Below are positions 1 through 55,994 of a DNA stretch of 55,994 bases, piece by piece; position 1 is the first letter of the stretch, and the number at the start of each line of letters is the position of its first letter. Below the pieces are notes generated by a model that had not been told where the DNA came from, made no database searches, and saw nothing but the letters and a program-made list of their open reading frames with translations. The stretch lies in the NCBI GenBank assembly GCA_024401865.1, contig JAKSKI010000004.1:1-55994 (forward strand), in the 5' to 3' direction. This DNA is from Bacteroidales bacterium (lineage in GTDB: Bacteria > Bacteroidota > Bacteroidia > Bacteroidales > UBA932). The translations under genes were made by a program, and so were the position numbers.

Positions 1-74
1 GTTTGGTTACGGTCCTGTCTGTTGTATTCATCAGCCCGGACGGGTGGAACGGGATTGCAGTTCGGTGTTGGAAA

Positions 75-105
75 TTGCGATATCGCGCAAAGTACGTTAT
101 CTTTG
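75..105 (+). promoter_or_regulatory. Bacteroidota-type promoter for the aldehyde dehydrogenase gene
   Basis: A perfect -7 box TATCTTTG lies at 98-105 with TTG at 75-77, 20 bp upstream. This would start transcription near position 112 and leave a leader of about 135 nt before the ATG at 247. Confidence 0.6.
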
Positions 106-167
106 TATTATGGAGAATATGTACCTTACCCGGAATGCCATAAGGAAACTGCCAGGAACCATAATGA

Positions 168-193
168 AAACGGTTCCTATGCCCGAACCGTTT
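168..193 (+). repeat. Inverted repeat in the leader of the aldehyde dehydrogenase mRNA
   Basis: AAACGGTTC (168-176) and GAACCGTTT (185-193) are perfect 9-base arms around an 8-base loop. The left arm overlaps GGTTCC (172-177), which can instead pair with GGAACC (155-160), so two hairpins are mutually exclusive. There is no U-tract after either, so this is not a standard terminator. A leader-mediated control is possible but unproven. Confidence 0.4.
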
Positions 194-246
194 ATGCGGT
201 CTCAGATAATAAGTATTCTTTCTGAAATCAATAAGCAAAAATAATT

Positions 247-1656
247 ATGTCATACACAGCTTCCGACATACAGCACATCGTCGATACCCAAAGGGCATTT
301 TTCCGTACAGGAACTACTCTTGACGTAAAATGGCGTCTGCGCCAGCTGCGCAGGTTGCGCGATGCCGTCATCGATTACGAGAAAGAGTTTGAAGAAGCAT
401 TACACAAGGATCTTGGCCGTAGTGCCACAGAAGCTTACCTTTGTGATATCGGTCCCATTGTGGTGGAAATCAACGAGATGCTCCGTGGCCTGCGTCGCTG
501 GGCACGTCCAGAGTGTCATTTCAGCGGATTGATGTGCTTTCCGAGCCTCGTTACCAAGGTATATAAAATGCCTTATGGCGTCACGCTCGTGATAAGCCCC
601 TTCAATTTCCCGATACTGCTTACGCTCGGAGTGGTTGCCGCCAGCATATGCGGAGGCAACACGGTTGTAATCAAAGCCAGCGCCAAGTCACGCCATTGTA
701 CGGAAGCAATGAAGAAATTCATTGCGGATGTCTTTCCCCCTGAATTCGTTACTTTGATTGACGGCGGGCACGATGTCGCCGATATGTGCCTGGAGCAAAG
801 GTGGGATAAGATTTTCTATACCGGGTCTCCCAAGGTGGGAAAGCACGTCCTCGCCAAGGCTGCGGAGAATCTGACGCCCGTTGCCCTGGAACTTGGAGGG
901 GAAACCGGAAACTGGTGTATCGTCCGTAGGGATGCCGATATCAGGGATGCCGCGCGCAAGATAGCATTCTTCAAACTGTGCAACGCCGGTCAGATATGCA
1001 TAAACATCAATCAGGTGGCTGTCGCTCAGGAGATAGCGGACGAATTCCTGGAAGCTCTGAAGGCCGCCTTTATCCGCCAGATTGGAGAGAATGCGCAGGA
1101 CAATGAGGAGTATCCTGAATTGATTACCCGTCAGGCGTATGACAAGTGCGCTTCTCTTGCAGATGAATATCGTGAACGCATTATATTCGGTGGTAAAGGC
1201 AATGCCGACGCCCTCCGATATTCGCCGACTGTCATCTATCCGGTTGACATCAACGAAAGCATCGTGCAGAAAGAACTGTTCTGCCCTCTGCTTCCCGTAG
1301 TTCCCTTCAGGGACACAGACATAGATGAAGTCCTCGATGTAATCGAGAGCAGGGAGCATCCTCTTGCTATGTATTTGTTTACCAAAGATATAAAGTGGGC
1401 TGAGCGGGTAATGCGTTCTCATCAGTACGGCGGTGGTTGCATCAACGAGGTATGCGTGCATATGATGGTGAAGGGCGTGCCGTTCGGAGGCGTGGGCCAT
1501 TCCGGAATGGGCGCCTATCACGGGGAATGGGGGTTCCGCGAATTTACACATGCCTCTACTGTCCTACGGGGATGTACGCGTTTCAACCTTCCGCTGAGGG
1601 AGCACCCGTACAACGGGAGGAAGATCCTTCCCTTGCTCCGTCTTCTCGAAAAATAA
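247..1656 (+). CDS. Aldehyde dehydrogenase family protein
   Basis: The 469-residue protein is an NAD(P)-dependent aldehyde dehydrogenase, oxidising an aldehyde to the acid in the cytoplasm. Visible family landmarks are the SPFNFP loop with Asn120, the FYTGS segment near 190-194, the general base Glu215 in LELGG, and the nucleophile Cys251 in NAGQICI. Length and spacing resemble class 3 (fatty or aromatic aldehyde) enzymes, which lack the longer N-terminus of other classes. The gene has a promoter at 75-105 and a leader with competing hairpins. The acyltransferase gene starts 27 bases downstream, so the two are probably co-transcribed. The substrate is unknown. Confidence 0.92.
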   Translation: MSYTASDIQHIVDTQRAFFRTGTTLDVKWRLRQLRRLRDAVIDYEKEFEEALHKDLGRSATEAYLCDIGPIVVEINEMLRGLRRWARPECHFSGLMCFPSLVTKVYKMPYGVTLVISPFNFPILLTLGVVAASICGGNTVVIKASAKSRHCTEAMKKFIADVFPPEFVTLIDGGHDVADMCLEQRWDKIFYTGSPKVGKHVLAKAAENLTPVALELGGETGNWCIVRRDADIRDAARKIAFFKLCNAGQICININQVAVAQEIADEFLEALKAAFIRQIGENAQDNEEYPELITRQAYDKCASLADEYRERIIFGGKGNADALRYSPTVIYPVDINESIVQKELFCPLLPVVPFRDTDIDEVLDVIESREHPLAMYLFTKDIKWAERVMRSHQYGGGCINEVCVHMMVKGVPFGGVGHSGMGAYHGEWGFREFTHASTVLRGCTRFNLPLREHPYNGRKILPLLRLLEK

Positions 1657-1683
1657 CTGGCACAGACCTCACAGGAGGATAGG

Positions 1684-2784
1684 ATGAGAAAGAATTGGAT
1701 TGACAATCTGAGGTGGTTCACGGTACTGCTGGTGATGCTGTACCACGTGTTCTATTTCTATAACAACAAGGGAGTGTTCGGCGGTATCGGCGGTTTCGAC
1801 CCTGACCCGATGAAACAGCCGCAGGACATCGTGATGTATATCCTGTACCCCTGGTTTATGATGCTGCTTTTCCTGCTTGCGGGCATCAGCGCACGTTGTT
1901 CGCTTGAAAAGCGCTCCGCGAAGGAGTTCCGCATATCCCGCACCCTGAAGCTGCTGGTTCCTTCGACGATAGGACTTCTGGTATTCCACTGGACAACCGG
2001 ATACTTCAACGTCAACTGCGGAGCTGAACACCCTGATCTTTCGCAGGTTCCTGTCATAGCCAGATGGCTGATATACTCGATCAGCGGCAGCGGACCGCTC
2101 TGGTTCGCTCAAGAGCTTTGGGTGTTCTCGCTGCTGCTTCTGCTGATAAGAAAGCTGGACTCCAATGATAAGTTCAGAAATCTATGCGCCAAGGCATCGA
2201 CGCCGACAATCATTCTGATGGGAGCGCTGATATGGTTCGGTTCGCAGTTTATGATAATGAACCCGAGGCTGGAGAGCCTGGACGGTCTGTACAATCTCTA
2301 CAGGCCAGTGGCATACCTCGTCCCTTTCCTGATGGGATATTTTGTGTTCTGCAATGACAGCGTCCTTGAACGGGTGAAGGCAATGTGCATCCCTATGATG
2401 GTGTGCGCCGTGGCGGCAGGCATTGCCCTCTGCATCACGGGATGGGGACAGGACTACACCGCTCCGCAATACCTCTCCGGATGGCTGAACTGTCTGTATG
2501 CCTGGCTGATGATTCTTGCTGTGATGGGTATCTTTATGAGATGGTTTGACGGCACGGACCGCTCATGCGCGTATATGAACCGCAGCAGCTACGGCTTCTA
2601 TGTGCTACACTACAGCATTCTCGTATCATTCGGCTATATGCTCAAAGTCTACACGCAGATGCCCGCGTGGCTCATATACATCGCACTGGCAGCCGCTGTA
2701 TTCACCCTGACTCCGCTGCTGTATGAACTTCTGCGCCGCATACCGTTTCTTCGCTGGGCGGTACTTGGAGAGAAGCACAAATGA
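1684..2784 (+). CDS. Acyltransferase family 3 membrane protein
   Basis: The 366-residue polytopic protein has about ten hydrophobic segments. It begins with the family hallmark DNLRWFTVLLVMLYHVFY, which contains the conserved His of integral-membrane acyltransferases (OpgC/OafA-like). Such enzymes transfer acyl groups across the cytoplasmic membrane to sugars or other extracytoplasmic acceptors. The family also contains eukaryotic-like and glucan-modifying members. The acceptor cannot be told from the sequence. It follows the aldehyde dehydrogenase gene closely on the same strand, and no separate promoter is obvious. Confidence 0.85.
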   Translation: MRKNWIDNLRWFTVLLVMLYHVFYFYNNKGVFGGIGGFDPDPMKQPQDIVMYILYPWFMMLLFLLAGISARCSLEKRSAKEFRISRTLKLLVPSTIGLLVFHWTTGYFNVNCGAEHPDLSQVPVIARWLIYSISGSGPLWFAQELWVFSLLLLLIRKLDSNDKFRNLCAKASTPTIILMGALIWFGSQFMIMNPRLESLDGLYNLYRPVAYLVPFLMGYFVFCNDSVLERVKAMCIPMMVCAVAAGIALCITGWGQDYTAPQYLSGWLNCLYAWLMILAVMGIFMRWFDGTDRSCAYMNRSSYGFYVLHYSILVSFGYMLKVYTQMPAWLIYIALAAAVFTLTPLLYELLRRIPFLRWAVLGEKHK

Positions 2785-2842
2785 GTATGCAGATTTGCAA
2801 TATTCCGGCCGTTGGGAGTAGTGTCAAATATCGATTATTTGC

Positions 2843-2850
2843 TATTTTTG
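2843..2850 (+). promoter_or_regulatory. Candidate -7 promoter box before the small ORF at 2864
   Basis: TATTTTTG matches TAnnTTTG exactly. I see no TTG at the expected distance upstream. The ATG at 2864 is 13 bases after the box, implying a very short leader. Confidence 0.4.
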
Positions 2851-2863
2851 CAATAGTAATATT

Positions 2864-3265
2864 ATGAAATTGACTGCCCTCATACTATCAGCATTCCTGT
2901 ACGGTCTCTTCTGTAACGGAAATGTCCATTGCGTGGACAGTCAAGGCGGTAATGCCGGTATTGCCGTGGAGTCAGAAGGACAGGATCAAGACAATAACAA
3001 TCCTGACTGTAATACGTTCGGTATTCTCCCTTCCCGCACCTCAGGGTGCTCCGGTGAGAATAACAATGTCACACCTTCCGTCAGATCCACAAATTCTAGC
3101 CGCAGGGTTCAGTCTTCCGTCAAAGATCCCTTCCGTGTCATCAGGGACGGTAAAGTAATCGACAGACACAATTTCCATACATTCCAGACAGATTTGAAAC
3201 AGTTCCCGTCCGGGATACATTCCACGGACAGGTACATCCATTCTCTCTGTCAGTTGCTGATTTAG
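2864..3265 (+). CDS. Hypothetical small secreted protein (uncertain)
   Basis: This open frame of 133 codons begins with a plausible signal peptide (MKLTALILSAFLYGLFCNG) right after a promoter-like box. It continues as a low-complexity, Asn/Asp/Ser-rich sequence with Cys residues. The start resembles a loose group of short secreted Bacteroidota proteins, but I cannot name a family. A 116-codon frame on the opposite strand (3041-3391) overlaps its end, and codon usage does not clearly favour either strand. It could be a genuine secreted protein, a decayed remnant, or chance. Treat the interval 2785-3364 as mostly unexplained. Confidence 0.35.
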   Translation: MKLTALILSAFLYGLFCNGNVHCVDSQGGNAGIAVESEGQDQDNNNPDCNTFGILPSRTSGCSGENNNVTPSVRSTNSSRRVQSSVKDPFRVIRDGKVIDRHNFHTFQTDLKQFPSGIHSTDRYIHSLCQLLI

Positions 3266-3364
3266 CCTGTTCCAAATTTCTCCCCAGGCTGAACAATACA
3301 GTATCAACAAATAGGGTAACGGCAATGACGCGGTCATTGCTATCACCCGTAATACTTCAATACA

Positions 3365-3802
3365 ATGGAATACAATTTCAAAAAGGTCCATACCGCAAAG
3401 GACCTTGCAATATCAACAATAGTACTTATGGCCGGAATCGGCCTGTTCTTCATCAACAAGGGTCTGGGCATCTGCATCGGAATATGCGGATTGTCTATGT
3501 ATCTTGTCTATAAAGACGGATACAAGAAAGACGGCGGGGACATTCTGCTGACAAGAAAATCGGAGGACATCTCCAAAGCCTGCAGAACCTCAATAATAGA
3601 ATTCCTGGAAGGAAAGAATACCGAACCCGAGATAACACAAGGGAACGAAGGCGGCAGCATAAGACTCGACCTGTATTTCAACAGATCCGAAAACGTAGCA
3701 TACGCACAACTGTATGATTTTTGCAACTATAATTATGAACCGGCAACAGGAGTCGTCGAACTTAAAGGTGATCGGGCAGACAAATTGATCTCACTGATAT
3801 AA
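3365..3802 (+). CDS. Hypothetical protein with an N-terminal membrane hairpin
   Basis: The 145-residue protein has two closely spaced hydrophobic segments at about residues 14-30 and 33-48, then a soluble domain of about 95 residues with alternating beta-like segments. I do not recognise a family. It ends 4 bases before the antiporter ATG, so translation of the two is probably coupled. It may act with the transporter, but that is inference only. Confidence 0.7.
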   Translation: MEYNFKKVHTAKDLAISTIVLMAGIGLFFINKGLGICIGICGLSMYLVYKDGYKKDGGDILLTRKSEDISKACRTSIIEFLEGKNTEPEITQGNEGGSIRLDLYFNRSENVAYAQLYDFCNYNYEPATGVVELKGDRADKLISLI

Positions 3803-3806
3803 ACTT

Positions 3807-5417
3807 ATGGCACTGTACCTTCTGATATTCTCGGCGATTGTCGCCACCTGCGTATTCTTCAACAAGTTTTCCGGAAAGGTCGGGATACCGGTCCTGCTCT
3901 TCTTCCTGATGCTCGGTCTTCTGTGCGGCAGTCAGTATGACGAATTCGCATCACAGAGGGGCTGGATAGTTGGAGACATAAGCACCATAGCACTTATCTT
4001 CATAATGTTCTATGGCGGCTTCGGGACGAGATGGAAATCTGCCAGACCCATTGCCGTGGAAGCGGGGCTGCTCGCAACCGTAGGAGTTGCCCTTACTGCG
4101 GCCTTTGTCGGCCTGTTCTGCCATTTAGCGTTGGGTTGGGCCTGGCTGGAGAGTTTCCTGATGGGTGCAGTGATAAGTTCCACTGATGCGGCGACGGTGT
4201 TTTCCATACTCCGTTCACGCAAATTGGGCCTGAAGAACAACACTGCCCCTCTTCTTGAGGTGGAAAGCGGTTCCAACGACCCTATGTCATATATGCTAAC
4301 GGCCGTAATGCTGTCGCTTTTCAGCGGCGGCATTTCCGCCGGAGGCATAGTATGGCAGATATTCTCTCAGATTGCCTTCGGAGTTGCAGGCGGATTGGTG
4401 ATATCGACCGCTGCCGTGTTCCTTCTGAAAAGAATCAGCTTTCAGAGCAACGGATTCGATCTGCTGCTGTTCATAGCCATTGCACTTGTATCATACGCTT
4501 TGCCTGACTTGATTGGTGGTAACGGGTATCTGAGCGCCTACATTGTGGGCATCGTGCTCGGTAATACGGAATTCCCCGAGAGGAAGCCTCTGGTCTCGTT
4601 TTTCGACGCCATCACAAGCCTGATGCAGATTGTCATCTTCTTCCTGCTTGGAATGCTGGCTATTCCTTCCCATCTGCTGCACTCACTGCTTCCAGCCTTG
4701 ATAATATTCGTATTCCTGACCCTTGCCGCACGCCCGCTTGCAGTATGCAGCGTTCTGGTGCCGTTCAAGAAATATCCGTTCAAGCAGTTGGAACTGATTT
4801 CGTTCGTCGGACTCCGTGGAGCAGCATCAATAGTGTTCGCAATCAATATCCTGACTTCGGGTGTGGAGCTGCAGAACGACATATTCAGCATAGTATTCTG
4901 CATAGTGCTGGTATCCATCGCACTTCAGGGGTCGCTTATTCCAGCTGTAGCGAAGTCTACAGGTATGACAGACACCGGTGAAGATGTGATGACGACCTTC
5001 AGCGATTTCAGCGAAAATGCGGAAATGTCCTTCGGAGCAATACGCATTAAGAGTACAAGCTGTTGGAACAATCGTCAGATCAAGGACCTGGACTTGCCAC
5101 AAGACTGCCTTATTGCGCTCGTAGTACGTGGAAATCAGCGCATCGTACCGAAGGGAAGCACGTTGCTTCAAACAGGCGATGAGATAGTCCTTTGCACCCG
5201 TTCTTTCCAGGATCAAAGCACCAACAGCCTTATCCAGCATCCTCTGTCTGAGAACAGCAAGTGGGCTGGCCATAGGGTAAGTGAATATCCCAAAAAAGAC
5301 GGAAGCCTTCTCGTGATGATCCAAAGAGGAGACGAAAAGATTATCCCCAATGGGAATACTGTTTTAAGGCAGGGGGATGTATTGGTATTGTTAAAGAGAA
5401 AGGATGCTGCAAACTGA
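3807..5417 (+). CDS. K+/H+ (CPA1/NhaP2-like) antiporter with C-terminal TrkA-C domains
   Basis: The 536-residue protein has a 12-13 segment monovalent cation:proton antiporter core. It includes the STDAATVFSILRS segment and ESGSNDP (the Asp region used in ion exchange) and the GLRGAASIVFA helix typical of NhaP-type exchangers. The last 150 residues hold two TrkA-C/RCK-C-like repeats (about 400-460 and 480-533), which bind ligands and gate transport. This layout matches CvrA/NhaP2 potassium/proton antiporters. It would export K+ or Na+ in exchange for protons. It is linked to the small membrane protein upstream. Confidence 0.88.
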   Translation: MALYLLIFSAIVATCVFFNKFSGKVGIPVLLFFLMLGLLCGSQYDEFASQRGWIVGDISTIALIFIMFYGGFGTRWKSARPIAVEAGLLATVGVALTAAFVGLFCHLALGWAWLESFLMGAVISSTDAATVFSILRSRKLGLKNNTAPLLEVESGSNDPMSYMLTAVMLSLFSGGISAGGIVWQIFSQIAFGVAGGLVISTAAVFLLKRISFQSNGFDLLLFIAIALVSYALPDLIGGNGYLSAYIVGIVLGNTEFPERKPLVSFFDAITSLMQIVIFFLLGMLAIPSHLLHSLLPALIIFVFLTLAARPLAVCSVLVPFKKYPFKQLELISFVGLRGAASIVFAINILTSGVELQNDIFSIVFCIVLVSIALQGSLIPAVAKSTGMTDTGEDVMTTFSDFSENAEMSFGAIRIKSTSCWNNRQIKDLDLPQDCLIALVVRGNQRIVPKGSTLLQTGDEIVLCTRSFQDQSTNSLIQHPLSENSKWAGHRVSEYPKKDGSLLVMIQRGDEKIIPNGNTVLRQGDVLVLLKRKDAAN

Positions 5418-5561
5418 TGAATGGCACTCCAGTTTTCATGAATGTCAGTAAGGTGCCGGCAAACTTGAATCAGAGAAGCAGCGCACGGGGAATTATCCTT
5501 TTGTGATGATGCCGATTCGGAAAATATTCTGTAACTTGCCGCTGTTTATCAATGATGTAGG

Positions 5562-6938
5562 ATGAAAGACATAATAATCGCAGTTCTCGAATCTCTCGGA
5601 GTGCGTCACACCAGGGCATTCGTCACGAGAATGTGCGTTCACAATATTCAGGGTAACAACCTGCTCGGGATTATACGGCTCCTCGAGGTGTTCGGTGTAA
5701 AGTCGCGTGCAGTCAGGATTGAGGACGCCGATGATTTCAAGGATTTGGAATTACCATACCTCTGCAGCACCGACAAAGACGGATTTGTTCTGGTAACAGG
5801 TCGGAACGATACCGGGCTTACATATACTGACGGTAAGAAATCCACAAAATCCGATTCGGATTCGTTCCTGAAAGAGGTCAGGATGCTGGCGGTCATGTTC
5901 AGCGCCAAAGCCGATGCATCGGAGCCGGACTACAAGAAACACAGACGCAAGGAACTATATCAGAACATCCTGTGGGGCATCCCTGCTTTATGGATAATAT
6001 GGCTGCTTGCTATGCAGTTCACCGGAATCCCCGGCTTGTACGCATCGGTGCCGTCTGTCACTTACAGAGTGTTGGCGCTTGTGTTGTCGTCTATGAGTTT
6101 GCTACTGTGCATCCTGCTTCACAGGCAGTGGACTGGAGATGGCAGCGCCGTGCAAAAGGTCTGCTCCCTTTTCAAGACCTCCGGCTGCTCATCAGCCCAC
6201 GAAACCTTCTTCTTCAACAGATGGTTCGACCTGTCCGAGGTCGGGGCATCCTATTTCCTTGCCATCATACTGACTGTACTTGTGACACCGCAGACAGCCT
6301 GGTCCGTAGCATGGATGATTCTTCCCGCATTGCCTGCTTCACTCTGGAATCTGGGATATCAGTTCTTCAGGCAGAAGCATTGGTGTCCACTCTGTGTAGC
6401 AGTGCAGATCCTCTTCTGGATAACTGCATTGGCATTTCTGCTTTGCGGGGCATACACCGTCACGACCTTCAACCTCTTCGATATTGTCAGCGCGATACTT
6501 CTATGGGGGAGCCTTCTGGTCATGATTCTCAAGGTTGTCACTCCTGCCGTCCTGAACAGACGCAAAGCCGAATCGGCTCTGGCTCGCCTGTCATCGATAA
6601 AGGGTGAAAAGGATGTACAGAATGCACTTCTCGGGGAGATTGACCCGGGTGTGCGCAATATCACCATTGCCATATCACCAACCTGCCCATTCTGTAGGAC
6701 TGCCTTGGAGACGATAGAGACTATACTTCTCCCTACCGGTCGCTTCACCCTCGAAAAGAAATATATGGCCATCCACTCCGGGGACAAGGAAAAAATTGAG
6801 GAACTTATCGGTGTGGAAGCGGCGCAGGAAAATCAGGAATGGTGCAGGAAACACGATGTGAAGGGGACGCCCGCGGTGTTTTTGAACGGCAGATGCCTGA
6901 ACAGCATATATTCTGTCGAAGATTTGTTGTATATTTAA
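5562..6938 (+). CDS. VKOR-thioredoxin fusion with an inactive C39-like N-terminal domain
   Basis: A 458-residue membrane oxidoreductase. Residues 1-110 resemble a C39 peptidase fold but lack the N-terminal Cys and have Phe75 where the catalytic His would be (DGFVLVTG), so it should not cleave. Residues 135-325 form a VKOR four-helix unit with loop cysteines Cys201 and Cys209 and the quinone-side pair Cys275/Cys278 (CPLC). Residues 365-458 are a DsbA/thioredoxin-like domain with Cys375/Cys378 (CPFC) and the cis-Pro437 loop. Such fusions make disulfides and pass electrons to quinone. It is the first gene of the peptide-export operon. I infer that it binds the precursor leader with its C39-like domain and oxidises the two precursor cysteines. 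Confidence 0.87.
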   Translation: MKDIIIAVLESLGVRHTRAFVTRMCVHNIQGNNLLGIIRLLEVFGVKSRAVRIEDADDFKDLELPYLCSTDKDGFVLVTGRNDTGLTYTDGKKSTKSDSDSFLKEVRMLAVMFSAKADASEPDYKKHRRKELYQNILWGIPALWIIWLLAMQFTGIPGLYASVPSVTYRVLALVLSSMSLLLCILLHRQWTGDGSAVQKVCSLFKTSGCSSAHETFFFNRWFDLSEVGASYFLAIILTVLVTPQTAWSVAWMILPALPASLWNLGYQFFRQKHWCPLCVAVQILFWITALAFLLCGAYTVTTFNLFDIVSAILLWGSLLVMILKVVTPAVLNRRKAESALARLSSIKGEKDVQNALLGEIDPGVRNITIAISPTCPFCRTALETIETILLPTGRFTLEKKYMAIHSGDKEKIEELIGVEAAQENQEWCRKHDVKGTPAVFLNGRCLNSIYSVEDLLYI

Positions 6939-6959
6939 TGGTTCAAATTGAAAACTGTG

Positions 6960-7820
6960 ATGGCAGAAGAAAGCAAAGACAAATTGTTCAGGGACAAGGC
7001 TCTCAAACAGTTGGAACGTCCGGATGTCATCGAAACGGAGATCAGGGTGACCAGACCGTCCACGTATGTCATTATTGCATCAATGGCGATATTGGTGGTT
7101 GCCGTATTCGTCTGGTGCATGTTGGGCAGCATATCTGACAGGAGTTCGGTGAGCGGGGTCATTTTCCCTATCGACAGGGTTGTTGATGTTACCTTGCCCA
7201 ACAGAGGTACGGTGCGAAGCACTTTTGTCTCCAACGGAGATGTTGTGGAAAAGGGTCAGGCCCTCGCCATGGTAAGTGTTGGAGATGCTTATAGTATGAT
7301 CTCCTCCCCGGCATGCGGTTCCATACTCAACATCAAGAAGGAAAACGAAGATTTCGAATCCCTCGCTCCCATTGTCACCATAGTCAGCGATGAGGAGGAG
7401 CAGGGAGGCGCTGCCGTGGCTTTTGTCCCGTTCGAGATTTCCAGAAAACTCAGGAGCGGGATGAGGGTTGAGGTTACTCCCAAGAACCTCACCCGTGAGA
7501 AGAACGGATACATCGTCGGTCATATTACCGAAGTGGAGAGATATCCGGTATCAAGGGATGATGCCGTCAAAGTGTTGAAGAATGAGAACTTCATAGGCGA
7601 TATTTTCCCCGAGCAGGGCGCGGCATTTGTCGTAAAGATGGAACTGCACCGTCAGGATGACGGATCCCTGGTATGGTCATTCAAGCCGGACGAGCCGGTG
7701 GATATGGGAACCGGCACGTTCTGTGATATAAGGATTGTCACGAAACGCCGTTCCGTATATGAATACCTGTTCGAATCGGTGCACGAAAAGGCTGTCAAGG
7801 GGAGATTGATGTTCGAATGA
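6960..7820 (+). CDS. HlyD-like secretion protein (NHLP/NHLM bacteriocin-system type)
   Basis: The start is the ATG at 6960; the same frame extends only to an upstream TTG. The 286-residue protein has one membrane anchor at about residues 34-56. A split biotinyl-lipoyl domain follows (VTLPNRGTVRSTFVSNGDVVEKGQAL and the downstream half) and then a beta-barrel region. There is no long coiled-coil hairpin, which matches the short secretion proteins paired with NHLP-type bacteriocin ABC transporters. It probably docks on the two ABC transporters encoded next. Its last codon overlaps the next ATG (ATGA). Confidence 0.85.
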   Translation: MAEESKDKLFRDKALKQLERPDVIETEIRVTRPSTYVIIASMAILVVAVFVWCMLGSISDRSSVSGVIFPIDRVVDVTLPNRGTVRSTFVSNGDVVEKGQALAMVSVGDAYSMISSPACGSILNIKKENEDFESLAPIVTIVSDEEEQGGAAVAFVPFEISRKLRSGMRVEVTPKNLTREKNGYIVGHITEVERYPVSRDDAVKVLKNENFIGDIFPEQGAAFVVKMELHRQDDGSLVWSFKPDEPVDMGTGTFCDIRIVTKRRSVYEYLFESVHEKAVKGRLMFE

Positions 7821-9997
7821 AAACGGGTGGGAAACATAGGGTTCCGGTAATCATGCAGATGGAAGCTGCCGAGTGCGGGGCTGCCTCGCTTGCTATGATT
7901 CTTGCATATTATGGGAAATGGCTGCCTCTCGGACAGGTGCGGTACGACTGCGGTGTGTCCAGAGACGGCAGCAACCTACGCAACGTTTCGCAGGCCGCCA
8001 AAAATTACGGGCTCCAGACAAAGGCTTACTCCATCGAGAATCTTGATGAATTAAAGGAACTGCCTCTTCCCTGCATCGCCCATTGGAATTTCGAGCACTT
8101 TGTGGTTGTAACCGGGATTGGCAGAGACAAGGTATTCATCAACGACCCTGCCCGCGGTAAGATAAAGGCATCGATACAGGAGGCCGACGAAGCTCTGACC
8201 GGGGTTGTGCTGACCTTCGCCCCCGGACCGGATTTCAGACGTGGCGGCCATAGGGCGAGCATAGCCTCTTTTGTGCTGGAAAGACTTCAGGGCGCCAAAG
8301 AGGCTCTGTTGTTCACTTTCATTACAGGGATGATTATCGCCTTTGCGGGCGTTGCCGCAAAAATCTTCACACAGGTTTTTGCTGATGATATACTGACTCG
8401 CAGGAATCCCGAATGGTTCCCGCTTTTCATGATTCTTTTCGGATGCCTTTTCCTTGTCCAGACCATTACCCGGCTTGTTTCCGACATTTATTCACGCGCA
8501 TTCCGAATGAAATTGTCCATAATCGGCAATTCTTCTTTCCTCAGGCAGTTGCTCAGACTGCCAATGCGCTTTTTTGAGCAGCATGTTCCCGGAGATCTGT
8601 TGATGCGACAGAACAGCGCGGCGACAGTGGCATCCGACCTTGTCAGTAAACTGGCCCCGGTGGTAACAAATGTGGCCCTGTTGGTGATTTACCTGTTTTT
8701 CATGATGCGCTACAATCTTGTCCTGGCAGGTGTAGCGGCTCTTTCGACGCTAATCAACCTGCTCATGACCCGTTTCATCGCCGAAAAACAGGTGGACCTG
8801 ATAAGGGTGTCGGAGCGGAGGAGGGGCAGGATGATGAGCAATACGATGGCCAGTCTGCTCAACATTGAATCGGTCAAGGCCGCAGGAGCGGAGAGGGAGT
8901 TTTTCAGGCGCTGGTCCAATGTCTTTGCCGAAAGCTACAATGCCGACGTCAATATTAACAGGACTGTGGCATATCTGGGGACGTTGCCGTCACTGCTGGT
9001 CACTGTCAGCAATACTGTCGTACTCGGACTGGGAGCCTGGTATATCATTGCCGGAGAGATGTCTGTGGGTATGCTGATGGCTTTCCAGGGGATAATGGCA
9101 TCCTTCACGGGGTCATCCGGCTCTATCGTCGGTACATTCAACTCCCTGCTGACGATGCGCTCCAATATGGAACGAATGGAGGATGTGTTCCGCAGCGAAA
9201 CCGACCCCGCCCTGAATACGGGCCGTCCCGGAAAGGAAATGAAGAGAGTTATCGGTAAACTTGGGGGAGAGGTGGAACTCAGGAACATTTCCTTCGGATA
9301 CAACAGGCTCGAGCCCCCTTTGGTCGACAATTTCAACCTGACCGTCAAACTTGGCAGGAGTGTGGCTTTGGTCGGCCCCACCGGTTGCGGCAAAAGCACG
9401 GTGGCAAACATTATTGCAGGGATAAACCAACCGTGGAGCGGAGAGGTTCTATATGACGGTATCCCGCTCAGCGGTATTGACAGATCGACCTTTGTCAATT
9501 CGGTAGCTGTTGTGAGCCAGGGCCACTTCATCTTCAGTGGGACAGTTGCGGACAACATAAAGATGTGGGATGGGACAATAGAGGACTTCGCAATGATTCT
9601 TGCATGCTACCAGGCGCAGATACACAAGGATATAGCATCAAGACCCGATGCTTACGAGTCCGAAATGAACGAGGGTGGTTCGAACTTCAGCACAGGCCAG
9701 TTGCAGAGGATGGAGATTGCTGCCGCACTGGTCCGAGAACCGATTATTCTGATACTCGACGAGGCTACCAGCGCCCTGGATGCACATACTGAGTCGTTGG
9801 TGATGAACGCCGTCAAGGAGATGGGCATTACGCTGATTATCGTTGCCCACCGCCTCAGCACGGTGCGTGACTGCGACGAGATAATCGTGATGGAAAAAGG
9901 CAAGGCGGTGGAACGCGGCAACCACGAAGAACTAATGGCTCTCCGCGGAAAGTATTACGGGCTTATGTCCATTAACGCTCAGGGAGGAGGAGACTGA
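7817..9997 (+). CDS. Peptidase-containing ABC transporter (C39 protease, permease, ATPase)
   Basis: The 726-residue protein removes double-glycine leaders and exports the cargo. The C39 peptidase domain (1-140) has Gln14, catalytic Cys20 (AECGAAS), His94 (EHFVVV) and Asp110 (NDPARG). Six membrane helices follow at about 160-440. The ATPase has Walker A VGPTGCGKST, Walker B ILILDEATSALD and the H-loop VAHRLSTV. The signature reads FSTGQ instead of LSGGQ. Overall it resembles the first ABC subunit of NHLP (nitrile-hydratase-leader) bacteriocin systems. It overlaps both neighbours by 4 and 1 bases, so it is translationally coupled. The expected substrate is the peptide at 14287. Confidence 0.93.
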   Translation: MKTGGKHRVPVIMQMEAAECGAASLAMILAYYGKWLPLGQVRYDCGVSRDGSNLRNVSQAAKNYGLQTKAYSIENLDELKELPLPCIAHWNFEHFVVVTGIGRDKVFINDPARGKIKASIQEADEALTGVVLTFAPGPDFRRGGHRASIASFVLERLQGAKEALLFTFITGMIIAFAGVAAKIFTQVFADDILTRRNPEWFPLFMILFGCLFLVQTITRLVSDIYSRAFRMKLSIIGNSSFLRQLLRLPMRFFEQHVPGDLLMRQNSAATVASDLVSKLAPVVTNVALLVIYLFFMMRYNLVLAGVAALSTLINLLMTRFIAEKQVDLIRVSERRRGRMMSNTMASLLNIESVKAAGAEREFFRRWSNVFAESYNADVNINRTVAYLGTLPSLLVTVSNTVVLGLGAWYIIAGEMSVGMLMAFQGIMASFTGSSGSIVGTFNSLLTMRSNMERMEDVFRSETDPALNTGRPGKEMKRVIGKLGGEVELRNISFGYNRLEPPLVDNFNLTVKLGRSVALVGPTGCGKSTVANIIAGINQPWSGEVLYDGIPLSGIDRSTFVNSVAVVSQGHFIFSGTVADNIKMWDGTIEDFAMILACYQAQIHKDIASRPDAYESEMNEGGSNFSTGQLQRMEIAAALVREPIILILDEATSALDAHTESLVMNAVKEMGITLIIVAHRLSTVRDCDEIIVMEKGKAVERGNHEELMALRGKYYGLMSINAQGGGD

Positions 9998-11847
9998 TGG
10001 AAAACCTATATCTTGACAGGCTTAAGGAGCTTGACCTTATGGACAGGAATTCCATGGAGAGCGCTATGGAAGACCTTTCCTCAATGGTGAACAGGGATGG
10101 CGGCGGAAAGAAGGAAAAGCCGCTGATGACAAGGCGTTTCCCCGAAAGAAGCCTGAAACTGCGTGACATCCTGTTGTTCTCAGTTCATTCCCTGACTGCT
10201 GCTGACATTGTGTATGTGCTGCTGATAAGCGCGGCTGTCGCCCTCATCAATATGTTGCTCCCGTTTCTTAACAAGGAGATTTTCGACAACATAATACCTT
10301 CCGGTGAGACAGGCAACCTGCTTCCCATCGTGATAGTCCTTGCCGCATCAGGGGCGGGAGCGGCACTCTTCTCCGTTACAAGAAGCCTCCTGCTGATGCG
10401 CGTAAGGGACAAGGTGAACGTCGATGTCCAGGCCGCAATGATAGACCGCACCTTCAGACTGCCGGCCACTTTCTTCCGCAAATACAGCTCAGGAGAACTC
10501 AGCAGCAGGATAATGTCCGTTTCATCGATATGCTCTATGTTGAGCGATACCGTGCTCAGCGGAATGCTTTCGCTGATCTTCTCCCTTGTATATTTCTATC
10601 AGGTTTACATCTATGCCCAGTCATTGCTGGGCATATGCATCCTTCTAATGCTGGCAAACGTTGTCCTGTCAGCCGTCACATTCATATGCACGCTTCGTTT
10701 CCATAATAAAATCCAACCGAATAACGTTGCCCTGACCGGCTTTATGTTCAGTCTTGTGAATGGAATGCAGAAGATAAAGACAAGCGGATCAGAGCGCAGG
10801 GCGTTCGCCAGATGGGCTTCGCTGTTCAAGGATGCAAGTCCCGACAAGGCTGACAAGCCTCTTATAATAACGATTGCACCGACTCTCTCGATGGCCCTTT
10901 CTCTTGGAGGCACACTGCTCATATACGGTTTTGCCTTTACATCCAAAGTCCAACTGTCCGATTTCATTGCCTTCAATGCCGCATTCGGAATGGTATCGGG
11001 AGCCATCGCTTCATTCAACGGAATACTTCCTACACTGGCCAGGTTGAAGCCCATGTCCGAACTGGTTCGCCCCGTGCTTGATGAAGTGCCGGAACAGGAA
11101 GACAGTTTGCCTGAGGTTCGCTCGTTGAGCGGAAGCATTGAAATCAACGAGCTGAAATTCCGTTACGACGAAGAATCCCCGTACCTGTACGACGGACTCA
11201 ACCTCAAGATAAAGAGGGGAGAGTATGTCGGGATTGTGGGCGAGTCCGGCTGCGGAAAGAGTACGCTCCTGCGGCTTCTGCTCGGTTTTGAAAAACCGGA
11301 ATCCGGATCCATTTTTTATGACCATTACAATCTGGCAAATGTCAACAAGTCCTCGCTTCGCAGACATATAGGTACCTGTATGCAGGACAAGAACCTGTTT
11401 GGCGGTACACTGTTCGACAATATTACCTTGAACGCTCCTCTCAGTTCATACGATGATGCCTGGGAGGCTGCACGGCTTGCCGGAGTCGATGAGGATATTA
11501 GGGAAATGCCTATGCAGATGCATACACTCATCAACGACAGCGGTACAGGCATAAGCGGAGGGCAGAAGCAGAGGATACTCATTGCAAGGGCCCTTGCCGG
11601 CAGACCCTCGATATTGTTCTTTGACGAGGCTACGAGCGCCCTGGACAACATAACCCAGGAGAAAGTCGCGGAAAATCTCGAAAAGCTCAAGTGCACGAGG
11701 CTCTGCATTGCCCACCGTTTGAGCACCGTACGTTCCTGTGACCGTATTCTGGTACTGAAAGGAGGAAAGATAGTCGAGGAGGGTGATTACGACAGCCTTA
11801 TTGAAAGGCGGGGCTTTTTCTACGAATTGGTAAACAAACAGATATGA
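9997..11847 (+). CDS. Second ABC transporter of the peptide-export operon (permease-ATPase, no peptidase)
   Basis: The 616-residue half-transporter begins with about 55 soluble residues and then has six membrane helices at 65-370 and an ATPase domain. The ATPase has Walker A VGESGCGKST, a standard ISGGQKQR signature, Walker B ILFFDEATSALD and the H-loop IAHRLSTV. It resembles the second ABC subunit of NHLP bacteriocin systems, which pairs with the peptidase-bearing subunit. Its consensus ATP site may complement the degenerate signature of its partner in a heterodimer. That pairing is inference from order and sequence. It overlaps the next gene by ATGA. Confidence 0.9.
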   Translation: MENLYLDRLKELDLMDRNSMESAMEDLSSMVNRDGGGKKEKPLMTRRFPERSLKLRDILLFSVHSLTAADIVYVLLISAAVALINMLLPFLNKEIFDNIIPSGETGNLLPIVIVLAASGAGAALFSVTRSLLLMRVRDKVNVDVQAAMIDRTFRLPATFFRKYSSGELSSRIMSVSSICSMLSDTVLSGMLSLIFSLVYFYQVYIYAQSLLGICILLMLANVVLSAVTFICTLRFHNKIQPNNVALTGFMFSLVNGMQKIKTSGSERRAFARWASLFKDASPDKADKPLIITIAPTLSMALSLGGTLLIYGFAFTSKVQLSDFIAFNAAFGMVSGAIASFNGILPTLARLKPMSELVRPVLDEVPEQEDSLPEVRSLSGSIEINELKFRYDEESPYLYDGLNLKIKRGEYVGIVGESGCGKSTLLRLLLGFEKPESGSIFYDHYNLANVNKSSLRRHIGTCMQDKNLFGGTLFDNITLNAPLSSYDDAWEAARLAGVDEDIREMPMQMHTLINDSGTGISGGQKQRILIARALAGRPSILFFDEATSALDNITQEKVAENLEKLKCTRLCIAHRLSTVRSCDRILVLKGGKIVEEGDYDSLIERRGFFYELVNKQI

Positions 11848-12682
11848 AAAGATTGTCCTTTATCCCATATTGCGTGATATGCATTGTCCTTGCGTCCTGT
11901 GGCCCGCGCGCGGCAGTTCGAAGTGAGGAATATGCATTGCAGGAGCAGTCAGCTCCACTGCAGAATACGAAACTGCCGGACCGGGATGATGCCACATCTC
12001 ACTCGGATATTGCCAGGACTGTGAGCAAAGGCAGGATAGAATCCGTGACAGACGTTGCCGTGTACAGTCAGATGCAGGAACAGATAGTGGTGCTCAACAT
12101 TAAGGATGGTTCCATCGTCCGCAAGGGAGATGTAATAGTTGAACTCAATGACGAGAACCTTATGAATCAGCTGGTCCAGGCCAGGAATGCCTTTGAACAG
12201 GCGGAGTTTATGTACCATGAGATTCTGGTCGGCCAGGGCTACAGCATCGAGGAGATGGACAAGGTGCCTGAGTATGTGTTGAAGATATCCAAGGTTAAGA
12301 GCGGTTACAACACCAACGAGGCGTCCCTGAGTCAGGCCGAGCGTAATTATGCCAAGAGGAATGTGACGGCTCCTATATCCGGGACTGTCACTGACGTGTC
12401 CGTACATCAGTTTGACCTGCCGCAAAGTACCGCGCCACTGTGCCGCATCTTCGATCCCCGCAATATGAAGTTGTCTTCAACATACTGGAGAATGAAAGGG
12501 GAAGGATAGAGATAGGGTCTGAAGTGTCAGTCACCACGGTCGCTTATGCCAATGAAATCCACAGTGCCACTGTGAACATCATCAGCCCGCGGGTGGACGA
12601 AAACGGAATGATAAGGATTGAAGCAAGGCTTAAGGATTGCAACAACCTTGTCCCGGGAATGACAGCCTTCGTCAATCTGTGA
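11844..12682 (+). pseudogene. Lipoprotein membrane-fusion (HlyD/RND adaptor) protein with a single-base frameshift
   Basis: The frame opened at 11844 encodes a lipoprotein signal (lipobox VLASC, Cys19) and a split lipoyl domain. It also carries a coiled-coil-like helical pair and the start of a beta-barrel. It stops at 12509. The homologous remainder, starting with EVVFNILENERG, continues in another frame to 12682. Restoring one G after ATG at about 12466 (ATGGAAG instead of ATGAAG) joins FDPRNM to EVVFN and gives one 279-residue adaptor. The cause is either a sequencing or assembly error or a real mutation that would cut off the C-terminal barrel. It should link the ABC transporters to the TolC channel encoded 5 bases downstream. 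Confidence 0.82.
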
Positions 12683-12687
12683 GAGTT

Positions 12688-14196
12688 ATGAGTACCAGTG
12701 TGAGAATATTCCTGCTGCTTGCATCCCTTTCCCTCGGGGCTGGTATGCACGCCCAGGACGTGAAGGAATTGAAGTTCTCTCTGGATGAAGTAGTGGATAT
12801 CGCTATTGCGAATTCAAATATCTCCATCCAGGCAAAAAGTCTGTATGAAACTGAGAAATACAGTTTCGATTCTTTCGTTGCATCGCGCAGATGGCAGTTG
12901 GGGTTGAACTTCGGCCCTTCGTATCAGCTCTCGTCTCTCCCGCCCGAGGCTTACTCAGTATCCGCGTTTTCGAACACCAACGCTTTGTCCGCCGGAGCCA
13001 CTCTCAATTTCAGCAAGCTCATATCGGGCACTGGCGGCTATGCCTATGCCACTTCGAACCTGGCTTGGAGTGAGTACTTCTCAGAATCCGGGGATGCATA
13101 CAGACAGCTGTACGGAGCTCCGCGTCTTATGGGCACAACTCCGATACGAGTCGGGTACAGGCAGGAACTGATAGGCTACAACGGTCCTAAGTGGGACAAG
13201 AAGATAAGGGACAAACAGTATGAGAATGCCGGGAAGGAATATGTTGCCAGGATGGCTGCAATTTCAGAGACAGCCGCCGGCTATTTCTTCTCATATGCCA
13301 CTTGCAAGGCCTTGTATGATATGTATAAGATCAATGCCGAGAGTGCCGACTCTCTCTATCGCATAGGACTGAAGAAATATGATCTTACCTCCATCCGCAA
13401 GGATGAACTGCTGTCACTTCAGCTTCAGCTTATGAACTCCCAGAATGACGTGCGGTCGAGTTACAACTCGATGGAGAAGGCAAGGCGCTCGCTCCTCTCA
13501 TATCTTAATATGGGATACGAGGACGTATCCGTCGAAGTGGATCTCCCCGACAACCCCGAACATTATATAGCGATAGACCCGCAGCAGGCCATCGAAACAG
13601 CAAAGCAGTACAACCCCGAATTCGGGCAGGCGGAGGAAGCCTTGCTGCGGGCCCAGCAGGAACTTGACCGGGCCAAACGGGAGAAAGGACTTCAGGCTAA
13701 CCTGGACCTGAGCGTCGGCCTTCAGAAATTCGGCTATGATTTCAATACCCTCGGCACTACAAACAAGATGTATTCGATGGCCAATGTCACTTTAGGCATT
13801 CCGATAGTCGATCACGGTATGCGTCGCGACAATTATAACGCGGCGAAGACCCGGGCGGATTATTACGATGTGCAAATGGTCGAGACCGAGCGCGTCATCG
13901 TCGAATCCATAGTCAATACGGTGAACGAACTCCAAATACAGCAGATGATGCTCGAGGACACGAAAAAGGCGATGGAGCTCGCTGACGAGTCATTCAGGCA
14001 GAACCAGTACAACTATGCCCACGGCCTGTCTGACATAAACACTTTCACCTTGTCTCAGAACCGCAAGGACAGTGCGCATATCAACTACATCTCGTCCCTC
14101 AGGGATTTCTGGCTCGCCTATTACAGGTTGTGCGCCATTACCCTCTATGACTTCTACAATATGAGGCCGTTGGAATATTCCGGCATATCATATTGA
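12688..14196 (+). CDS. TolC-family outer membrane channel
   Basis: The start is the ATG at 12688, which begins a good signal peptide (cleavage after GMHA); longer frames only add unlikely codons upstream. The mature protein of about 480 residues shows the TolC repeat pattern. Two halves are rich in long amphipathic helices with Glu/Gln/Ala heptads (about 190-290 and 330-470), and beta-strand segments lie between them. It would form the trimeric outer-membrane exit duct for the peptide exporter. Placed last in the operon, 5 bases after the adaptor. Confidence 0.88.
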   Translation: MSTSVRIFLLLASLSLGAGMHAQDVKELKFSLDEVVDIAIANSNISIQAKSLYETEKYSFDSFVASRRWQLGLNFGPSYQLSSLPPEAYSVSAFSNTNALSAGATLNFSKLISGTGGYAYATSNLAWSEYFSESGDAYRQLYGAPRLMGTTPIRVGYRQELIGYNGPKWDKKIRDKQYENAGKEYVARMAAISETAAGYFFSYATCKALYDMYKINAESADSLYRIGLKKYDLTSIRKDELLSLQLQLMNSQNDVRSSYNSMEKARRSLLSYLNMGYEDVSVEVDLPDNPEHYIAIDPQQAIETAKQYNPEFGQAEEALLRAQQELDRAKREKGLQANLDLSVGLQKFGYDFNTLGTTNKMYSMANVTLGIPIVDHGMRRDNYNAAKTRADYYDVQMVETERVIVESIVNTVNELQIQQMMLEDTKKAMELADESFRQNQYNYAHGLSDINTFTLSQNRKDSAHINYISSLRDFWLAYYRLCAITLYDFYNMRPLEYSGISY

Positions 14197-14200
14197 TATA

Positions 14201-14236
14201 TCGTGCAAATTCCGGAATTTTCTCGTATTTGCACGA
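14201..14236. repeat. 10-bp perfect inverted repeat between the TolC gene and the precursor promoter
   Basis: TCGTGCAAAT (14201-14210) and ATTTGCACGA (14227-14236) are perfect inverted arms around 16 bases that hold the palindrome TTCCGGAA. No U-tract follows, so an intrinsic terminator is unlikely. It sits 20 bp upstream of the -7 box of the peptide gene, an attractive operator position. Confidence 0.5.
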
Positions 14237-14256
14237 CAGAAACCTAAAAAATTCAC

Positions 14257-14264
14257 TATGTTTG
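14257..14264 (+). promoter_or_regulatory. Promoter -7 box of the precursor peptide gene
   Basis: TATGTTTG matches TAnnTTTG exactly and lies 22 bases before the ATG at 14287. The nearest upstream TTTG (14228-14231) is 25 bp away, longer than usual, and falls inside the inverted repeat. The peptide can therefore be expressed separately from the exporter operon. Confidence 0.55.
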
Positions 14265-14286
14265 CAGGAGAAAAATCGACACGAAT

Positions 14287-14499
14287 ATGAAAAAGCAAAA
14301 TGTACAACTCAGGGAACTCTCCGAAGAGGAACTCAAGAACGTAACGGGCGGTAGTTACCAACAGCTTATCAATTTTGACGAGCTCCTGGCAGGGGAGATG
14401 AAACCTGCTTGCCCGGAAGGTCAACATCTTATCGCGAATCTGGATGGGACACTTTCTTGCTCGGCAACAGACCTGGAAATAGAAATCCCCAATCTTTGA
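14287..14499 (+). CDS. Double-glycine leader precursor peptide, predicted cargo of the export operon
   Basis: A 70-residue peptide. Residues 1-22 form a typical double-glycine leader with the spacing L-S-x-x-E-L-x-x-V-x-G-G (ELSEEELKNVTGG). Cleavage after Gly22 leaves 48 residues. The mature part has exactly two cysteines, Cys42 and Cys58, 15 residues apart, and one Lys against eight Asp/Glu, so it is strongly acidic. No Ser/Thr-Cys array or radical-SAM partner suggests lanthionine or sactipeptide chemistry. A disulfide made by the VKOR/thioredoxin protein fits best. It may be a bacteriocin-like or signalling peptide; its activity is unknown. Confidence 0.85.
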   Translation: MKKQNVQLRELSEEELKNVTGGSYQQLINFDELLAGEMKPACPEGQHLIANLDGTLSCSATDLEIEIPNL

Positions 14500-14538
14500 T
14501 GGATTGACGCATTTTCGCCTTAAATATATCCCTTGTTG

Positions 14539-14572
14539 TTTCGTCGGAACTATCCTCGAAGTTCCGACGAAA
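14539..14572 (+). terminator. Long hairpin downstream of the precursor peptide gene
   Basis: TTTCGTCGGAACT (14539-14551) and AGTTCCGACGAAA (14560-14572) are perfect 13-base arms around an 8-base loop. The hairpin starts 40 bases after the stop codon. Only a short TTGCT follows, so termination may be weak or the hairpin may stabilise the small mRNA. Confidence 0.6.
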
Positions 14573-14615
14573 TTGCTATAACAAAAGAGCTTCGTACCAT
14601 CAATATCATCTATGT

Positions 14616-16430
14616 ATGAAATATAACCTCCAACTTATCGCTGCCGCAATGACGGTTGTTGTCGGGGCAGGTGTATTTGCAGGATGCAAGAAAGCCGAAG
14701 ACCAGGATACATCGGGTCCCGCAGACCTTGTGGTCTATGGCAATATCTATACTGCGGTCAATGACATAATCGTAGAAGCGTTTGCCGTGAGGGACGGCAA
14801 GTTCGTATATGTTGGAGACAAAGCAGGCGCGGCGGCATTCATCAAGGAGGGGACAAGCAGGATAGTCAACTTCTCCGGGAACGAACTTGTCATCCCGGGT
14901 TGTACCGAGGGACACGGGCATTTCATCGGAGTTGAAGGCGTCGCAACTATGCTTCCGGGATTCAAGGCCTCATACGAAGAACTGACCAAAACAATCATTC
15001 CTCAAAAGATGCAATCTGATCCCGGCCCCTTCGTGTCATTCGGATGGGCTACAGAGACGGTGCCCCAAGACAACGTGACTGACTATGCCGGAACGCTTGA
15101 TGCGATTTCAACAGAATATCCTATCATACTTATCGACGGTGGCGGTCACAATGCCCTGTGCAACACAGTCGCGCTGAAGAAAGCCGGACTTCTCAACGAA
15201 AGCGGCGAGAAGCTTATGGACATCCGTGGGGGAAGCATACTCACATTGGACAAAACCGGTAAACCTACCGGATATATCACAGACGAAGTCATACCGTATG
15301 TCGTCAACAGGGCCGTGGGAGCTCTGCTTGATGATGTCCAGTACCGTCAGGCATGTGTCAATGCGGTAAATGCTCTCAATGAGCGCGGCTTTACCTGTTA
15401 TCTGGATGCCGCGACCAACTATCTTGACGAAGAGGCCAGAGCATACAAGTATGCCCATGATCTGGACCAGTCGGGAGAATTCACGGTCAATATGATAGGA
15501 TATTACAACATCCGCAGTTACGACTGGGGCTTCCCCAAAGGCGGCGATATGCCGGAAACCGTGAAAAACAGGCTTGATTATATCGAATCCCTTGTTAACA
15601 AATACTCCAGCCGTCACGTCGTCGCCAATGGCGTGAAGTTGTTCGCCGACGGCGTTACTGACACTGAAACGGGATGGATAAGCATACCATACAAGGATCC
15701 GGAACTTCCCGCAGATAAAAGGCAGGGCAATCAAATCTGGTTGCAGGAAGAATTGAATGTCATTGTTGCCGCGGCCAATGAGAGAGGCTTCCCTGTCCAC
15801 ACCCATACCTTCGGAGACCTGGCGTGCGAAGCCGTCATCAATGCATATTGCAAGTCCCATACGTCTTCTTCACTTTCGGTGCCCAACTCGCTCGCTCACG
15901 TAAGGAACATTAAGGCTGAGGATATTACCCGCTGTGCAGAGAACAACATTCTCATATCATCCAATATCATCTGGCATGCAGGGGATCCCGATTGGGCGAT
16001 TCCTATTCTGCTTTCGTATTTGCCGGAAGAAATTTATGCAAAGGGATATCCGATGAAATCGCTGCTAGAAGCAGGTGTCATAGTGTCCTCCTCTACCGAT
16101 TCTCCTGCCGGAACAACTCCCGGTACCGTTCCCAACATCATCGGAGTGGCAGTGAATGGAATATGTCCCGAGTTCCCTAATGCCAAACCGTTCAATCCAA
16201 CTGAGCTGCTTACTGTCAGCGACGTGCTGAAGTGCCTCACCATCAACGGAGCCATAAGTCTCGGTCTGCAGAAGGAGCGAGGTTCCATCGAGGTCGGGAA
16301 ATATGCCGATTTCGTAGTGCTGGACAAGAATGTCTTTGAACAGGAGAAGACAAACAAAAAGGATATCTTCAACACAAAAGTGGCAAGTACCTGGTTTGAA
16401 GGGCAGATGGTTTATCCGAAGCCTATCTGA
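14616..16430 (+). CDS. Amidohydrolase family (YtcJ-like) lipoprotein
   Basis: The 604-residue protein has a lipoprotein signal (lipobox VFAGC, Cys24) and an amidohydrolase-3 fold. Metal-site features are the HGH motif (TEGHGHF, near 106-110) and a Lys in VKLFADG that fits the carboxylated lysine. Histidines in HTHTFGD and LAHVRN and an Asp in STDSPAG complete the set. YtcJ-type enzymes hydrolyse amides or related bonds; the substrate here cannot be predicted. It would sit in the periplasm or on a membrane face. It follows the peptide gene but a strong hairpin lies between them, so it is probably a separate unit. It converges with fucP, overlapping by 8 bases. Confidence 0.85.
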   Translation: MKYNLQLIAAAMTVVVGAGVFAGCKKAEDQDTSGPADLVVYGNIYTAVNDIIVEAFAVRDGKFVYVGDKAGAAAFIKEGTSRIVNFSGNELVIPGCTEGHGHFIGVEGVATMLPGFKASYEELTKTIIPQKMQSDPGPFVSFGWATETVPQDNVTDYAGTLDAISTEYPIILIDGGGHNALCNTVALKKAGLLNESGEKLMDIRGGSILTLDKTGKPTGYITDEVIPYVVNRAVGALLDDVQYRQACVNAVNALNERGFTCYLDAATNYLDEEARAYKYAHDLDQSGEFTVNMIGYYNIRSYDWGFPKGGDMPETVKNRLDYIESLVNKYSSRHVVANGVKLFADGVTDTETGWISIPYKDPELPADKRQGNQIWLQEELNVIVAAANERGFPVHTHTFGDLACEAVINAYCKSHTSSSLSVPNSLAHVRNIKAEDITRCAENNILISSNIIWHAGDPDWAIPILLSYLPEEIYAKGYPMKSLLEAGVIVSSSTDSPAGTTPGTVPNIIGVAVNGICPEFPNAKPFNPTELLTVSDVLKCLTINGAISLGLQKERGSIEVGKYADFVVLDKNVFEQEKTNKKDIFNTKVASTWFEGQMVYPKPI

Positions 16431-17718
16431 GGCATTCTCCGGCCTTCATCGTCCTTCTGATTCCGTAGATGATGATGGCGATGAAGCAGATGAGGGGCAG
16501 GCAGAAGCTGACATTGACTGCCGGGTGTCCGCAGACGGTGCCGAGGTCGATGATGGTGCCCTGAAGGGGAGGGAGAATAGAACCGCCCACTATGGCCATC
16601 ACGAGGAATGCGGCTCCGAGGGTGCTGTCCTCAGCGGAGACGTTCTCAAGCGCAATGCCGTAGATTGTGGGGAACATCAGGCTCATGAAGGCACTTATGG
16701 CTACAAGACATCCGAGTCCGAGCGGACCTACGAAAACGATGGCGCCTATGGTACAGACGGCGGCGCCTGTCCCGAAGATTGCCAGCAATTTGCGCGAATT
16801 GATATATTTCATCAGATAGGTCGCCACGAATCTGAAACACAGGAACATGGCCATCGCGATGATGTTGTATTTCTGTGCCGTTGCCTTGTCTATGCCGAGA
16901 TTGTCCGCATACTGGATGATGAAGGTCCAGGTCATTATCTGTGCGCCGACGTAGAACATCTGGGTGAGCACACCTTCGCGATATGCGACATTTTTCCAGA
17001 GATTCTTCAGCGTCCTTCTGGTGCTCAGGTTGCTTCTGTCAGCGCCTACTGTGTCGGGCATCTTGGTCAGGGCGAAGATGATAAGTACAGCCACGACTAC
17101 GACACCGAGAACTACGTATGCATTGCGTATCTGGGCCAGGTCGTGAATCCTGATAGAGGATTTCTCGGCTTCTGACAGAGTGCTGAATATGATTTCACCG
17201 GCATCGTTGCGTCGGTCGCTGATAAGGGCGGGCAGAACCACCCAGGATGCCACTGCCATACCTGTAAGCGAGCCCATTGGATTGAATGCCTGGGCGAGGT
17301 TGAGCCTTCTGGTGGAGTTCTCCTTGGCTCCCAGGGAGAGGATGAACGGATTGGCCGTTGTCTCGAGGAATGCCAGGCCGAATGTGAGTATATAGAGGGA
17401 CAGGCAGAAGAAGGTGAAATTCTGCTGAGCCGCCGCAGGGATAAACAGGAAGGCTCCTATTGCATACAATGTGAGACCGAGGATGATGCCGTTCTTGTAA
17501 CTGTAGCGCCTGATGAACAGCGCGGCGGGAATGGCCATTGTGGCATATCCGCCGTAGAATGCGAACTGAATCAGGGAAGCCTTTGCGGCTGAGAGTTCCA
17601 TAACGGTCTGGAAAGCCGCCACCATAGGATTGGTGATGTCATTGGCAAAGCCCCAGAGTGCGAAGAGAGATGTGACGAGAATGAATGTCAGCAAATAATT
17701 TCTTTCAACCAGTTTCAT
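16423..17718 (-). CDS. fucP: L-fucose permease-like MFS transporter
   Basis: The 431-residue protein has 12 hydrophobic helices and the FucP-family opening LFALWGFANDITNPM. A later helix contains FLETTANPFILSLG. FucP imports L-fucose by proton symport; related proteins take up other hexoses, so sugar specificity is not certain. It is the last gene of the minus-strand dnaN cluster and its ATG overlaps the stop of the preceding gene (TAATG), so it depends on upstream transcription. Confidence 0.82.
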   Translation of the reverse strand: MKLVERNYLLTFILVTSLFALWGFANDITNPMVAAFQTVMELSAAKASLIQFAFYGGYATMAIPAALFIRRYSYKNGIILGLTLYAIGAFLFIPAAAQQNFTFFCLSLYILTFGLAFLETTANPFILSLGAKENSTRRLNLAQAFNPMGSLTGMAVASWVVLPALISDRRNDAGEIIFSTLSEAEKSSIRIHDLAQIRNAYVVLGVVVVAVLIIFALTKMPDTVGADRSNLSTRRTLKNLWKNVAYREGVLTQMFYVGAQIMTWTFIIQYADNLGIDKATAQKYNIIAMAMFLCFRFVATYLMKYINSRKLLAIFGTGAAVCTIGAIVFVGPLGLGCLVAISAFMSLMFPTIYGIALENVSAEDSTLGAAFLVMAIVGGSILPPLQGTIIDLGTVCGHPAVNVSFCLPLICFIAIIIYGIRRTMKAGECLR

Positions 17719-18290
17719 TATATGATAATCTTTGTTTGAGACAATATTCGGCCCTCGGCGCTGATTTGTATGACAGGGGAGTCCTTCTGCCCGCTTGTGC
17801 GGAGTCCGTAGCGCGGACTTAGTTCGACGGCGACGACATCACCCACCCGCAGCCAGCAGTACCGTGTGACCTGAACTATTGCCCGGGTCAGTACGGCTCC
17901 CGCATCGGGGATGATGAAATTACGGGACTCGCCGTTTATGTCGACCGTCATCTGAGAGTCGGGTCGGATGGCCTCCTTGCTTGAGAGACCATCCAGATTG
18001 ATGATGGACGTATGGTCAAGGCAGGATGCGCAGGCGAAGGATTCTTCGCTGCAATCATACAGCAACTCGGAGGGGTACAGAAGAGCACCGAATCCGAAGT
18101 TGTCGAAGTATCTTGCCGCAAAGCCGTCACTTACGCTTCTACCTGATTTGCATATTCTTGTGTACAGTACGGGAGTCCACTCCAGAGCCTTGACGAATTC
18201 CGGCATATAGGCGTCCTCTCCGTCCTTGACCCTTGTGGTGTCAGGCCTTACTATCACTTTGCCTCCCGAAGTCAGTACAGCGATGTTCAT
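17718..18290 (-). CDS. Fumarylacetoacetate hydrolase-like protein (short, function unknown)
   Basis: The 190-residue protein shows the general pattern of the FAH fold: a YFDNFGFGALLYP segment like the start of the catalytic domain, MTVDINGES in the middle, and LRVGDVVAVELSP near the end. It is shorter than active FAH enzymes (usually above 200 residues). I do not see the acidic metal-binding motif, so activity is doubtful. It is coupled by overlapping stop and start codons both to the exonuclease upstream and to fucP downstream. The fold assignment is tentative. Confidence 0.5.
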   Translation of the reverse strand: MNIAVLTSGGKVIVRPDTTRVKDGEDAYMPEFVKALEWTPVLYTRICKSGRSVSDGFAARYFDNFGFGALLYPSELLYDCSEESFACASCLDHTSIINLDGLSSKEAIRPDSQMTVDINGESRNFIIPDAGAVLTRAIVQVTRYCWLRVGDVVAVELSPRYGLRTSGQKDSPVIQISAEGRILSQTKIII

Positions 18291-19180
18291 TATGGGAATA
18301 GTTTGCCTGAATTGAACTTGGCCGCAAGGCTGTTCAACTCGTCCTTCGATGCGGGTCTGTTGCGCTCTGCCCTGTCCTCTTCGGCGTACTGTCTTGCAAG
18401 CCTTTCGAATTGGGCCTTGGTGTCAAGAGCGAAGGATCCTCCCGCTATCCATGCAAAATAGGACCTGTCGGTCCTGTAGACTTCCCGGGCGGTCTTGCCC
18501 TTGTGCTTGCCGAAATTGATGACGGCTTCCGAGTCATCATTGCTGATGAGCTGGCCCGCGAAGTCCACATAGCGCTTGCCTACATAGCTGGAGAGATGTT
18601 TAACGTCATTCTTGAGTACGTCGGGATATTTGTCCAACTGCCCCTTGAGGACTTCGTATGTGGCGAGCGTGTCGGCTTCTGCGGTGTGTGCCTTGTCGAA
18701 ATCAGCGCCTCCGCAATAGAATCTGTAGGCAGCCTTCAGGTTGCGGGGCTCCATTGCGTGATATATGTTCTGCACGTCCACCATAAGAGGTTCGTGCAGG
18801 TCAATGTCCAGTTTCTTGCCGGCAAGCCGCGCCCTTTCTATCTCTTCTGCCAGCATCGGCAGGTCGAATTTGGCGGAATTGAAGCCTGCGAGGTCGCATC
18901 CCTTCAGCCATTCCACAACTTCGTCCGCCACCTCATAGAATGTGGGGCAGCCGACAAGCATATCGTCCGTCACTCCATTGACTTCGGAAGCTTTCGGGTC
19001 TATGGGGCGCTGGCATCTCTTCTCATAGTCCCAGGGCTTGATGCGCCAGGTCTTGATGCGCTGCTCTCCTCCCGGCATCACTTTGACGAAACTCAGCTCA
19101 ATGATGGAGTCTGTCGGGATGTTGAGGCCCGTACTTTCGATGTCAAAGAAGAGCAGGGGCCTTGACAGATTAAGTTCCAT
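18290..19180 (-). CDS. DnaQ-like 3'-5' exonuclease (DEDDh)
   Basis: The 296-residue protein opens with the exonuclease I motif FFDIESTGL (Asp13, Glu15). It continues with an Asp-containing second motif (GFNSAKFDLPML) and a third with HTAEADTLATYEVL, giving the DEDDh set. The C-terminal 100 residues (from VINFGKHKGKTAREV) form an extra region often attached to Bacteroidota exonucleases. It is 6 bases downstream of dnaN, consistent with a proofreading or repair role at the clamp, though it may act apart from the replicase. Confidence 0.88.
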   Translation of the reverse strand: MELNLSRPLLFFDIESTGLNIPTDSIIELSFVKVMPGGEQRIKTWRIKPWDYEKRCQRPIDPKASEVNGVTDDMLVGCPTFYEVADEVVEWLKGCDLAGFNSAKFDLPMLAEEIERARLAGKKLDIDLHEPLMVDVQNIYHAMEPRNLKAAYRFYCGGADFDKAHTAEADTLATYEVLKGQLDKYPDVLKNDVKHLSSYVGKRYVDFAGQLISNDDSEAVINFGKHKGKTAREVYRTDRSYFAWIAGGSFALDTKAQFERLARQYAEEDRAERNRPASKDELNSLAAKFNSGKLFP

Positions 19181-19186
19181 AAACAG

Positions 19187-20308
19187 TTATGATACCATTA
19201 TCGGCATAAGGATACCGCAGATCTTCTCGTTGGCGGCGTCTTCTTCGGAAGGAACCATCAGCGCGGCTCTGCGTGCATCGGCGAACTTCATCACAATGGT
19301 CTCGCAAGTCATGTTGCTGAGAATCTCGATGAGATAGGAGGATTTGAATCCTATGCTCAATTCGCTGCCATTGTATTCGCAAGCCTGCTCCTCATAGGCC
19401 GCAATGGCAAATCCGAGGTCCTGGGCGGTGATTACGATCTTCCCGGGCTTGAGGTCGAACTTGATGTGGTTGTTGGCCTTGTTGGCGCAAACTGACACCC
19501 TTCGTACGGTGCCGAGCAGTGCAAGACGGTCGATGGTGAGGATGTTGGCGTTGTTCTGGGGAATGACCTCGTTGTATTTGGGATATTTGCCCACGACAAG
19601 ACGGCATACCATCATCGTGGCCCCGAATGTGAATACCACGGTTGACGAATCGAAGGTGACTGTCACCGTGTCATCTGTCTTGTCGATGGAACCCTTGAGT
19701 ACTGCCGCCGCTTTTTTGTGAAGTACGAACGACGCTGCCTGCGGAGCTTCGACGTCGGTTGTCGTGTAGCAGATGAGTTTGTGCGAATCGGATGCCACAA
19801 GAGTGGTGCGGTCGGGGTTGATGTCGAAGAATATGCCGTTCATGACAGGCCTCATCTCGTCCTCCGATGTGGCGTAGATGGTGCCTGTGATGCCGTCTGC
19901 AAGTGATTGTGCGGGGAATTTGACAGTTACGGCCTCTTCTCCTGCTCCCTTGATGGAAGGGAAGTCCTCGGCGGGGAAGAAGGGGAGGGAGGAATGTCCG
20001 TTGTTCCAGATGCACTCGAACGAGCTGTCGGATGTCGTCTTGACTGTGACAGGCTGGTCGGGAAGCGTCTTGAAAAGGTCGGTTATCTGTCTGGCGGGAA
20101 CCGCTATGCTGCCCTCTTCATCAGTCTTGTCCACAGAGACGATGGTGCGCAGGGTGATTTCCTGGTCGGATGCCGTGATTTCGAGCTCGGATCCCTTGAG
20201 CACAAACAGGAAGTTCTCGAGAATCGGGAGTCCTGTCTTGGCGGGAATGGCTTTGGAAACGTCAAGAATGCCTTTCAACAGTGAGGCGCTGGATGCTTTG
20301 AATTCCAT
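19187..20308 (-). CDS. dnaN: DNA polymerase III beta subunit (sliding clamp)
   Basis: The 373-residue protein has normal length for the beta clamp and the three-domain pattern. It starts MEFKASSASLLKGILDVSKAI and ends with a typical PI/ML carboxy-end (GILMPIMVS). Two subunits form the ring that holds DNA polymerase on DNA. A -7 box sits 25 bp upstream, and dnaN heads a minus-strand cluster with an exonuclease, the FAH-like gene and fucP. No dnaA or oriC-like DnaA-box cluster is visible nearby. Confidence 0.96.
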   Translation of the reverse strand: MEFKASSASLLKGILDVSKAIPAKTGLPILENFLFVLKGSELEITASDQEITLRTIVSVDKTDEEGSIAVPARQITDLFKTLPDQPVTVKTTSDSSFECIWNNGHSSLPFFPAEDFPSIKGAGEEAVTVKFPAQSLADGITGTIYATSEDEMRPVMNGIFFDINPDRTTLVASDSHKLICYTTTDVEAPQAASFVLHKKAAAVLKGSIDKTDDTVTVTFDSSTVVFTFGATMMVCRLVVGKYPKYNEVIPQNNANILTIDRLALLGTVRRVSVCANKANNHIKFDLKPGKIVITAQDLGFAIAAYEEQACEYNGSELSIGFKSSYLIEILSNMTCETIVMKFADARRAALMVPSEEDAANEKICGILMPIMVS

Positions 20309-20333
20309 ATGATGTCATTGATTATGTTCTTGA

Positions 20334-20341
20334 CAAATGTA
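20334..20341 (-). promoter_or_regulatory. Promoter -7 box of dnaN
   Basis: On the minus strand the sequence is TACATTTG, an exact TAnnTTTG match, ending 25 bases before the dnaN ATG. No clear -33 element was found. Confidence 0.5.
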
Positions 20342-20413
20342 GTAAATAATCGTGAGAAGTCTGGCATATTATTTGACAATTTTATGCCCCCGGAAACCAT
20401 AATTTTTCAGAAT

Positions 20414-21829
20414 ATGAACAAAAACATCGTAACAGTAATGGCTGCAGTGCTCTTGAGCGGCATTACGGCTTTCGCAATCGTCAAGGCATCAGTTCCCGAC
20501 CAGGCTGCAACGACAGTGGTCAGTTCTGACGGCACGACCTACAGGACTGTCAATTTGTCAGCTTCGGATTATCCCGACTTCACCTATGCTGCCGAAAACG
20601 CCGTTGACGCGGTGGTGTTTGTCAAGGTCACTGTCAAGACCCAGCAGCAGTATATCGATCCCTTCGGCTATTTCTTCGGCTATGGCAGTCCCCAGACCCG
20701 TGAAAGGGTGCAGCAGGGAAGCGGTTCGGGCGTCATAATCCGTCAGGACGGCTACATAGTCACCAACAATCACGTCGTGCAGGGCGCCACCGACGTGGAA
20801 GTCACCCTCAACAACAACAAGACATACAAGGCTGAGATAATCGGTACGGACCCCGCAACCGACGTGGCCCTTATCAAGGTCGACGCCTCCGGGCTCCCGG
20901 CAATCGAATTCGCCGATTCGGACAAGCTCCGTCTCGGGGAGTGGGTTCTCGCCATCGGCAGCCCTCTGGGTGAGGCCCTGAGGTCCACCATCACCGCCGG
21001 TATTGTCAGCGCCAAGGGGCGTCAGATGCCCGAACAGCGTCAGCCCGGCGAAATCAAGATAGAATCCTTCATCCAGACAGATGCCGCCGTCAACCCCGGC
21101 AATTCGGGCGGTGCCCTTGTCAACAAGGCAGGACAGCTTGTCGGCATCAACACGATGATAGTGTCCACCACACAGGCATATTCCGGCTATTCGTTTGCCG
21201 TTCCTTCCAACATAGTGAAGAAGATTGTGGGCGATCTCATAGATTTCGGTTCCGTCAAACGCGTCGTCCTCGGAATAATGGGCGGTACGGTCAATGGAGA
21301 AATTGCCTCCAAATTGAAACTTTCTGAAGTTAGCGGCGTATATATTAGCGAGGTTTCCAAAGGAAGCGCAGCCGACAAGGCCGGACTCAGGAAGGAGGAT
21401 GTCATCGTGGCCATCGATTCCACAAAGACCGTGAGCATGTCAGAACTTCAGGAGAAGGTCAACGGCTACCGTCCCGGCGACAAGGCAGTCATCACCTATA
21501 TCCGTGACGGCAAGATCAACAGGGCGGGCGTCACATTCGAGGGAACCGTGGATTCTGCAGGCGTAGCTGACGACGAGGGTACGGTGGCATTCTACGGAGC
21601 AAGGCTCAAGGCGGCCGACAAGGGCGTTGAGATAGTATCCGCAGGCAACGGCAAGGTCGCGAGCGCCGGAGGAGAGGACGGCTACATTATCCTCTACGTT
21701 AACGACCAGAAGGTCAGCAAGCCGCAGGACGTCATTGACATAGCCAAGAAGTCGAAGAGGTCGGTGTTTATCGAAGGCGTTACCGCCACAGGTCGCCCGT
21801 TCTATTTCGGCTTCGGCAAGGACGAATAA
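20414..21829 (+). CDS. htrA: HtrA/DegP-family periplasmic serine protease-chaperone
   Basis: The start is placed at 20414, where a signal/anchor sequence begins (MNKNIVTVMAAVLLSGITAF); upstream codons are AT-rich and unlike protein. The 471-residue protein has the trypsin-like triad His120 (TNNHVV), Asp150 (ATDVALIKV) and Ser231 (NPGNSGGAL). Two PDZ regions follow, the first near 290-375 (VYISEVSKGSAADKAGL), the second shorter. It degrades or refolds damaged envelope proteins. It is divergent from dnaN and 17 bases ahead of the sigma factor gene. Confidence 0.92.
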   Translation: MNKNIVTVMAAVLLSGITAFAIVKASVPDQAATTVVSSDGTTYRTVNLSASDYPDFTYAAENAVDAVVFVKVTVKTQQQYIDPFGYFFGYGSPQTRERVQQGSGSGVIIRQDGYIVTNNHVVQGATDVEVTLNNNKTYKAEIIGTDPATDVALIKVDASGLPAIEFADSDKLRLGEWVLAIGSPLGEALRSTITAGIVSAKGRQMPEQRQPGEIKIESFIQTDAAVNPGNSGGALVNKAGQLVGINTMIVSTTQAYSGYSFAVPSNIVKKIVGDLIDFGSVKRVVLGIMGGTVNGEIASKLKLSEVSGVYISEVSKGSAADKAGLRKEDVIVAIDSTKTVSMSELQEKVNGYRPGDKAVITYIRDGKINRAGVTFEGTVDSAGVADDEGTVAFYGARLKAADKGVEIVSAGNGKVASAGGEDGYIILYVNDQKVSKPQDVIDIAKKSKRSVFIEGVTATGRPFYFGFGKDE

Positions 21830-21846
21830 CGGCAAACAACTAAAAT

Positions 21847-22707
21847 ATGCGTCAACTCAAGATTACCAAGTCAATCACCAACCGCGAGAGCGCTTCCCTG
21901 GACAAATATCTTCAGGAAATCGGACGCGAGGAACTGGTGTCACCGGAAGAGGAAGTGGAACTTGCCCAGCGTATACGCAAGGGCGACCAGGAAGCACTTG
22001 AAAAGCTTACCAGGGCCAATCTGAGATTTGTGGTCTCTGTGGCCAAACAATATCAGAATCAGGGTCTCAGTCTTCCCGACCTTATCAACGAAGGCAATCT
22101 CGGACTCATCAAGGCAGCCGAGAAATTCGATGAGACAAGGGGATTCAAGTTCATTTCCTATGCGGTATGGTGGATAAGACAGAGTATCTTGCAGGCATTG
22201 GCAGAGCAGAGCCGCATTGTCCGTCTGCCCCTCAATCAGGTGGGCTCTCTGAACAAGATCAACAAGGCTCTCGGCAAGTTCGAGCAGGAGCACGAACGCC
22301 AGCCCTCGGCCGATGAGCTGTCCGAGATGATAGACGTGCCCAAGGACAAAATCGCCGACACGATGAGGGTGTCCGGACGTCACGTCAGTGTGGATGCACC
22401 GTTTGTGGAGGGAGAGGACAACTCCCTCCTCGACGTGCTCCCCAACGATGACAGTCCTATGGCCGACAAGGGTCTTAACAATGAGTCGCTGAGTACCGAA
22501 ATCGAGCGCGCCCTCCAGATTCTCACCGTGAGGGAACGTGAAATCATCAAGAGCTTCTTCGGTATCGGATGTCAGGAAATGACTCTGGAAGAAATCGGTG
22601 AGCGGCTTGACCTCACGCGCGAACGTGTGAGACAGATCAAGGAGAAGGCCATACGCAAGCTCAAGAAACCTTCGGCATCCAAACTCCTCAAGACTTATCT
22701 CGGATAG
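21847..22707 (+). CDS. rpoD: Primary sigma-70 factor (Bacteroidota type)
   Basis: The 286-residue sigma factor has region 1.2 ([18 protein letters not shown]), regions 2.1-2.4 including [15 protein letters not shown], region 3 and region 4.2 ([19 protein letters not shown]). It lacks the long region 1.1 of E. coli RpoD, as expected for the Bacteroidota primary factor. This factor reads the TTTG/TAnnTTTG promoters seen in this window. It lies between htrA and argS on the same strand with short gaps. Confidence 0.94.
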
Positions 22708-22713
22708 AAGCAT

Positions 22714-24444
22714 ATGACTACAGAACAATTCATTGCCACCAAGGCGTCTGCTGCAGTAAATGCTCTCTACGGTGCCGACATTCCCGAGTCCCGGATGCAG
22801 GTGCAGGTAACCCGCAAGGAGTTCGAGGGGGATTTCACACTCGTCGTGTTCCCTCTTCTGAAAATCTCTCACGCTTCACCTGACGCTACAGGCAACGCGA
22901 TTGGAGAATGGCTTACGTCCAACTGCCCCGAAATCGAGGCTTTCAATTCGGTCAAGGGATTCCTCAACCTGTCGTTGTCCAACATTTACTGGTCAAGACT
23001 GTTCGCATCCATCGAATCCGATGCCCGATTCGGGGAACTGCCCTCTACCGGGCGCCGTATTATGGTCGAATTCTCATCCCCCAATACCAACAAACCCCTT
23101 CACCTGGGCCATGTCCGCAACAATCTTCTCGGCGCTTCTGTGTCCAATCTGCTCAAGGCCGCAGGCAATGACGTGATCAGGACTACTCTGGTCAATGACC
23201 GTGGTGTGCACATCTGCAAGTCAATGTATGCCTGGCAGCAGCGCTTCGACGGAGCCACTCCGGCGAGTACGGGCAAGAAGGGCGACCATCTTGTGGGCGA
23301 CTGTTATGTCGAATATGCCAGGATGGAGAAGGAGGATCCTTCCGTGCTGGACAAGGTGCACGATATGCTTGTGAAATGGGAGGAGAACGATCCCGAGGTG
23401 CGCAGGCTCTGGTCGATGATGAATGAGTGGGTGTTCGAGGGCTTCGAGCAGACATACAAGGCTCTTGGCATTTCCTTTGACAAGACGTATTACGAGCACG
23501 AAACATACCTTCTGGGCAAGGAACTTGTCAGGAAAGGTCTGGAGACGGGAGTGTTCGTGAAGGATCCTGACGGGTCTGTGTGGTGTGACCTTACCGCTGA
23601 CGGGCTTGACCGCAAGCTTCTGCTCCGTTCGGACGGTACTTCCGTTTATATGACCCAGGATCTGGGAACGGCGGAGCGCCGTTTCGCCGAGCACGAGCTC
23701 GATTCGCACGTGTATGTGGTCGGGGATGAGCAGAACTATCATTTCCAGGTGCTGAAACTTGTCCTGAAGAAACTGGGATTCGACTGGGCTGATCAGATTT
23801 ATCACCTTAGTTATGGAATGGTGGAACTTCCCGAAGGCAAGATGAAGAGCCGTGAGGGAACAGTGGTGGATGCGGACGATCTCATCGAGAAGATGTATGA
23901 GGAGGCAAAGTCGACGTCCGAGGAATCCGGCAAGCTGGAAGGCGTCTCCGAGGAGGAGAAGGACAGACTCTACCATATGATAGGACTGGGTGCGCTCAAA
24001 TATTTCATACTGAAGGTCGATCCCAGGAAGAAGATGCTGTTCAATCCCAAGGAGTCGATTGATTTCAACGGCAACACCGGCCCGTTCATTCAGTACACCC
24101 ACGCCAGGATCAAGTCCATTCTGCGCAAGGCGGACGCTCTGGGCATACGCCCCGCCGTGTCGGAAGACGCCCCTCTCTCTCCCAAGGAGATAAGGCTCGT
24201 CAAACTTCTGGCATCATATCCACAGAAGGTTCAGGAGGCCGCGGATGCGTTCTCTCCCGCCCTGATTGCCAATTACTGCTACGACCTGGCAAAGGAGTTC
24301 AACCAGTATTATCACGACACCCCCATACTCAAGGAAGAAAATTCTTCAATATTGCGTATGAGGCTTGCCCTGATAGAAACTCTTGCTAATGTGCTAGTTA
24401 AGGCTACGGGCATTCTGGGTATGGAACTTCCCGACAGAATGTAG
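22714..24444 (+). CDS. argS: Arginyl-tRNA synthetase
   Basis: The 576-residue class I synthetase has an N-terminal additional domain and the HIGH motif as HLGH in NKPLHLGHVRNN. A KMSKS-like loop, GKMKSREG, and a DALR anticodon-binding domain from about 450 complete it. It charges tRNA-Arg with arginine in the cytoplasm. It is only 6 bases from the sigma factor gene. Length is normal for the family. Confidence 0.96.
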   Translation: MTTEQFIATKASAAVNALYGADIPESRMQVQVTRKEFEGDFTLVVFPLLKISHASPDATGNAIGEWLTSNCPEIEAFNSVKGFLNLSLSNIYWSRLFASIESDARFGELPSTGRRIMVEFSSPNTNKPLHLGHVRNNLLGASVSNLLKAAGNDVIRTTLVNDRGVHICKSMYAWQQRFDGATPASTGKKGDHLVGDCYVEYARMEKEDPSVLDKVHDMLVKWEENDPEVRRLWSMMNEWVFEGFEQTYKALGISFDKTYYEHETYLLGKELVRKGLETGVFVKDPDGSVWCDLTADGLDRKLLLRSDGTSVYMTQDLGTAERRFAEHELDSHVYVVGDEQNYHFQVLKLVLKKLGFDWADQIYHLSYGMVELPEGKMKSREGTVVDADDLIEKMYEEAKSTSEESGKLEGVSEEEKDRLYHMIGLGALKYFILKVDPRKKMLFNPKESIDFNGNTGPFIQYTHARIKSILRKADALGIRPAVSEDAPLSPKEIRLVKLLASYPQKVQEAADAFSPALIANYCYDLAKEFNQYYHDTPILKEENSSILRMRLALIETLANVLVKATGILGMELPDRM

Positions 24445-24496
24445 TGTTTGCAGATTCAAAAATTTGTCCTATTATTGCATCGTAATACGATAATAT

Positions 24497-24871
24497 ATGG
24501 CACCGGACAATAAGAAAAGGCACGTGGTCAGCTATGAAAATATGTCAGCTGAACTGTCTGCAGCTTTCAACGAGAAGTACCCCCGCGGTTTCAATGATTA
24601 TCTTGATGATCTGGTAAAGTATCCCAAGCCGGACGGCACTTCTTTCTATGCTGTGACGCTTGAGGTCCCCGATGGTATATACCTGGTCAAAATCAAAGTC
24701 CAGATAGACGATGCCGAAGATATCGAGCGTTGGCTTGAAGGTGAGGAAGAGGCCAAGGTCGAGCAGGTGGCAGGAGCCATAGGCCCCGATTCTTCCGGAG
24801 ACGATACATTGCCTGACGACAATATCGCCCAGTATGGCGCCGGTGACGATGATTCCTCAGATAAAGATTAG
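24497..24871 (+). CDS. Hypothetical acidic protein
   Basis: The 124-residue soluble protein has an ordered-looking first 85 residues (YENMSAELSAAFNEKYPRGFNDY) and a Ser/Asp/Glu-rich tail. I recognise no family name. Similar short proteins occur beside chloride-channel genes in this phylum as far as I recall. Its last 38 bases overlap the start proposed for the ClC gene, suggesting coupling. Function unknown. Confidence 0.75.
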   Translation: MAPDNKKRHVVSYENMSAELSAAFNEKYPRGFNDYLDDLVKYPKPDGTSFYAVTLEVPDGIYLVKIKVQIDDAEDIERWLEGEEEAKVEQVAGAIGPDSSGDDTLPDDNIAQYGAGDDDSSDKD

Positions 24872-26543
24872 CGAACGCAACAAGTTATTGCTGCTGAGCC
24901 TCGCAACAGGTGTCTGTTCGGGGCTCGCAGCCGTTTTATTGACCTGGTCCATATCTTTCGTCGGCAGTCATCTCGGCAATGTGTTCCCCGGAAGGGATTC
25001 CAACTGGATATATCTGCTTCTTCCCGGAATGGGTATGCTGATAGCATATCTTCTTGTGCGCTATGTTATCCGGGACAACATAGGACACGGAGTCACCAGG
25101 GTACTGGTTGCCGTTTCGAGAAATGAATCGCGTATCAAACCCCACAATATCTGGAGTTCTGTACTTACCTCCTCCATTACAATAGGATTCGGCGGCTCGG
25201 TGGGAGCCGAGGCTCCGATAGTGTATACAGGCGCGGCTATAGGTTCCAACCTCGGCCGCTGGTGCGGTCTTTCGCACAGGAGTGTCACAATCCTGCTTGG
25301 ATGCGGAGCGGCAGGCGCGGTCGCCGGCATTTTCAAGGCTCCTCTGGCGGGAGTGCTGTTCACAATAGAGATATTGCTGTTCAATGTGTCGATGAGTTCG
25401 ATGCTGCCTTTGTTGATGTCCACGATATCGGCAACGGTGGTGGCGTATATATTCCGCGGACAGACCCCGATGTTTGCCTGCGACCTGACGGCATTCTCGA
25501 TGTCGAACATACCGTTCTACCTTATCATGGGTGTCACCATCGGATTCTGTTCTCTGTATTTCACCAAATTCACGCTCTGGCTGGAGGACAGGATAGGCAA
25601 GATCGGCAACGGCTACCTGCGCTGGCTGATATGCTCGGCGGGACTGGGCCTGTTGATTTACCTGTTCCCCCCTCTGTATGGTCAGGGCTATGATTCGCTC
25701 CATGCTCTGCTGAACGGCGAGTATGCCGGTCTGCCATTGTTCTTCGTGCTGGTATTCCTCTTCAAAGTGGTGGCAATGACCCTTACCAATGCGGGCGGGG
25801 GAGTCGGAGGAACGTTCGGACCGACATTGTTCGAGGGAGCCGTGATGGGCTTTGTAGTGGCGAGGTTCATCAATATGGCCGGTGGCGATGTGCCCGAGGC
25901 CAATTTTGTGCTTGTCGGTATGGCGGCCATGATGGCCGGCGTGATGCAGGCCCCAATGACGGCAATCTTCCTCATCGCCGAGATATCGGGCGGATACGGC
26001 CTTCTGATACCGCTTATCCTGACGTCTACCGTTTCGTTCGGCACGGTAAGGATTTTCGAGAAGTATTCGATTTATACCAAGCGTATTGCCCAGAGCGGAG
26101 ACCTGCTTACCCACGACAATGACCAGGCCGTGCTGGCTTTGCTTCAGACAAGAGACCTTGTGAGGGATAAATATCCGCGTGTCGGCGTTGACTCCACGTT
26201 GGGGGATATAATGAAAACAGTGTCTGAGAGTACTGCTGCCGTATTCCCCGTTCTTGACAGTGACGGACGTTTCCAAGGCGTGCTTGAGATGGATGACCTG
26301 CGCAAGTATATGTTCAAGCCGGGCCAGTACAAGTCATTGAGAGTGTACAACCTGATGCACGACGCTCCTGTCTGCATAGAGGAGAACGAAAAGATGGACA
26401 GCGTGGTATCCAAGTTCGACGCGACGGACGCCTGGCGTCTGCCCGTGCTGGACACGGACGGCAAATACCTTGGCTTCATCTCCAGGTCCCGTCTGCTTAT
26501 GGCCTACAGGAGCGAACTCAAGGAAATATCCTCCGAAGACTAG
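24834..26543 (+). CDS. ClC-type chloride channel/transporter with CBS domains
   Basis: The 569-residue protein has the ClC fold. It contains GSVGAEAPIVYTG, which retains the gating Glu, and the GGTFGPTLFEGA (GxFxP-like) motif. About 120 C-terminal residues carry two CBS domains (starting near 440 and 510), which bind adenine nucleotides. It moves chloride, probably in exchange for protons. The start at 24834 overlaps the preceding gene; a second ATG in frame at 24849 is an equally good start. It ends convergently with the glycosyltransferase gene, overlapping by 4 bases. Confidence 0.9.
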   Translation: MAPVTMIPQIKISERNKLLLLSLATGVCSGLAAVLLTWSISFVGSHLGNVFPGRDSNWIYLLLPGMGMLIAYLLVRYVIRDNIGHGVTRVLVAVSRNESRIKPHNIWSSVLTSSITIGFGGSVGAEAPIVYTGAAIGSNLGRWCGLSHRSVTILLGCGAAGAVAGIFKAPLAGVLFTIEILLFNVSMSSMLPLLMSTISATVVAYIFRGQTPMFACDLTAFSMSNIPFYLIMGVTIGFCSLYFTKFTLWLEDRIGKIGNGYLRWLICSAGLGLLIYLFPPLYGQGYDSLHALLNGEYAGLPLFFVLVFLFKVVAMTLTNAGGGVGGTFGPTLFEGAVMGFVVARFINMAGGDVPEANFVLVGMAAMMAGVMQAPMTAIFLIAEISGGYGLLIPLILTSTVSFGTVRIFEKYSIYTKRIAQSGDLLTHDNDQAVLALLQTRDLVRDKYPRVGVDSTLGDIMKTVSESTAAVFPVLDSDGRFQGVLEMDDLRKYMFKPGQYKSLRVYNLMHDAPVCIEENEKMDSVVSKFDATDAWRLPVLDTDGKYLGFISRSRLLMAYRSELKEISSED

Positions 26544-27259
26544 CGCTTGTTGAATTTTCTGAACCTGAGGTTCAATACGCCCCAAAAGGCCTCACCGAAG
26601 ATGCTCCCTGACATCTTAGACGATCCTTCCAGCCTGTTGATGAAGATGACGGGCACTTCCGCGATGCGGAATCCCAACTTGAATGCAGTGTATTTCATCT
26701 CTATCTGGAATCCGTATCCCTTCATCCTGACATCGTCAAGATCGATGGATTGCAGGACTTCACGCTTGTAGCACACAAATCCTGCGGTAGTATCGAATAC
26801 CTTGAATCCCAGTACGGTGCGGACGTATTTGGATGCAAAATACGATATGAGGATACGTCCCAATGGCCAGTTGACCACGCTGATTCCCTTGCAATACCTG
26901 GAGCCTATGGACAAATCAGCTCCGTCGGTACAGGCCTGATACAGCCTGGGCAGGTCGGAAGGGGAATGCGAGAAATCGGCGTCCATCTCGAATATGTAGT
27001 CATATCCGTTGTCGAGCGCCCAACGGAAACCGGCGAGGTATGCGGTGCCAAGTCCGAGTTTGCCGCTTCTGCAAATCAGATGAAGCCGGCTCTCACCGGA
27101 TTCGATTATTGACCTGACGGCATCTGCGGTCCCGTCAGGAGAACCGTCATCGATGACGAGGATGTTGTAGGAGCCCTCCAGTGCAAGCACGGCGGAGATG
27201 ATGCGCGAGATGTTCTCAATCTCGTTGTAAGTTGGGATTATGACTAACTTTTTGTCCAT
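26540..27259 (-). CDS. Polyprenol monophosphomannose synthase-like glycosyltransferase (GT2)
   Basis: The start is the ATG at 27259. The 239-residue protein has the GT2 motifs IIPTYNEIENI, VIDDGSPDGT and a DxD-type EMDADFSHSP. It also has GSRYCKG, which is typical of dolichol/polyprenol-phosphate mannose synthases. It would transfer a sugar from a nucleotide donor to a lipid phosphate carrier in the cytoplasmic membrane, serving extracytoplasmic glycosylation. There is no clear C-terminal membrane anchor. A perfect -7 box lies 6 bases upstream of the ATG, so the mRNA should be nearly leaderless. Confidence 0.9.
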   Translation of the reverse strand: MDKKLVIIPTYNEIENISRIISAVLALEGSYNILVIDDGSPDGTADAVRSIIESGESRLHLICRSGKLGLGTAYLAGFRWALDNGYDYIFEMDADFSHSPSDLPRLYQACTDGADLSIGSRYCKGISVVNWPLGRILISYFASKYVRTVLGFKVFDTTAGFVCYKREVLQSIDLDDVRMKGYGFQIEMKYTAFKLGFRIAEVPVIFINRLEGSSKMSGSIFGEAFWGVLNLRFRKFNKR

Positions 27260-27265
27260 AGAATA

Positions 27266-27273
27266 CAAATTTA
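27266..27273 (-). promoter_or_regulatory. -7 box of the mannose synthase-like gene
   Basis: Minus-strand TAAATTTG, an exact TAnnTTTG match, ending only 6 bases before the ATG at 27259. It is back-to-back with the plus-strand box at 27287. Confidence 0.5.
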
Positions 27274-27286
27274 ATAAAAATAGGTT

Positions 27287-27294
27287 TATATTTG
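27287..27294 (+). promoter_or_regulatory. -7 box of the GT2 gene at 27301
   Basis: TATATTTG, an exact match, 6 bases before the ATG at 27301. With a start point about 6-7 bases downstream, transcription would begin at or next to the start codon. Confidence 0.5.
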
Positions 27295-27300
27295 AACATT

Positions 27301-28617
27301 ATGATGAATGTTCGTCGTTTCGACATTCCCCTGCGCGTGTCCGGGGATAAAGTAAGGGCCGTTGCCGCTTCTGCGGATGGCGATTATACTCTGATTTATA
27401 CAAAGCCTACAGACTTGAGATGGGTGTATCTTGGTTTGGAGCGTATGGTGTCGGTTGCTGACCAGACAGGTGCCGCAATGGTATACTCGGACCATTTCTC
27501 CAGCGTTGACGGAGTGGATACGCCGACTCCTGTTATCGACTGCCAGAAAGGTGCTCTGCGGGATGACTTCGATTTCGGCGGAGTTATGCTGTTCAGGACG
27601 TCTGTGCTGCGCAAATGCGGCGCACAAGTCGGAGACTGGAAGTATGCCGGCTTGTATGACCTCAGGCTGCGCGCGTCGCTGGAAGGGGATATCGTCCATA
27701 TCAACGAATATCTGTATTACGAGGTGGAACTTGATACACGCAAGAGCGGCGAGAAACTATTCGACTACGTCGATCCCCGCAACCGTGAGGTCCAGATTGA
27801 GATGGAGAAGGTCTGTACGGCCCATCTCAAGTCAGTTGGAGCCTGGTTGCCTCCGGTTTTCCGCGACGTCGATCTCAACAAGGGAGAATTCCCCGTGGAA
27901 GCGTCTGTCGTAATTCCCTGCCGCAACCGGGTCCGGACGATAGGGGATGCCATCCGCTCCGCACTCTCGCAGGATTGTCCGTTCGCGTATAATGTCATTG
28001 TAGTGGATGACAATTCGTCGGACGGTACAGTTGAAGTCATAAGGGGTTTTGATGATGAGAGGCTGATATACATTGCCCAGGATCCGAGCTGGCACGCCAT
28101 AGGAGGCAATTGGAATGCGGCGATATTCAGTCCCCGCTGCGGCCGTTTCGCTCTGCAGCTTGATTCGGATGACGTGTACTCCGGTCCTGACACCATAAGG
28201 CGTTTTGTGGAGGCTTTCTATGAGCAGAATTGCGCGATGGTCATAGGGTCCTACAGAATCACTGATTTCAATCTCAACGAACTCCCTCCCGGAGTCATTG
28301 ACCATAGGGAATGGACAGATGACAACGGCCGCAACAATGCCTTGCGTATCAACGGACTTGGCGCTCCAAGGGGATTCTGGACACCGCTCCTGCGTGAGAT
28401 CGGCGGATTCCCCACCGTCAAGTACGGCGAGGATTATGCTGTCGCACTCCGTATCAGCAGGGAGTACCGTATAGGCAGGATATATGATGTGATGTATAAT
28501 TGCCGCCGTTGGGATGACAATTCGGATGCAGCGCTGGATGTGGAGAAGATGAATGCCAACAACCTGTATAAGGACCGTATCCGCACCTGGGAACTGGCAG
28601 CCAGGATGTCCCGCTAA
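27301..28617 (+). CDS. GT2 glycosyltransferase with an extra N-terminal GT-like half
   Basis: The start is the ATG at 27301 (or ATG 27304). The protein has 438 residues. Residues from about 200 form a complete GT2 domain (VVIPCRNRVRTIGDAIRSAL, VVDDNSSDGTVEV, LQLDSDDVYSG). The first 195 residues contain AAMVYSDHF and DFDFGGVMLFRTSVLRKCG, which look like the acceptor-side half of a GT-A fold without a donor-binding start. So the protein may be a truncated-plus-complete double GT. Donor and acceptor are unknown. No membrane helix is seen. Confidence 0.78.
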   Translation: MMNVRRFDIPLRVSGDKVRAVAASADGDYTLIYTKPTDLRWVYLGLERMVSVADQTGAAMVYSDHFSSVDGVDTPTPVIDCQKGALRDDFDFGGVMLFRTSVLRKCGAQVGDWKYAGLYDLRLRASLEGDIVHINEYLYYEVELDTRKSGEKLFDYVDPRNREVQIEMEKVCTAHLKSVGAWLPPVFRDVDLNKGEFPVEASVVIPCRNRVRTIGDAIRSALSQDCPFAYNVIVVDDNSSDGTVEVIRGFDDERLIYIAQDPSWHAIGGNWNAAIFSPRCGRFALQLDSDDVYSGPDTIRRFVEAFYEQNCAMVIGSYRITDFNLNELPPGVIDHREWTDDNGRNNALRINGLGAPRGFWTPLLREIGGFPTVKYGEDYAVALRISREYRIGRIYDVMYNCRRWDDNSDAALDVEKMNANNLYKDRIRTWELAARMSR

Positions 28618-28623
28618 ACATTT

Positions 28624-28654
28624 TTTGCAGTAAAGGATTTTTTTAATATCTTTG
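28624..28654 (+). promoter_or_regulatory. Promoter of tRNA-Ser
   Basis: TTTG at 28624-28627 and TATCTTTG at 28647-28654, spaced by 19 bp. This is a textbook match to the Bacteroidota consensus, ending 10 bases before the tRNA. Confidence 0.75.
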
Positions 28655-28664
28655 CTGTCCCATT

Positions 28665-28752
28665 GGAAAGATGCTCGAGTGGCTGAAGAGGCACGTCTGG
28701 AAAGCGTGTGACCGTCCAAAGCGGTTCCAGGGTTCGAATCCCTGTCTTTCCG
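28665..28752 (+). tRNA. tRNA-Ser (GGA)
   Basis: An 88-nt tRNA with acceptor GGAAAGA/TCTTTCC and a large variable arm, as expected for tRNA-Ser. The anticodon loop CTGGAAA gives anticodon GGA (reads UCC/UCU). The T-loop is TTCGAAT. CCA is not encoded. The minus-strand AsmA gene ends 4 bases downstream. Confidence 0.93.
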
Positions 28753-28756
28753 CACA

Positions 28757-31700
28757 CTATTTGAATACGCTCATCAGAATGCTTATGGCATTGTCGATGT
28801 CCTGCTCGATGGTGGTGTTCTTCAAGTCGGCATCCATATGCTTTACCGGTTTGAAGTCATCTTTATATTTGGGCGCCGCCAATTCGATGCCCAGTTTGTC
28901 AAGCGGCCCGGTCAGCTGTACACCTACAGGCAGTGGACGTATCATGGCGATATGGTAATCCACTCCCGTCAGCTTCCCTTCCCTGTCAATCATATTGGTG
29001 CCGTCGACGCCTATCAGGCATTTGCTCAACTTGAGCAGGAAGGGGTATACCAATATCGAATCACCCTTCCATACTGCATCCACATTCAGGGATTCGATCA
29101 GATTGTCGTCCCGCTTCACAAGCAGGAAATTAGCAATCTTGTTGTATAAATCCGACGGTACCAGCACGAGGTCCTTACCGTCTATGCTCATTGCCGCATT
29201 CAAGGTGTTGGGGATTACGTAGTACCCGGAGTCATAACTCGCTTCATATGCCAGGTCAAGGTTGACCTTGCCTGCAAACGTCCGGAGCATAGGCATAAGT
29301 GTATCCACCTTTGGAATGATGTCCACGACCTTGACAATGTCCACATCCCTCATTCTGAATCCGAATCCGAGGTGCGTGCTGTCCGGTGCCTGGCCTGACC
29401 CGTTATCAGGCGCATGCAGAAGTCCGGTGAAATTCATTTTTGCCGCATCGCATTCAAATCCCACGTCATCCATATATACGGTGCCGTCCTGAATATACAT
29501 ATTGGCATTGAGAGAGTTTGCGTCCTGCCTCAATACCCGGGCCTTGTCGATATGGGCTTCCAGGGCAATGTCGACATCGGTAGGAATTGTCACTTTGATT
29601 GGAGAGCGGGCCGTGTCTTCCTGCGTTTTGGCCTGTTTCTTGTCCTCTTCCTTGCTTGCCACGAATCCATAGTCTCTCAGATAATTGGTGAGTCCTGAAG
29701 AGAGGCTCAGCAATTCATCCACATCTGTCAATTCGGACTGGAATTTGAGGTGGGCCCGGAGATTGTCCTTCTTCTCGCGCCATCGTCCGAAATTGCAGAT
29801 ATTGCCGGTGAGCGAGAAATCTGACCGGCCAATTATGATTCTGCTCTCGATGATGCTTGCCACTTCATCCTTGACGCTGATGCTGAGGTGCGGCATATCG
29901 ATTCTGAGGGTGTCGCCATTGTAATTGGTATCATTGTAGAGGTCGTGTATGTCAATTTTCAGCACCGGGTCCCATTTGATAATGTAGTTCGAATCAGACC
30001 CTGTGTCCGTCTCCGCAAGGGCTACGTGGACCTGACCTATACTGGAGCATATCTTCTCCAGATAACTGTACACGATATTGTCAACGCATATGTCATAGCA
30101 CCACCTGTCGTGCCTGCTGTCTGTCACTATGGGATTGTGGAAAATCTTTCCCGAGGGGTGGTCGATGCTGAAGCAGTCCCCGTCCCCGGTTCTCATTTCC
30201 AGGCTGTTGAGGACGATTCCGTACAATCCCTGCATGACATCGTCCTTCAGACCTTTTTTCCTGCCGGATATATTGTATGCTTCCATAATCTCCAACTCCC
30301 CGCCCGGGATGCTCATGATAAGTTCGGGAGAGTCCAGCAAAATGTCTCCCAGAGTGAGATTGTAAGCGTATTCCCTGTAGGATTCATCATCCGAAGGTGT
30401 CAGCTCTTCCAGTTTCTGCCTGGCTTCCAATGTCATCGGGGCGTGCATCACCAGGTCAATCCTGTCGATGTATCCCTTGTATTCATTGGAGAATACGGCG
30501 TTTATGTCTTCGATTCTTACAAGGGCACTTCCCTTGATGTCGTCGAGTTTAAGTCCTGTCCAGGCATCGAGCCTGCTGGTGCTATGCATCGAAAGCGCCA
30601 GCCTTCCGTCTACCCCCGCTGTCCCCTCAAATGCGGAACCGTCCTCCATCGAAGCCTTGACCCGCTGTGCCGCTGCGCTGCCCGGACCCATTCCGTGCAG
30701 AATCTTGTATATAACATCCGGGATGATGTGTGCGGTGGTATCCAGAATGCTTCCGATATAGGGAGTGGCTTCCTTCAGATTCGCTTTTGCGTTGACATTG
30801 ATGTCAACCAAAGGATTGAAGCTGCTGAAACTGCCGTCCGGGAACAAGTCTGTCAGCCTGCCTTGGGCTTTGATGGAATTGGAACCCCTCAGTTCGGGGA
30901 AGTGCCCGGACGTGACCAGCCCGTGGAAATCTTTTATTTCGACGGTGCTTTTGTGCAGGTCAGTAAGGTCTGCGTGGGCTTCCAAGCATATATTGCCGTC
31001 TTCCAAGTTGTACGGTATGTCTCCGTAATGACCTTCCAACCTGTCCAGACATAGTTTGATGTCCCCTTCGGGAAGCGAACCGCCGCAAATTTTCCCTCCG
31101 GCGTGGATTTCGGCGCTGACCTCCGTTTCAAGACTCAGCTGCCCGGGGATGAGAGACGGTATGCCGTTCATCGTTTTCTCGAGAGATGGGAGGAAAGACC
31201 ATATCGGAGACTTGAACAGGGCGATGATGTCCGAATATGACCAGCCGTTAAGTTCAAGGTCGACGTCGGGAAGGACGCAGGAGGTTTCCGGAATCACGGC
31301 AACGGAATTGACCGTTCCGTCAAGATGCAGCCCTCCCAGATCGGCGGACAGGCGGGGGAGGGTGGCCGAAATCGTGTCATCCACAGTGACGCTGCCTTCC
31401 GTGTCGAAATGAAGGTCTTCCCAACAGGCCTCGAGGCGGTTCAGATTTACGTCTATGGGGAAAATGTCTTTGGACATCTTGCCTTCGAGGTCAAGTTCGC
31501 ATTGGACGTCATTGAATCTGATCCCGCTGGATGCAATCATCAGGGAAGCGTTCAGGCCGGATGCCCTGAAAGAGCCGATGTCAATGGAGAAGGGAAGTGA
31601 TGCGCTGATGGGCTCCTCGCTGACTTCTCCTTGCTCTTCATCGTCAGGGGAAGTCTTTACGAACAGAAAATTGGAGTTGCCCCCTTCTCCGATATACACA

Positions 31701-32074
31701 TTGACGGAGGCATCCTTCAGTATGACTTCCGTTACTTCGAGGCTGCCTTCGCTCAGGAGTTTCCAGGTGTCCACTCCGAGAATGAGGGATGAAGCCGAAA
31801 GAAATTCATCATACGGTGAGCCTTCCGTGCTGTCTCCGATGTTCAGATTCCTGACTTTGAGCCCAAGTCCCGGGAAAGTGCCTTCCATGGTAAGTTCGAC
31901 TTTGTCGAGCCGGTGAGGGACGATGAAGAGCGAGTCGATAATACGGTTTGCTATCGGAGTGATTTTGCCGGGAGAGAATATGATGCCCAGCGCTATGCCG
32001 ATGATGACAAGAGCCAGCGCGAAGATTCCCGACAAAGCCAGGAGCGGGATCCTGACAACTTCCCGGATAGCCAT
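28757..32074 (-). CDS. Large AsmA-family inner membrane protein
   Basis: The 1105-residue protein has one N-terminal membrane anchor (ALSGIFALALVIIGIALGII, about residues 13-32). A very long periplasmic beta-rich region follows with repeated AsmA-like segments and a C-terminal AsmA signature zone (DLAYEASYDSGYYVIPNTLNAAMSIDGKDL). AsmA-like proteins span the periplasm and are linked to phospholipid transport to the outer membrane. It is the last of a three-gene minus-strand operon with DUF4251 and an OMP, and it begins directly after the OMP stop codon. Confidence 0.85.
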   Translation of the reverse strand: MAIREVVRIPLLALSGIFALALVIIGIALGIIFSPGKITPIANRIIDSLFIVPHRLDKVELTMEGTFPGLGLKVRNLNIGDSTEGSPYDEFLSASSLILGVDTWKLLSEGSLEVTEVILKDASVNVYIGEGGNSNFLFVKTSPDDEEQGEVSEEPISASLPFSIDIGSFRASGLNASLMIASSGIRFNDVQCELDLEGKMSKDIFPIDVNLNRLEACWEDLHFDTEGSVTVDDTISATLPRLSADLGGLHLDGTVNSVAVIPETSCVLPDVDLELNGWSYSDIIALFKSPIWSFLPSLEKTMNGIPSLIPGQLSLETEVSAEIHAGGKICGGSLPEGDIKLCLDRLEGHYGDIPYNLEDGNICLEAHADLTDLHKSTVEIKDFHGLVTSGHFPELRGSNSIKAQGRLTDLFPDGSFSSFNPLVDINVNAKANLKEATPYIGSILDTTAHIIPDVIYKILHGMGPGSAAAQRVKASMEDGSAFEGTAGVDGRLALSMHSTSRLDAWTGLKLDDIKGSALVRIEDINAVFSNEYKGYIDRIDLVMHAPMTLEARQKLEELTPSDDESYREYAYNLTLGDILLDSPELIMSIPGGELEIMEAYNISGRKKGLKDDVMQGLYGIVLNSLEMRTGDGDCFSIDHPSGKIFHNPIVTDSRHDRWCYDICVDNIVYSYLEKICSSIGQVHVALAETDTGSDSNYIIKWDPVLKIDIHDLYNDTNYNGDTLRIDMPHLSISVKDEVASIIESRIIIGRSDFSLTGNICNFGRWREKKDNLRAHLKFQSELTDVDELLSLSSGLTNYLRDYGFVASKEEDKKQAKTQEDTARSPIKVTIPTDVDIALEAHIDKARVLRQDANSLNANMYIQDGTVYMDDVGFECDAAKMNFTGLLHAPDNGSGQAPDSTHLGFGFRMRDVDIVKVVDIIPKVDTLMPMLRTFAGKVNLDLAYEASYDSGYYVIPNTLNAAMSIDGKDLVLVPSDLYNKIANFLLVKRDDNLIESLNVDAVWKGDSILVYPFLLKLSKCLIGVDGTNMIDREGKLTGVDYHIAMIRPLPVGVQLTGPLDKLGIELAAPKYKDDFKPVKHMDADLKNTTIEQDIDNAISILMSVFK

Positions 32075-32764
32075 CTAGAATTTCTTTACTATGCCGATAC
32101 CGTAATCGTACAATCCCTGGATGAGACCGTCGAATCCGCCCTTGCGGAAGTCCCAGACGTTTCTTGAGACAGTCTTGTTGTCATAGATGCTTGTCTCGCC
32201 CATATATCCGAGAGACAATATGCCGAGATGGAGTTGCAGGGACAGGGTCTCTGTGATGTCGAAATCGATGACGGGTACAATCTGTACGCCGTACTGTGTG
32301 GATTTGTTCCACTCGAGTTCGGGGAAGGTTTTGGCTCCGACGTTGTAGAGCTGGCCGGCTATGGCATTGGCTTCCACCCATATGCCGATGAAATTCCAGC
32401 TGAGCAGTTTGTATCCGAAGAACGGAGAGAAGCTCCAGCCCAGTGCTCTGTTGATATATGCCTCGCTGTCCTCGATGGCGCTGATGTCTTCTGTAGTGAG
32501 GAGAGCGGAAGCCGCCATGGTACCATAGGCAAAGCCAACCCGAAAGCCTGTTCTGACCTTTTCACTCAAATTCCAGTATATCTTGGGATTGAGGCTTATG
32601 ATAAACGAGTTCTCCTTGTTGTTTTCGGTACCGGAGTTGCGTTTGGTGTTCTCTGTGTCGATATTGACGTTGAAACTGCCTCCAAAGCGAATCTGGGCTC
32701 CGGCAGAAATCGATAGGAGGATAAATGACAGGACGAAGATGGCTCTTTTCATATGTCGTATCAT
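32075..32764 (-). CDS. Outer membrane beta-barrel protein (unknown role)
   Basis: The 229-residue secreted protein has a signal peptide ending SAGA and then alternating strands with terminal aromatics (RTGFRVGFAYGT, FSPFFGYKLLSWNFIG), ending in VKKF. This pattern fits a small outer-membrane barrel or porin-family sensor. The ATG at 32764 overlaps the stop of the DUF4251 gene (ATGA); a second ATG at 32752 starts an equally good signal peptide. I cannot name a substrate. Confidence 0.75.
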   Translation of the reverse strand: MIRHMKRAIFVLSFILLSISAGAQIRFGGSFNVNIDTENTKRNSGTENNKENSFIISLNPKIYWNLSEKVRTGFRVGFAYGTMAASALLTTEDISAIEDSEAYINRALGWSFSPFFGYKLLSWNFIGIWVEANAIAGQLYNVGAKTFPELEWNKSTQYGVQIVPVIDFDITETLSLQLHLGILSLGYMGETSIYDNKTVSRNVWDFRKGGFDGLIQGLYDYGIGIVKKF

Positions 32765-33255
32765 TTGAGATTCCCGTAATAGCGCATAGTGGACCTGGAC
32801 GGACTGGTGCAAGTGAGATCGGCAGTGTCGTCTGGCCAGATTTCGAGAATGAAATATACCTTGCTCGAAGAGGTCGTGGCGGCGGCAAACTTGAGGACGC
32901 TGCTTTTTCTGCTCTGGCTGACGGATATTTCGACAGGACAGTCCTTGACCCTGATACCGTTGTCTTCGTTGCCGTACAGGGCGCGGTCCGACGTACCTAT
33001 GAATGGCAGGTCGCAGTTAAGGACACCATCCTTGAGGGCCAGTGTATAGCCGTCGGAAGAATGGAAAGAAGGCGTTGATATGGGATTGACGAACGTGACT
33101 TCAAAAGTAAAATCCACGTCTTTCGCGTCCTTCTCGAGCAGAGCGGAGGCAATCGCCCCGCTGACCTCTTCTTCAGACTCCGCGTTCTTTGTGACGCCAC
33201 AGGCCGACAGAATCATCACTGCGGCCAGAATTGGAATAATGCGTGTAATCTTCAT
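32761..33255 (-). CDS. DUF4251-like lipoprotein
   Basis: The 164-residue lipoprotein has lipobox ILSAC (Cys19). Its domain matches the pattern of DUF4251: LALKDGVLNCDLPFIG, GIRVKDCPVEISVS, and a final aromatic strand ending RYYGNLK. DUF4251 proteins are common surface or periplasmic proteins of Bacteroidota with no known function. It heads the operon with the OMP and AsmA genes and has a perfect promoter just upstream. Confidence 0.8.
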   Translation of the reverse strand: MKITRIIPILAAVMILSACGVTKNAESEEEVSGAIASALLEKDAKDVDFTFEVTFVNPISTPSFHSSDGYTLALKDGVLNCDLPFIGTSDRALYGNEDNGIRVKDCPVEISVSQSRKSSVLKFAAATTSSSKVYFILEIWPDDTADLTCTSPSRSTMRYYGNLK

Positions 33256-33262
33256 AATTCTA

Positions 33263-33293
33263 CAAATTTACACAATTATTGACAAGAACACAA
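33263..33293 (-). promoter_or_regulatory. Promoter of the DUF4251-OMP-AsmA operon
   Basis: Minus-strand TAAATTTG at 33263-33270 with TTG at 33291-33293 (20 bp apart). The box ends 7 bases before the ATG at 33255, so the mRNA would be nearly leaderless. Confidence 0.6.
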
Positions 33294-33342
33294 TTGCCGG
33301 TAATAAACCTTGAGATGTGCCGGGACGCTGGCGGGAGATCTC

Positions 33343-33374
33343 CCATCCACATAAAGTCCGCATTTTGTGGATGG
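33343..33374. repeat. 9-bp inverted repeat between the operon promoter and the tRNA-Val terminator
   Basis: CCATCCACA (33343-33351) and TGTGGATGG (33366-33374) are perfect arms around a 14-base loop. No U-tract follows on either strand, so its role is open. Confidence 0.4.
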
Positions 33375-33380
33375 AATCTA

Positions 33381-33427
33381 TATAAAAAAGAGGTTAACTT
33401 GTTTGCTTGCAACTCGTTAACCTCTTT
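33381..33427 (-). terminator. Intrinsic terminator after tRNA-Val (TAC)
   Basis: On the minus strand a 12-base perfect stem (AAAGAGGTTAAC with GTTAACCTCTTT, arms 33416-33427 and 33387-33398) is followed by a run of T. It lies 1 base beyond the tRNA 3' end. Confidence 0.85.
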
Positions 33428-33428
33428 G

Positions 33429-33503
33429 TGGGAGATGACGGATTCGAACCGCCGACCCTCTGCTTGTAAGGCAGACGCTCTGAACCAACTGAGCTAATCT
33501 CCC
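33429..33503 (-). tRNA. tRNA-Val (TAC)
   Basis: A 75-nt tRNA on the minus strand with acceptor GGGAGAT/ATCTCCC. The anticodon loop CTTACAA gives anticodon TAC. The D-arm starts TAGCTCAG and the T-loop is TTCGAAT. CCA is not encoded. Promoter and terminator are both visible. Confidence 0.95.
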
Positions 33504-33516
33504 TCTTTTGGGACTG

Positions 33517-33547
33517 CAAAGGTACGATTCTTTTTTGAAAGTGCAAA
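33517..33547 (-). promoter_or_regulatory. Promoter of tRNA-Val (TAC)
   Basis: Minus-strand TACCTTTG (33517-33524) and TTTG (33544-33547) with 19 bp between them. The -33 element abuts the stop codon of the GH106-like gene. Confidence 0.75.
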
Positions 33548-36346
33548 TTATTGTTGGCTCTCGAACCAAATTAATTTGACCGGACCCTGAAGGCCTGAGG
33601 GCTGCAGAGGGGATTCGGGCGAGTAGAACTGCCAGGGAGTGTATGTGATTCTCTGACCTGCGGGTTTGGAAGAATCGCCTATGAGTCTGTTGGCCCAGTC
33701 ATTCGTGACCTCGATCTCCAGGTGGTTGGTACCGGACTTCAATGCCCCGTCAGTATCCAACACATAAGGGCTGTGCCAGGAAAGGCCGAGATTCCTGCCG
33801 TTGAGATACACTCTTGCCATATGGTATACGTCTCCCAAATCCAGAACAGCCGTTCCTTCAATGCTCTTGATCTCGAAATCCGTGCTGTAGACCGCCGTGC
33901 CCGAATAATGTCTGATGCCTTCATCCTCATTGCAGTCAAGCCTCTCAAGTGAAGTCATCCGGGTCGAAGCCGGAGCCCCAAGCCCCTCCTTGAATGCGAC
34001 TTCCCAAGGGCCGCCGATTATCGTTTCTCCGCATTCAACCTTCCTGCCGGGGATTGCGGATGCCTTGCCGCTATGGTCCACCACCACAAACCCGGCACCG
34101 TCCTGATCCAGATGAAGTCTGCATTCAAGCCTTCCGTCGTGGAATTCCGCTCCCAGGGGAGTCCTGGTGCCGCTTTCGGCATCCCAATAACTTACACTTC
34201 CATCCGATGTGCGCAGAGACAGCGGGAATTCGCCTCCTTCCGGTGAGATGTTGCCTATCCAATAGATGTCTGCACCCGGCAGAGCTCTGTGCAGGAAGCG
34301 GAAACGACCGTCATCTCCGGGCCTGTCCCTGACAATCAGGTCGGGCTCTATGCCAACCCTCCTCAGAGCACTCAGACAAGTCTTGCCCACGTCTTTTCCA
34401 CGGGCGTCGCAGACGGTAACACCCGCTCTCCGCAACTCTTCGATACGTGACTCCAGAGCAGGCGTCATCACGTCAATACGATTGTCTATCAGCAATATGC
34501 TGTATTCCATTCCGCCGGGACTGACAAGATGCCCGTCCTTCACTTCGAGGACATTTTGGAGGATGTCGGAATTGACGAAATCATAGCTGTATCCGAACGG
34601 GATGTCCGGGCGGGCTTCCCTGAACCTTGCGGTGATATTCGTGTCCTCGCCATAAAGATAGGCGATATCGGCCACGTAACGTCCCTGCTGAAGCATATAG
34701 CAGCTGCGGCGGAGGTAGTCGTGCCACGGACGGGCCTCTTCCGCCCAGGTTTCGTGCCGGTTGAACCAGTTGCCGAACGAACCGAGTCCCAATCCGGGGA
34801 AAAGGCTGTCGCAGGGCTGGTGCGGTGAACAGTGGAGTATGAATCTGTTGAGTCCTTCGGACATTGCCGCGTCAGCCAGGCGTTTGAGATTGGCCGGGTG
34901 ACATTGATAGGCGGGGAAATGGCCCGCCACCGTAGGCCTGCTGTTGACCGAGAACGACTCGGCGGCGCAGACGTTGCCCCCATATATGTGTGCAACTGAA
35001 GCTGACTCGTGAATGTCGGCATCGGCTGTGGGGTTGGATGCATACCATCCGTTGTTGAAATTGACCCAGATGGCACCCATAGGCACGGCAGCCCTGCGCT
35101 TGGGCATCATTCCGTCACCCATAAATGCAGTCGCCTGCTCGTGGGATTCGACGTGGGTGCGCATTCCGTATCGTGCCAGAATAGAATCGGCCAGATCGTA
35201 ATGATATTCGGTAATCATCTCTCCCAGAGTGAGTTTCCAGTCGAACAGGAAGTCATCGCTTTGAGAGGCGCTTCCTACCGGGATGCCGGCCAGGACGGGG
35301 AGCCAGGGAATGAGGTCGTACCCGCGCCTTGCCTTGAACTCTTCGGGCATAAGAGGAGTCCAGCTGCCCTTCCCGGCCTCGTAACTGTCAATCATTACGT
35401 ATTTTATGACAGAACCCAGACGATGTCCGCCGGTTTTGTCCATAATGGACAGGTAGTCATCATAATAGCGGGTCATAGCCTCCCGGCTGAGTTTGTCGGC
35501 CTCCAGACCTTTACCTGCCTTCTCCACGGGGCCGTTCTGCTTGCCGAGAAGATTGTATCCGAAACGCATTATCTTCCATTCGCCCCGGGGAGCTTTCCAG
35601 TGCAGGACCCCGTTCCTGACTTTGCCGCTTATGTCAAGCACTTCCCTGGCGGCATGAACCGCTGTCGTAGCGGGGAAGTGGCTTCTCACCCTCCAGTCGG
35701 GAATGAACCCGGCCTTGTTGATCCATGCGGCGACAGTGTCTTCCGGCTCCATTCCATCCATCCTGACAGCCAGGACTGCGATGTCTCTGTAGAAACGGAA
35801 TCTGTATATGTCATCGGGGTATAGCGGCTTGTCCTGAAACGGCCCGCTGAATTCGTATGGCTCGGGCAGACTGATATCAAGCCTTCTGCCGCCTTTGACG
35901 TCCAGGCTGCGCCAGGTGAGCTTTTTCTGCGCATCCTCTTCCTTGACCCAGGGCCCCCCGGTAGCGCTCCATCCAGGAGAACTGGCTATGCTGACTTCCA
36001 GTCCGAGGGAATCCGCCACGTCAAGAGCATAGGAGAACATATCGTCCCATTCGGGGGAGAAGAGCTCTATGCGTTTGTCCACTATCACGTGGGTCGGAGC
36101 CAGCTGTGCGTTGAACTGGTGGAAACCGCCGATGCCGGCCCTGTCCATCCATTCGAGATCCTTGCGGATACCGTCCCTGGTGACGTTGCCGTGCATCCAG
36201 TGCCACCACACCCGCGGGGCATATTCCTTGGAAGGGTTGGCGAATCCGAGGAAGAGACTGTCATTTACAGCACATCGGGCGCTGGCGGAAAGCGCCGCCC
36301 CTGCAAGGCAGAGAACTGCGGCGAAGAATCTGAGATGGTTGTTCAT
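33548..36346 (-). CDS. GH106-like glycoside hydrolase (alpha-L-rhamnosidase family), secreted
   Basis: The start is taken at 36346, where MNNHLRFFAAVLCLAGAALSASA gives a clear signal peptide; the open frame extends upstream only through the antisense of the TPP riboswitch. The 932-residue protein begins its catalytic region with PRVWWHWMHGNVTRDGIRKD and AGIGGFHQF, the hallmark of GH106. It ends in a beta-sandwich with LDLGDVYHMARVYLNG. GH106 enzymes remove alpha-L-rhamnose from pectin or bacterial glycans. Specificity is not certain, and no SusC/D pair is nearby. It is divergent from the thiamin receptor. Confidence 0.85.
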   Translation of the reverse strand: MNNHLRFFAAVLCLAGAALSASARCAVNDSLFLGFANPSKEYAPRVWWHWMHGNVTRDGIRKDLEWMDRAGIGGFHQFNAQLAPTHVIVDKRIELFSPEWDDMFSYALDVADSLGLEVSIASSPGWSATGGPWVKEEDAQKKLTWRSLDVKGGRRLDISLPEPYEFSGPFQDKPLYPDDIYRFRFYRDIAVLAVRMDGMEPEDTVAAWINKAGFIPDWRVRSHFPATTAVHAAREVLDISGKVRNGVLHWKAPRGEWKIMRFGYNLLGKQNGPVEKAGKGLEADKLSREAMTRYYDDYLSIMDKTGGHRLGSVIKYVMIDSYEAGKGSWTPLMPEEFKARRGYDLIPWLPVLAGIPVGSASQSDDFLFDWKLTLGEMITEYHYDLADSILARYGMRTHVESHEQATAFMGDGMMPKRRAAVPMGAIWVNFNNGWYASNPTADADIHESASVAHIYGGNVCAAESFSVNSRPTVAGHFPAYQCHPANLKRLADAAMSEGLNRFILHCSPHQPCDSLFPGLGLGSFGNWFNRHETWAEEARPWHDYLRRSCYMLQQGRYVADIAYLYGEDTNITARFREARPDIPFGYSYDFVNSDILQNVLEVKDGHLVSPGGMEYSILLIDNRIDVMTPALESRIEELRRAGVTVCDARGKDVGKTCLSALRRVGIEPDLIVRDRPGDDGRFRFLHRALPGADIYWIGNISPEGGEFPLSLRTSDGSVSYWDAESGTRTPLGAEFHDGRLECRLHLDQDGAGFVVVDHSGKASAIPGRKVECGETIIGGPWEVAFKEGLGAPASTRMTSLERLDCNEDEGIRHYSGTAVYSTDFEIKSIEGTAVLDLGDVYHMARVYLNGRNLGLSWHSPYVLDTDGALKSGTNHLEIEVTNDWANRLIGDSSKPAGQRITYTPWQFYSPESPLQPSGLQGPVKLIWFESQQ

Positions 36347-36373
36347 ATACTTCGCAAGATACGATTTTTTCCA

Positions 36374-36381
36374 TATATTTG
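36374..36381 (+). promoter_or_regulatory. -7 box driving the TPP riboswitch and TonB receptor
   Basis: TATATTTG, an exact TAnnTTTG match, ending about 7 bases before the first bases of the aptamer, so transcription should start at its 5' edge. Confidence 0.65.
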
Positions 36382-36387
36382 CACTGC

Positions 36388-36457
36388 AATTAGGGGTACC
36401 GGACTTCCGGTTGAGATATACCCTTCGAACTTGATGCGGGTAATTCCGCCGTAAGGA
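36388..36457 (+). ncRNA. TPP riboswitch (THI element)
   Basis: The sequence shows the THI-box order: GGGGTACC, then a P3 arm with ACCGG/CCGGT, TTGAGA (consensus CTGAGA) and ATACCC. GAACTTGAT, the P4/P5 arm GCGGGTAATTCCGC, and GTAAGGAA (consensus GTAGGGAA) follow. TPP binding normally shuts off thiamin genes. The aptamer ends only one or two bases before the ATG, and its last segment contains the AAGGA that could act as the ribosome site. Control is probably translational and direct, without a separate expression platform. Confidence 0.85.
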
Positions 36458-36458
36458 A

Positions 36459-38384
36459 ATGAATGTTTTTATTGTTCTTGCGCTTCTGTCAGCGCTGTCG
36501 GATCCGTCGGAGGTTACGGACAGAATAGACAGTACCGTAGTTGTTGCTTCCCGCGCGGGCAGAGACACTCCCATCCCCAACGTTACGATTGACAAGGAAG
36601 AGCTTCGTCTGCCCAATCCATCCTATTCCCTGCCCTTGTCCATATCAGGGCTGCCTTCAGTCGTGTCTGCAGGCGAAGGCGGGACGGGAATCGGATATAC
36701 CAGTCTCCGCATCAGGGGCGTGCCCGGCTCCCAGACCATCGTAAGCCTCAATGGCATAGCTCTCAATGATGCCGAAGACCAGGAGGTGTTCTGGGCCAAC
36801 ATACCGTCCCTGTCCAATTATCTCGGAAGCGTGCAGGTACAGAGGGGGTTGGGTACAACGGTCTCAGGACCGGGAGCCTTCGGCGCGGCGGTGAATATGC
36901 TTACCGATTCCGCCACGGACAGACCTTCCGGCGGCGCCTCGCTCTCATATGGAGCGTTCCACACTTTCACCTCATCGGTCAGGGCATCTACAGGTGTGCT
37001 CAAATGCGGATTCTATGCGGATGCGGCGTTCTCTTACAACAGTACCGACGGTTACAGGTATGGAGCTTTCGGCAATGTATATTCGGTATTTGCAAATCTG
37101 GGTTGGAAAGGGGCAAGGGATGAGGTCAGGGCGACCTTCCTTCACGGCAATCAGCGTACCGGCATCACCTGGGAAGGCATAAGTCAGGAGCAATATGAGC
37201 GTGACAGAAGATTCAATCCGGCTGAAGGGAATACAGACAACTACCGCCAAAGCCACTTCCAACTCAATTGGAAGCACCGTTTCCTCCCGTCCCTTGACAG
37301 TGACGTGACGCTCAATTACACTGACGGATACGGTTATTATGAATATTCGCCCAGAAGAGATATCCAGGACAACGGACTGTGGGTGCTTCGTGCCGAACTG
37401 AAGTACAAGACCCGCGCGCTGTCAATGTCCGGAGGGGTGTACCTGTCCAGTTATGAAGGTGATCATATCGGACGATCCGGAGAGAGTGAACTGTACTCGA
37501 ACAAAGGCGCAAAGCGTGAAGCCGACGCCTGGGTCAGGGCGGAATGGGCTCCCTGGTATTTCAGGGGTTCCAGCCTTTATGCCGATTTGCAGTACAGGGG
37601 ACTCGTACATCGGATGAACGGCCCAGACGAATACGGTCAGGTGCTAGCATACGACAGGACCAACTCATTCTTCAATCCGCGAGTGGGCGCCAATGTCAAG
37701 CTCTCTGCAAAGAACAATTTGTTCGTATCCGCCGCTCTGGGCCACAGGGAACCGTCCAGGTCTGATATCCAGTCGTCTCTCCTTGCTGCCGGCTCATCCG
37801 GCCTCAAGCCCGAGAAAATGCTTGATTTCGAGCTCGGCCACAGGTTCGAAGGATACATATGGAAGGCCTCAGCCACCGTGTTTGCAATGGAGTATTTCGA
37901 TATGCTGGTCGAGACAGGGTATGTGGATATGGGAGGATATGCCATCAAACGCAATGTGGACAATGCTTTCAGAAGGGGAGTGGAACTTGCCGGGGAACTG
38001 GATTGCAGACTGTTTAAGATAGAAGGCAACATATCCCTTAGCTCCAATAAGATACGTGATGTGGGCGATATCATTATGAGCCCTGCGGTGGTGGGTATGT
38101 TGCGCTGGACACAACTGCTCTGGACCAACGGGAAACTGTCATTGGGAGGCAAACTTGTAGGAGACCAGTATTGGCAGAACGGAGGCTCTTCCGATTGCCG
38201 GATACCTGCCTACTGTGTCTTCGATTTCATGCTCAGGCACGACTTCATATTCGTTCCCGGTCTGTCGGCCGCTTTATATGTGGACAATCTGTTCAATCAC
38301 AGATACTATGCGTATGCCAATATGACGGGCGTCTTTGCCCAACCGCCCATCAACTGTATGTTCAGGCTTGAATACTCATTCTGA
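36459..38384 (+). CDS. TonB-dependent outer membrane receptor, probably for thiamin
   Basis: The 641-residue protein has a short hydrophobic start and a plug domain (STVVVASRAGRDTP, GIGYTSLRIRGVPGSQT, TVSGPGAFGAAVNMLTD). A 22-strand-like barrel follows, ending in LEYSF with the usual terminal Phe. The TPP riboswitch directly before it ties it to thiamin or a precursor; thiamin-regulated TonB receptors are known in Bacteroidota. The usual partners PnuT and thiamin pyrophosphokinase are not adjacent here. The signal peptide is short, so the annotated start may be slightly off, but the riboswitch leaves no room upstream. Confidence 0.85.
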   Translation: MNVFIVLALLSALSDPSEVTDRIDSTVVVASRAGRDTPIPNVTIDKEELRLPNPSYSLPLSISGLPSVVSAGEGGTGIGYTSLRIRGVPGSQTIVSLNGIALNDAEDQEVFWANIPSLSNYLGSVQVQRGLGTTVSGPGAFGAAVNMLTDSATDRPSGGASLSYGAFHTFTSSVRASTGVLKCGFYADAAFSYNSTDGYRYGAFGNVYSVFANLGWKGARDEVRATFLHGNQRTGITWEGISQEQYERDRRFNPAEGNTDNYRQSHFQLNWKHRFLPSLDSDVTLNYTDGYGYYEYSPRRDIQDNGLWVLRAELKYKTRALSMSGGVYLSSYEGDHIGRSGESELYSNKGAKREADAWVRAEWAPWYFRGSSLYADLQYRGLVHRMNGPDEYGQVLAYDRTNSFFNPRVGANVKLSAKNNLFVSAALGHREPSRSDIQSSLLAAGSSGLKPEKMLDFELGHRFEGYIWKASATVFAMEYFDMLVETGYVDMGGYAIKRNVDNAFRRGVELAGELDCRLFKIEGNISLSSNKIRDVGDIIMSPAVVGMLRWTQLLWTNGKLSLGGKLVGDQYWQNGGSSDCRIPAYCVFDFMLRHDFIFVPGLSAALYVDNLFNHRYYAYANMTGVFAQPPINCMFRLEYSF

Positions 38385-38417
38385 CGGGCATTTGTTGGAG
38401 CGTTGGATAATATTGCG

Positions 38418-38425
38418 TACATTTG
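38418..38425 (+). promoter_or_regulatory. -7 box of the nitroreductase gene
   Basis: TACATTTG is an exact match, 19 bases before the ATG at 38445. This separates the nitroreductase unit from the riboswitch-controlled receptor. Confidence 0.5.
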
Positions 38426-38444
38426 AAAAATCTATATCTGATAT

Positions 38445-38921
38445 ATGGAATACAAGGAACTTTTGCGGACCCGGCACAGTGTCAGGAATTTTACTGAAAG
38501 GGAGATTGAACGTCCCGTTCTGGATGAGATCATAGAAGAGGCCGGAATGGCCCCTTCCTCGAAGAATTCCAGAAGCAGCGGATTTATGATAATCGAGGAC
38601 AGATCCACGCTCGAGGCCATTTCGCAGATGCGTCAGCACGGCTCCGGCCTCATTGCGCACGCCGCTGCGGCCATCGTTGTACTGGGTGATGTGGAAGCGA
38701 CTGACCTGTGGCTGGACAATGCCGCCATCAGCGCCACATATATCCTGCTGTCCGCTGTCGACAAGGGTCTGGGTGCCTGCTGGGTCCACGTCAACGGCCG
38801 TCCCCGCGTCAAGGACGATCCCTCTATGGGGACAGCGGAGGAATACCTTCGCGAACTGCTCGGCATCAAGGACAATATGAAGCCTCTGTGCGTTGTCGCG
38901 CTGGGGTATGAGGCCAAGTGA
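38445..38921 (+). CDS. Nitroreductase-family flavoprotein
   Basis: The 158-residue protein has the family start RTRHSVRNFTEREIE, the substrate/FMN loop APSSKNSRSSGFMII and AAISATYILLSAVDKGLGACWV. It is likely an FMN-dependent oxidoreductase acting as a dimer. It is on the short side for the family, and the natural substrate is unknown. It overlaps the next gene by one base (TGATG). Confidence 0.88.
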   Translation: MEYKELLRTRHSVRNFTEREIERPVLDEIIEEAGMAPSSKNSRSSGFMIIEDRSTLEAISQMRQHGSGLIAHAAAAIVVLGDVEATDLWLDNAAISATYILLSAVDKGLGACWVHVNGRPRVKDDPSMGTAEEYLRELLGIKDNMKPLCVVALGYEAK

Positions 38922-39670
38922 TGCGGAAACTGATTTGCATACTGCTATTTGCTCTCGTCCTGACACCTGTGTGCCGGTCAAAGGTTCCGGTAAATTATAA
39001 GCTGCGGGTCGTTGGCGAATACAACCACGATGTCAAGGCCTATACCCAGGGTCTGTTCTTCGACGGAGGAGTGCTGTATGAGAGTACCGGACAGTGGGGA
39101 GAGTCTTCTTTCCGCAAGGTCGACCTTGCTTCCGGCAAAGTGCTCGAACGCCTGCAGTTCGGCCGCAAGTATTTCGTGGAGGGCAGTGTGATGCTGGGTG
39201 GGGAGTTGTTTGTACTTACCTGGACCAACAAGGTGGCGTTTGTCTACGGTGCCGGCGATCTCAAATACCGCAAGACCTATTCGTATCCCCGCGAAGGATG
39301 GGGCCTTACCACTGACGGCAGAAGCCTGATAGCATCGGACGGCTCATCCAAACTATATTTCATGGATACGCACTTTGCGCTGGAACGCAGCGTCAATGTC
39401 ACTATGAACGGCAGGCCGGTAAGGTATCTCAACGAACTGGAGTGGATTGACGGTAAGGTCTGGGCCAACATATATATGACGGATGTCATCGTGATCATCA
39501 ATCCATCGGACGGTGTGGTGGAGGCTGTCATCAATTGTGAGGGTCTGCTTCCGGATTCTCTCCGCAAGGCGGACACGGATGTGCTCAACGGCATAGCCTG
39601 CCTGGACGGCCGCATTTTCCTCACGGGAAAGAACTGGCCTCGGATGTATGAGGTTAAGCTTGTGCATTGA
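38921..39670 (+). CDS. Glutaminyl-peptide cyclotransferase (plant/bacterial type), secreted
   Basis: The start is the ATG at 38921 rather than the GTG one codon before. The 249-residue protein has a signal peptide and a five-bladed beta-propeller pattern (YTQGLFFDGGVLYESTG, GWGLTTDG, YLNELEWIDGKVWANIY, LNGIACLDGR). These match the glutamine cyclotransferase family that turns N-terminal Gln into pyroglutamate. In Bacteroidota such enzymes act on secreted proteins after signal peptide cleavage. It is coupled to the nitroreductase upstream. Confidence 0.88.
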   Translation: MRKLICILLFALVLTPVCRSKVPVNYKLRVVGEYNHDVKAYTQGLFFDGGVLYESTGQWGESSFRKVDLASGKVLERLQFGRKYFVEGSVMLGGELFVLTWTNKVAFVYGAGDLKYRKTYSYPREGWGLTTDGRSLIASDGSSKLYFMDTHFALERSVNVTMNGRPVRYLNELEWIDGKVWANIYMTDVIVIINPSDGVVEAVINCEGLLPDSLRKADTDVLNGIACLDGRIFLTGKNWPRMYEVKLVH

Positions 39671-39684
39671 ACCCCTTTCACCAT

Positions 39685-41880
39685 ATGAAAAGCGTAATGT
39701 TCCGGATATCGTTGCTCTGGCTGTTACTGGAGGTCCTGTGCTCCTGCGACTGCGTCAGAGGCCGCGCATTGTATTCGATGGAGGAGTTCGAGTCTCCCGC
39801 AATGAAATGGAGGCCGATTCCGCTTTGGTTCTGGAATGATGCGCGTGTGACGGAGCAGGATATGGAATACCAGCTCCGGTCGATGATCGAAAAGGATCTG
39901 TACGGAGGCTGCGCCATTCTCCCGTTCGGCCCGGGGTTCGGGCCCGAATATCTTTCGGAGGAGTATTTCAGACTATATGGCAAGGCAATCTCCATTGCGG
40001 AGTCATACGGGGCAAGGATGTCCCTTTATGACGAATACGGATTCCCCAGCGGCAGTATGGGCGCAAAGCACGGTGACGGCAAGGCCCGATTCGCGGAGAA
40101 ACACCCTGGGATGACACTCAAGCGCCTTGACAAGGACGAATATCACTGTGCTCCGGGGGATACGGTGAGAATCGATTTGTCGGAAGCTCAGGGCAGGATA
40201 ATGGCTGTGACCGCTTATGACCGGCGCAGCGGTGAAGTGACGGATTTGCGTGACTGTATCCATGAGCGCGTTTTGTCCTGGGCACCGGCCGACACGGCCG
40301 AGACCGTGATGGTGTTCCGATGCGTTACGGACTCGGACCCCAATGTCGACTATCTCAGCGCCGAAGCCGTGTCCTGTTTCGTGCAGGATACGCACGGGGC
40401 GTACTTTGAACGTTTCCCGGAGGCGTTCGGCAATGTCATTGAGTCCACATTCTTTGATGAGCCGACGATGTACCGCTGCTCCGGCAGGGTCTGGACAGAC
40501 AATTTCAACGAGAAGTTCATCGAACGCTACGGATTCGAACCGGACTGTCTGTACCCTGCGTTGTGGTACGACATAGGGGAAGGTACAACTCTGGCCCGTT
40601 GCCGTATGTACTCTCTCCGCTCCCAACTCTATGCCGAGGGATTCATGAAGACGATAGGGGACTGGAGCCGGGCCCACGGCATCGAATCGACCGGACATCA
40701 GGATCAGGAAGAGATACTCAATACCACATCCCTCTCGGGGGACCTCATGCTTTGCGGCAAGTATATGACCATGCCAGGCATAGACAAGATAGGAGGCGAC
40801 CGTCCCGCGGAGAATTTCTACAAGGTCGTGTCATCATCAGCCCGGAACTGGGACCACCCGTATGTGATGTCGGAGACTTTCGGGGCAATGGGCAACATTC
40901 CCGTCGATTCGCTGTATCTTACGGCTGTCGAACAATACACAAAGGGCATAACGGACCTTATATGTCACGCCGTATGGTATGATGACTCGAATGTGACTTT
41001 CCCTCCCGAACTCTCCTGGCGCAATCCCCTGTATCGCGACTCTCTTCCCGCATTCAATACTTTTCTGGCCAGGTTGAGGTATATTCTGGCCCGACCCGGA
41101 AGACACGTTGCCGATGTGGCTGTCCTCTACCCGGTGCAAACCCAGTACGCAGGACACTATATGGACGGACCTCTGGGCAGATTTGCCGGAGGTGTAGCTG
41201 TCGAAGGGTCAGATTATGACCGGCTTTCGGCGATTCTGACCGATTCTCTCGGTATTGATTTCACATATATTCATCCCGAAGTCCTGAACGGGCGATGCAG
41301 CGTCGTAAATGGCGGACGCATTGTGCTTGACAATGACATCGACCGCGAATCATACAGCGTCATAATCCTTCCGGCGGTCAGGGTTATCGACATTGACAAT
41401 CTGCGCAAGATAGATAAGGCTGCGCGAAGAGGTGCTAAAGTGATATTCACGACTCTTCTGCCCGAACAGTCGGCTACGGATGAGGCAACGGATGCCGAGG
41501 TCGCCGACAAGGTCGAGTCGATGCTCCGTTCGGGCCGGGCTTCCTATCTTCCCGAACTCTCGCCGGCAACCATATCGGGGGCGCTTGACGGCTTTGTGCC
41601 CGATGTCTCATTCGACGGCCCCGGAGTGTTCAATAACATCCATAAAGTGATCGGAGGCAGGGACGTCTATTATCTGGGCAATATCGGCGGGGACAGCCTG
41701 ACTCTGACAGTGAGCCTCAGAGGTGCCTTCAAATCCCTTTGCGCCCTGGATCCCCGGACCGGTGCCAGGACGGCCCTCAGGAGCGGATGCCATCGGGGAC
41801 GAACAGTATTTGAACTCACCTTGGAGCCCTCTCATAGCCGGATAATACTGGCCGAAGACTGCCTTGCCCGTCCCGAATAG
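39685..41880 (+). CDS. Second GH106-like glycoside hydrolase, lipoprotein-like
   Basis: The start is the ATG at 39685, 14 bases after the cyclotransferase stop. The 731-residue protein has an N-terminal hydrophobic signal ending in Cys residues (LLLEVLCSCDC). A GH106-type start of the catalytic region follows (RPIPLWFWNDARVTEQDM, EKDLYGGCAILPF, YDEYGFPSG). It is shorter than the gene at 33548 and lacks most of the C-terminal beta-sandwich. It presumably removes a deoxy sugar such as rhamnose from glycans, but activity is untested and divergent members exist. Confidence 0.75.
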   Translation: MKSVMFRISLLWLLLEVLCSCDCVRGRALYSMEEFESPAMKWRPIPLWFWNDARVTEQDMEYQLRSMIEKDLYGGCAILPFGPGFGPEYLSEEYFRLYGKAISIAESYGARMSLYDEYGFPSGSMGAKHGDGKARFAEKHPGMTLKRLDKDEYHCAPGDTVRIDLSEAQGRIMAVTAYDRRSGEVTDLRDCIHERVLSWAPADTAETVMVFRCVTDSDPNVDYLSAEAVSCFVQDTHGAYFERFPEAFGNVIESTFFDEPTMYRCSGRVWTDNFNEKFIERYGFEPDCLYPALWYDIGEGTTLARCRMYSLRSQLYAEGFMKTIGDWSRAHGIESTGHQDQEEILNTTSLSGDLMLCGKYMTMPGIDKIGGDRPAENFYKVVSSSARNWDHPYVMSETFGAMGNIPVDSLYLTAVEQYTKGITDLICHAVWYDDSNVTFPPELSWRNPLYRDSLPAFNTFLARLRYILARPGRHVADVAVLYPVQTQYAGHYMDGPLGRFAGGVAVEGSDYDRLSAILTDSLGIDFTYIHPEVLNGRCSVVNGGRIVLDNDIDRESYSVIILPAVRVIDIDNLRKIDKAARRGAKVIFTTLLPEQSATDEATDAEVADKVESMLRSGRASYLPELSPATISGALDGFVPDVSFDGPGVFNNIHKVIGGRDVYYLGNIGGDSLTLTVSLRGAFKSLCALDPRTGARTALRSGCHRGRTVFELTLEPSHSRIILAEDCLARPE

Positions 41881-41907
41881 ACATTTTGTCATATTATCTG
41901 ACAATAG

Positions 41908-41938
41908 TTTGCAATTGGAACGGAATTTGCGATATTTG
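41908..41938 (+). promoter_or_regulatory. Promoter of ssrA
   Basis: TTTG (41908-41911) and GATATTTG (41931-41938, one mismatch to TAnnTTTG) are separated by 19 bp. They end 13 bases before the tmRNA. Confidence 0.6.
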
Positions 41939-41951
41939 CAGTCGCTAACCC

Positions 41952-42347
41952 GGGGATGTTTTGGTTTTGACAGCATCGATCGCGGGGAGTAAGCACGCCG
42001 GGAGTCGGAGGCCCTCCCGTTAATCTCAGTCTTCAACCAATTTAGTTGGCAACAACTCTTATGCACTCGCTGCCTAATCGACCAAGTCGAACGGCTTAAT
42101 CCAGACCGCCAAGGTCGCGGTCGGACGAGTATCCCACAGCCTTTAAGCCGGTTATGTGCTGAGTCTGGGGTATCATTCAAACCGGATGCGCGGGACGGAC
42201 GCCTCTATGTCCCGTCAAGATTCAGAGGATAAGAGAGGGGTCAGCCCGTCTTCCGGCGTCCCTGATCCGACAATCAAAGGAAGAATAAGCGTGTAGAAAG
42301 CTTTTCGGGGCGTTGTTTGGACGCGGGTTCGAGTCCCGCCATCTCCA
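41952..42347 (+). ncRNA. ssrA: Transfer-messenger RNA
   Basis: The 5' end GGGGATG pairs with the 3' end CATCTCC to form the tRNA-like acceptor. The D-arm region reads GGTTTTGACAGC and the T-arm GCGGGTTCGAGTCCCGC. The tag reading frame at 42048-42074 (stop TAA 42075-42077) encodes GNNSYALAA, which ends with the usual proteolysis signal. It rescues stalled ribosomes with SmpB. CCA is not encoded. Confidence 0.94.
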
Positions 42348-42379
42348 CTCCCGCTGTCCCGGTTGAGGACGGTTATTCG

Positions 42380-42406
42380 AAGGTCCGGTCTGTCCGGGCC
42401 TTTTTT
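42380..42406 (+). terminator. Intrinsic terminator downstream of ssrA
   Basis: AAGGTCCGG (42380-42388) pairs with CCGGGCCTT (42394-42402, one G-U), followed by TTTTTT. Confidence 0.8.
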
Positions 42407-42484
42407 GTGGCCGAAAAAGGCCCGAAAAATAGGAAATCCGCAGATTAATGACTAAATTTCGAGGTTAAATGTGGATTCTCTGAG

Positions 42485-43363
42485 ATGAAAGGCATAATAC
42501 TCGCCGGAGGCGCCGGCACAAGGCTTTATCCCATCACGAAAGGCATCAGCAAGCAGCTCCTGCCCATATATGACAAGCCTATGGTCTATTATCCCCTGAG
42601 CGTACTGATGCTCGCCGGGATACGCGACATACTGCTTGTTTCGACGCCTGATGACCTGCCCGGCTTCAAGAGACTGCTTGGGGATGGTTCCGATTTCGGA
42701 ATCAGGTTCTGCTATGCCGAACAACCTCGTCCCGAAGGTCTTGCCCAGGCCTTTACGATAGGCGCCGATTTCATCGGTGATGACTGCGCCTGCCTCGTCC
42801 TGGGAGACAATATCTTCTACGGTGCCGGATTCTGCGATATGCTTAAGGATGCTGTACGGTCAGCTGAACGTGACGGTCTCGCGACGGTATTCGGCTATCG
42901 CGTCGATGATCCGCAGAGATACGGCGTTGCTGAAATCGGGCCTGGGGGCAAGTGCCTCTCCATCGAGGAGAAGCCTGTGTCTCCCAAGAGCAATTATGCT
43001 GTCACGGGCCTTTATTTCTATCCCAACAAGGTCGTCGGTGTGGCCCGGGGGCTCAAGCCGTCAGCACGAGGGGAGTATGAAATCACGTCAGTCAACCAGG
43101 TATTCCTGGAAGAGGGTGAACTGTCTGTCAAACTGCTTGGACGCGGGTTCGCCTGGCTTGATACGGGCACACACGATTCGCTATCGGAAGCTTCCACCTT
43201 TGTGGAGGTCATAGAGAAGCGCCAGGGCCAGAAAATCGCCTGCCCTGAAGAAATCGCATTCGACAACGGCTGGATTACCGCGGACCAGCTACGCCGTCTG
43301 GCTCAGCCTATGAGTAACAATCAGTACGGACAGTATCTTCTCAAACTAGTCGACAGGATATGA
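42485..43363 (+). CDS. rfbA: Glucose-1-phosphate thymidylyltransferase
   Basis: The 292-residue protein starts [18 protein letters not shown], the nucleotidyltransferase signature, and has [12 protein letters not shown] and LGDNIFYG. It makes dTDP-glucose, the first step to dTDP-L-rhamnose. A TAAATTTC box at 42453-42460 may serve as its promoter (one mismatch). The next gene overlaps by 4 bases. Confidence 0.96.
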
Positions 43364-44256
43364 ATGTGCTTGTGACAGGAGCCGGAGGGCAGCTTGGTAC
43401 CGCCATGCGGGGAGTATCAGGTGGAAGTGAGGACAATTATGTCTTCACCGATATCAGTGAGGCGCGCGGCATTTCGGCTCTCGACATTACGGATATCGGT
43501 GCCGTAAGACGCTGCTGCAAGGCCAACGGCACGGATATTATTGTCAACTGCGCAGCCTATACCGATGTCGATGCTGCTGAGAACGATTATGACGGGGCCG
43601 AAAGGCTCAATGCCTACGCTCCCGCCTGTCTTGCGGAGGTGATGCGCGAATCCGGCGGATTGCTCATCCATATTTCCACGGATTATGTGTTTGGAGACAG
43701 TCCCTGCGATACGCCCTGCCGCGAGGACCTTCCTGCGGCCCCTGCCGGAGTGTACGGTCTGACCAAGCTGCACGGTGAGCAGCGTATACTTGAGAGCGGC
43801 TGCAACAGCGTGATAGTGCGCACGGCGTGGTTATACGGCGAGACAGGGAGGAATTTCTGCCGCACGGTGATAAATCTCACTTCGTCCAGACCTTCCCTCA
43901 AGGTGGTGGCTGACCAGGTTGGAACTCCCACATATGCCGGAGACCTTGCGTCTGCCATAGCGGCCGTCATCGACGATTACCGGAAGCACGGCAACTCCCA
44001 CAACGGCATATATCATTACAGCAACGAGGGATCCTGCAGCTGGTACGAATTCGCGTGCAGAATAAGGGATCTGTGGGGGAATGACGGATGCGAAATCCGT
44101 CCCTGTACCAGTGCCGAGTACCCCAGTCCCGTCCGGAGACCGGCGTACAGCGTGCTGGACAAGACAAAAATCAAGCGAACCTTCGGACTCGAAATCCCGT
44201 CGTGGGACACGAGTCTGCGCAAATGCATAGACAATATCAGGAATGAAACTGCTTAG
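43360..44256 (+). CDS. rfbD: dTDP-4-dehydrorhamnose reductase
   Basis: The 298-residue Rossmann protein has the NADPH site VTGAGGQLG, the catalytic YGLTKLHGE (YxxxK) and the ISTDYVF segment. It catalyses the last step to dTDP-L-rhamnose. It overlaps rfbA by ATGA and rfbC by 14 bases, so the three are a coupled operon. Confidence 0.95.
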
Positions 44257-44830
44257 GACTGACATAGATGACGTGCTGATAATCGAACCTGAGTTGCACG
44301 ACGACTCAAGAGGATATTTCGTCGAAAGTTTCAATCAGAGGGAATTCGATGCCGCCGTGTCCTCCGTAACCGGTCTGGAACTGCGTTTCGTGCAGGATAA
44401 CGAGAGCCTGTCCTCCTTTGGCGTGATGAGGGGACTCCATTTCCAACTGCCACCCTTCGCCCAGTCCAAATTGGTCCGCTGTGTGATGGGATGTGTGGTG
44501 GATGTGGCTGTGGATATCCGCAGGGGTTCTCCCACATACGGCAGGTACGTCGCAGTCGAACTATCCCAGTCCAATCACCGCCAGATTCTCATTCCCAAGG
44601 GATTTGCACACGGATTTGCGGTGATGAGCAGGGAAGCCCTGTTCCAATACAAATGTGACGAATACTATCATCCCGAAGCCGAATGCGGGCTTGACCTTCT
44701 GGACCCGGTCCTTGGAATTGACTGGAAAATGCCGATACAGGATGCCGTCCTGAGTGACAAGGACCGCAAATGGAAGTCCTTCGCGGATTTCGATACTCCG
44801 TTCGAATACAAAAAGACAGACATACGATGA
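44243..44830 (+). CDS. rfbC: dTDP-4-dehydrorhamnose 3,5-epimerase
   Basis: The 195-residue cupin protein has GVMRGLHFQLPP with the catalytic His, the KLVRCVMGCVVDVAVDIR core, and the GFAHGFAVMS loop. It performs the double epimerisation before RfbD. rfbB (dTDP-glucose 4,6-dehydratase) is not in the window and must lie elsewhere if the pathway is complete. The next ATG overlaps its stop codon. Confidence 0.95.
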   Translation: MKLLRTDIDDVLIIEPELHDDSRGYFVESFNQREFDAAVSSVTGLELRFVQDNESLSSFGVMRGLHFQLPPFAQSKLVRCVMGCVVDVAVDIRRGSPTYGRYVAVELSQSNHRQILIPKGFAHGFAVMSREALFQYKCDEYYHPEAECGLDLLDPVLGIDWKMPIQDAVLSDKDRKWKSFADFDTPFEYKKTDIR

Positions 44831-46089
44831 ACAACGAACTCCAAATTTCGCAACGCGGCCTTGAAATGCCCGCTTCGCCTATCCGTAAACTTGCTCCCCT
44901 GGCTTATGACGCCGAGGACAAGGGGACGAAGATATACAGGCTTAACATCGGCCAGCCCGACCTTCCCACGCCCCAAAAGGCTTTGGATGCACTCAAGACA
45001 GTGGAACGCTCGACCCTTGAATACAGTCCCTCGCAGGGCTACAGGTCCCTTCGCAAGAAACTGGTCGACTATTACGAGCGCTACCAGATCAAACTGAATG
45101 CCGATGAGATCATCATCACCACAGGAGGTTCCGAAGCCGTGCTCTTCGCTTTCCTGAGCTGTCTTAATCCGGGTGACGAAATCATAGTCCCAGAGCCGGC
45201 CTATGCCAATTATATGGCCTTCGCCATTTCGGCAGGCGCCGTAATACGCACGATTACGACAACCATAGACGAAGGATTCTGCCTGCCCAAGGTGGAGAAG
45301 TTCGAGGAACTTATCAATGAGCGTACCAAGGCCATTCTGATATGCAATCCCAACAATCCTACGGGCTACCTTTATACCCAGAAGGAGATGAACCGCATAC
45401 GTGACCTTGTAAGGAAGCACAATCTGTATCTCTTCTCCGACGAGGTTTACCGCGAGTATATATATACGGGTTCACCTTATATCTCCGCTATGCATCTCGA
45501 GGGTATAGAGCAGAACGTAGTGCTAATCGATTCAGTCTCCAAGAGGTATTCTGAATGCGGTATCCGCATAGGAGCCCTGATTACCCACAACGAGGCTGTC
45601 CGCAAGACTGTAATGAAGTTCTGCCAGGCCCGTCTGAGCCCGCCCCTTCTCGGGCAGATTGTCGCGGAAGCATCCATCGAAGGCACTGAGGAGTATTCCC
45701 GTGACGTGTATGAGGAGTACGTGGAGAGGCGCAAATGCCTCATAGATGGAGTCAACAGGATTGAAGGATGTTACACCCCGCTCCCGATGGGCGCGTTCTA
45801 TACCGTGGCCAAACTGCCGGTGGCGGATGCCGAGGATTTCTGCGCCTGGTGCCTCAGGGATTTCTGTTGGAAGGACGAACTCACTCCGAAGACAATGACG
45901 GTTGCCGGGCAGGAACAGCCCTGCAAAGGCGAGACCATAATGATGGCCCCCGCAGCCGGATTCTATACGACACCCGGGCTGGGACGCGATGAGGTGCGTC
46001 TGGCCTACGTACTTTGCAAACAGGATATCAGAAGAGCCCTCTTCCTGCTGGAGAAGGCATTGGAAACATACAAACTTACACATAGATAA
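44827..46089 (+). CDS. PLP-dependent class I/II aminotransferase
   Basis: The start is the ATG at 44827 (ATGA with the rfbC stop). The 420-residue protein has the fold-type I pattern: LNIGQPDLPTP, ICNPNNPTGYLYT and the PLP Lys in DSVSKRYSECGIRIG. It moves amino groups between an amino acid and a keto acid; the donor is not evident. It is directly followed by a second, distinct aminotransferase gene, and the two overlap by 1 base. Confidence 0.9.
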   Translation: MNNELQISQRGLEMPASPIRKLAPLAYDAEDKGTKIYRLNIGQPDLPTPQKALDALKTVERSTLEYSPSQGYRSLRKKLVDYYERYQIKLNADEIIITTGGSEAVLFAFLSCLNPGDEIIVPEPAYANYMAFAISAGAVIRTITTTIDEGFCLPKVEKFEELINERTKAILICNPNNPTGYLYTQKEMNRIRDLVRKHNLYLFSDEVYREYIYTGSPYISAMHLEGIEQNVVLIDSVSKRYSECGIRIGALITHNEAVRKTVMKFCQARLSPPLLGQIVAEASIEGTEEYSRDVYEEYVERRKCLIDGVNRIEGCYTPLPMGAFYTVAKLPVADAEDFCAWCLRDFCWKDELTPKTMTVAGQEQPCKGETIMMAPAAGFYTTPGLGRDEVRLAYVLCKQDIRRALFLLEKALETYKLTHR

Positions 46090-47309
46090 TGGACAAACTT
46101 TCAGATCGTTTGCTCTCGATGGCGCCGTCGGCGACGCTGGCGATGTCCGCTAAGAGCGCGGAACTCAAGGCTCAGGGGATTGATGTAATCAATATGTCGG
46201 TAGGTGAGCCTGATTTCAATACACCCGACGCAATCAAAGATGCTGCCAAGAAGGCTATCGATGACAATATTACCCGATATTCTCCCGTTCCTGGCTATGC
46301 CGACCTCAAGAAGGCGATAGCCGCAAAACTCCTCAGGGAGAACTCCCTCGAGTATGCTCCGTCCCAAATCGTAGTGTCCTCCGGAGCCAAGCATTGCATC
46401 GCCAACGCCATAATGGCACTGGTCAATCCTGGTGACGAGGTTATCATTCCCGCTCCCTACTGGGTGAGTTATCCTCAGCTGGCGACACTTGCAGGAGGTG
46501 TCCCCGTACACATTCCCGCAACTATTGACAATGATTTCAAGATCACTCCCGCCCAGCTCGAGGCTGCTATCACTCCGCGCACCAGACTGATAATCCTGTG
46601 CTCTCCCTGCAATCCCACGGGTTCCATATATTCACGTGAAGAATTGAATGCACTTGCCGAAGTCATTCTTGCACACGAGCGCATAATTGTCATCTCTGAC
46701 GAGATATATGAACACCTCAATTATTCCGGAGCCCACGCTTCCATTGCAACCTGCCCCGGCATGAAGGAGCGCACCGCCATCGTGAACGGAGTGTCCAAGG
46801 CTTATGCGATGACGGGATGGAGAATCGGTTTCATAGCCGCTCCCGAATGGATAGCCAAAGGATGCTCGCTGCTTCAGGGTCAGTTCACCAGCGGACCCTG
46901 CTCGGTCAGTCAGATGGCTGCCATTGCCGCGTGGAACGGAGACCAGCAGTGCGTGGAGACAATGCGCAGGGCATTCCAGCGCAGGCGCGACCTTATTGTC
47001 AAGCTTGCCCGCGAAATACCAGGCTTGGAGGTCAATGTGCCTCAGGGTGCATTCTACCTCTTCCCCAAATGCTCATCATACTTTGGACGCAAATGCGCTG
47101 AATGTGAAACTGCAGGGCCCTGGAGCGGCAGGACGATAGAGAATTCCACTGACTTTGCAATGTTCCTTCTCGAGGTCGGTCACGTCGCCACTGTCAGCGG
47201 AGACGCTTTCGGCTCTCCCGAGTGTTTCCGCATGTCCTATGCCCTCTCCGATGATAATATCACCGAGGCACTCAAGAGGATATCCAAGGCTCTCGAATTG
47301 CTTTCGTAA
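46089..47309 (+). CDS. Aspartate-type aminotransferase (class I)
   Basis: The 406-residue protein has VIPAPYWVSYPQL, LCSPCNPTGSIYSREEL and the PLP Lys in VSKAYAMTGWRIG, typical of AspC/AspB class I enzymes. It likely interconverts aspartate and oxaloacetate with glutamate and 2-oxoglutarate. Its place directly before the aconitase-isocitrate dehydrogenase-citrate synthase genes, 3 bases away, ties it to that glutamate-forming branch. Confidence 0.9.
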   Translation: MDKLSDRLLSMAPSATLAMSAKSAELKAQGIDVINMSVGEPDFNTPDAIKDAAKKAIDDNITRYSPVPGYADLKKAIAAKLLRENSLEYAPSQIVVSSGAKHCIANAIMALVNPGDEVIIPAPYWVSYPQLATLAGGVPVHIPATIDNDFKITPAQLEAAITPRTRLIILCSPCNPTGSIYSREELNALAEVILAHERIIVISDEIYEHLNYSGAHASIATCPGMKERTAIVNGVSKAYAMTGWRIGFIAAPEWIAKGCSLLQGQFTSGPCSVSQMAAIAAWNGDQQCVETMRRAFQRRRDLIVKLAREIPGLEVNVPQGAFYLFPKCSSYFGRKCAECETAGPWSGRTIENSTDFAMFLLEVGHVATVSGDAFGSPECFRMSYALSDDNITEALKRISKALELLS

Positions 47310-47312
47310 GCT

Positions 47313-49463
47313 ATGATAGGATTTGGTAAACCATTGACTCTCTGCGAGAAGATACTCTACTCGCATTTCTACCACGGCGTTCCGGACAAGCCGCTGGAGC
47401 GCAAGAAGGATTATGCGTTCTTCCGCCCGGACAGGGTGGCAATGCAGGATGCGACCGCTCAGATGGCTGTCCTGCAGTTTATGAATGCGGGACGCGACCG
47501 TGTGGCAGTGCCCACGTCCATACACTGCGACCATCTCATCTGTGCCCGTGACGGAGTGGAGAAGGACCTGCCTGCCGCCGTCCAGGCCAATGCGGAGGTA
47601 TATGAATTCCTTCGCAGCGCCGCTTCCCGCTACGGCATAGGTTTCTGGAAGCCCGGAGCCGGTATCATCCATCAGGTGGTGCTTGAGAATTATGCTTTCC
47701 CGGGTGGAATGATGGTGGGCACAGACTCGCACACACCCAACGCAGGAGGTCTCGGGATGCTCGCGATCGGAGTCGGAGGCGCCGATGCCGTCGACGTGAT
47801 GGCCGGGATGGAATGGGAGCTCAAGATGCCCGGTATCATCGGTGTGCGCCTGAGCGGTGAACTGCAAGGATGGGCCAGTCCCAAGGACGTGATACTCAAA
47901 CTTGCCGGTATCCTGGGAGTCAAAGGAGGCACCAACAGCATAATAGAATATTTCGGCCCTGGTACCGAAACCATTTCCTGCACCGGCAAGGCCACAATAT
48001 GCAATATGGGAGCCGAAGTCGGCGCCACGTGCTCCGTATTCCCCTTTGATGCCAGAATGGCCGAATATCTGAGGGCAACCGGACGGGAAGAGGTGGCTGC
48101 GGCTTCCGAGGCGAAGTCGGGCGAACTCAAAGCTGATCCGGAGGTGCTCGAGCATCCCGAAATATACTATGACCGTGTCATCGACATAGACCTGAGCGCG
48201 TTGGAACCTTACGTCAACGGACCGTTCACCCCTGATGCCGCCTGCCCTATGAGCGGGATGAAGGCAAGGATAGAGGAGAACGGATATCCTGAGGATGTGT
48301 CTGTCAGTCTGATCGGCTCGTGCACCAATTCCTCATATCAGGATCTTTCGAGGGCTGCGGAGGTGGCTCAGCGGTTCATATCCCGGGAAGTCGCTCCCAA
48401 GGCCGGGCTTATAGTGAATCCTGGAAGCAACAGGATATTCGCCACGGCTCAGCGTGACGGCCTGATTGACAAGTTGAAATCTGCCGGAGCGGTGATTATG
48501 ACCAATGCCTGCGGACCCTGCATTGGCCAGTGGCAGCGCAAGACAGACGACCCTGCCGCCCGCAATACCATAGTGACGTCATTCAACCGTAATTTTGCAA
48601 AACGTGCAGACGGCAATCCCAATACGCACGCATTCATAGTGTCACCGGAGGTGGCAGTGGCGATGTGCTTCACCGGCAAGCTGTATTTCGACACCTCGTC
48701 GGTCCCGGCTCCCGTCGGCATGGAATTGCCTCCGGACGGTTTCGCCGATTGCGAAAGCGGCTATCTGGCTCCTTCTGACAATGCTCCTGACCCCGTCATT
48801 CGGCAGGGAAGTGACCGTATCCAGAAACTGGAACCTTTCGAGCCTTGGAACGGCAGCGATTTCGAAGGTGCAGCCCTGCTCATCAAGACAAAGGGCAAGT
48901 GCACTACAGACCATATTTCGATGGCCGGCCCCTGGCTCCGATTCCGCGGCCATCTGGAAAACATCTCCGGCAATCTGCTGATGGGTGCTGTGAATGCATT
49001 CAATGGGTTGACAGATGCGGTAGAGTGCAATCTCGACGGGAATGTCACCACGATGCGTGTGTCCGAGGCGGCACGCCGTTACAGGGATGCCGGCATCGGC
49101 AGCGTAGTGGTAGCCGAAGATAATTACGGCGAAGGGTCCAGCCGTGAGCACGCTGCTATGGAACCCCGTTTCCTTGGCGTGAAAGCCGTGATTGCCAAGA
49201 GCTTTGCACGTATCCACGAAACCAACCTCAAGAAGCAGGGAGTGCTGGCCTTGAGTTTCGCCGATACATCTGATTACGACAAAGTGCTCGAGGGAGACGG
49301 TATCGATGTGCTCTGCTCCACAATCAAGCCGGGTGAGCCTGTGCGTGTTGTCCTGCATCATCGTGACGGAAGCGAAGACGAATTCCTCACCACACATACA
49401 TACAACGCGCAGCAACTTGAGTGGTTCCGTGCAGGATCCGCTCTCAACAGTCTTAAGAAATGA
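47313..49463 (+). CDS. acn: Aconitate hydratase
   Basis: The 716-residue aconitase has the 4Fe-4S cysteines in [10 protein letters not shown] and [10 protein letters not shown], and [19 protein letters not shown]. The swivel domain carries [14 protein letters not shown]. Sequence style is that of the mitochondrial-like aconitases known from Bacteroides. It converts citrate to isocitrate. It overlaps the isocitrate dehydrogenase gene by 4 bases. Confidence 0.94.
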
Positions 49464-50614
49464 ACGGAAAAGTGATCATACCTCTTGTTGAAGGGGACGG
49501 TGTGGGGCCCGAGGTGACCTCGGCAATGTGCAAGGTGCTGGATGCCGCTGTAAGGCGGGCATATGGCGACAGCAGAGGCATAGAATGGAAGGAGGTGCTT
49601 GCCGGAGGCAAGGCTTACGAGCAGTGCGGGACATATCTGCCGGACGCGACAATCGATGCATTCCGCCAGTATGGCATAGGCATCAAAGGCCCTCTCATGA
49701 CTCCGGTGGGCGGCGGAATAAGGTCTTTGAATGTGGCGCTTCGGCAAGGACTTGACCTGTATGTATGCCAGAGGCCGGTAAGGTGGTTCAGGGGTGTTGT
49801 CTCCCCAGTGAAGCACCCCGAGAATGTGGATATGGTCATATTCCGCGAGAACACTGAAGATATCTACGCCGGCATCGAATGGGAGGCTGAGTCCCCCGAG
49901 GCACGCAAGCTGTACGAGTTCCTTCGTGACGGAATGGGCGTGAACAAAGTGAGGTTCCCGGACACTTCGGCCTTCGGCATCAAACCTGTTTCCAGGGAAG
50001 GAACGGAAAGGCTGGTGCGTGCCGCCTGCCGTTATGCCCTTGAGCAGGGACGCCCTTCGGTGACTCTGGTCCACAAGGGCAATATCATGAAATACACTGA
50101 AGGCGGTTTCAAAAAGTGGGGTTATGAACTTGCAGAGCGTGAATTTGGTGACGCCATCGCTTCCGGGAAACTGGTAATAAAGGACTGCATCGCTGATGCC
50201 TTCCTCCAGAATGCTCTCCTCAAACCGCAGGAATACAGCGTGATAGCCACGCTCAATCTCAATGGCGACTATATCTCGGACATGCTTGCCGCACAGGTCG
50301 GTGGCATTGGCATCGCTCCCGGGGCCAATATCAATTATGACAGCGGACTCGCAATATTCGAGGCCACTCACGGCACAGCTCCCGACATTGCAGGCAGGAA
50401 TGTGGTCAATCCCTGCTCCAACATCCTGTCCGGTGTGATGATGCTTGAGCATATCGGATGGAACGAGGCTGCCTCCCTTGTGGTGGAGTCTTTGGAGGAC
50501 GCTTTTTCCGCAGGTGTGGCCACGGCCGATCTTGCACGGCTGATGCCGGAAGGCAAGCCTGTTGGAACCGTGGAATTCACGGAATACATTGTGAACACGA
50601 TTGACAGAATATGA
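49460..50614 (+). CDS. icd: Isocitrate dehydrogenase, probably NAD-dependent
   Basis: The 384-residue protein has the isocitrate/isopropylmalate dehydrogenase fold with [18 protein letters not shown] (the substrate Ser loop), [14 protein letters not shown] and [10 protein letters not shown]. In [13 protein letters not shown] the residues after Pro are Asp-Ile. In E. coli NADP-enzyme these are Lys344-Tyr345, while Asp-Ile marks NAD use. It forms 2-oxoglutarate from isocitrate. It sits between aconitase and citrate synthase genes, coupled on both sides. Confidence 0.93.
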
Positions 50615-51969
50615 AAGCAAACGGCAAGAAAGAGTATCTGATATACAAACTTTCAGATCAGATGAAGGGTTGTACGAAGATAGATGCGGAACTTTTCAAG
50701 AAGATGGACGTGAAGAGGGGCCTTCGCAACGAGGATGGCACCGGTGTGCTTGTGGGCCTCACCAACATCGGTAATGTTGTCGGTTATGACAGACTCCCCG
50801 ACGGCTCTCTCGTGCCCATAGACGGCAAACTTTACCTCAGGGGATACGAGGTGTCCGAGATAGTGCACGCAATCGAGAAGGAGCAGCGCTTCGGCTTCGA
50901 GGAGGTCGCTTATCTCCTTCTGTCCGGACAGCTTCCGGATTCTGACGAACTCGCCACGTTCAAGCAGCTGCTGTACAACAATATGCCTCTGGAGAAGAAC
51001 ACTCTTCTCCATATAATCGAAATGGAGGGCCACGACATTATGAACATCCTCGCCCGCAGCGTGCTGGAGTTCTATACGTTCGATGACAATCCGGATGACA
51101 CGTCAAGGGAGAACCTTATGCGGCAGAGCATAGAACTGATGTCCAAGTTCCCGACCATCATCGCGTACGCCTACAATATGCTGCGGCACGGAGAACAGGG
51201 ACGTTCCCTGCATATCCGTCATCCCCAGAACGGTCTGTCCCTGGCCGAGAACTTCCTGTTTATGCTCAAAGGCTACGATTATACCGTACTGGATGCACGC
51301 ACCCTCGATCTGCTGCTGATACTTCATTCCGAACACGGCGGCGGTAACAACTCCACATTCACAGTGCGCGTTACTTCTTCGACAGGTTCGGATACATACA
51401 GCTCGATTGCTGCCGGCATCGGTTCCCTCAAGGGCCCCAAGCACGGCGGTGCAAATCTCAAGGTGTGCGAGATGACCGAATTCCTTAAATCCCATATCTC
51501 CGACTGGAAGGATGAATCGGAGATTGCCAGGCACATCAACGGTATTCTGAACAAGGAAATGTTTGACCGTCAGGGACTTGTCTATGGTATAGGCCACGCT
51601 GTCTACACTCTCTCCGATCCCAGGGCTGTCCTCCTCAAGGAGATGGCCCGGAGCCTGGCTGAAGAGAAGGGGAGACTGGCCGAATTCGAGTTCCTGGAGA
51701 GGGTCGAGAAGGTGGCTGTCGAGACCATATATAAGGCGAAGGGCCGCTCGAAGACACTCTGCGCCAATGTCGACTTCTATTCGGGATTCGTATATGACCT
51801 CATCGGAATTCCCAAGGATATATATACTCCTCTCTTTGCCATGGCACGAATCGTGGGTTGGTGCGCGCACCGCAACGAGGAACTCAATTTCGAAGGACGC
51901 CGTATCATACGTCCCGCATACAAATGCGTGACCGACGAGAAGGATTATGTGGACATTAACTCAAGATAA
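50611..51969 (+). CDS. gltA: Citrate synthase
   Basis: The 452-residue protein has the active-site segments [26 protein letters not shown] and [14 protein letters not shown], with catalytic His residues in each. It condenses oxaloacetate and acetyl-CoA. With the two genes before it, it forms the oxidative branch that supplies 2-oxoglutarate for glutamate. It overlaps icd by ATGA. Confidence 0.95.
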
Positions 51970-51973
51970 CACT

Positions 51974-53716
51974 ATGACTATTAAACGAATGACATTTGTT
52001 GGGCTGATGCTCCTCCTCTCTGTCGTCTCATTCGGCGGCCAGAGGGAGCCCATATGGCCCAAGGGCAAGATGCCCGATGCTCAGAATGGCCAGATTGCGG
52101 CTATGACGGACGAATCGAATGCTGAAGGATTCAAGCCTGACGCCCATAGGGTGGCATATATCGAATGGTTTGAAGCTCCCGCCAAGGAAGTGAGGAAGGA
52201 TGTCTGTATGATCCTCATTTCGGGAGGAGCATATAACAGCTGCTGCGACGTCAAGCCTGTCCGCGAATGGAAGGAGAGACTCACCGCAGAAGGCATCCAG
52301 TGCGTCAATTTCGTATACAGAACGCCCCGTCCGGAGGGGATTCCCTATTATCAGACAGCCTGGGAGGATGGACAGAGGGCTGTCAGAATGGTTCGTAAGG
52401 AGGCTGCAAGGCGTGGATTCGACCCGGAAAAGATCGGAGTCATATCGATGTCCGCCGGTTCGCATCTGGCTCTGCTTCTCGCTACAAGTTCGCAGACTCC
52501 TGCTTATGAGCCGGTTGACGCTCTCGACAAGTTGCCCTGCCATATCAACTGGGCTATCGTGTGTGCCCCCGCATATGTGACCACCGATGCCGACGCCACC
52601 GGTTCGAGAGCGACCCGTGAGGGCTATGGCATTGATGTCGGACTCTCTCCCGTATTCAAATTCGATGAGAAGACCTGCCCGATGAGCCTTCATCACGGTG
52701 GCAGGGATCCCTATTCTCCCAACGGCTCCACCCAGGTGTACAGGCAGCTCCGCAGAATGGGTATTCCCGCCGAACTGCACCTCTATCCCGATAAGGGCCA
52801 CGGCATCTACGGTGTGGAACGGGGAGTGGAATTCATGCGTCAGATGGGATTCCTTGGAGAATTGGAGCCGGAAGTGGCTCTGATGGACCGTTATCCCGAC
52901 GATGAAGCGCGCGCAGGGAAGGTTGTCGAGGATGTGTGGCCTGAAGGCAAGATGCCGGATGCCAGGGAGAATCAGTGCAAGCCGTATATCGAGTGGCACT
53001 TCCCCAAGGAGTTGAAGACAACGGCCATACAGATCATATATTCGGGAGGAAGTTACGGTGGCAATGATCCCGACGGATTCGAGGTTGCGCCCGCCCGCAG
53101 ATATCTCAATTCGCTCGGAATGACCGTCGTGACCCTCAAGTACCGCACACCGCGTCCCGCCGGGCTTGCCAAGCATACGACAGCCTGGGAGGATCTGCAA
53201 AGGGCAATACGCATTGTCCGCAGTGAGGCGGCTTCCAGAGGCCTCGATCCGGACCGCATAGGCATTATGGGAAGTTCTGCCGGAGGACATCTGACACTTA
53301 TGGGCGTGACTTCATCGCGTCATCAGTCATACCTTCCCATAGACGGAATCGACCGGCTGCCCTGCAACGTGCAGTGGGGGATAGGCATCTATCCCGCATA
53401 CTCCCTGACGGACGGCGCCGAAAAGGGCAATTCCACAGGCGGAAACGATGACAGCGCCGTGCTGGTACCCGAATTCAGCTTCGATATCGATACCGCTCCC
53501 ATGCTGTTCGTGCACGGAGATGCTGACGGTTGGGCCGCGATGAATTCGGTCAAGGCCTGGGAGAAGATGAGAAGTATGGGAGTGCAGTGTGAATTGCACA
53601 CACTCGCGAAGAGGCCTCACTGCTTCCAGCGCAAGGCTTCTCCCGGAACGGGCAGTTATACGTATCTGGACAGAATCGCCGAGTTCCTGCAGGCTCAGAA
53701 AGTACTTGAACAATGA
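51974..53716 (+). CDS. Secreted tandem alpha/beta-hydrolase (two esterase domains)
   Basis: The start is the ATG at 51974, 4 bases after gltA. The 580-residue protein has a signal peptide and two related hydrolase domains. Domain 1 (about 25-290) has SMSAGSH for the nucleophile, GRDPYSPNG and KGHGIYG. Domain 2 (about 310-580) has GSSAGGH, GDADGWAAM and KRPHCFQ. Both therefore keep Ser, Asp and His. Shared stretches such as YRTPRPEG/YRTPRPAG and PKGKMPDA/PEGKMPDA show an internal duplication. Such BD-FAE-type domains deacylate sugar esters such as acetylated or feruloylated polysaccharide. The substrate is unknown. Confidence 0.86.
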   Translation: MTIKRMTFVGLMLLLSVVSFGGQREPIWPKGKMPDAQNGQIAAMTDESNAEGFKPDAHRVAYIEWFEAPAKEVRKDVCMILISGGAYNSCCDVKPVREWKERLTAEGIQCVNFVYRTPRPEGIPYYQTAWEDGQRAVRMVRKEAARRGFDPEKIGVISMSAGSHLALLLATSSQTPAYEPVDALDKLPCHINWAIVCAPAYVTTDADATGSRATREGYGIDVGLSPVFKFDEKTCPMSLHHGGRDPYSPNGSTQVYRQLRRMGIPAELHLYPDKGHGIYGVERGVEFMRQMGFLGELEPEVALMDRYPDDEARAGKVVEDVWPEGKMPDARENQCKPYIEWHFPKELKTTAIQIIYSGGSYGGNDPDGFEVAPARRYLNSLGMTVVTLKYRTPRPAGLAKHTTAWEDLQRAIRIVRSEAASRGLDPDRIGIMGSSAGGHLTLMGVTSSRHQSYLPIDGIDRLPCNVQWGIGIYPAYSLTDGAEKGNSTGGNDDSAVLVPEFSFDIDTAPMLFVHGDADGWAAMNSVKAWEKMRSMGVQCELHTLAKRPHCFQRKASPGTGSYTYLDRIAEFLQAQKVLEQ

Positions 53717-54909
53717 AAGGAAGATATTTTGCATTGATTATGTGCATATTGTCAGGATGTGCCTTGAAGTCGCCCCAGGAAGGCAGCTATGGCTACGACA
53801 GGAAATTTTTCAAGGACCACGGCATCGAGACCGTAGAACTTGTCTCAAGAGACGGCAAGTCCAGGGTCCTGATCGCCCCGGGATGGCAGGGAAGAGTGAT
53901 GACCTCTACAACCGGAGGTCTCAAGGGCAGCAGCTACGGGTGGATAAATCACAAATATATCGACAGCGGGGAAGTGTCCTGGCAGTTCAACTCCTATGGA
54001 GGGGAAGAACGCTTCTGGATAGGTCCTGAAGGCGGCCCGAATTCGTTCTATTTCGCTCCCGGAGTCAATCAGGTCTATGCCAACTGGGTGGTGCCCAAGG
54101 TGATTGACACCGAGGCTTTCGACACGGATTTCTCTTCAGCCGAGAATGTCTGTTTCAGCCGTCACGTACGGTTGAAGAACGCCTCCGGCCGGGAGTTCGC
54201 CATAGGTATCAGGCGGTTCGTGTCTCTTGAAGACCCTTCCGCGGTGCTGGGAATTCCTGTTCCTTCATCTGTGAGAGCCCTTGCATACAGCAGTTCCAAT
54301 TCCATAACAAACGAGGGCTCCTCCGCCTGGGACAGAGAGACGGGAATGCCTTCGGTCTGGCTGCTCGGTACGCTCAATCCTACGCCGACAACGACTGTGT
54401 TCATACCATATGACGAGTCTGTGGAGGGAACCGTGGTGAAGGATGATTATTTCGGAAAGGTTCCTTCAGACAGACTTGTCGTCCGGAACGGTGTCGTATA
54501 TTTCCGTATCGACGGCGAGTATCGTGCGAAGATAGGGCTTCCGCAGGGAAGTGCCCGCGATTTGTGCGGCAGTTATGATTCGGCCGGAGGAATCCTCAAT
54601 ATTCTCAAGTATACGGTCCCCGAAGGCCCCTGTGACTATGTCAACGGCCAGTGGGGCGAACAGGAGAACCCTTACGGAGGAGATGTAATCAATTCCTACA
54701 ATGACGGACCTACCGAGACGGGAACGGTGATGGGCCCTTTCTATGAAATCGAGACTTCTTCTCCCGGAGCGGCTCTGGAACCCGGCAAGACCTTGACTCA
54801 CGTGCAATATACCCTCCATTTCGAGGGGGCTGAGGATGATTTGGACCAGATTGCCCGCGCTGTGTTCGGAGTGAGTCTGAAGACTGTGAAATCCGTATTT
54901 GGCGAGTAG
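53713..54909 (+). CDS. DUF6786-like lipoprotein
   Basis: The 398-residue protein has lipobox ILSGC (Cys16). Its body is beta-rich and contains VLIAPGWQGRVMTSTTGG, GGEERFWIGPEGGPNSFYF and NGQWGEQENPYGGDVINSYNDGP. This fits the DUF6786 family as I remember it, which has no assigned function and may be sugar-related (galactose-mutarotase-like beta-sandwich). It overlaps the esterase gene by 4 bases, suggesting a joint role in glycan processing. Confidence 0.75.
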   Translation: MKGRYFALIMCILSGCALKSPQEGSYGYDRKFFKDHGIETVELVSRDGKSRVLIAPGWQGRVMTSTTGGLKGSSYGWINHKYIDSGEVSWQFNSYGGEERFWIGPEGGPNSFYFAPGVNQVYANWVVPKVIDTEAFDTDFSSAENVCFSRHVRLKNASGREFAIGIRRFVSLEDPSAVLGIPVPSSVRALAYSSSNSITNEGSSAWDRETGMPSVWLLGTLNPTPTTTVFIPYDESVEGTVVKDDYFGKVPSDRLVVRNGVVYFRIDGEYRAKIGLPQGSARDLCGSYDSAGGILNILKYTVPEGPCDYVNGQWGEQENPYGGDVINSYNDGPTETGTVMGPFYEIETSSPGAALEPGKTLTHVQYTLHFEGAEDDLDQIARAVFGVSLKTVKSVFGE

Positions 54910-54913
54910 GCTT

Positions 54914-55399
54914 ATGAACAGACCGAAATCCCTTGCGGGTATTGTGCTTGCCGTCATTCTGCTGGTGGGTGCAGAATTGGATTCTTATGCCCAACTGGGC
55001 AGTCTTCATTTCGGATCGTACAGAATCACGTCCATTCTGCCACGGAGTTTCCGCTCTGTGGACGGAGAGCTCCAGGTTGAGTGCAGTAACAGGGGGCAGG
55101 CTTTTGTGATGTCTGATATTGAAGGAGTTGTATATAAGTTGGGACGCCCGTTCGTGAGCGGTCACGCCGGGCCTGTTACTGTGGGCAAGGGCAAGACGAC
55201 CGTGGTGGTGGATGGCAATGCCACACTTTGTGAGGGAATCTCACTATGGGATGTGCTGGAATGCCTTGCTTTCAATGCATCGGACTATATGATAGATGTA
55301 TCGATGACTATCACTATGGCTGACGGCAGGTCCAGGCATTTCAGCCGCAAGGGGATGAGCGTTGCTGCCATTTTGCGTAACGTTCGTTCCCATAAATGA
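54914..55399 (+). CDS. Small secreted protein, possible LEA-14-like beta-sandwich
   Basis: The start is the ATG at 54914, 4 bases after the previous stop. The 161-residue protein has a hydrophobic signal (PKSLAGIVLAVILLVGAE) and one beta-rich domain (LQVECSNRGQAFVMSDIEGVVY, VGKGKTTVVVDGN). The pattern weakly recalls LEA type-2 domains. I do not claim a function. It is the last gene of the plus-strand run that begins near rfbA. Confidence 0.7.
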   Translation: MNRPKSLAGIVLAVILLVGAELDSYAQLGSLHFGSYRITSILPRSFRSVDGELQVECSNRGQAFVMSDIEGVVYKLGRPFVSGHAGPVTVGKGKTTVVVDGNATLCEGISLWDVLECLAFNASDYMIDVSMTITMADGRSRHFSRKGMSVAAILRNVRSHK

Positions 55400-55461
55400 G
55401 GCTTGAATGCGCCATTGTGTGCGTATGGCGGATATCTTTGACGAAAGAGAGTCAAAAATGG

Positions 55462-55490
55462 TTGGGAAATTGTAAAATTTACTATATTTG
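55462..55490 (+). promoter_or_regulatory. Promoter of tRNA-Val (CAC)
   Basis: TTG (55462-55464) and TATATTTG (55483-55490) are separated by 18 bp and end 11 bases before the tRNA. Confidence 0.7.
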
Positions 55491-55501
55491 CATCCGCTTT
55501 C

Positions 55502-55576
55502 GGGACCTTAGCTCAGCTGGTTTAGAGCGCATGCTTCACACGCATGAGGTCAGCAGTTCGAATCTGCTAGGTCCCA
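55502..55576 (+). tRNA. tRNA-Val (CAC)
   Basis: A 75-nt tRNA with acceptor GGGACCT/AGGTCCC, D-arm TAGCTCAG and T-loop TTCGAAT. The anticodon loop TTCACAC gives CAC. CCA is not encoded. Confidence 0.94.
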
Positions 55577-55582
55577 CATCTC

Positions 55583-55608
55583 AAAGGAGGCTTCGGGCCT
55601 CCTTTTTG
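55583..55608 (+). terminator. Intrinsic terminator after tRNA-Val (CAC)
   Basis: AAAGGAGGC and GCCTCCTTT close over a short TTCGG loop and are followed by a T-rich run. Confidence 0.85.
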
Positions 55609-55687
55609 TTTTATGCCATTGCTACATAGCACTATTTCGTACAGCCAGACCCCGGTTTTCCGTACGGTTTGACTCTTCAGTTATCTG

Positions 55688-55890
55688 TCGTGCCGGGATT
55701 GACAGGAGTCCCAAGAAGCACAACTGCGCCGAAGCGACTTGCTTGCTCCGGGGCCTCGACGGCTAACTCCTCCCTTTTACGCCCGACGGCGTAACGGTCG
55801 TAATACAGACGCCGTCGCGGGACGGCCCCTTCTCGGTGCAAGTCCAGGGAGCTTCGGCTATAGTGCCCCTCGGGACTCCCGCAACCCGGC
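55688..55890. ncRNA. Candidate structured RNA of unknown family
   Basis: No protein frame is convincing in 55609-55994. Nested perfect pairings exist: GCCGGG (55692-55697) with CCCGGC (55885-55890); GGAGTCCC (55705-55712) with GGGACTCC (55872-55879); GACTTGC (55736-55742) with GCAAGTC (55838-55844). GGGGCC (55750-55755) pairs with GGCCCC (55824-55829), and CGACGGCGT (55784-55792) with ACGCCGTCG (55809-55817). Small hairpins AGC-TTCG-GCT and CGC-CGAA-GCG add to this. TCGTGCCGGG recurs at 55940-55949, so CCCGGC could switch partner. The strand is not settled. It could be a riboswitch, a housekeeping RNA or the edge of an intron. Confidence 0.45.
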
Positions 55891-55994
55891 TCGCCCGCTC
55901 ACGATTGTCTGTAATATACGGTTGTGTAATGCTGACCGTTCGTGCCGGGCAGCTGTCCCTCGGGGCGCGCCAAAAAGCGCCCGTCGGGCCACTG

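Follow-up and report, generated by a model that had tools for sequence, protein, structure and literature searches.

A candidate secretion system of the class II microcin type, equipped with a disulfide oxidase, in a Bacteroidales genome

Layout of the operon and the break in its adaptor gene

The window, by which we mean the whole stretch of 55,994 nucleotides that was analysed, carries a real operon in which six genes (oxidase, HlyD-like protein, C39-ABC, second ABC, lipoprotein adaptor and TolC) are followed by the gene of a precursor peptide (Table 1). Five of the six identities given in a preliminary description agree with the reading frames and profiles, while the adaptor lipoprotein does not form the single open reading frame supposed there. 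Spacings of -4, -1 and -4 bases are likewise reproduced; the first gap measures 21 rather than 22 bases, and the 5 bases between adaptor and TolC genes are obtained only if the adaptor ends at 12682, which assumes reading through its frame change. The HlyD-like and TolC open reading frames extend over 6948-7820 and 12637-14196, with ATG codons at 6960 and 12688.

Table 1. Features of the operon and of the precursor region (positions in the window)
Feature	Position	Strand	Basis
Membrane oxidase: C39-like domain without catalytic Cys/His, VKOR core, thioredoxin-like domain	5562..6938	+	profiles, alignment
Short HlyD-like inner-membrane protein without helical hairpin	6960..7820	+	profiles
ABC1: C39 peptidase, permease and ATPase (C20, H94, D110 present)	7817..9997	+	profiles
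ABC2: permease and ATPase without peptidase	9997..11847	+	profiles
Adaptor lipoprotein, first part (lipobox, hairpin)	11844..12509	+	frame lost ~12467-12473
Adaptor lipoprotein, last part, other frame	12467..12682	+	match to L107 relative
TolC-type outer-membrane protein	12688..14196	+	PF02321 82.7 bits
Inverted repeat between TolC gene and precursor	14201..14236	.	repeat scan
TAnnTTTG match, candidate -7 element	14257..14264	+	motif match
Precursor: 22-aa double-glycine leader and 48-aa core, two Cys, net charge -7	14287..14499	+	TIGR01847
13-bp perfect hairpin 3' of precursor gene, candidate terminator	14539..14572	.	repeat scan

For a promoter belonging to the precursor alone, as first proposed, there is one match to TAnnTTTG, which we take to be the -7 element consensus; the scan for sigma-70-type sites found none for this gene. 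A separate transcription unit for the precursor is plausible. A scan for T-run terminators found none, and a sigma-54-type site at the window peptide was rejected, the sole one-mismatch site of the whole window lying at 41916 against a chance mean of 3.8. GC content showed no sharp step. The four closest antiporter homologues (52-58%) had neither the operon nor an amidohydrolase beside them on the stretches examined, so that an empty chromosomal site could not be defined.

The nearest relative of the operon lies in another genome, G452 (locus L107), where the C39-ABC protein is 73% identical and the six-gene order is the same. Of the 283-aa adaptor at L107, which is unbroken, residues 1-214 are matched by the first frame here (11844-12509) and residues 213-283 by the other, from 12467; the frame therefore changes at about 12467-12473. 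Because of this interruption the complete envelope-spanning machine originally described cannot be claimed for this strain, whose copy may be non-functional if the break is not an artefact of assembly. One could go further and suppose that the locus is decaying here and that the broken adaptor prevents export. The frame change itself is what such a reading would predict; however, all other operon genes have open frames, single-base errors can occur in a draft assembly, and the frames flanking the break still match well over 71 and 210 residues, and we regard decay as somewhat unlikely.

Exporter, split adaptor and oxidase

The HlyD-like protein, the C39-ABC protein (ABC1) and the second ABC protein (ABC2) match the NHLP-type families TIGR03794, TIGR03796 and TIGR03797 strongly, yet each below its curated cut-off (122 bits against 156, 832 against 853, and 634 against 709). 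The C39 domain of ABC1 matches PF03412 with 121 bits and the structure 4ry2 with E 5e-92; C20, H94 and D110 are presumably its catalytic residues. In the HlyD-like protein the segment matching positions 3-73 of TIGR01843 directly adjoins the one matching positions 253-417 of TIGR03794, and the lipoyl domain is unbroken, while the lipoprotein adaptors match MacA/MexA-type proteins. On this profile evidence the adaptor is split, the predicted hairpin being absent from the HlyD-like protein and carried by the lipoprotein instead. The TIGR matches, taken with the TIGR01847 match of the precursor, support the earlier view of an NHLP-like paired exporter with a short double-glycine cargo, and parts for both membranes are indeed present in the operon.

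The oxidase reaches 24.7 bits against the VKOR profile (cut-off 27.5), with a weak C39-like N-terminus and a thioredoxin-like C-terminus, and its profile matches solved C39 domains of ComA and a bacteriocin transporter, a VKOR-thioredoxin protein and thioredoxin-fold proteins. C201, C209, C275, C278, C375, C378 and P437 are invariant among 20 aligned sequences, and we take them to be the loop cysteine pair, the VKOR CxxC, the thioredoxin CxxC and the proline with redox roles. With the solved VKOR-thioredoxin protein (PDB 4nv6, 3kp9; presumably from Synechococcus) it shares a VKOR core followed by a thioredoxin-like domain, whereas the N-terminal C39-related domain is extra. Residues 25-90 of the oxidase align with residues 45-110 of ABC1 in such a way that Cys20 precedes the start and His94 falls on Gly74; without the catalytic cysteine and histidine, this domain is predicted to be peptidase-dead. 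An additional hydrophobic segment (136-154) precedes the VKOR core, and the C39-like domain could be on either side of the membrane.

Precursor peptides and their co-occurrence with the exporter

The precursor is 70 aa long and TIGR01847 (18.0 bits, cut-off 15.7) is the sole family above its own cut-off among the 11 families matched up to E 1, from which NHLP and Nif11 leader families are absent; a PDB search gave weak, unrelated matches only. The lantibiotic-leader family NF038153 had no match in the genome itself, and the control search likewise matched nothing. Beside the nearest relative of the exporter, at L107, there is no double-glycine peptide. Elsewhere the same genome, G452, encodes sixteen orphan peptides of this kind, whose leaders are nearly constant and whose cores are hypervariable, some of them behind sigma-54-type sites.

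Could the peptide be a signal, or act on a host, rather than be a bacteriocin? Its core is acidic (-7), where bacteroidetocins carry +2 and +6, and no immunity gene was recognised among the window's open reading frames, where new immunity proteins would in any case have no profile. On the other hand, the G452 peptides, hypervariable behind constant leaders, would fit antagonism better, and we consider a signalling or host-directed role unlikely.

Profile searches of the operon proteins matched no lanthionine, cyclodehydratase or radical-SAM domain, and no other modification enzyme, so that the oxidase is, for this operon, the only modification candidate, in agreement with the preliminary description. 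The product might nevertheless be modified further by an enzyme encoded elsewhere, which would make it a RiPP of another class: the search was confined to operon proteins, 17% of the genome is missing from the draft (83% complete), and a GNAT-type gene is present at L109 and L110. Since neither the window operon nor L107 contains a modification enzyme, we give such further modification a small chance.

Cysteine parity bears on the role of the oxidase. Where the genome or locus bears the oxidase, the number of core cysteines is even in 40 of 42 cases (28 of 30 clusters; binomial P 4e-7), a count that omits four leader-profile matches with E above 1, seven matches in oxidase-less loci, and two Cys-free candidates recognised by letter pattern only and unmatched by the leader profile (L069:5948-6199, an oxidase locus, and L077:8058-8207). 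The two odd cores have 3 and 7 cysteines, and the seven from oxidase-less loci (L108, L021, L022, L078 and three in L079) have 0, 0, 0, 0, 1, 1 and 0.

In a sample of 398 genomes of the family, ABC1 was found at E<=1e-100 in 24, five of which have the C39 domain. Leader matches at E<1e-3 occurred in all five genomes with the C39-bearing exporter and in none of 20 with only the C39-less form, although the genomes are related, sampled and incomplete, and only G452 and G577 count as independent matches because the leaders used to train the profile included those of G000, G515 and G536. The C39-less-only genomes gave eight leader matches in all, the best with E 0.167, inside frames of 243-903 aa. 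Full-length-type oxidase matches occurred in 4/5 of the former and 0/20 of the latter, G695 having a 63-residue fragment; G536, the only genome with the C39 exporter to lack the oxidase, has a cysteine-free core.

If the oxidase served periplasmic disulfide formation in general and were present in the operon by chance, this would be consistent with VKOR proteins of the same order that have no peptide neighbours (L060, L061 and L065). Because of these, and because the leader profile detects no double-glycine peptide at 11 of 21 order-level loci fetched by the oxidase profile, not every oxidase of this kind can be dedicated to peptides. L060, L061 and L065 have no thioredoxin or C39 match. Against the general enzyme speak the C39-like domain, which points to contact with leader or exporter, the parity of the cores, and the occurrence of the oxidase, one fragment aside, only with double-glycine peptides among the 26 genomes tested; we think it quite improbable.

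A survey of gene neighbourhoods, as first suggested, recovered the six-gene order in G452, with the peptides of that genome unlinked. At L020 and L109 the paired ABC genes, the oxidase and a cysteine-containing double-glycine peptide (four cysteines at L020) are adjacent, while L107 (in G452) and L110 (in G577) have the paired ABC genes and oxidase with such peptides elsewhere in the genome. The peptide need not adjoin the exporter. Genes for HlyD, adaptor and TolC are absent from the stretches examined at L020, L109 and L110, so that the full six-gene set is found only in the window and G452. A peptide that is a mere bystander of a general envelope exporter of the family, whose main cargo is something else, would account for G452 and for C39-less forms of the module in 19 of 398 genomes without double-glycine leaders, and is made very doubtful by the 5/5 against 0/20 association of such peptides with the C39 domain.

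Interpretation and comparison with known systems

On comparative grounds the operon is best read as a type I secretion system that would release small peptides with disulfide bonds in the manner of class II microcins; it would rest on paired ABC proteins of the NHLP type and bring a disulfide oxidase of its own. To this reading we assign a probability of roughly 0.7. We infer from the sequences a route in which the leader would be recognised by the C39 domain of ABC1, the precursor cut after Gly-Gly and pumped by the ABC1-ABC2 pair, and in which the VKOR-thioredoxin protein would close a disulfide between the two core cysteines on arrival in the periplasm. The peptidase-dead C39-like domain of that protein might bind the leader or attach to the exporter. 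The short HlyD protein, seated on the ABC pair, would hand over to the lipoprotein adaptor, whose hairpin would meet TolC, and the peptide would exit, perhaps with antibacterial activity. More tentatively, many unlinked disulfide peptides may be exported by a single chromosomal machine whose adaptor is in two parts and whose oxidase reads leaders, and the exporter may have been re-used for another cargo after losing its peptidase domain; if so, near-constant leaders with hypervariable cores would be matured by one machine across a bacterial family. Both readings are weakened by the lack of HlyD, adaptor and TolC genes at L020, L109 and L110 and by the partial training of the leader profile on positives.

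With class II microcins such as microcin V (CvaC, CvaB, CvaA, TolC), whose cores are described as unmodified except for disulfides (PMC10233263), the system shares the short double-glycine leader, the C39-ABC exporter, membrane fusion protein and TolC. In place of a single membrane fusion protein it has a hairpin-less HlyD and a separate lipoprotein adaptor, and it differs also in its two ABC proteins, a TolC gene within the operon, its own VKOR oxidase and the lack of a recognised immunity gene. Bacteroidetocins (class IIf), as described in PMC6671954, share the double-glycine cysteine peptide, the C39-ABC exporter and a thiol oxidoreductase, deletion of which attenuates activity. Their cores are positively charged and have four cysteines (two or more across the wider set), and their locus has four genes (five-TM protein, peptide, thiol oxidoreductase, C39-ABC), whereas here there is no such separate TM gene, and HlyD, ABC2, adaptor and TolC, of which the main text of that paper mentions neither HlyD nor TolC, nor VKOR, are extra. 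NHLP export (PMC2887384) shares the peptidase-ABC and ABC pair and the HlyD-like protein, of the same families; its leader is long and nitrile-hydratase-like, in contrast to the 22 aa here. A canonical NHLP system was rejected, since the leader does not fit and all three TIGR scores are under the curated cut-offs, and four NHLP-like loci of this order (L078-L081) had no oxidase, adaptor or TolC match.

Each of these precedents covers a portion of the system. The complete combination, not recognised as described in the preliminary account either, did not appear among the literature results listed. It looks new, as do the division of the adaptor and the presence of a peptidase-dead C39-like domain in the oxidase. 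Two questions are left open by the bacteroidetocin paper: by what route Bacteroidetes peptides leave through the outer membrane, and what forms their disulfides in bacteria described as having no general disulfide machinery (PMC6671954). For both, the operon suggests a complete candidate route whose parts can be separated, namely a dedicated oxidase with a C39-like domain and an adaptor divided over two proteins. Moreover, the leader profile and the even-cysteine rule provide a simple search for more peptides, including unlinked sets that neighbourhood mining misses. Among the 42 cores we also observed a CPxG motif in nine, compared with a mean of 1.3 and a maximum of 6 in 2000 shuffles, in a post hoc comparison that includes paralogues.

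The operon and its proposed split adaptor

Our analysis suggests, with a probability of about 0.7, that the system in the window operates as class II microcin exporters do, with an oxidase of its own. This is a working likeness, drawn from sequence and from comparison with PMC10233263. Open reading frames and domain profiles confirm the gene order of the preliminary description, a six-gene operon followed by a double-glycine precursor, with all genes on the same strand and flanked by genes for a Na+/H+ antiporter and an amidohydrolase; the genome is a draft of 1.56 Mb in 77 contigs and is 83% complete.

Genes of the operon and its precursor in the window
Feature	Coordinates	Strand
Membrane oxidase (VKOR-thioredoxin), 458 aa	5562-6938	same strand as rest of operon
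Short HlyD-like protein	ATG 6960, end 7820	same strand
ABC protein with C39 peptidase (ABC1)	7817-9997	same strand
Second ABC protein (ABC2)	9997-11847	same strand
Adaptor lipoprotein gene, two frames	11844-12682	same strand
TolC-type protein	12688-14196	same strand
Precursor, 70 aa	14287-14499	same strand

The adaptor lipoprotein gene is not a single open reading frame. One frame resembles residues 1-214, and another residues 213-283, of the 283-aa relative at locus L107 (genome G452), whose gene is a single unbroken frame; since the two frames cover successive parts of that relative, we place a frame change at about 12467-12473.

Adjoining stretches of the window HlyD match positions 3-73 of TIGR01843 and 253-417 of TIGR03794, and its lipoyl domain gives a single uninterrupted match, indicating a lipoyl domain whose halves are not separated by the helical hairpin. 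Eight short HlyD proteins align without insertion at the hairpin position, and their profile matches solved HlyD chains in separate stretches (23-104 to 53-133 of 7sgr_H, 104-187 to 327-409 of 8dck_C). Seven lipoprotein adaptors (the window's left out) match MacA/MexA-type proteins in a profile search; all have an N-terminal cysteine, and about 70 residues separate their two lipoyl halves. Leaving the window aside, 19 exporter loci were compared (L008, L107, L108, L111-L126): the short HlyD is seen in all, the adaptor in 17 and a TolC match in 15; the two loci where no adaptor is seen, L121 and L126, run to a contig end. HlyD, adaptor and TolC were not found on the examined stretches of the paired-ABC clusters L020, L109 and L110. 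In L078, L079 and L081 a short HlyD is present, with no adaptor match nearby. TriABC is an example of a pump with two adaptors. Among the literature matches listed, with subscription papers and preprints outside the scope, no title or abstract describes a split-adaptor ABC exporter, nor does any link double-glycine peptides of Bacteroidota to VKOR or C39-VKOR proteins.

Distribution of the exporter

HlyD matches occur in 2 of 61 relatives and, across the order, in 10 of 393 genomes; both counts include the window's own genome. Four of the other nine order matches were examined (L078-L081); these loci are NHLP-like, their ABC2 is longer (918-971 aa), and no oxidase, adaptor or TolC match was found in them. 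By the features tested, with PMC2887384 and PMC6671954 as points of comparison, the window operon belongs neither to the NHLP systems nor to the bacteroidetocin loci, respectively.

ABC1 was found at E<=1e-100 in 24 of 398 sampled family genomes. Its C39 domain is present in five (the window, G452, G536, G515 and G577, the C39-ABC copy of the last containing two stops) and absent from the remaining 19, from a second copy in G452 and from G027, which lies outside the 24; 16 of 20 C39-less places were examined. The C39-less exporter module occurs in family genomes at L008 and L111-L126, and no double-glycine leader was found in any of the 20 genomes with only that form. In the ABC1 tree the window and L107 cluster with support 100/100, and a single change accounts for the C39-less rows, though weakly supported (59/77). 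When the tree is rooted on NHLP-like rows, the simpler reading would be that C39 was lost.

A neighbourhood survey finds the whole six-gene order in the window and at L107. The exporter of G536 comprises HlyD, C39-ABC, ABC2, adaptor and TolC; nowhere in this genome was an oxidase match found. In G515 and G577 the C39-ABC, ABC2, a GNAT-type gene and the oxidase are consecutive, a 4-Cys peptide preceding the oxidase in G515. At L020 (Prevotellaceae MAG, CAMVIM010000010.1), a double-glycine peptide with 4 Cys shares a cluster with the oxidase and paired ABC genes. The GNAT-type acetyltransferase genes after ABC2 (L109:9632-10558, L110:1773-2669) possibly encode a modification or immunity enzyme. 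On a Lachnospiraceae contig (L021:73-9001), related paired ABC genes adjoin an NRPS-like gene (Condensation, AMP-binding, PP-binding) and a small peptide bearing a GG-type leader.

The oxidase and its C39-like domain

The window oxidase matches VKOR at 24.7 bits against a Pfam cut-off of 27.5, and its C39-like and thioredoxin-like matches are weaker, all below cut-off. Among its relatives the C39 match exceeds the cut-off of 22 at L009 (31.4), L058 (29.2) and L074 (22.3), and no C39 entry appears among the Pfam matches for L059, L060, L061, L065 and L067. In an alignment, six redox cysteines and one proline of the thioredoxin part are kept in all 20 relatives. A profile built from these relatives hits the C39 domains in solved structures of bacteriocin transporters and of ComA (E about 2e-9 to 5e-9), the VKOR-thioredoxin protein 4nv6 (E 1.4e-4) and thioredoxin-fold proteins (1z6m at 1.4e-11, DsbC- and DsbA-type at about 1e-5).

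Oxidase residues 25-90 align with window ABC1 residues 45-110 at equal length and 29% identity. As the catalytic Cys20 of ABC1 falls before the oxidase start, and Gly74 stands in place of His94, the C39-like domain is, on this alignment, predicted to be peptidase-dead. Domains of this kind can bind a leader or substrate, as in HlyB, and by analogy that of the oxidase may do so too. An extra hydrophobic segment precedes the VKOR core, so that the domain could lie on either side of the membrane.

Oxidase-type proteins are not exclusive to double-glycine peptide loci. The oxidase profile matches 37 of 393 order genomes, many through the C39 part alone, and in 21 loci examined (L010, L058-L077) a second leader profile, trained partly on L010, L058, L067 and L074, finds a double-glycine peptide in 10 and none in 11. 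The VKOR proteins at L060, L061 and L065 show no match to thioredoxin or to C39, and the match at L077 covers the C39 domain only.

Probable cargo peptides

Our first leader profile, A3 (seven training leaders, among them those of the window, G515, G536 and G016), matches once in the window genome, 15 times in G452 and four times in G515, with one plausible match each in G536, G577 and G016. At E<=0.1 it finds nothing in the 20 genomes having only the C39-less exporter; up to E 10 it gives eight matches there, all in frames of 243-903 aa.

For cysteine parity we used 42 cores (the precursor parts after the leader) from genomes or loci having the oxidase, the underlying peptide searches running without a cysteine filter. 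Cores have 2 (8 cores), 4 (22), 6 (9), 8 (1), 3 (1) or 7 (1) cysteines, so that 40 of 42 are even, as are 28 of 30 clusters (P 4e-7, in a set rich in paralogues and uncorrected for descent); in the subset from the window, G016, L020, G452, G515 and G577 the count is 23 of 24. The peptide of G536, a genome with the exporter and no oxidase match, has no cysteine. At L108:14962-15090 lies a cysteine-free peptide of 42 aa that has two GG sites; downstream of it are NMT1-like and SpoIIE-domain genes and the oxidase-free exporter. In G016, of the window's genus, a double-glycine 2-Cys peptide, a C39-like VKOR protein, a GLPGLI protein and an 844-aa protein are consecutive (L009:9276-14355), the paired exporter not adjoining. 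CPxG recurs in 9 of 42 cores from different genomes, the window's included.

The G452 peptides sit apart from the exporter, at three sites (L153-L155); their leaders are near-constant and their cores variable. A sixteenth peptide, whose leader is degenerate, came from a local search of the loci examined. Could one machine mature and export many unlinked disulfide peptides, as a general platform? We entertain this bolder reading tentatively, as somewhat doubtful.

Scanned with the sigma-54 pattern, G452 yields 11 exact matches, whereas the reversed control yields 2. Of these 11, six precede array peptides: five are in L153/L154, and one stands ahead of the L155 pair. A further two array peptides have a site that departs from the pattern at one position. 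Allowing one mismatch, the six matches in L154 exceed chance (reached in 1 of 200 shuffles) and the three in L153 alone do not (43 of 200). Elsewhere the pattern and its control give 2 vs 2 in the window genome, where no such site was found at the window peptide, 3 vs 5 in G016, 3 vs 1 in G515, 3 vs 2 in G577 and 6 vs 2 in G536. L153, L154 and L155 are orphan arrays, holding their sixteen double-glycine cysteine peptides in both orientations, and a resolvase-type recombinase gene (L154:9938-10567) adjoins one of them.
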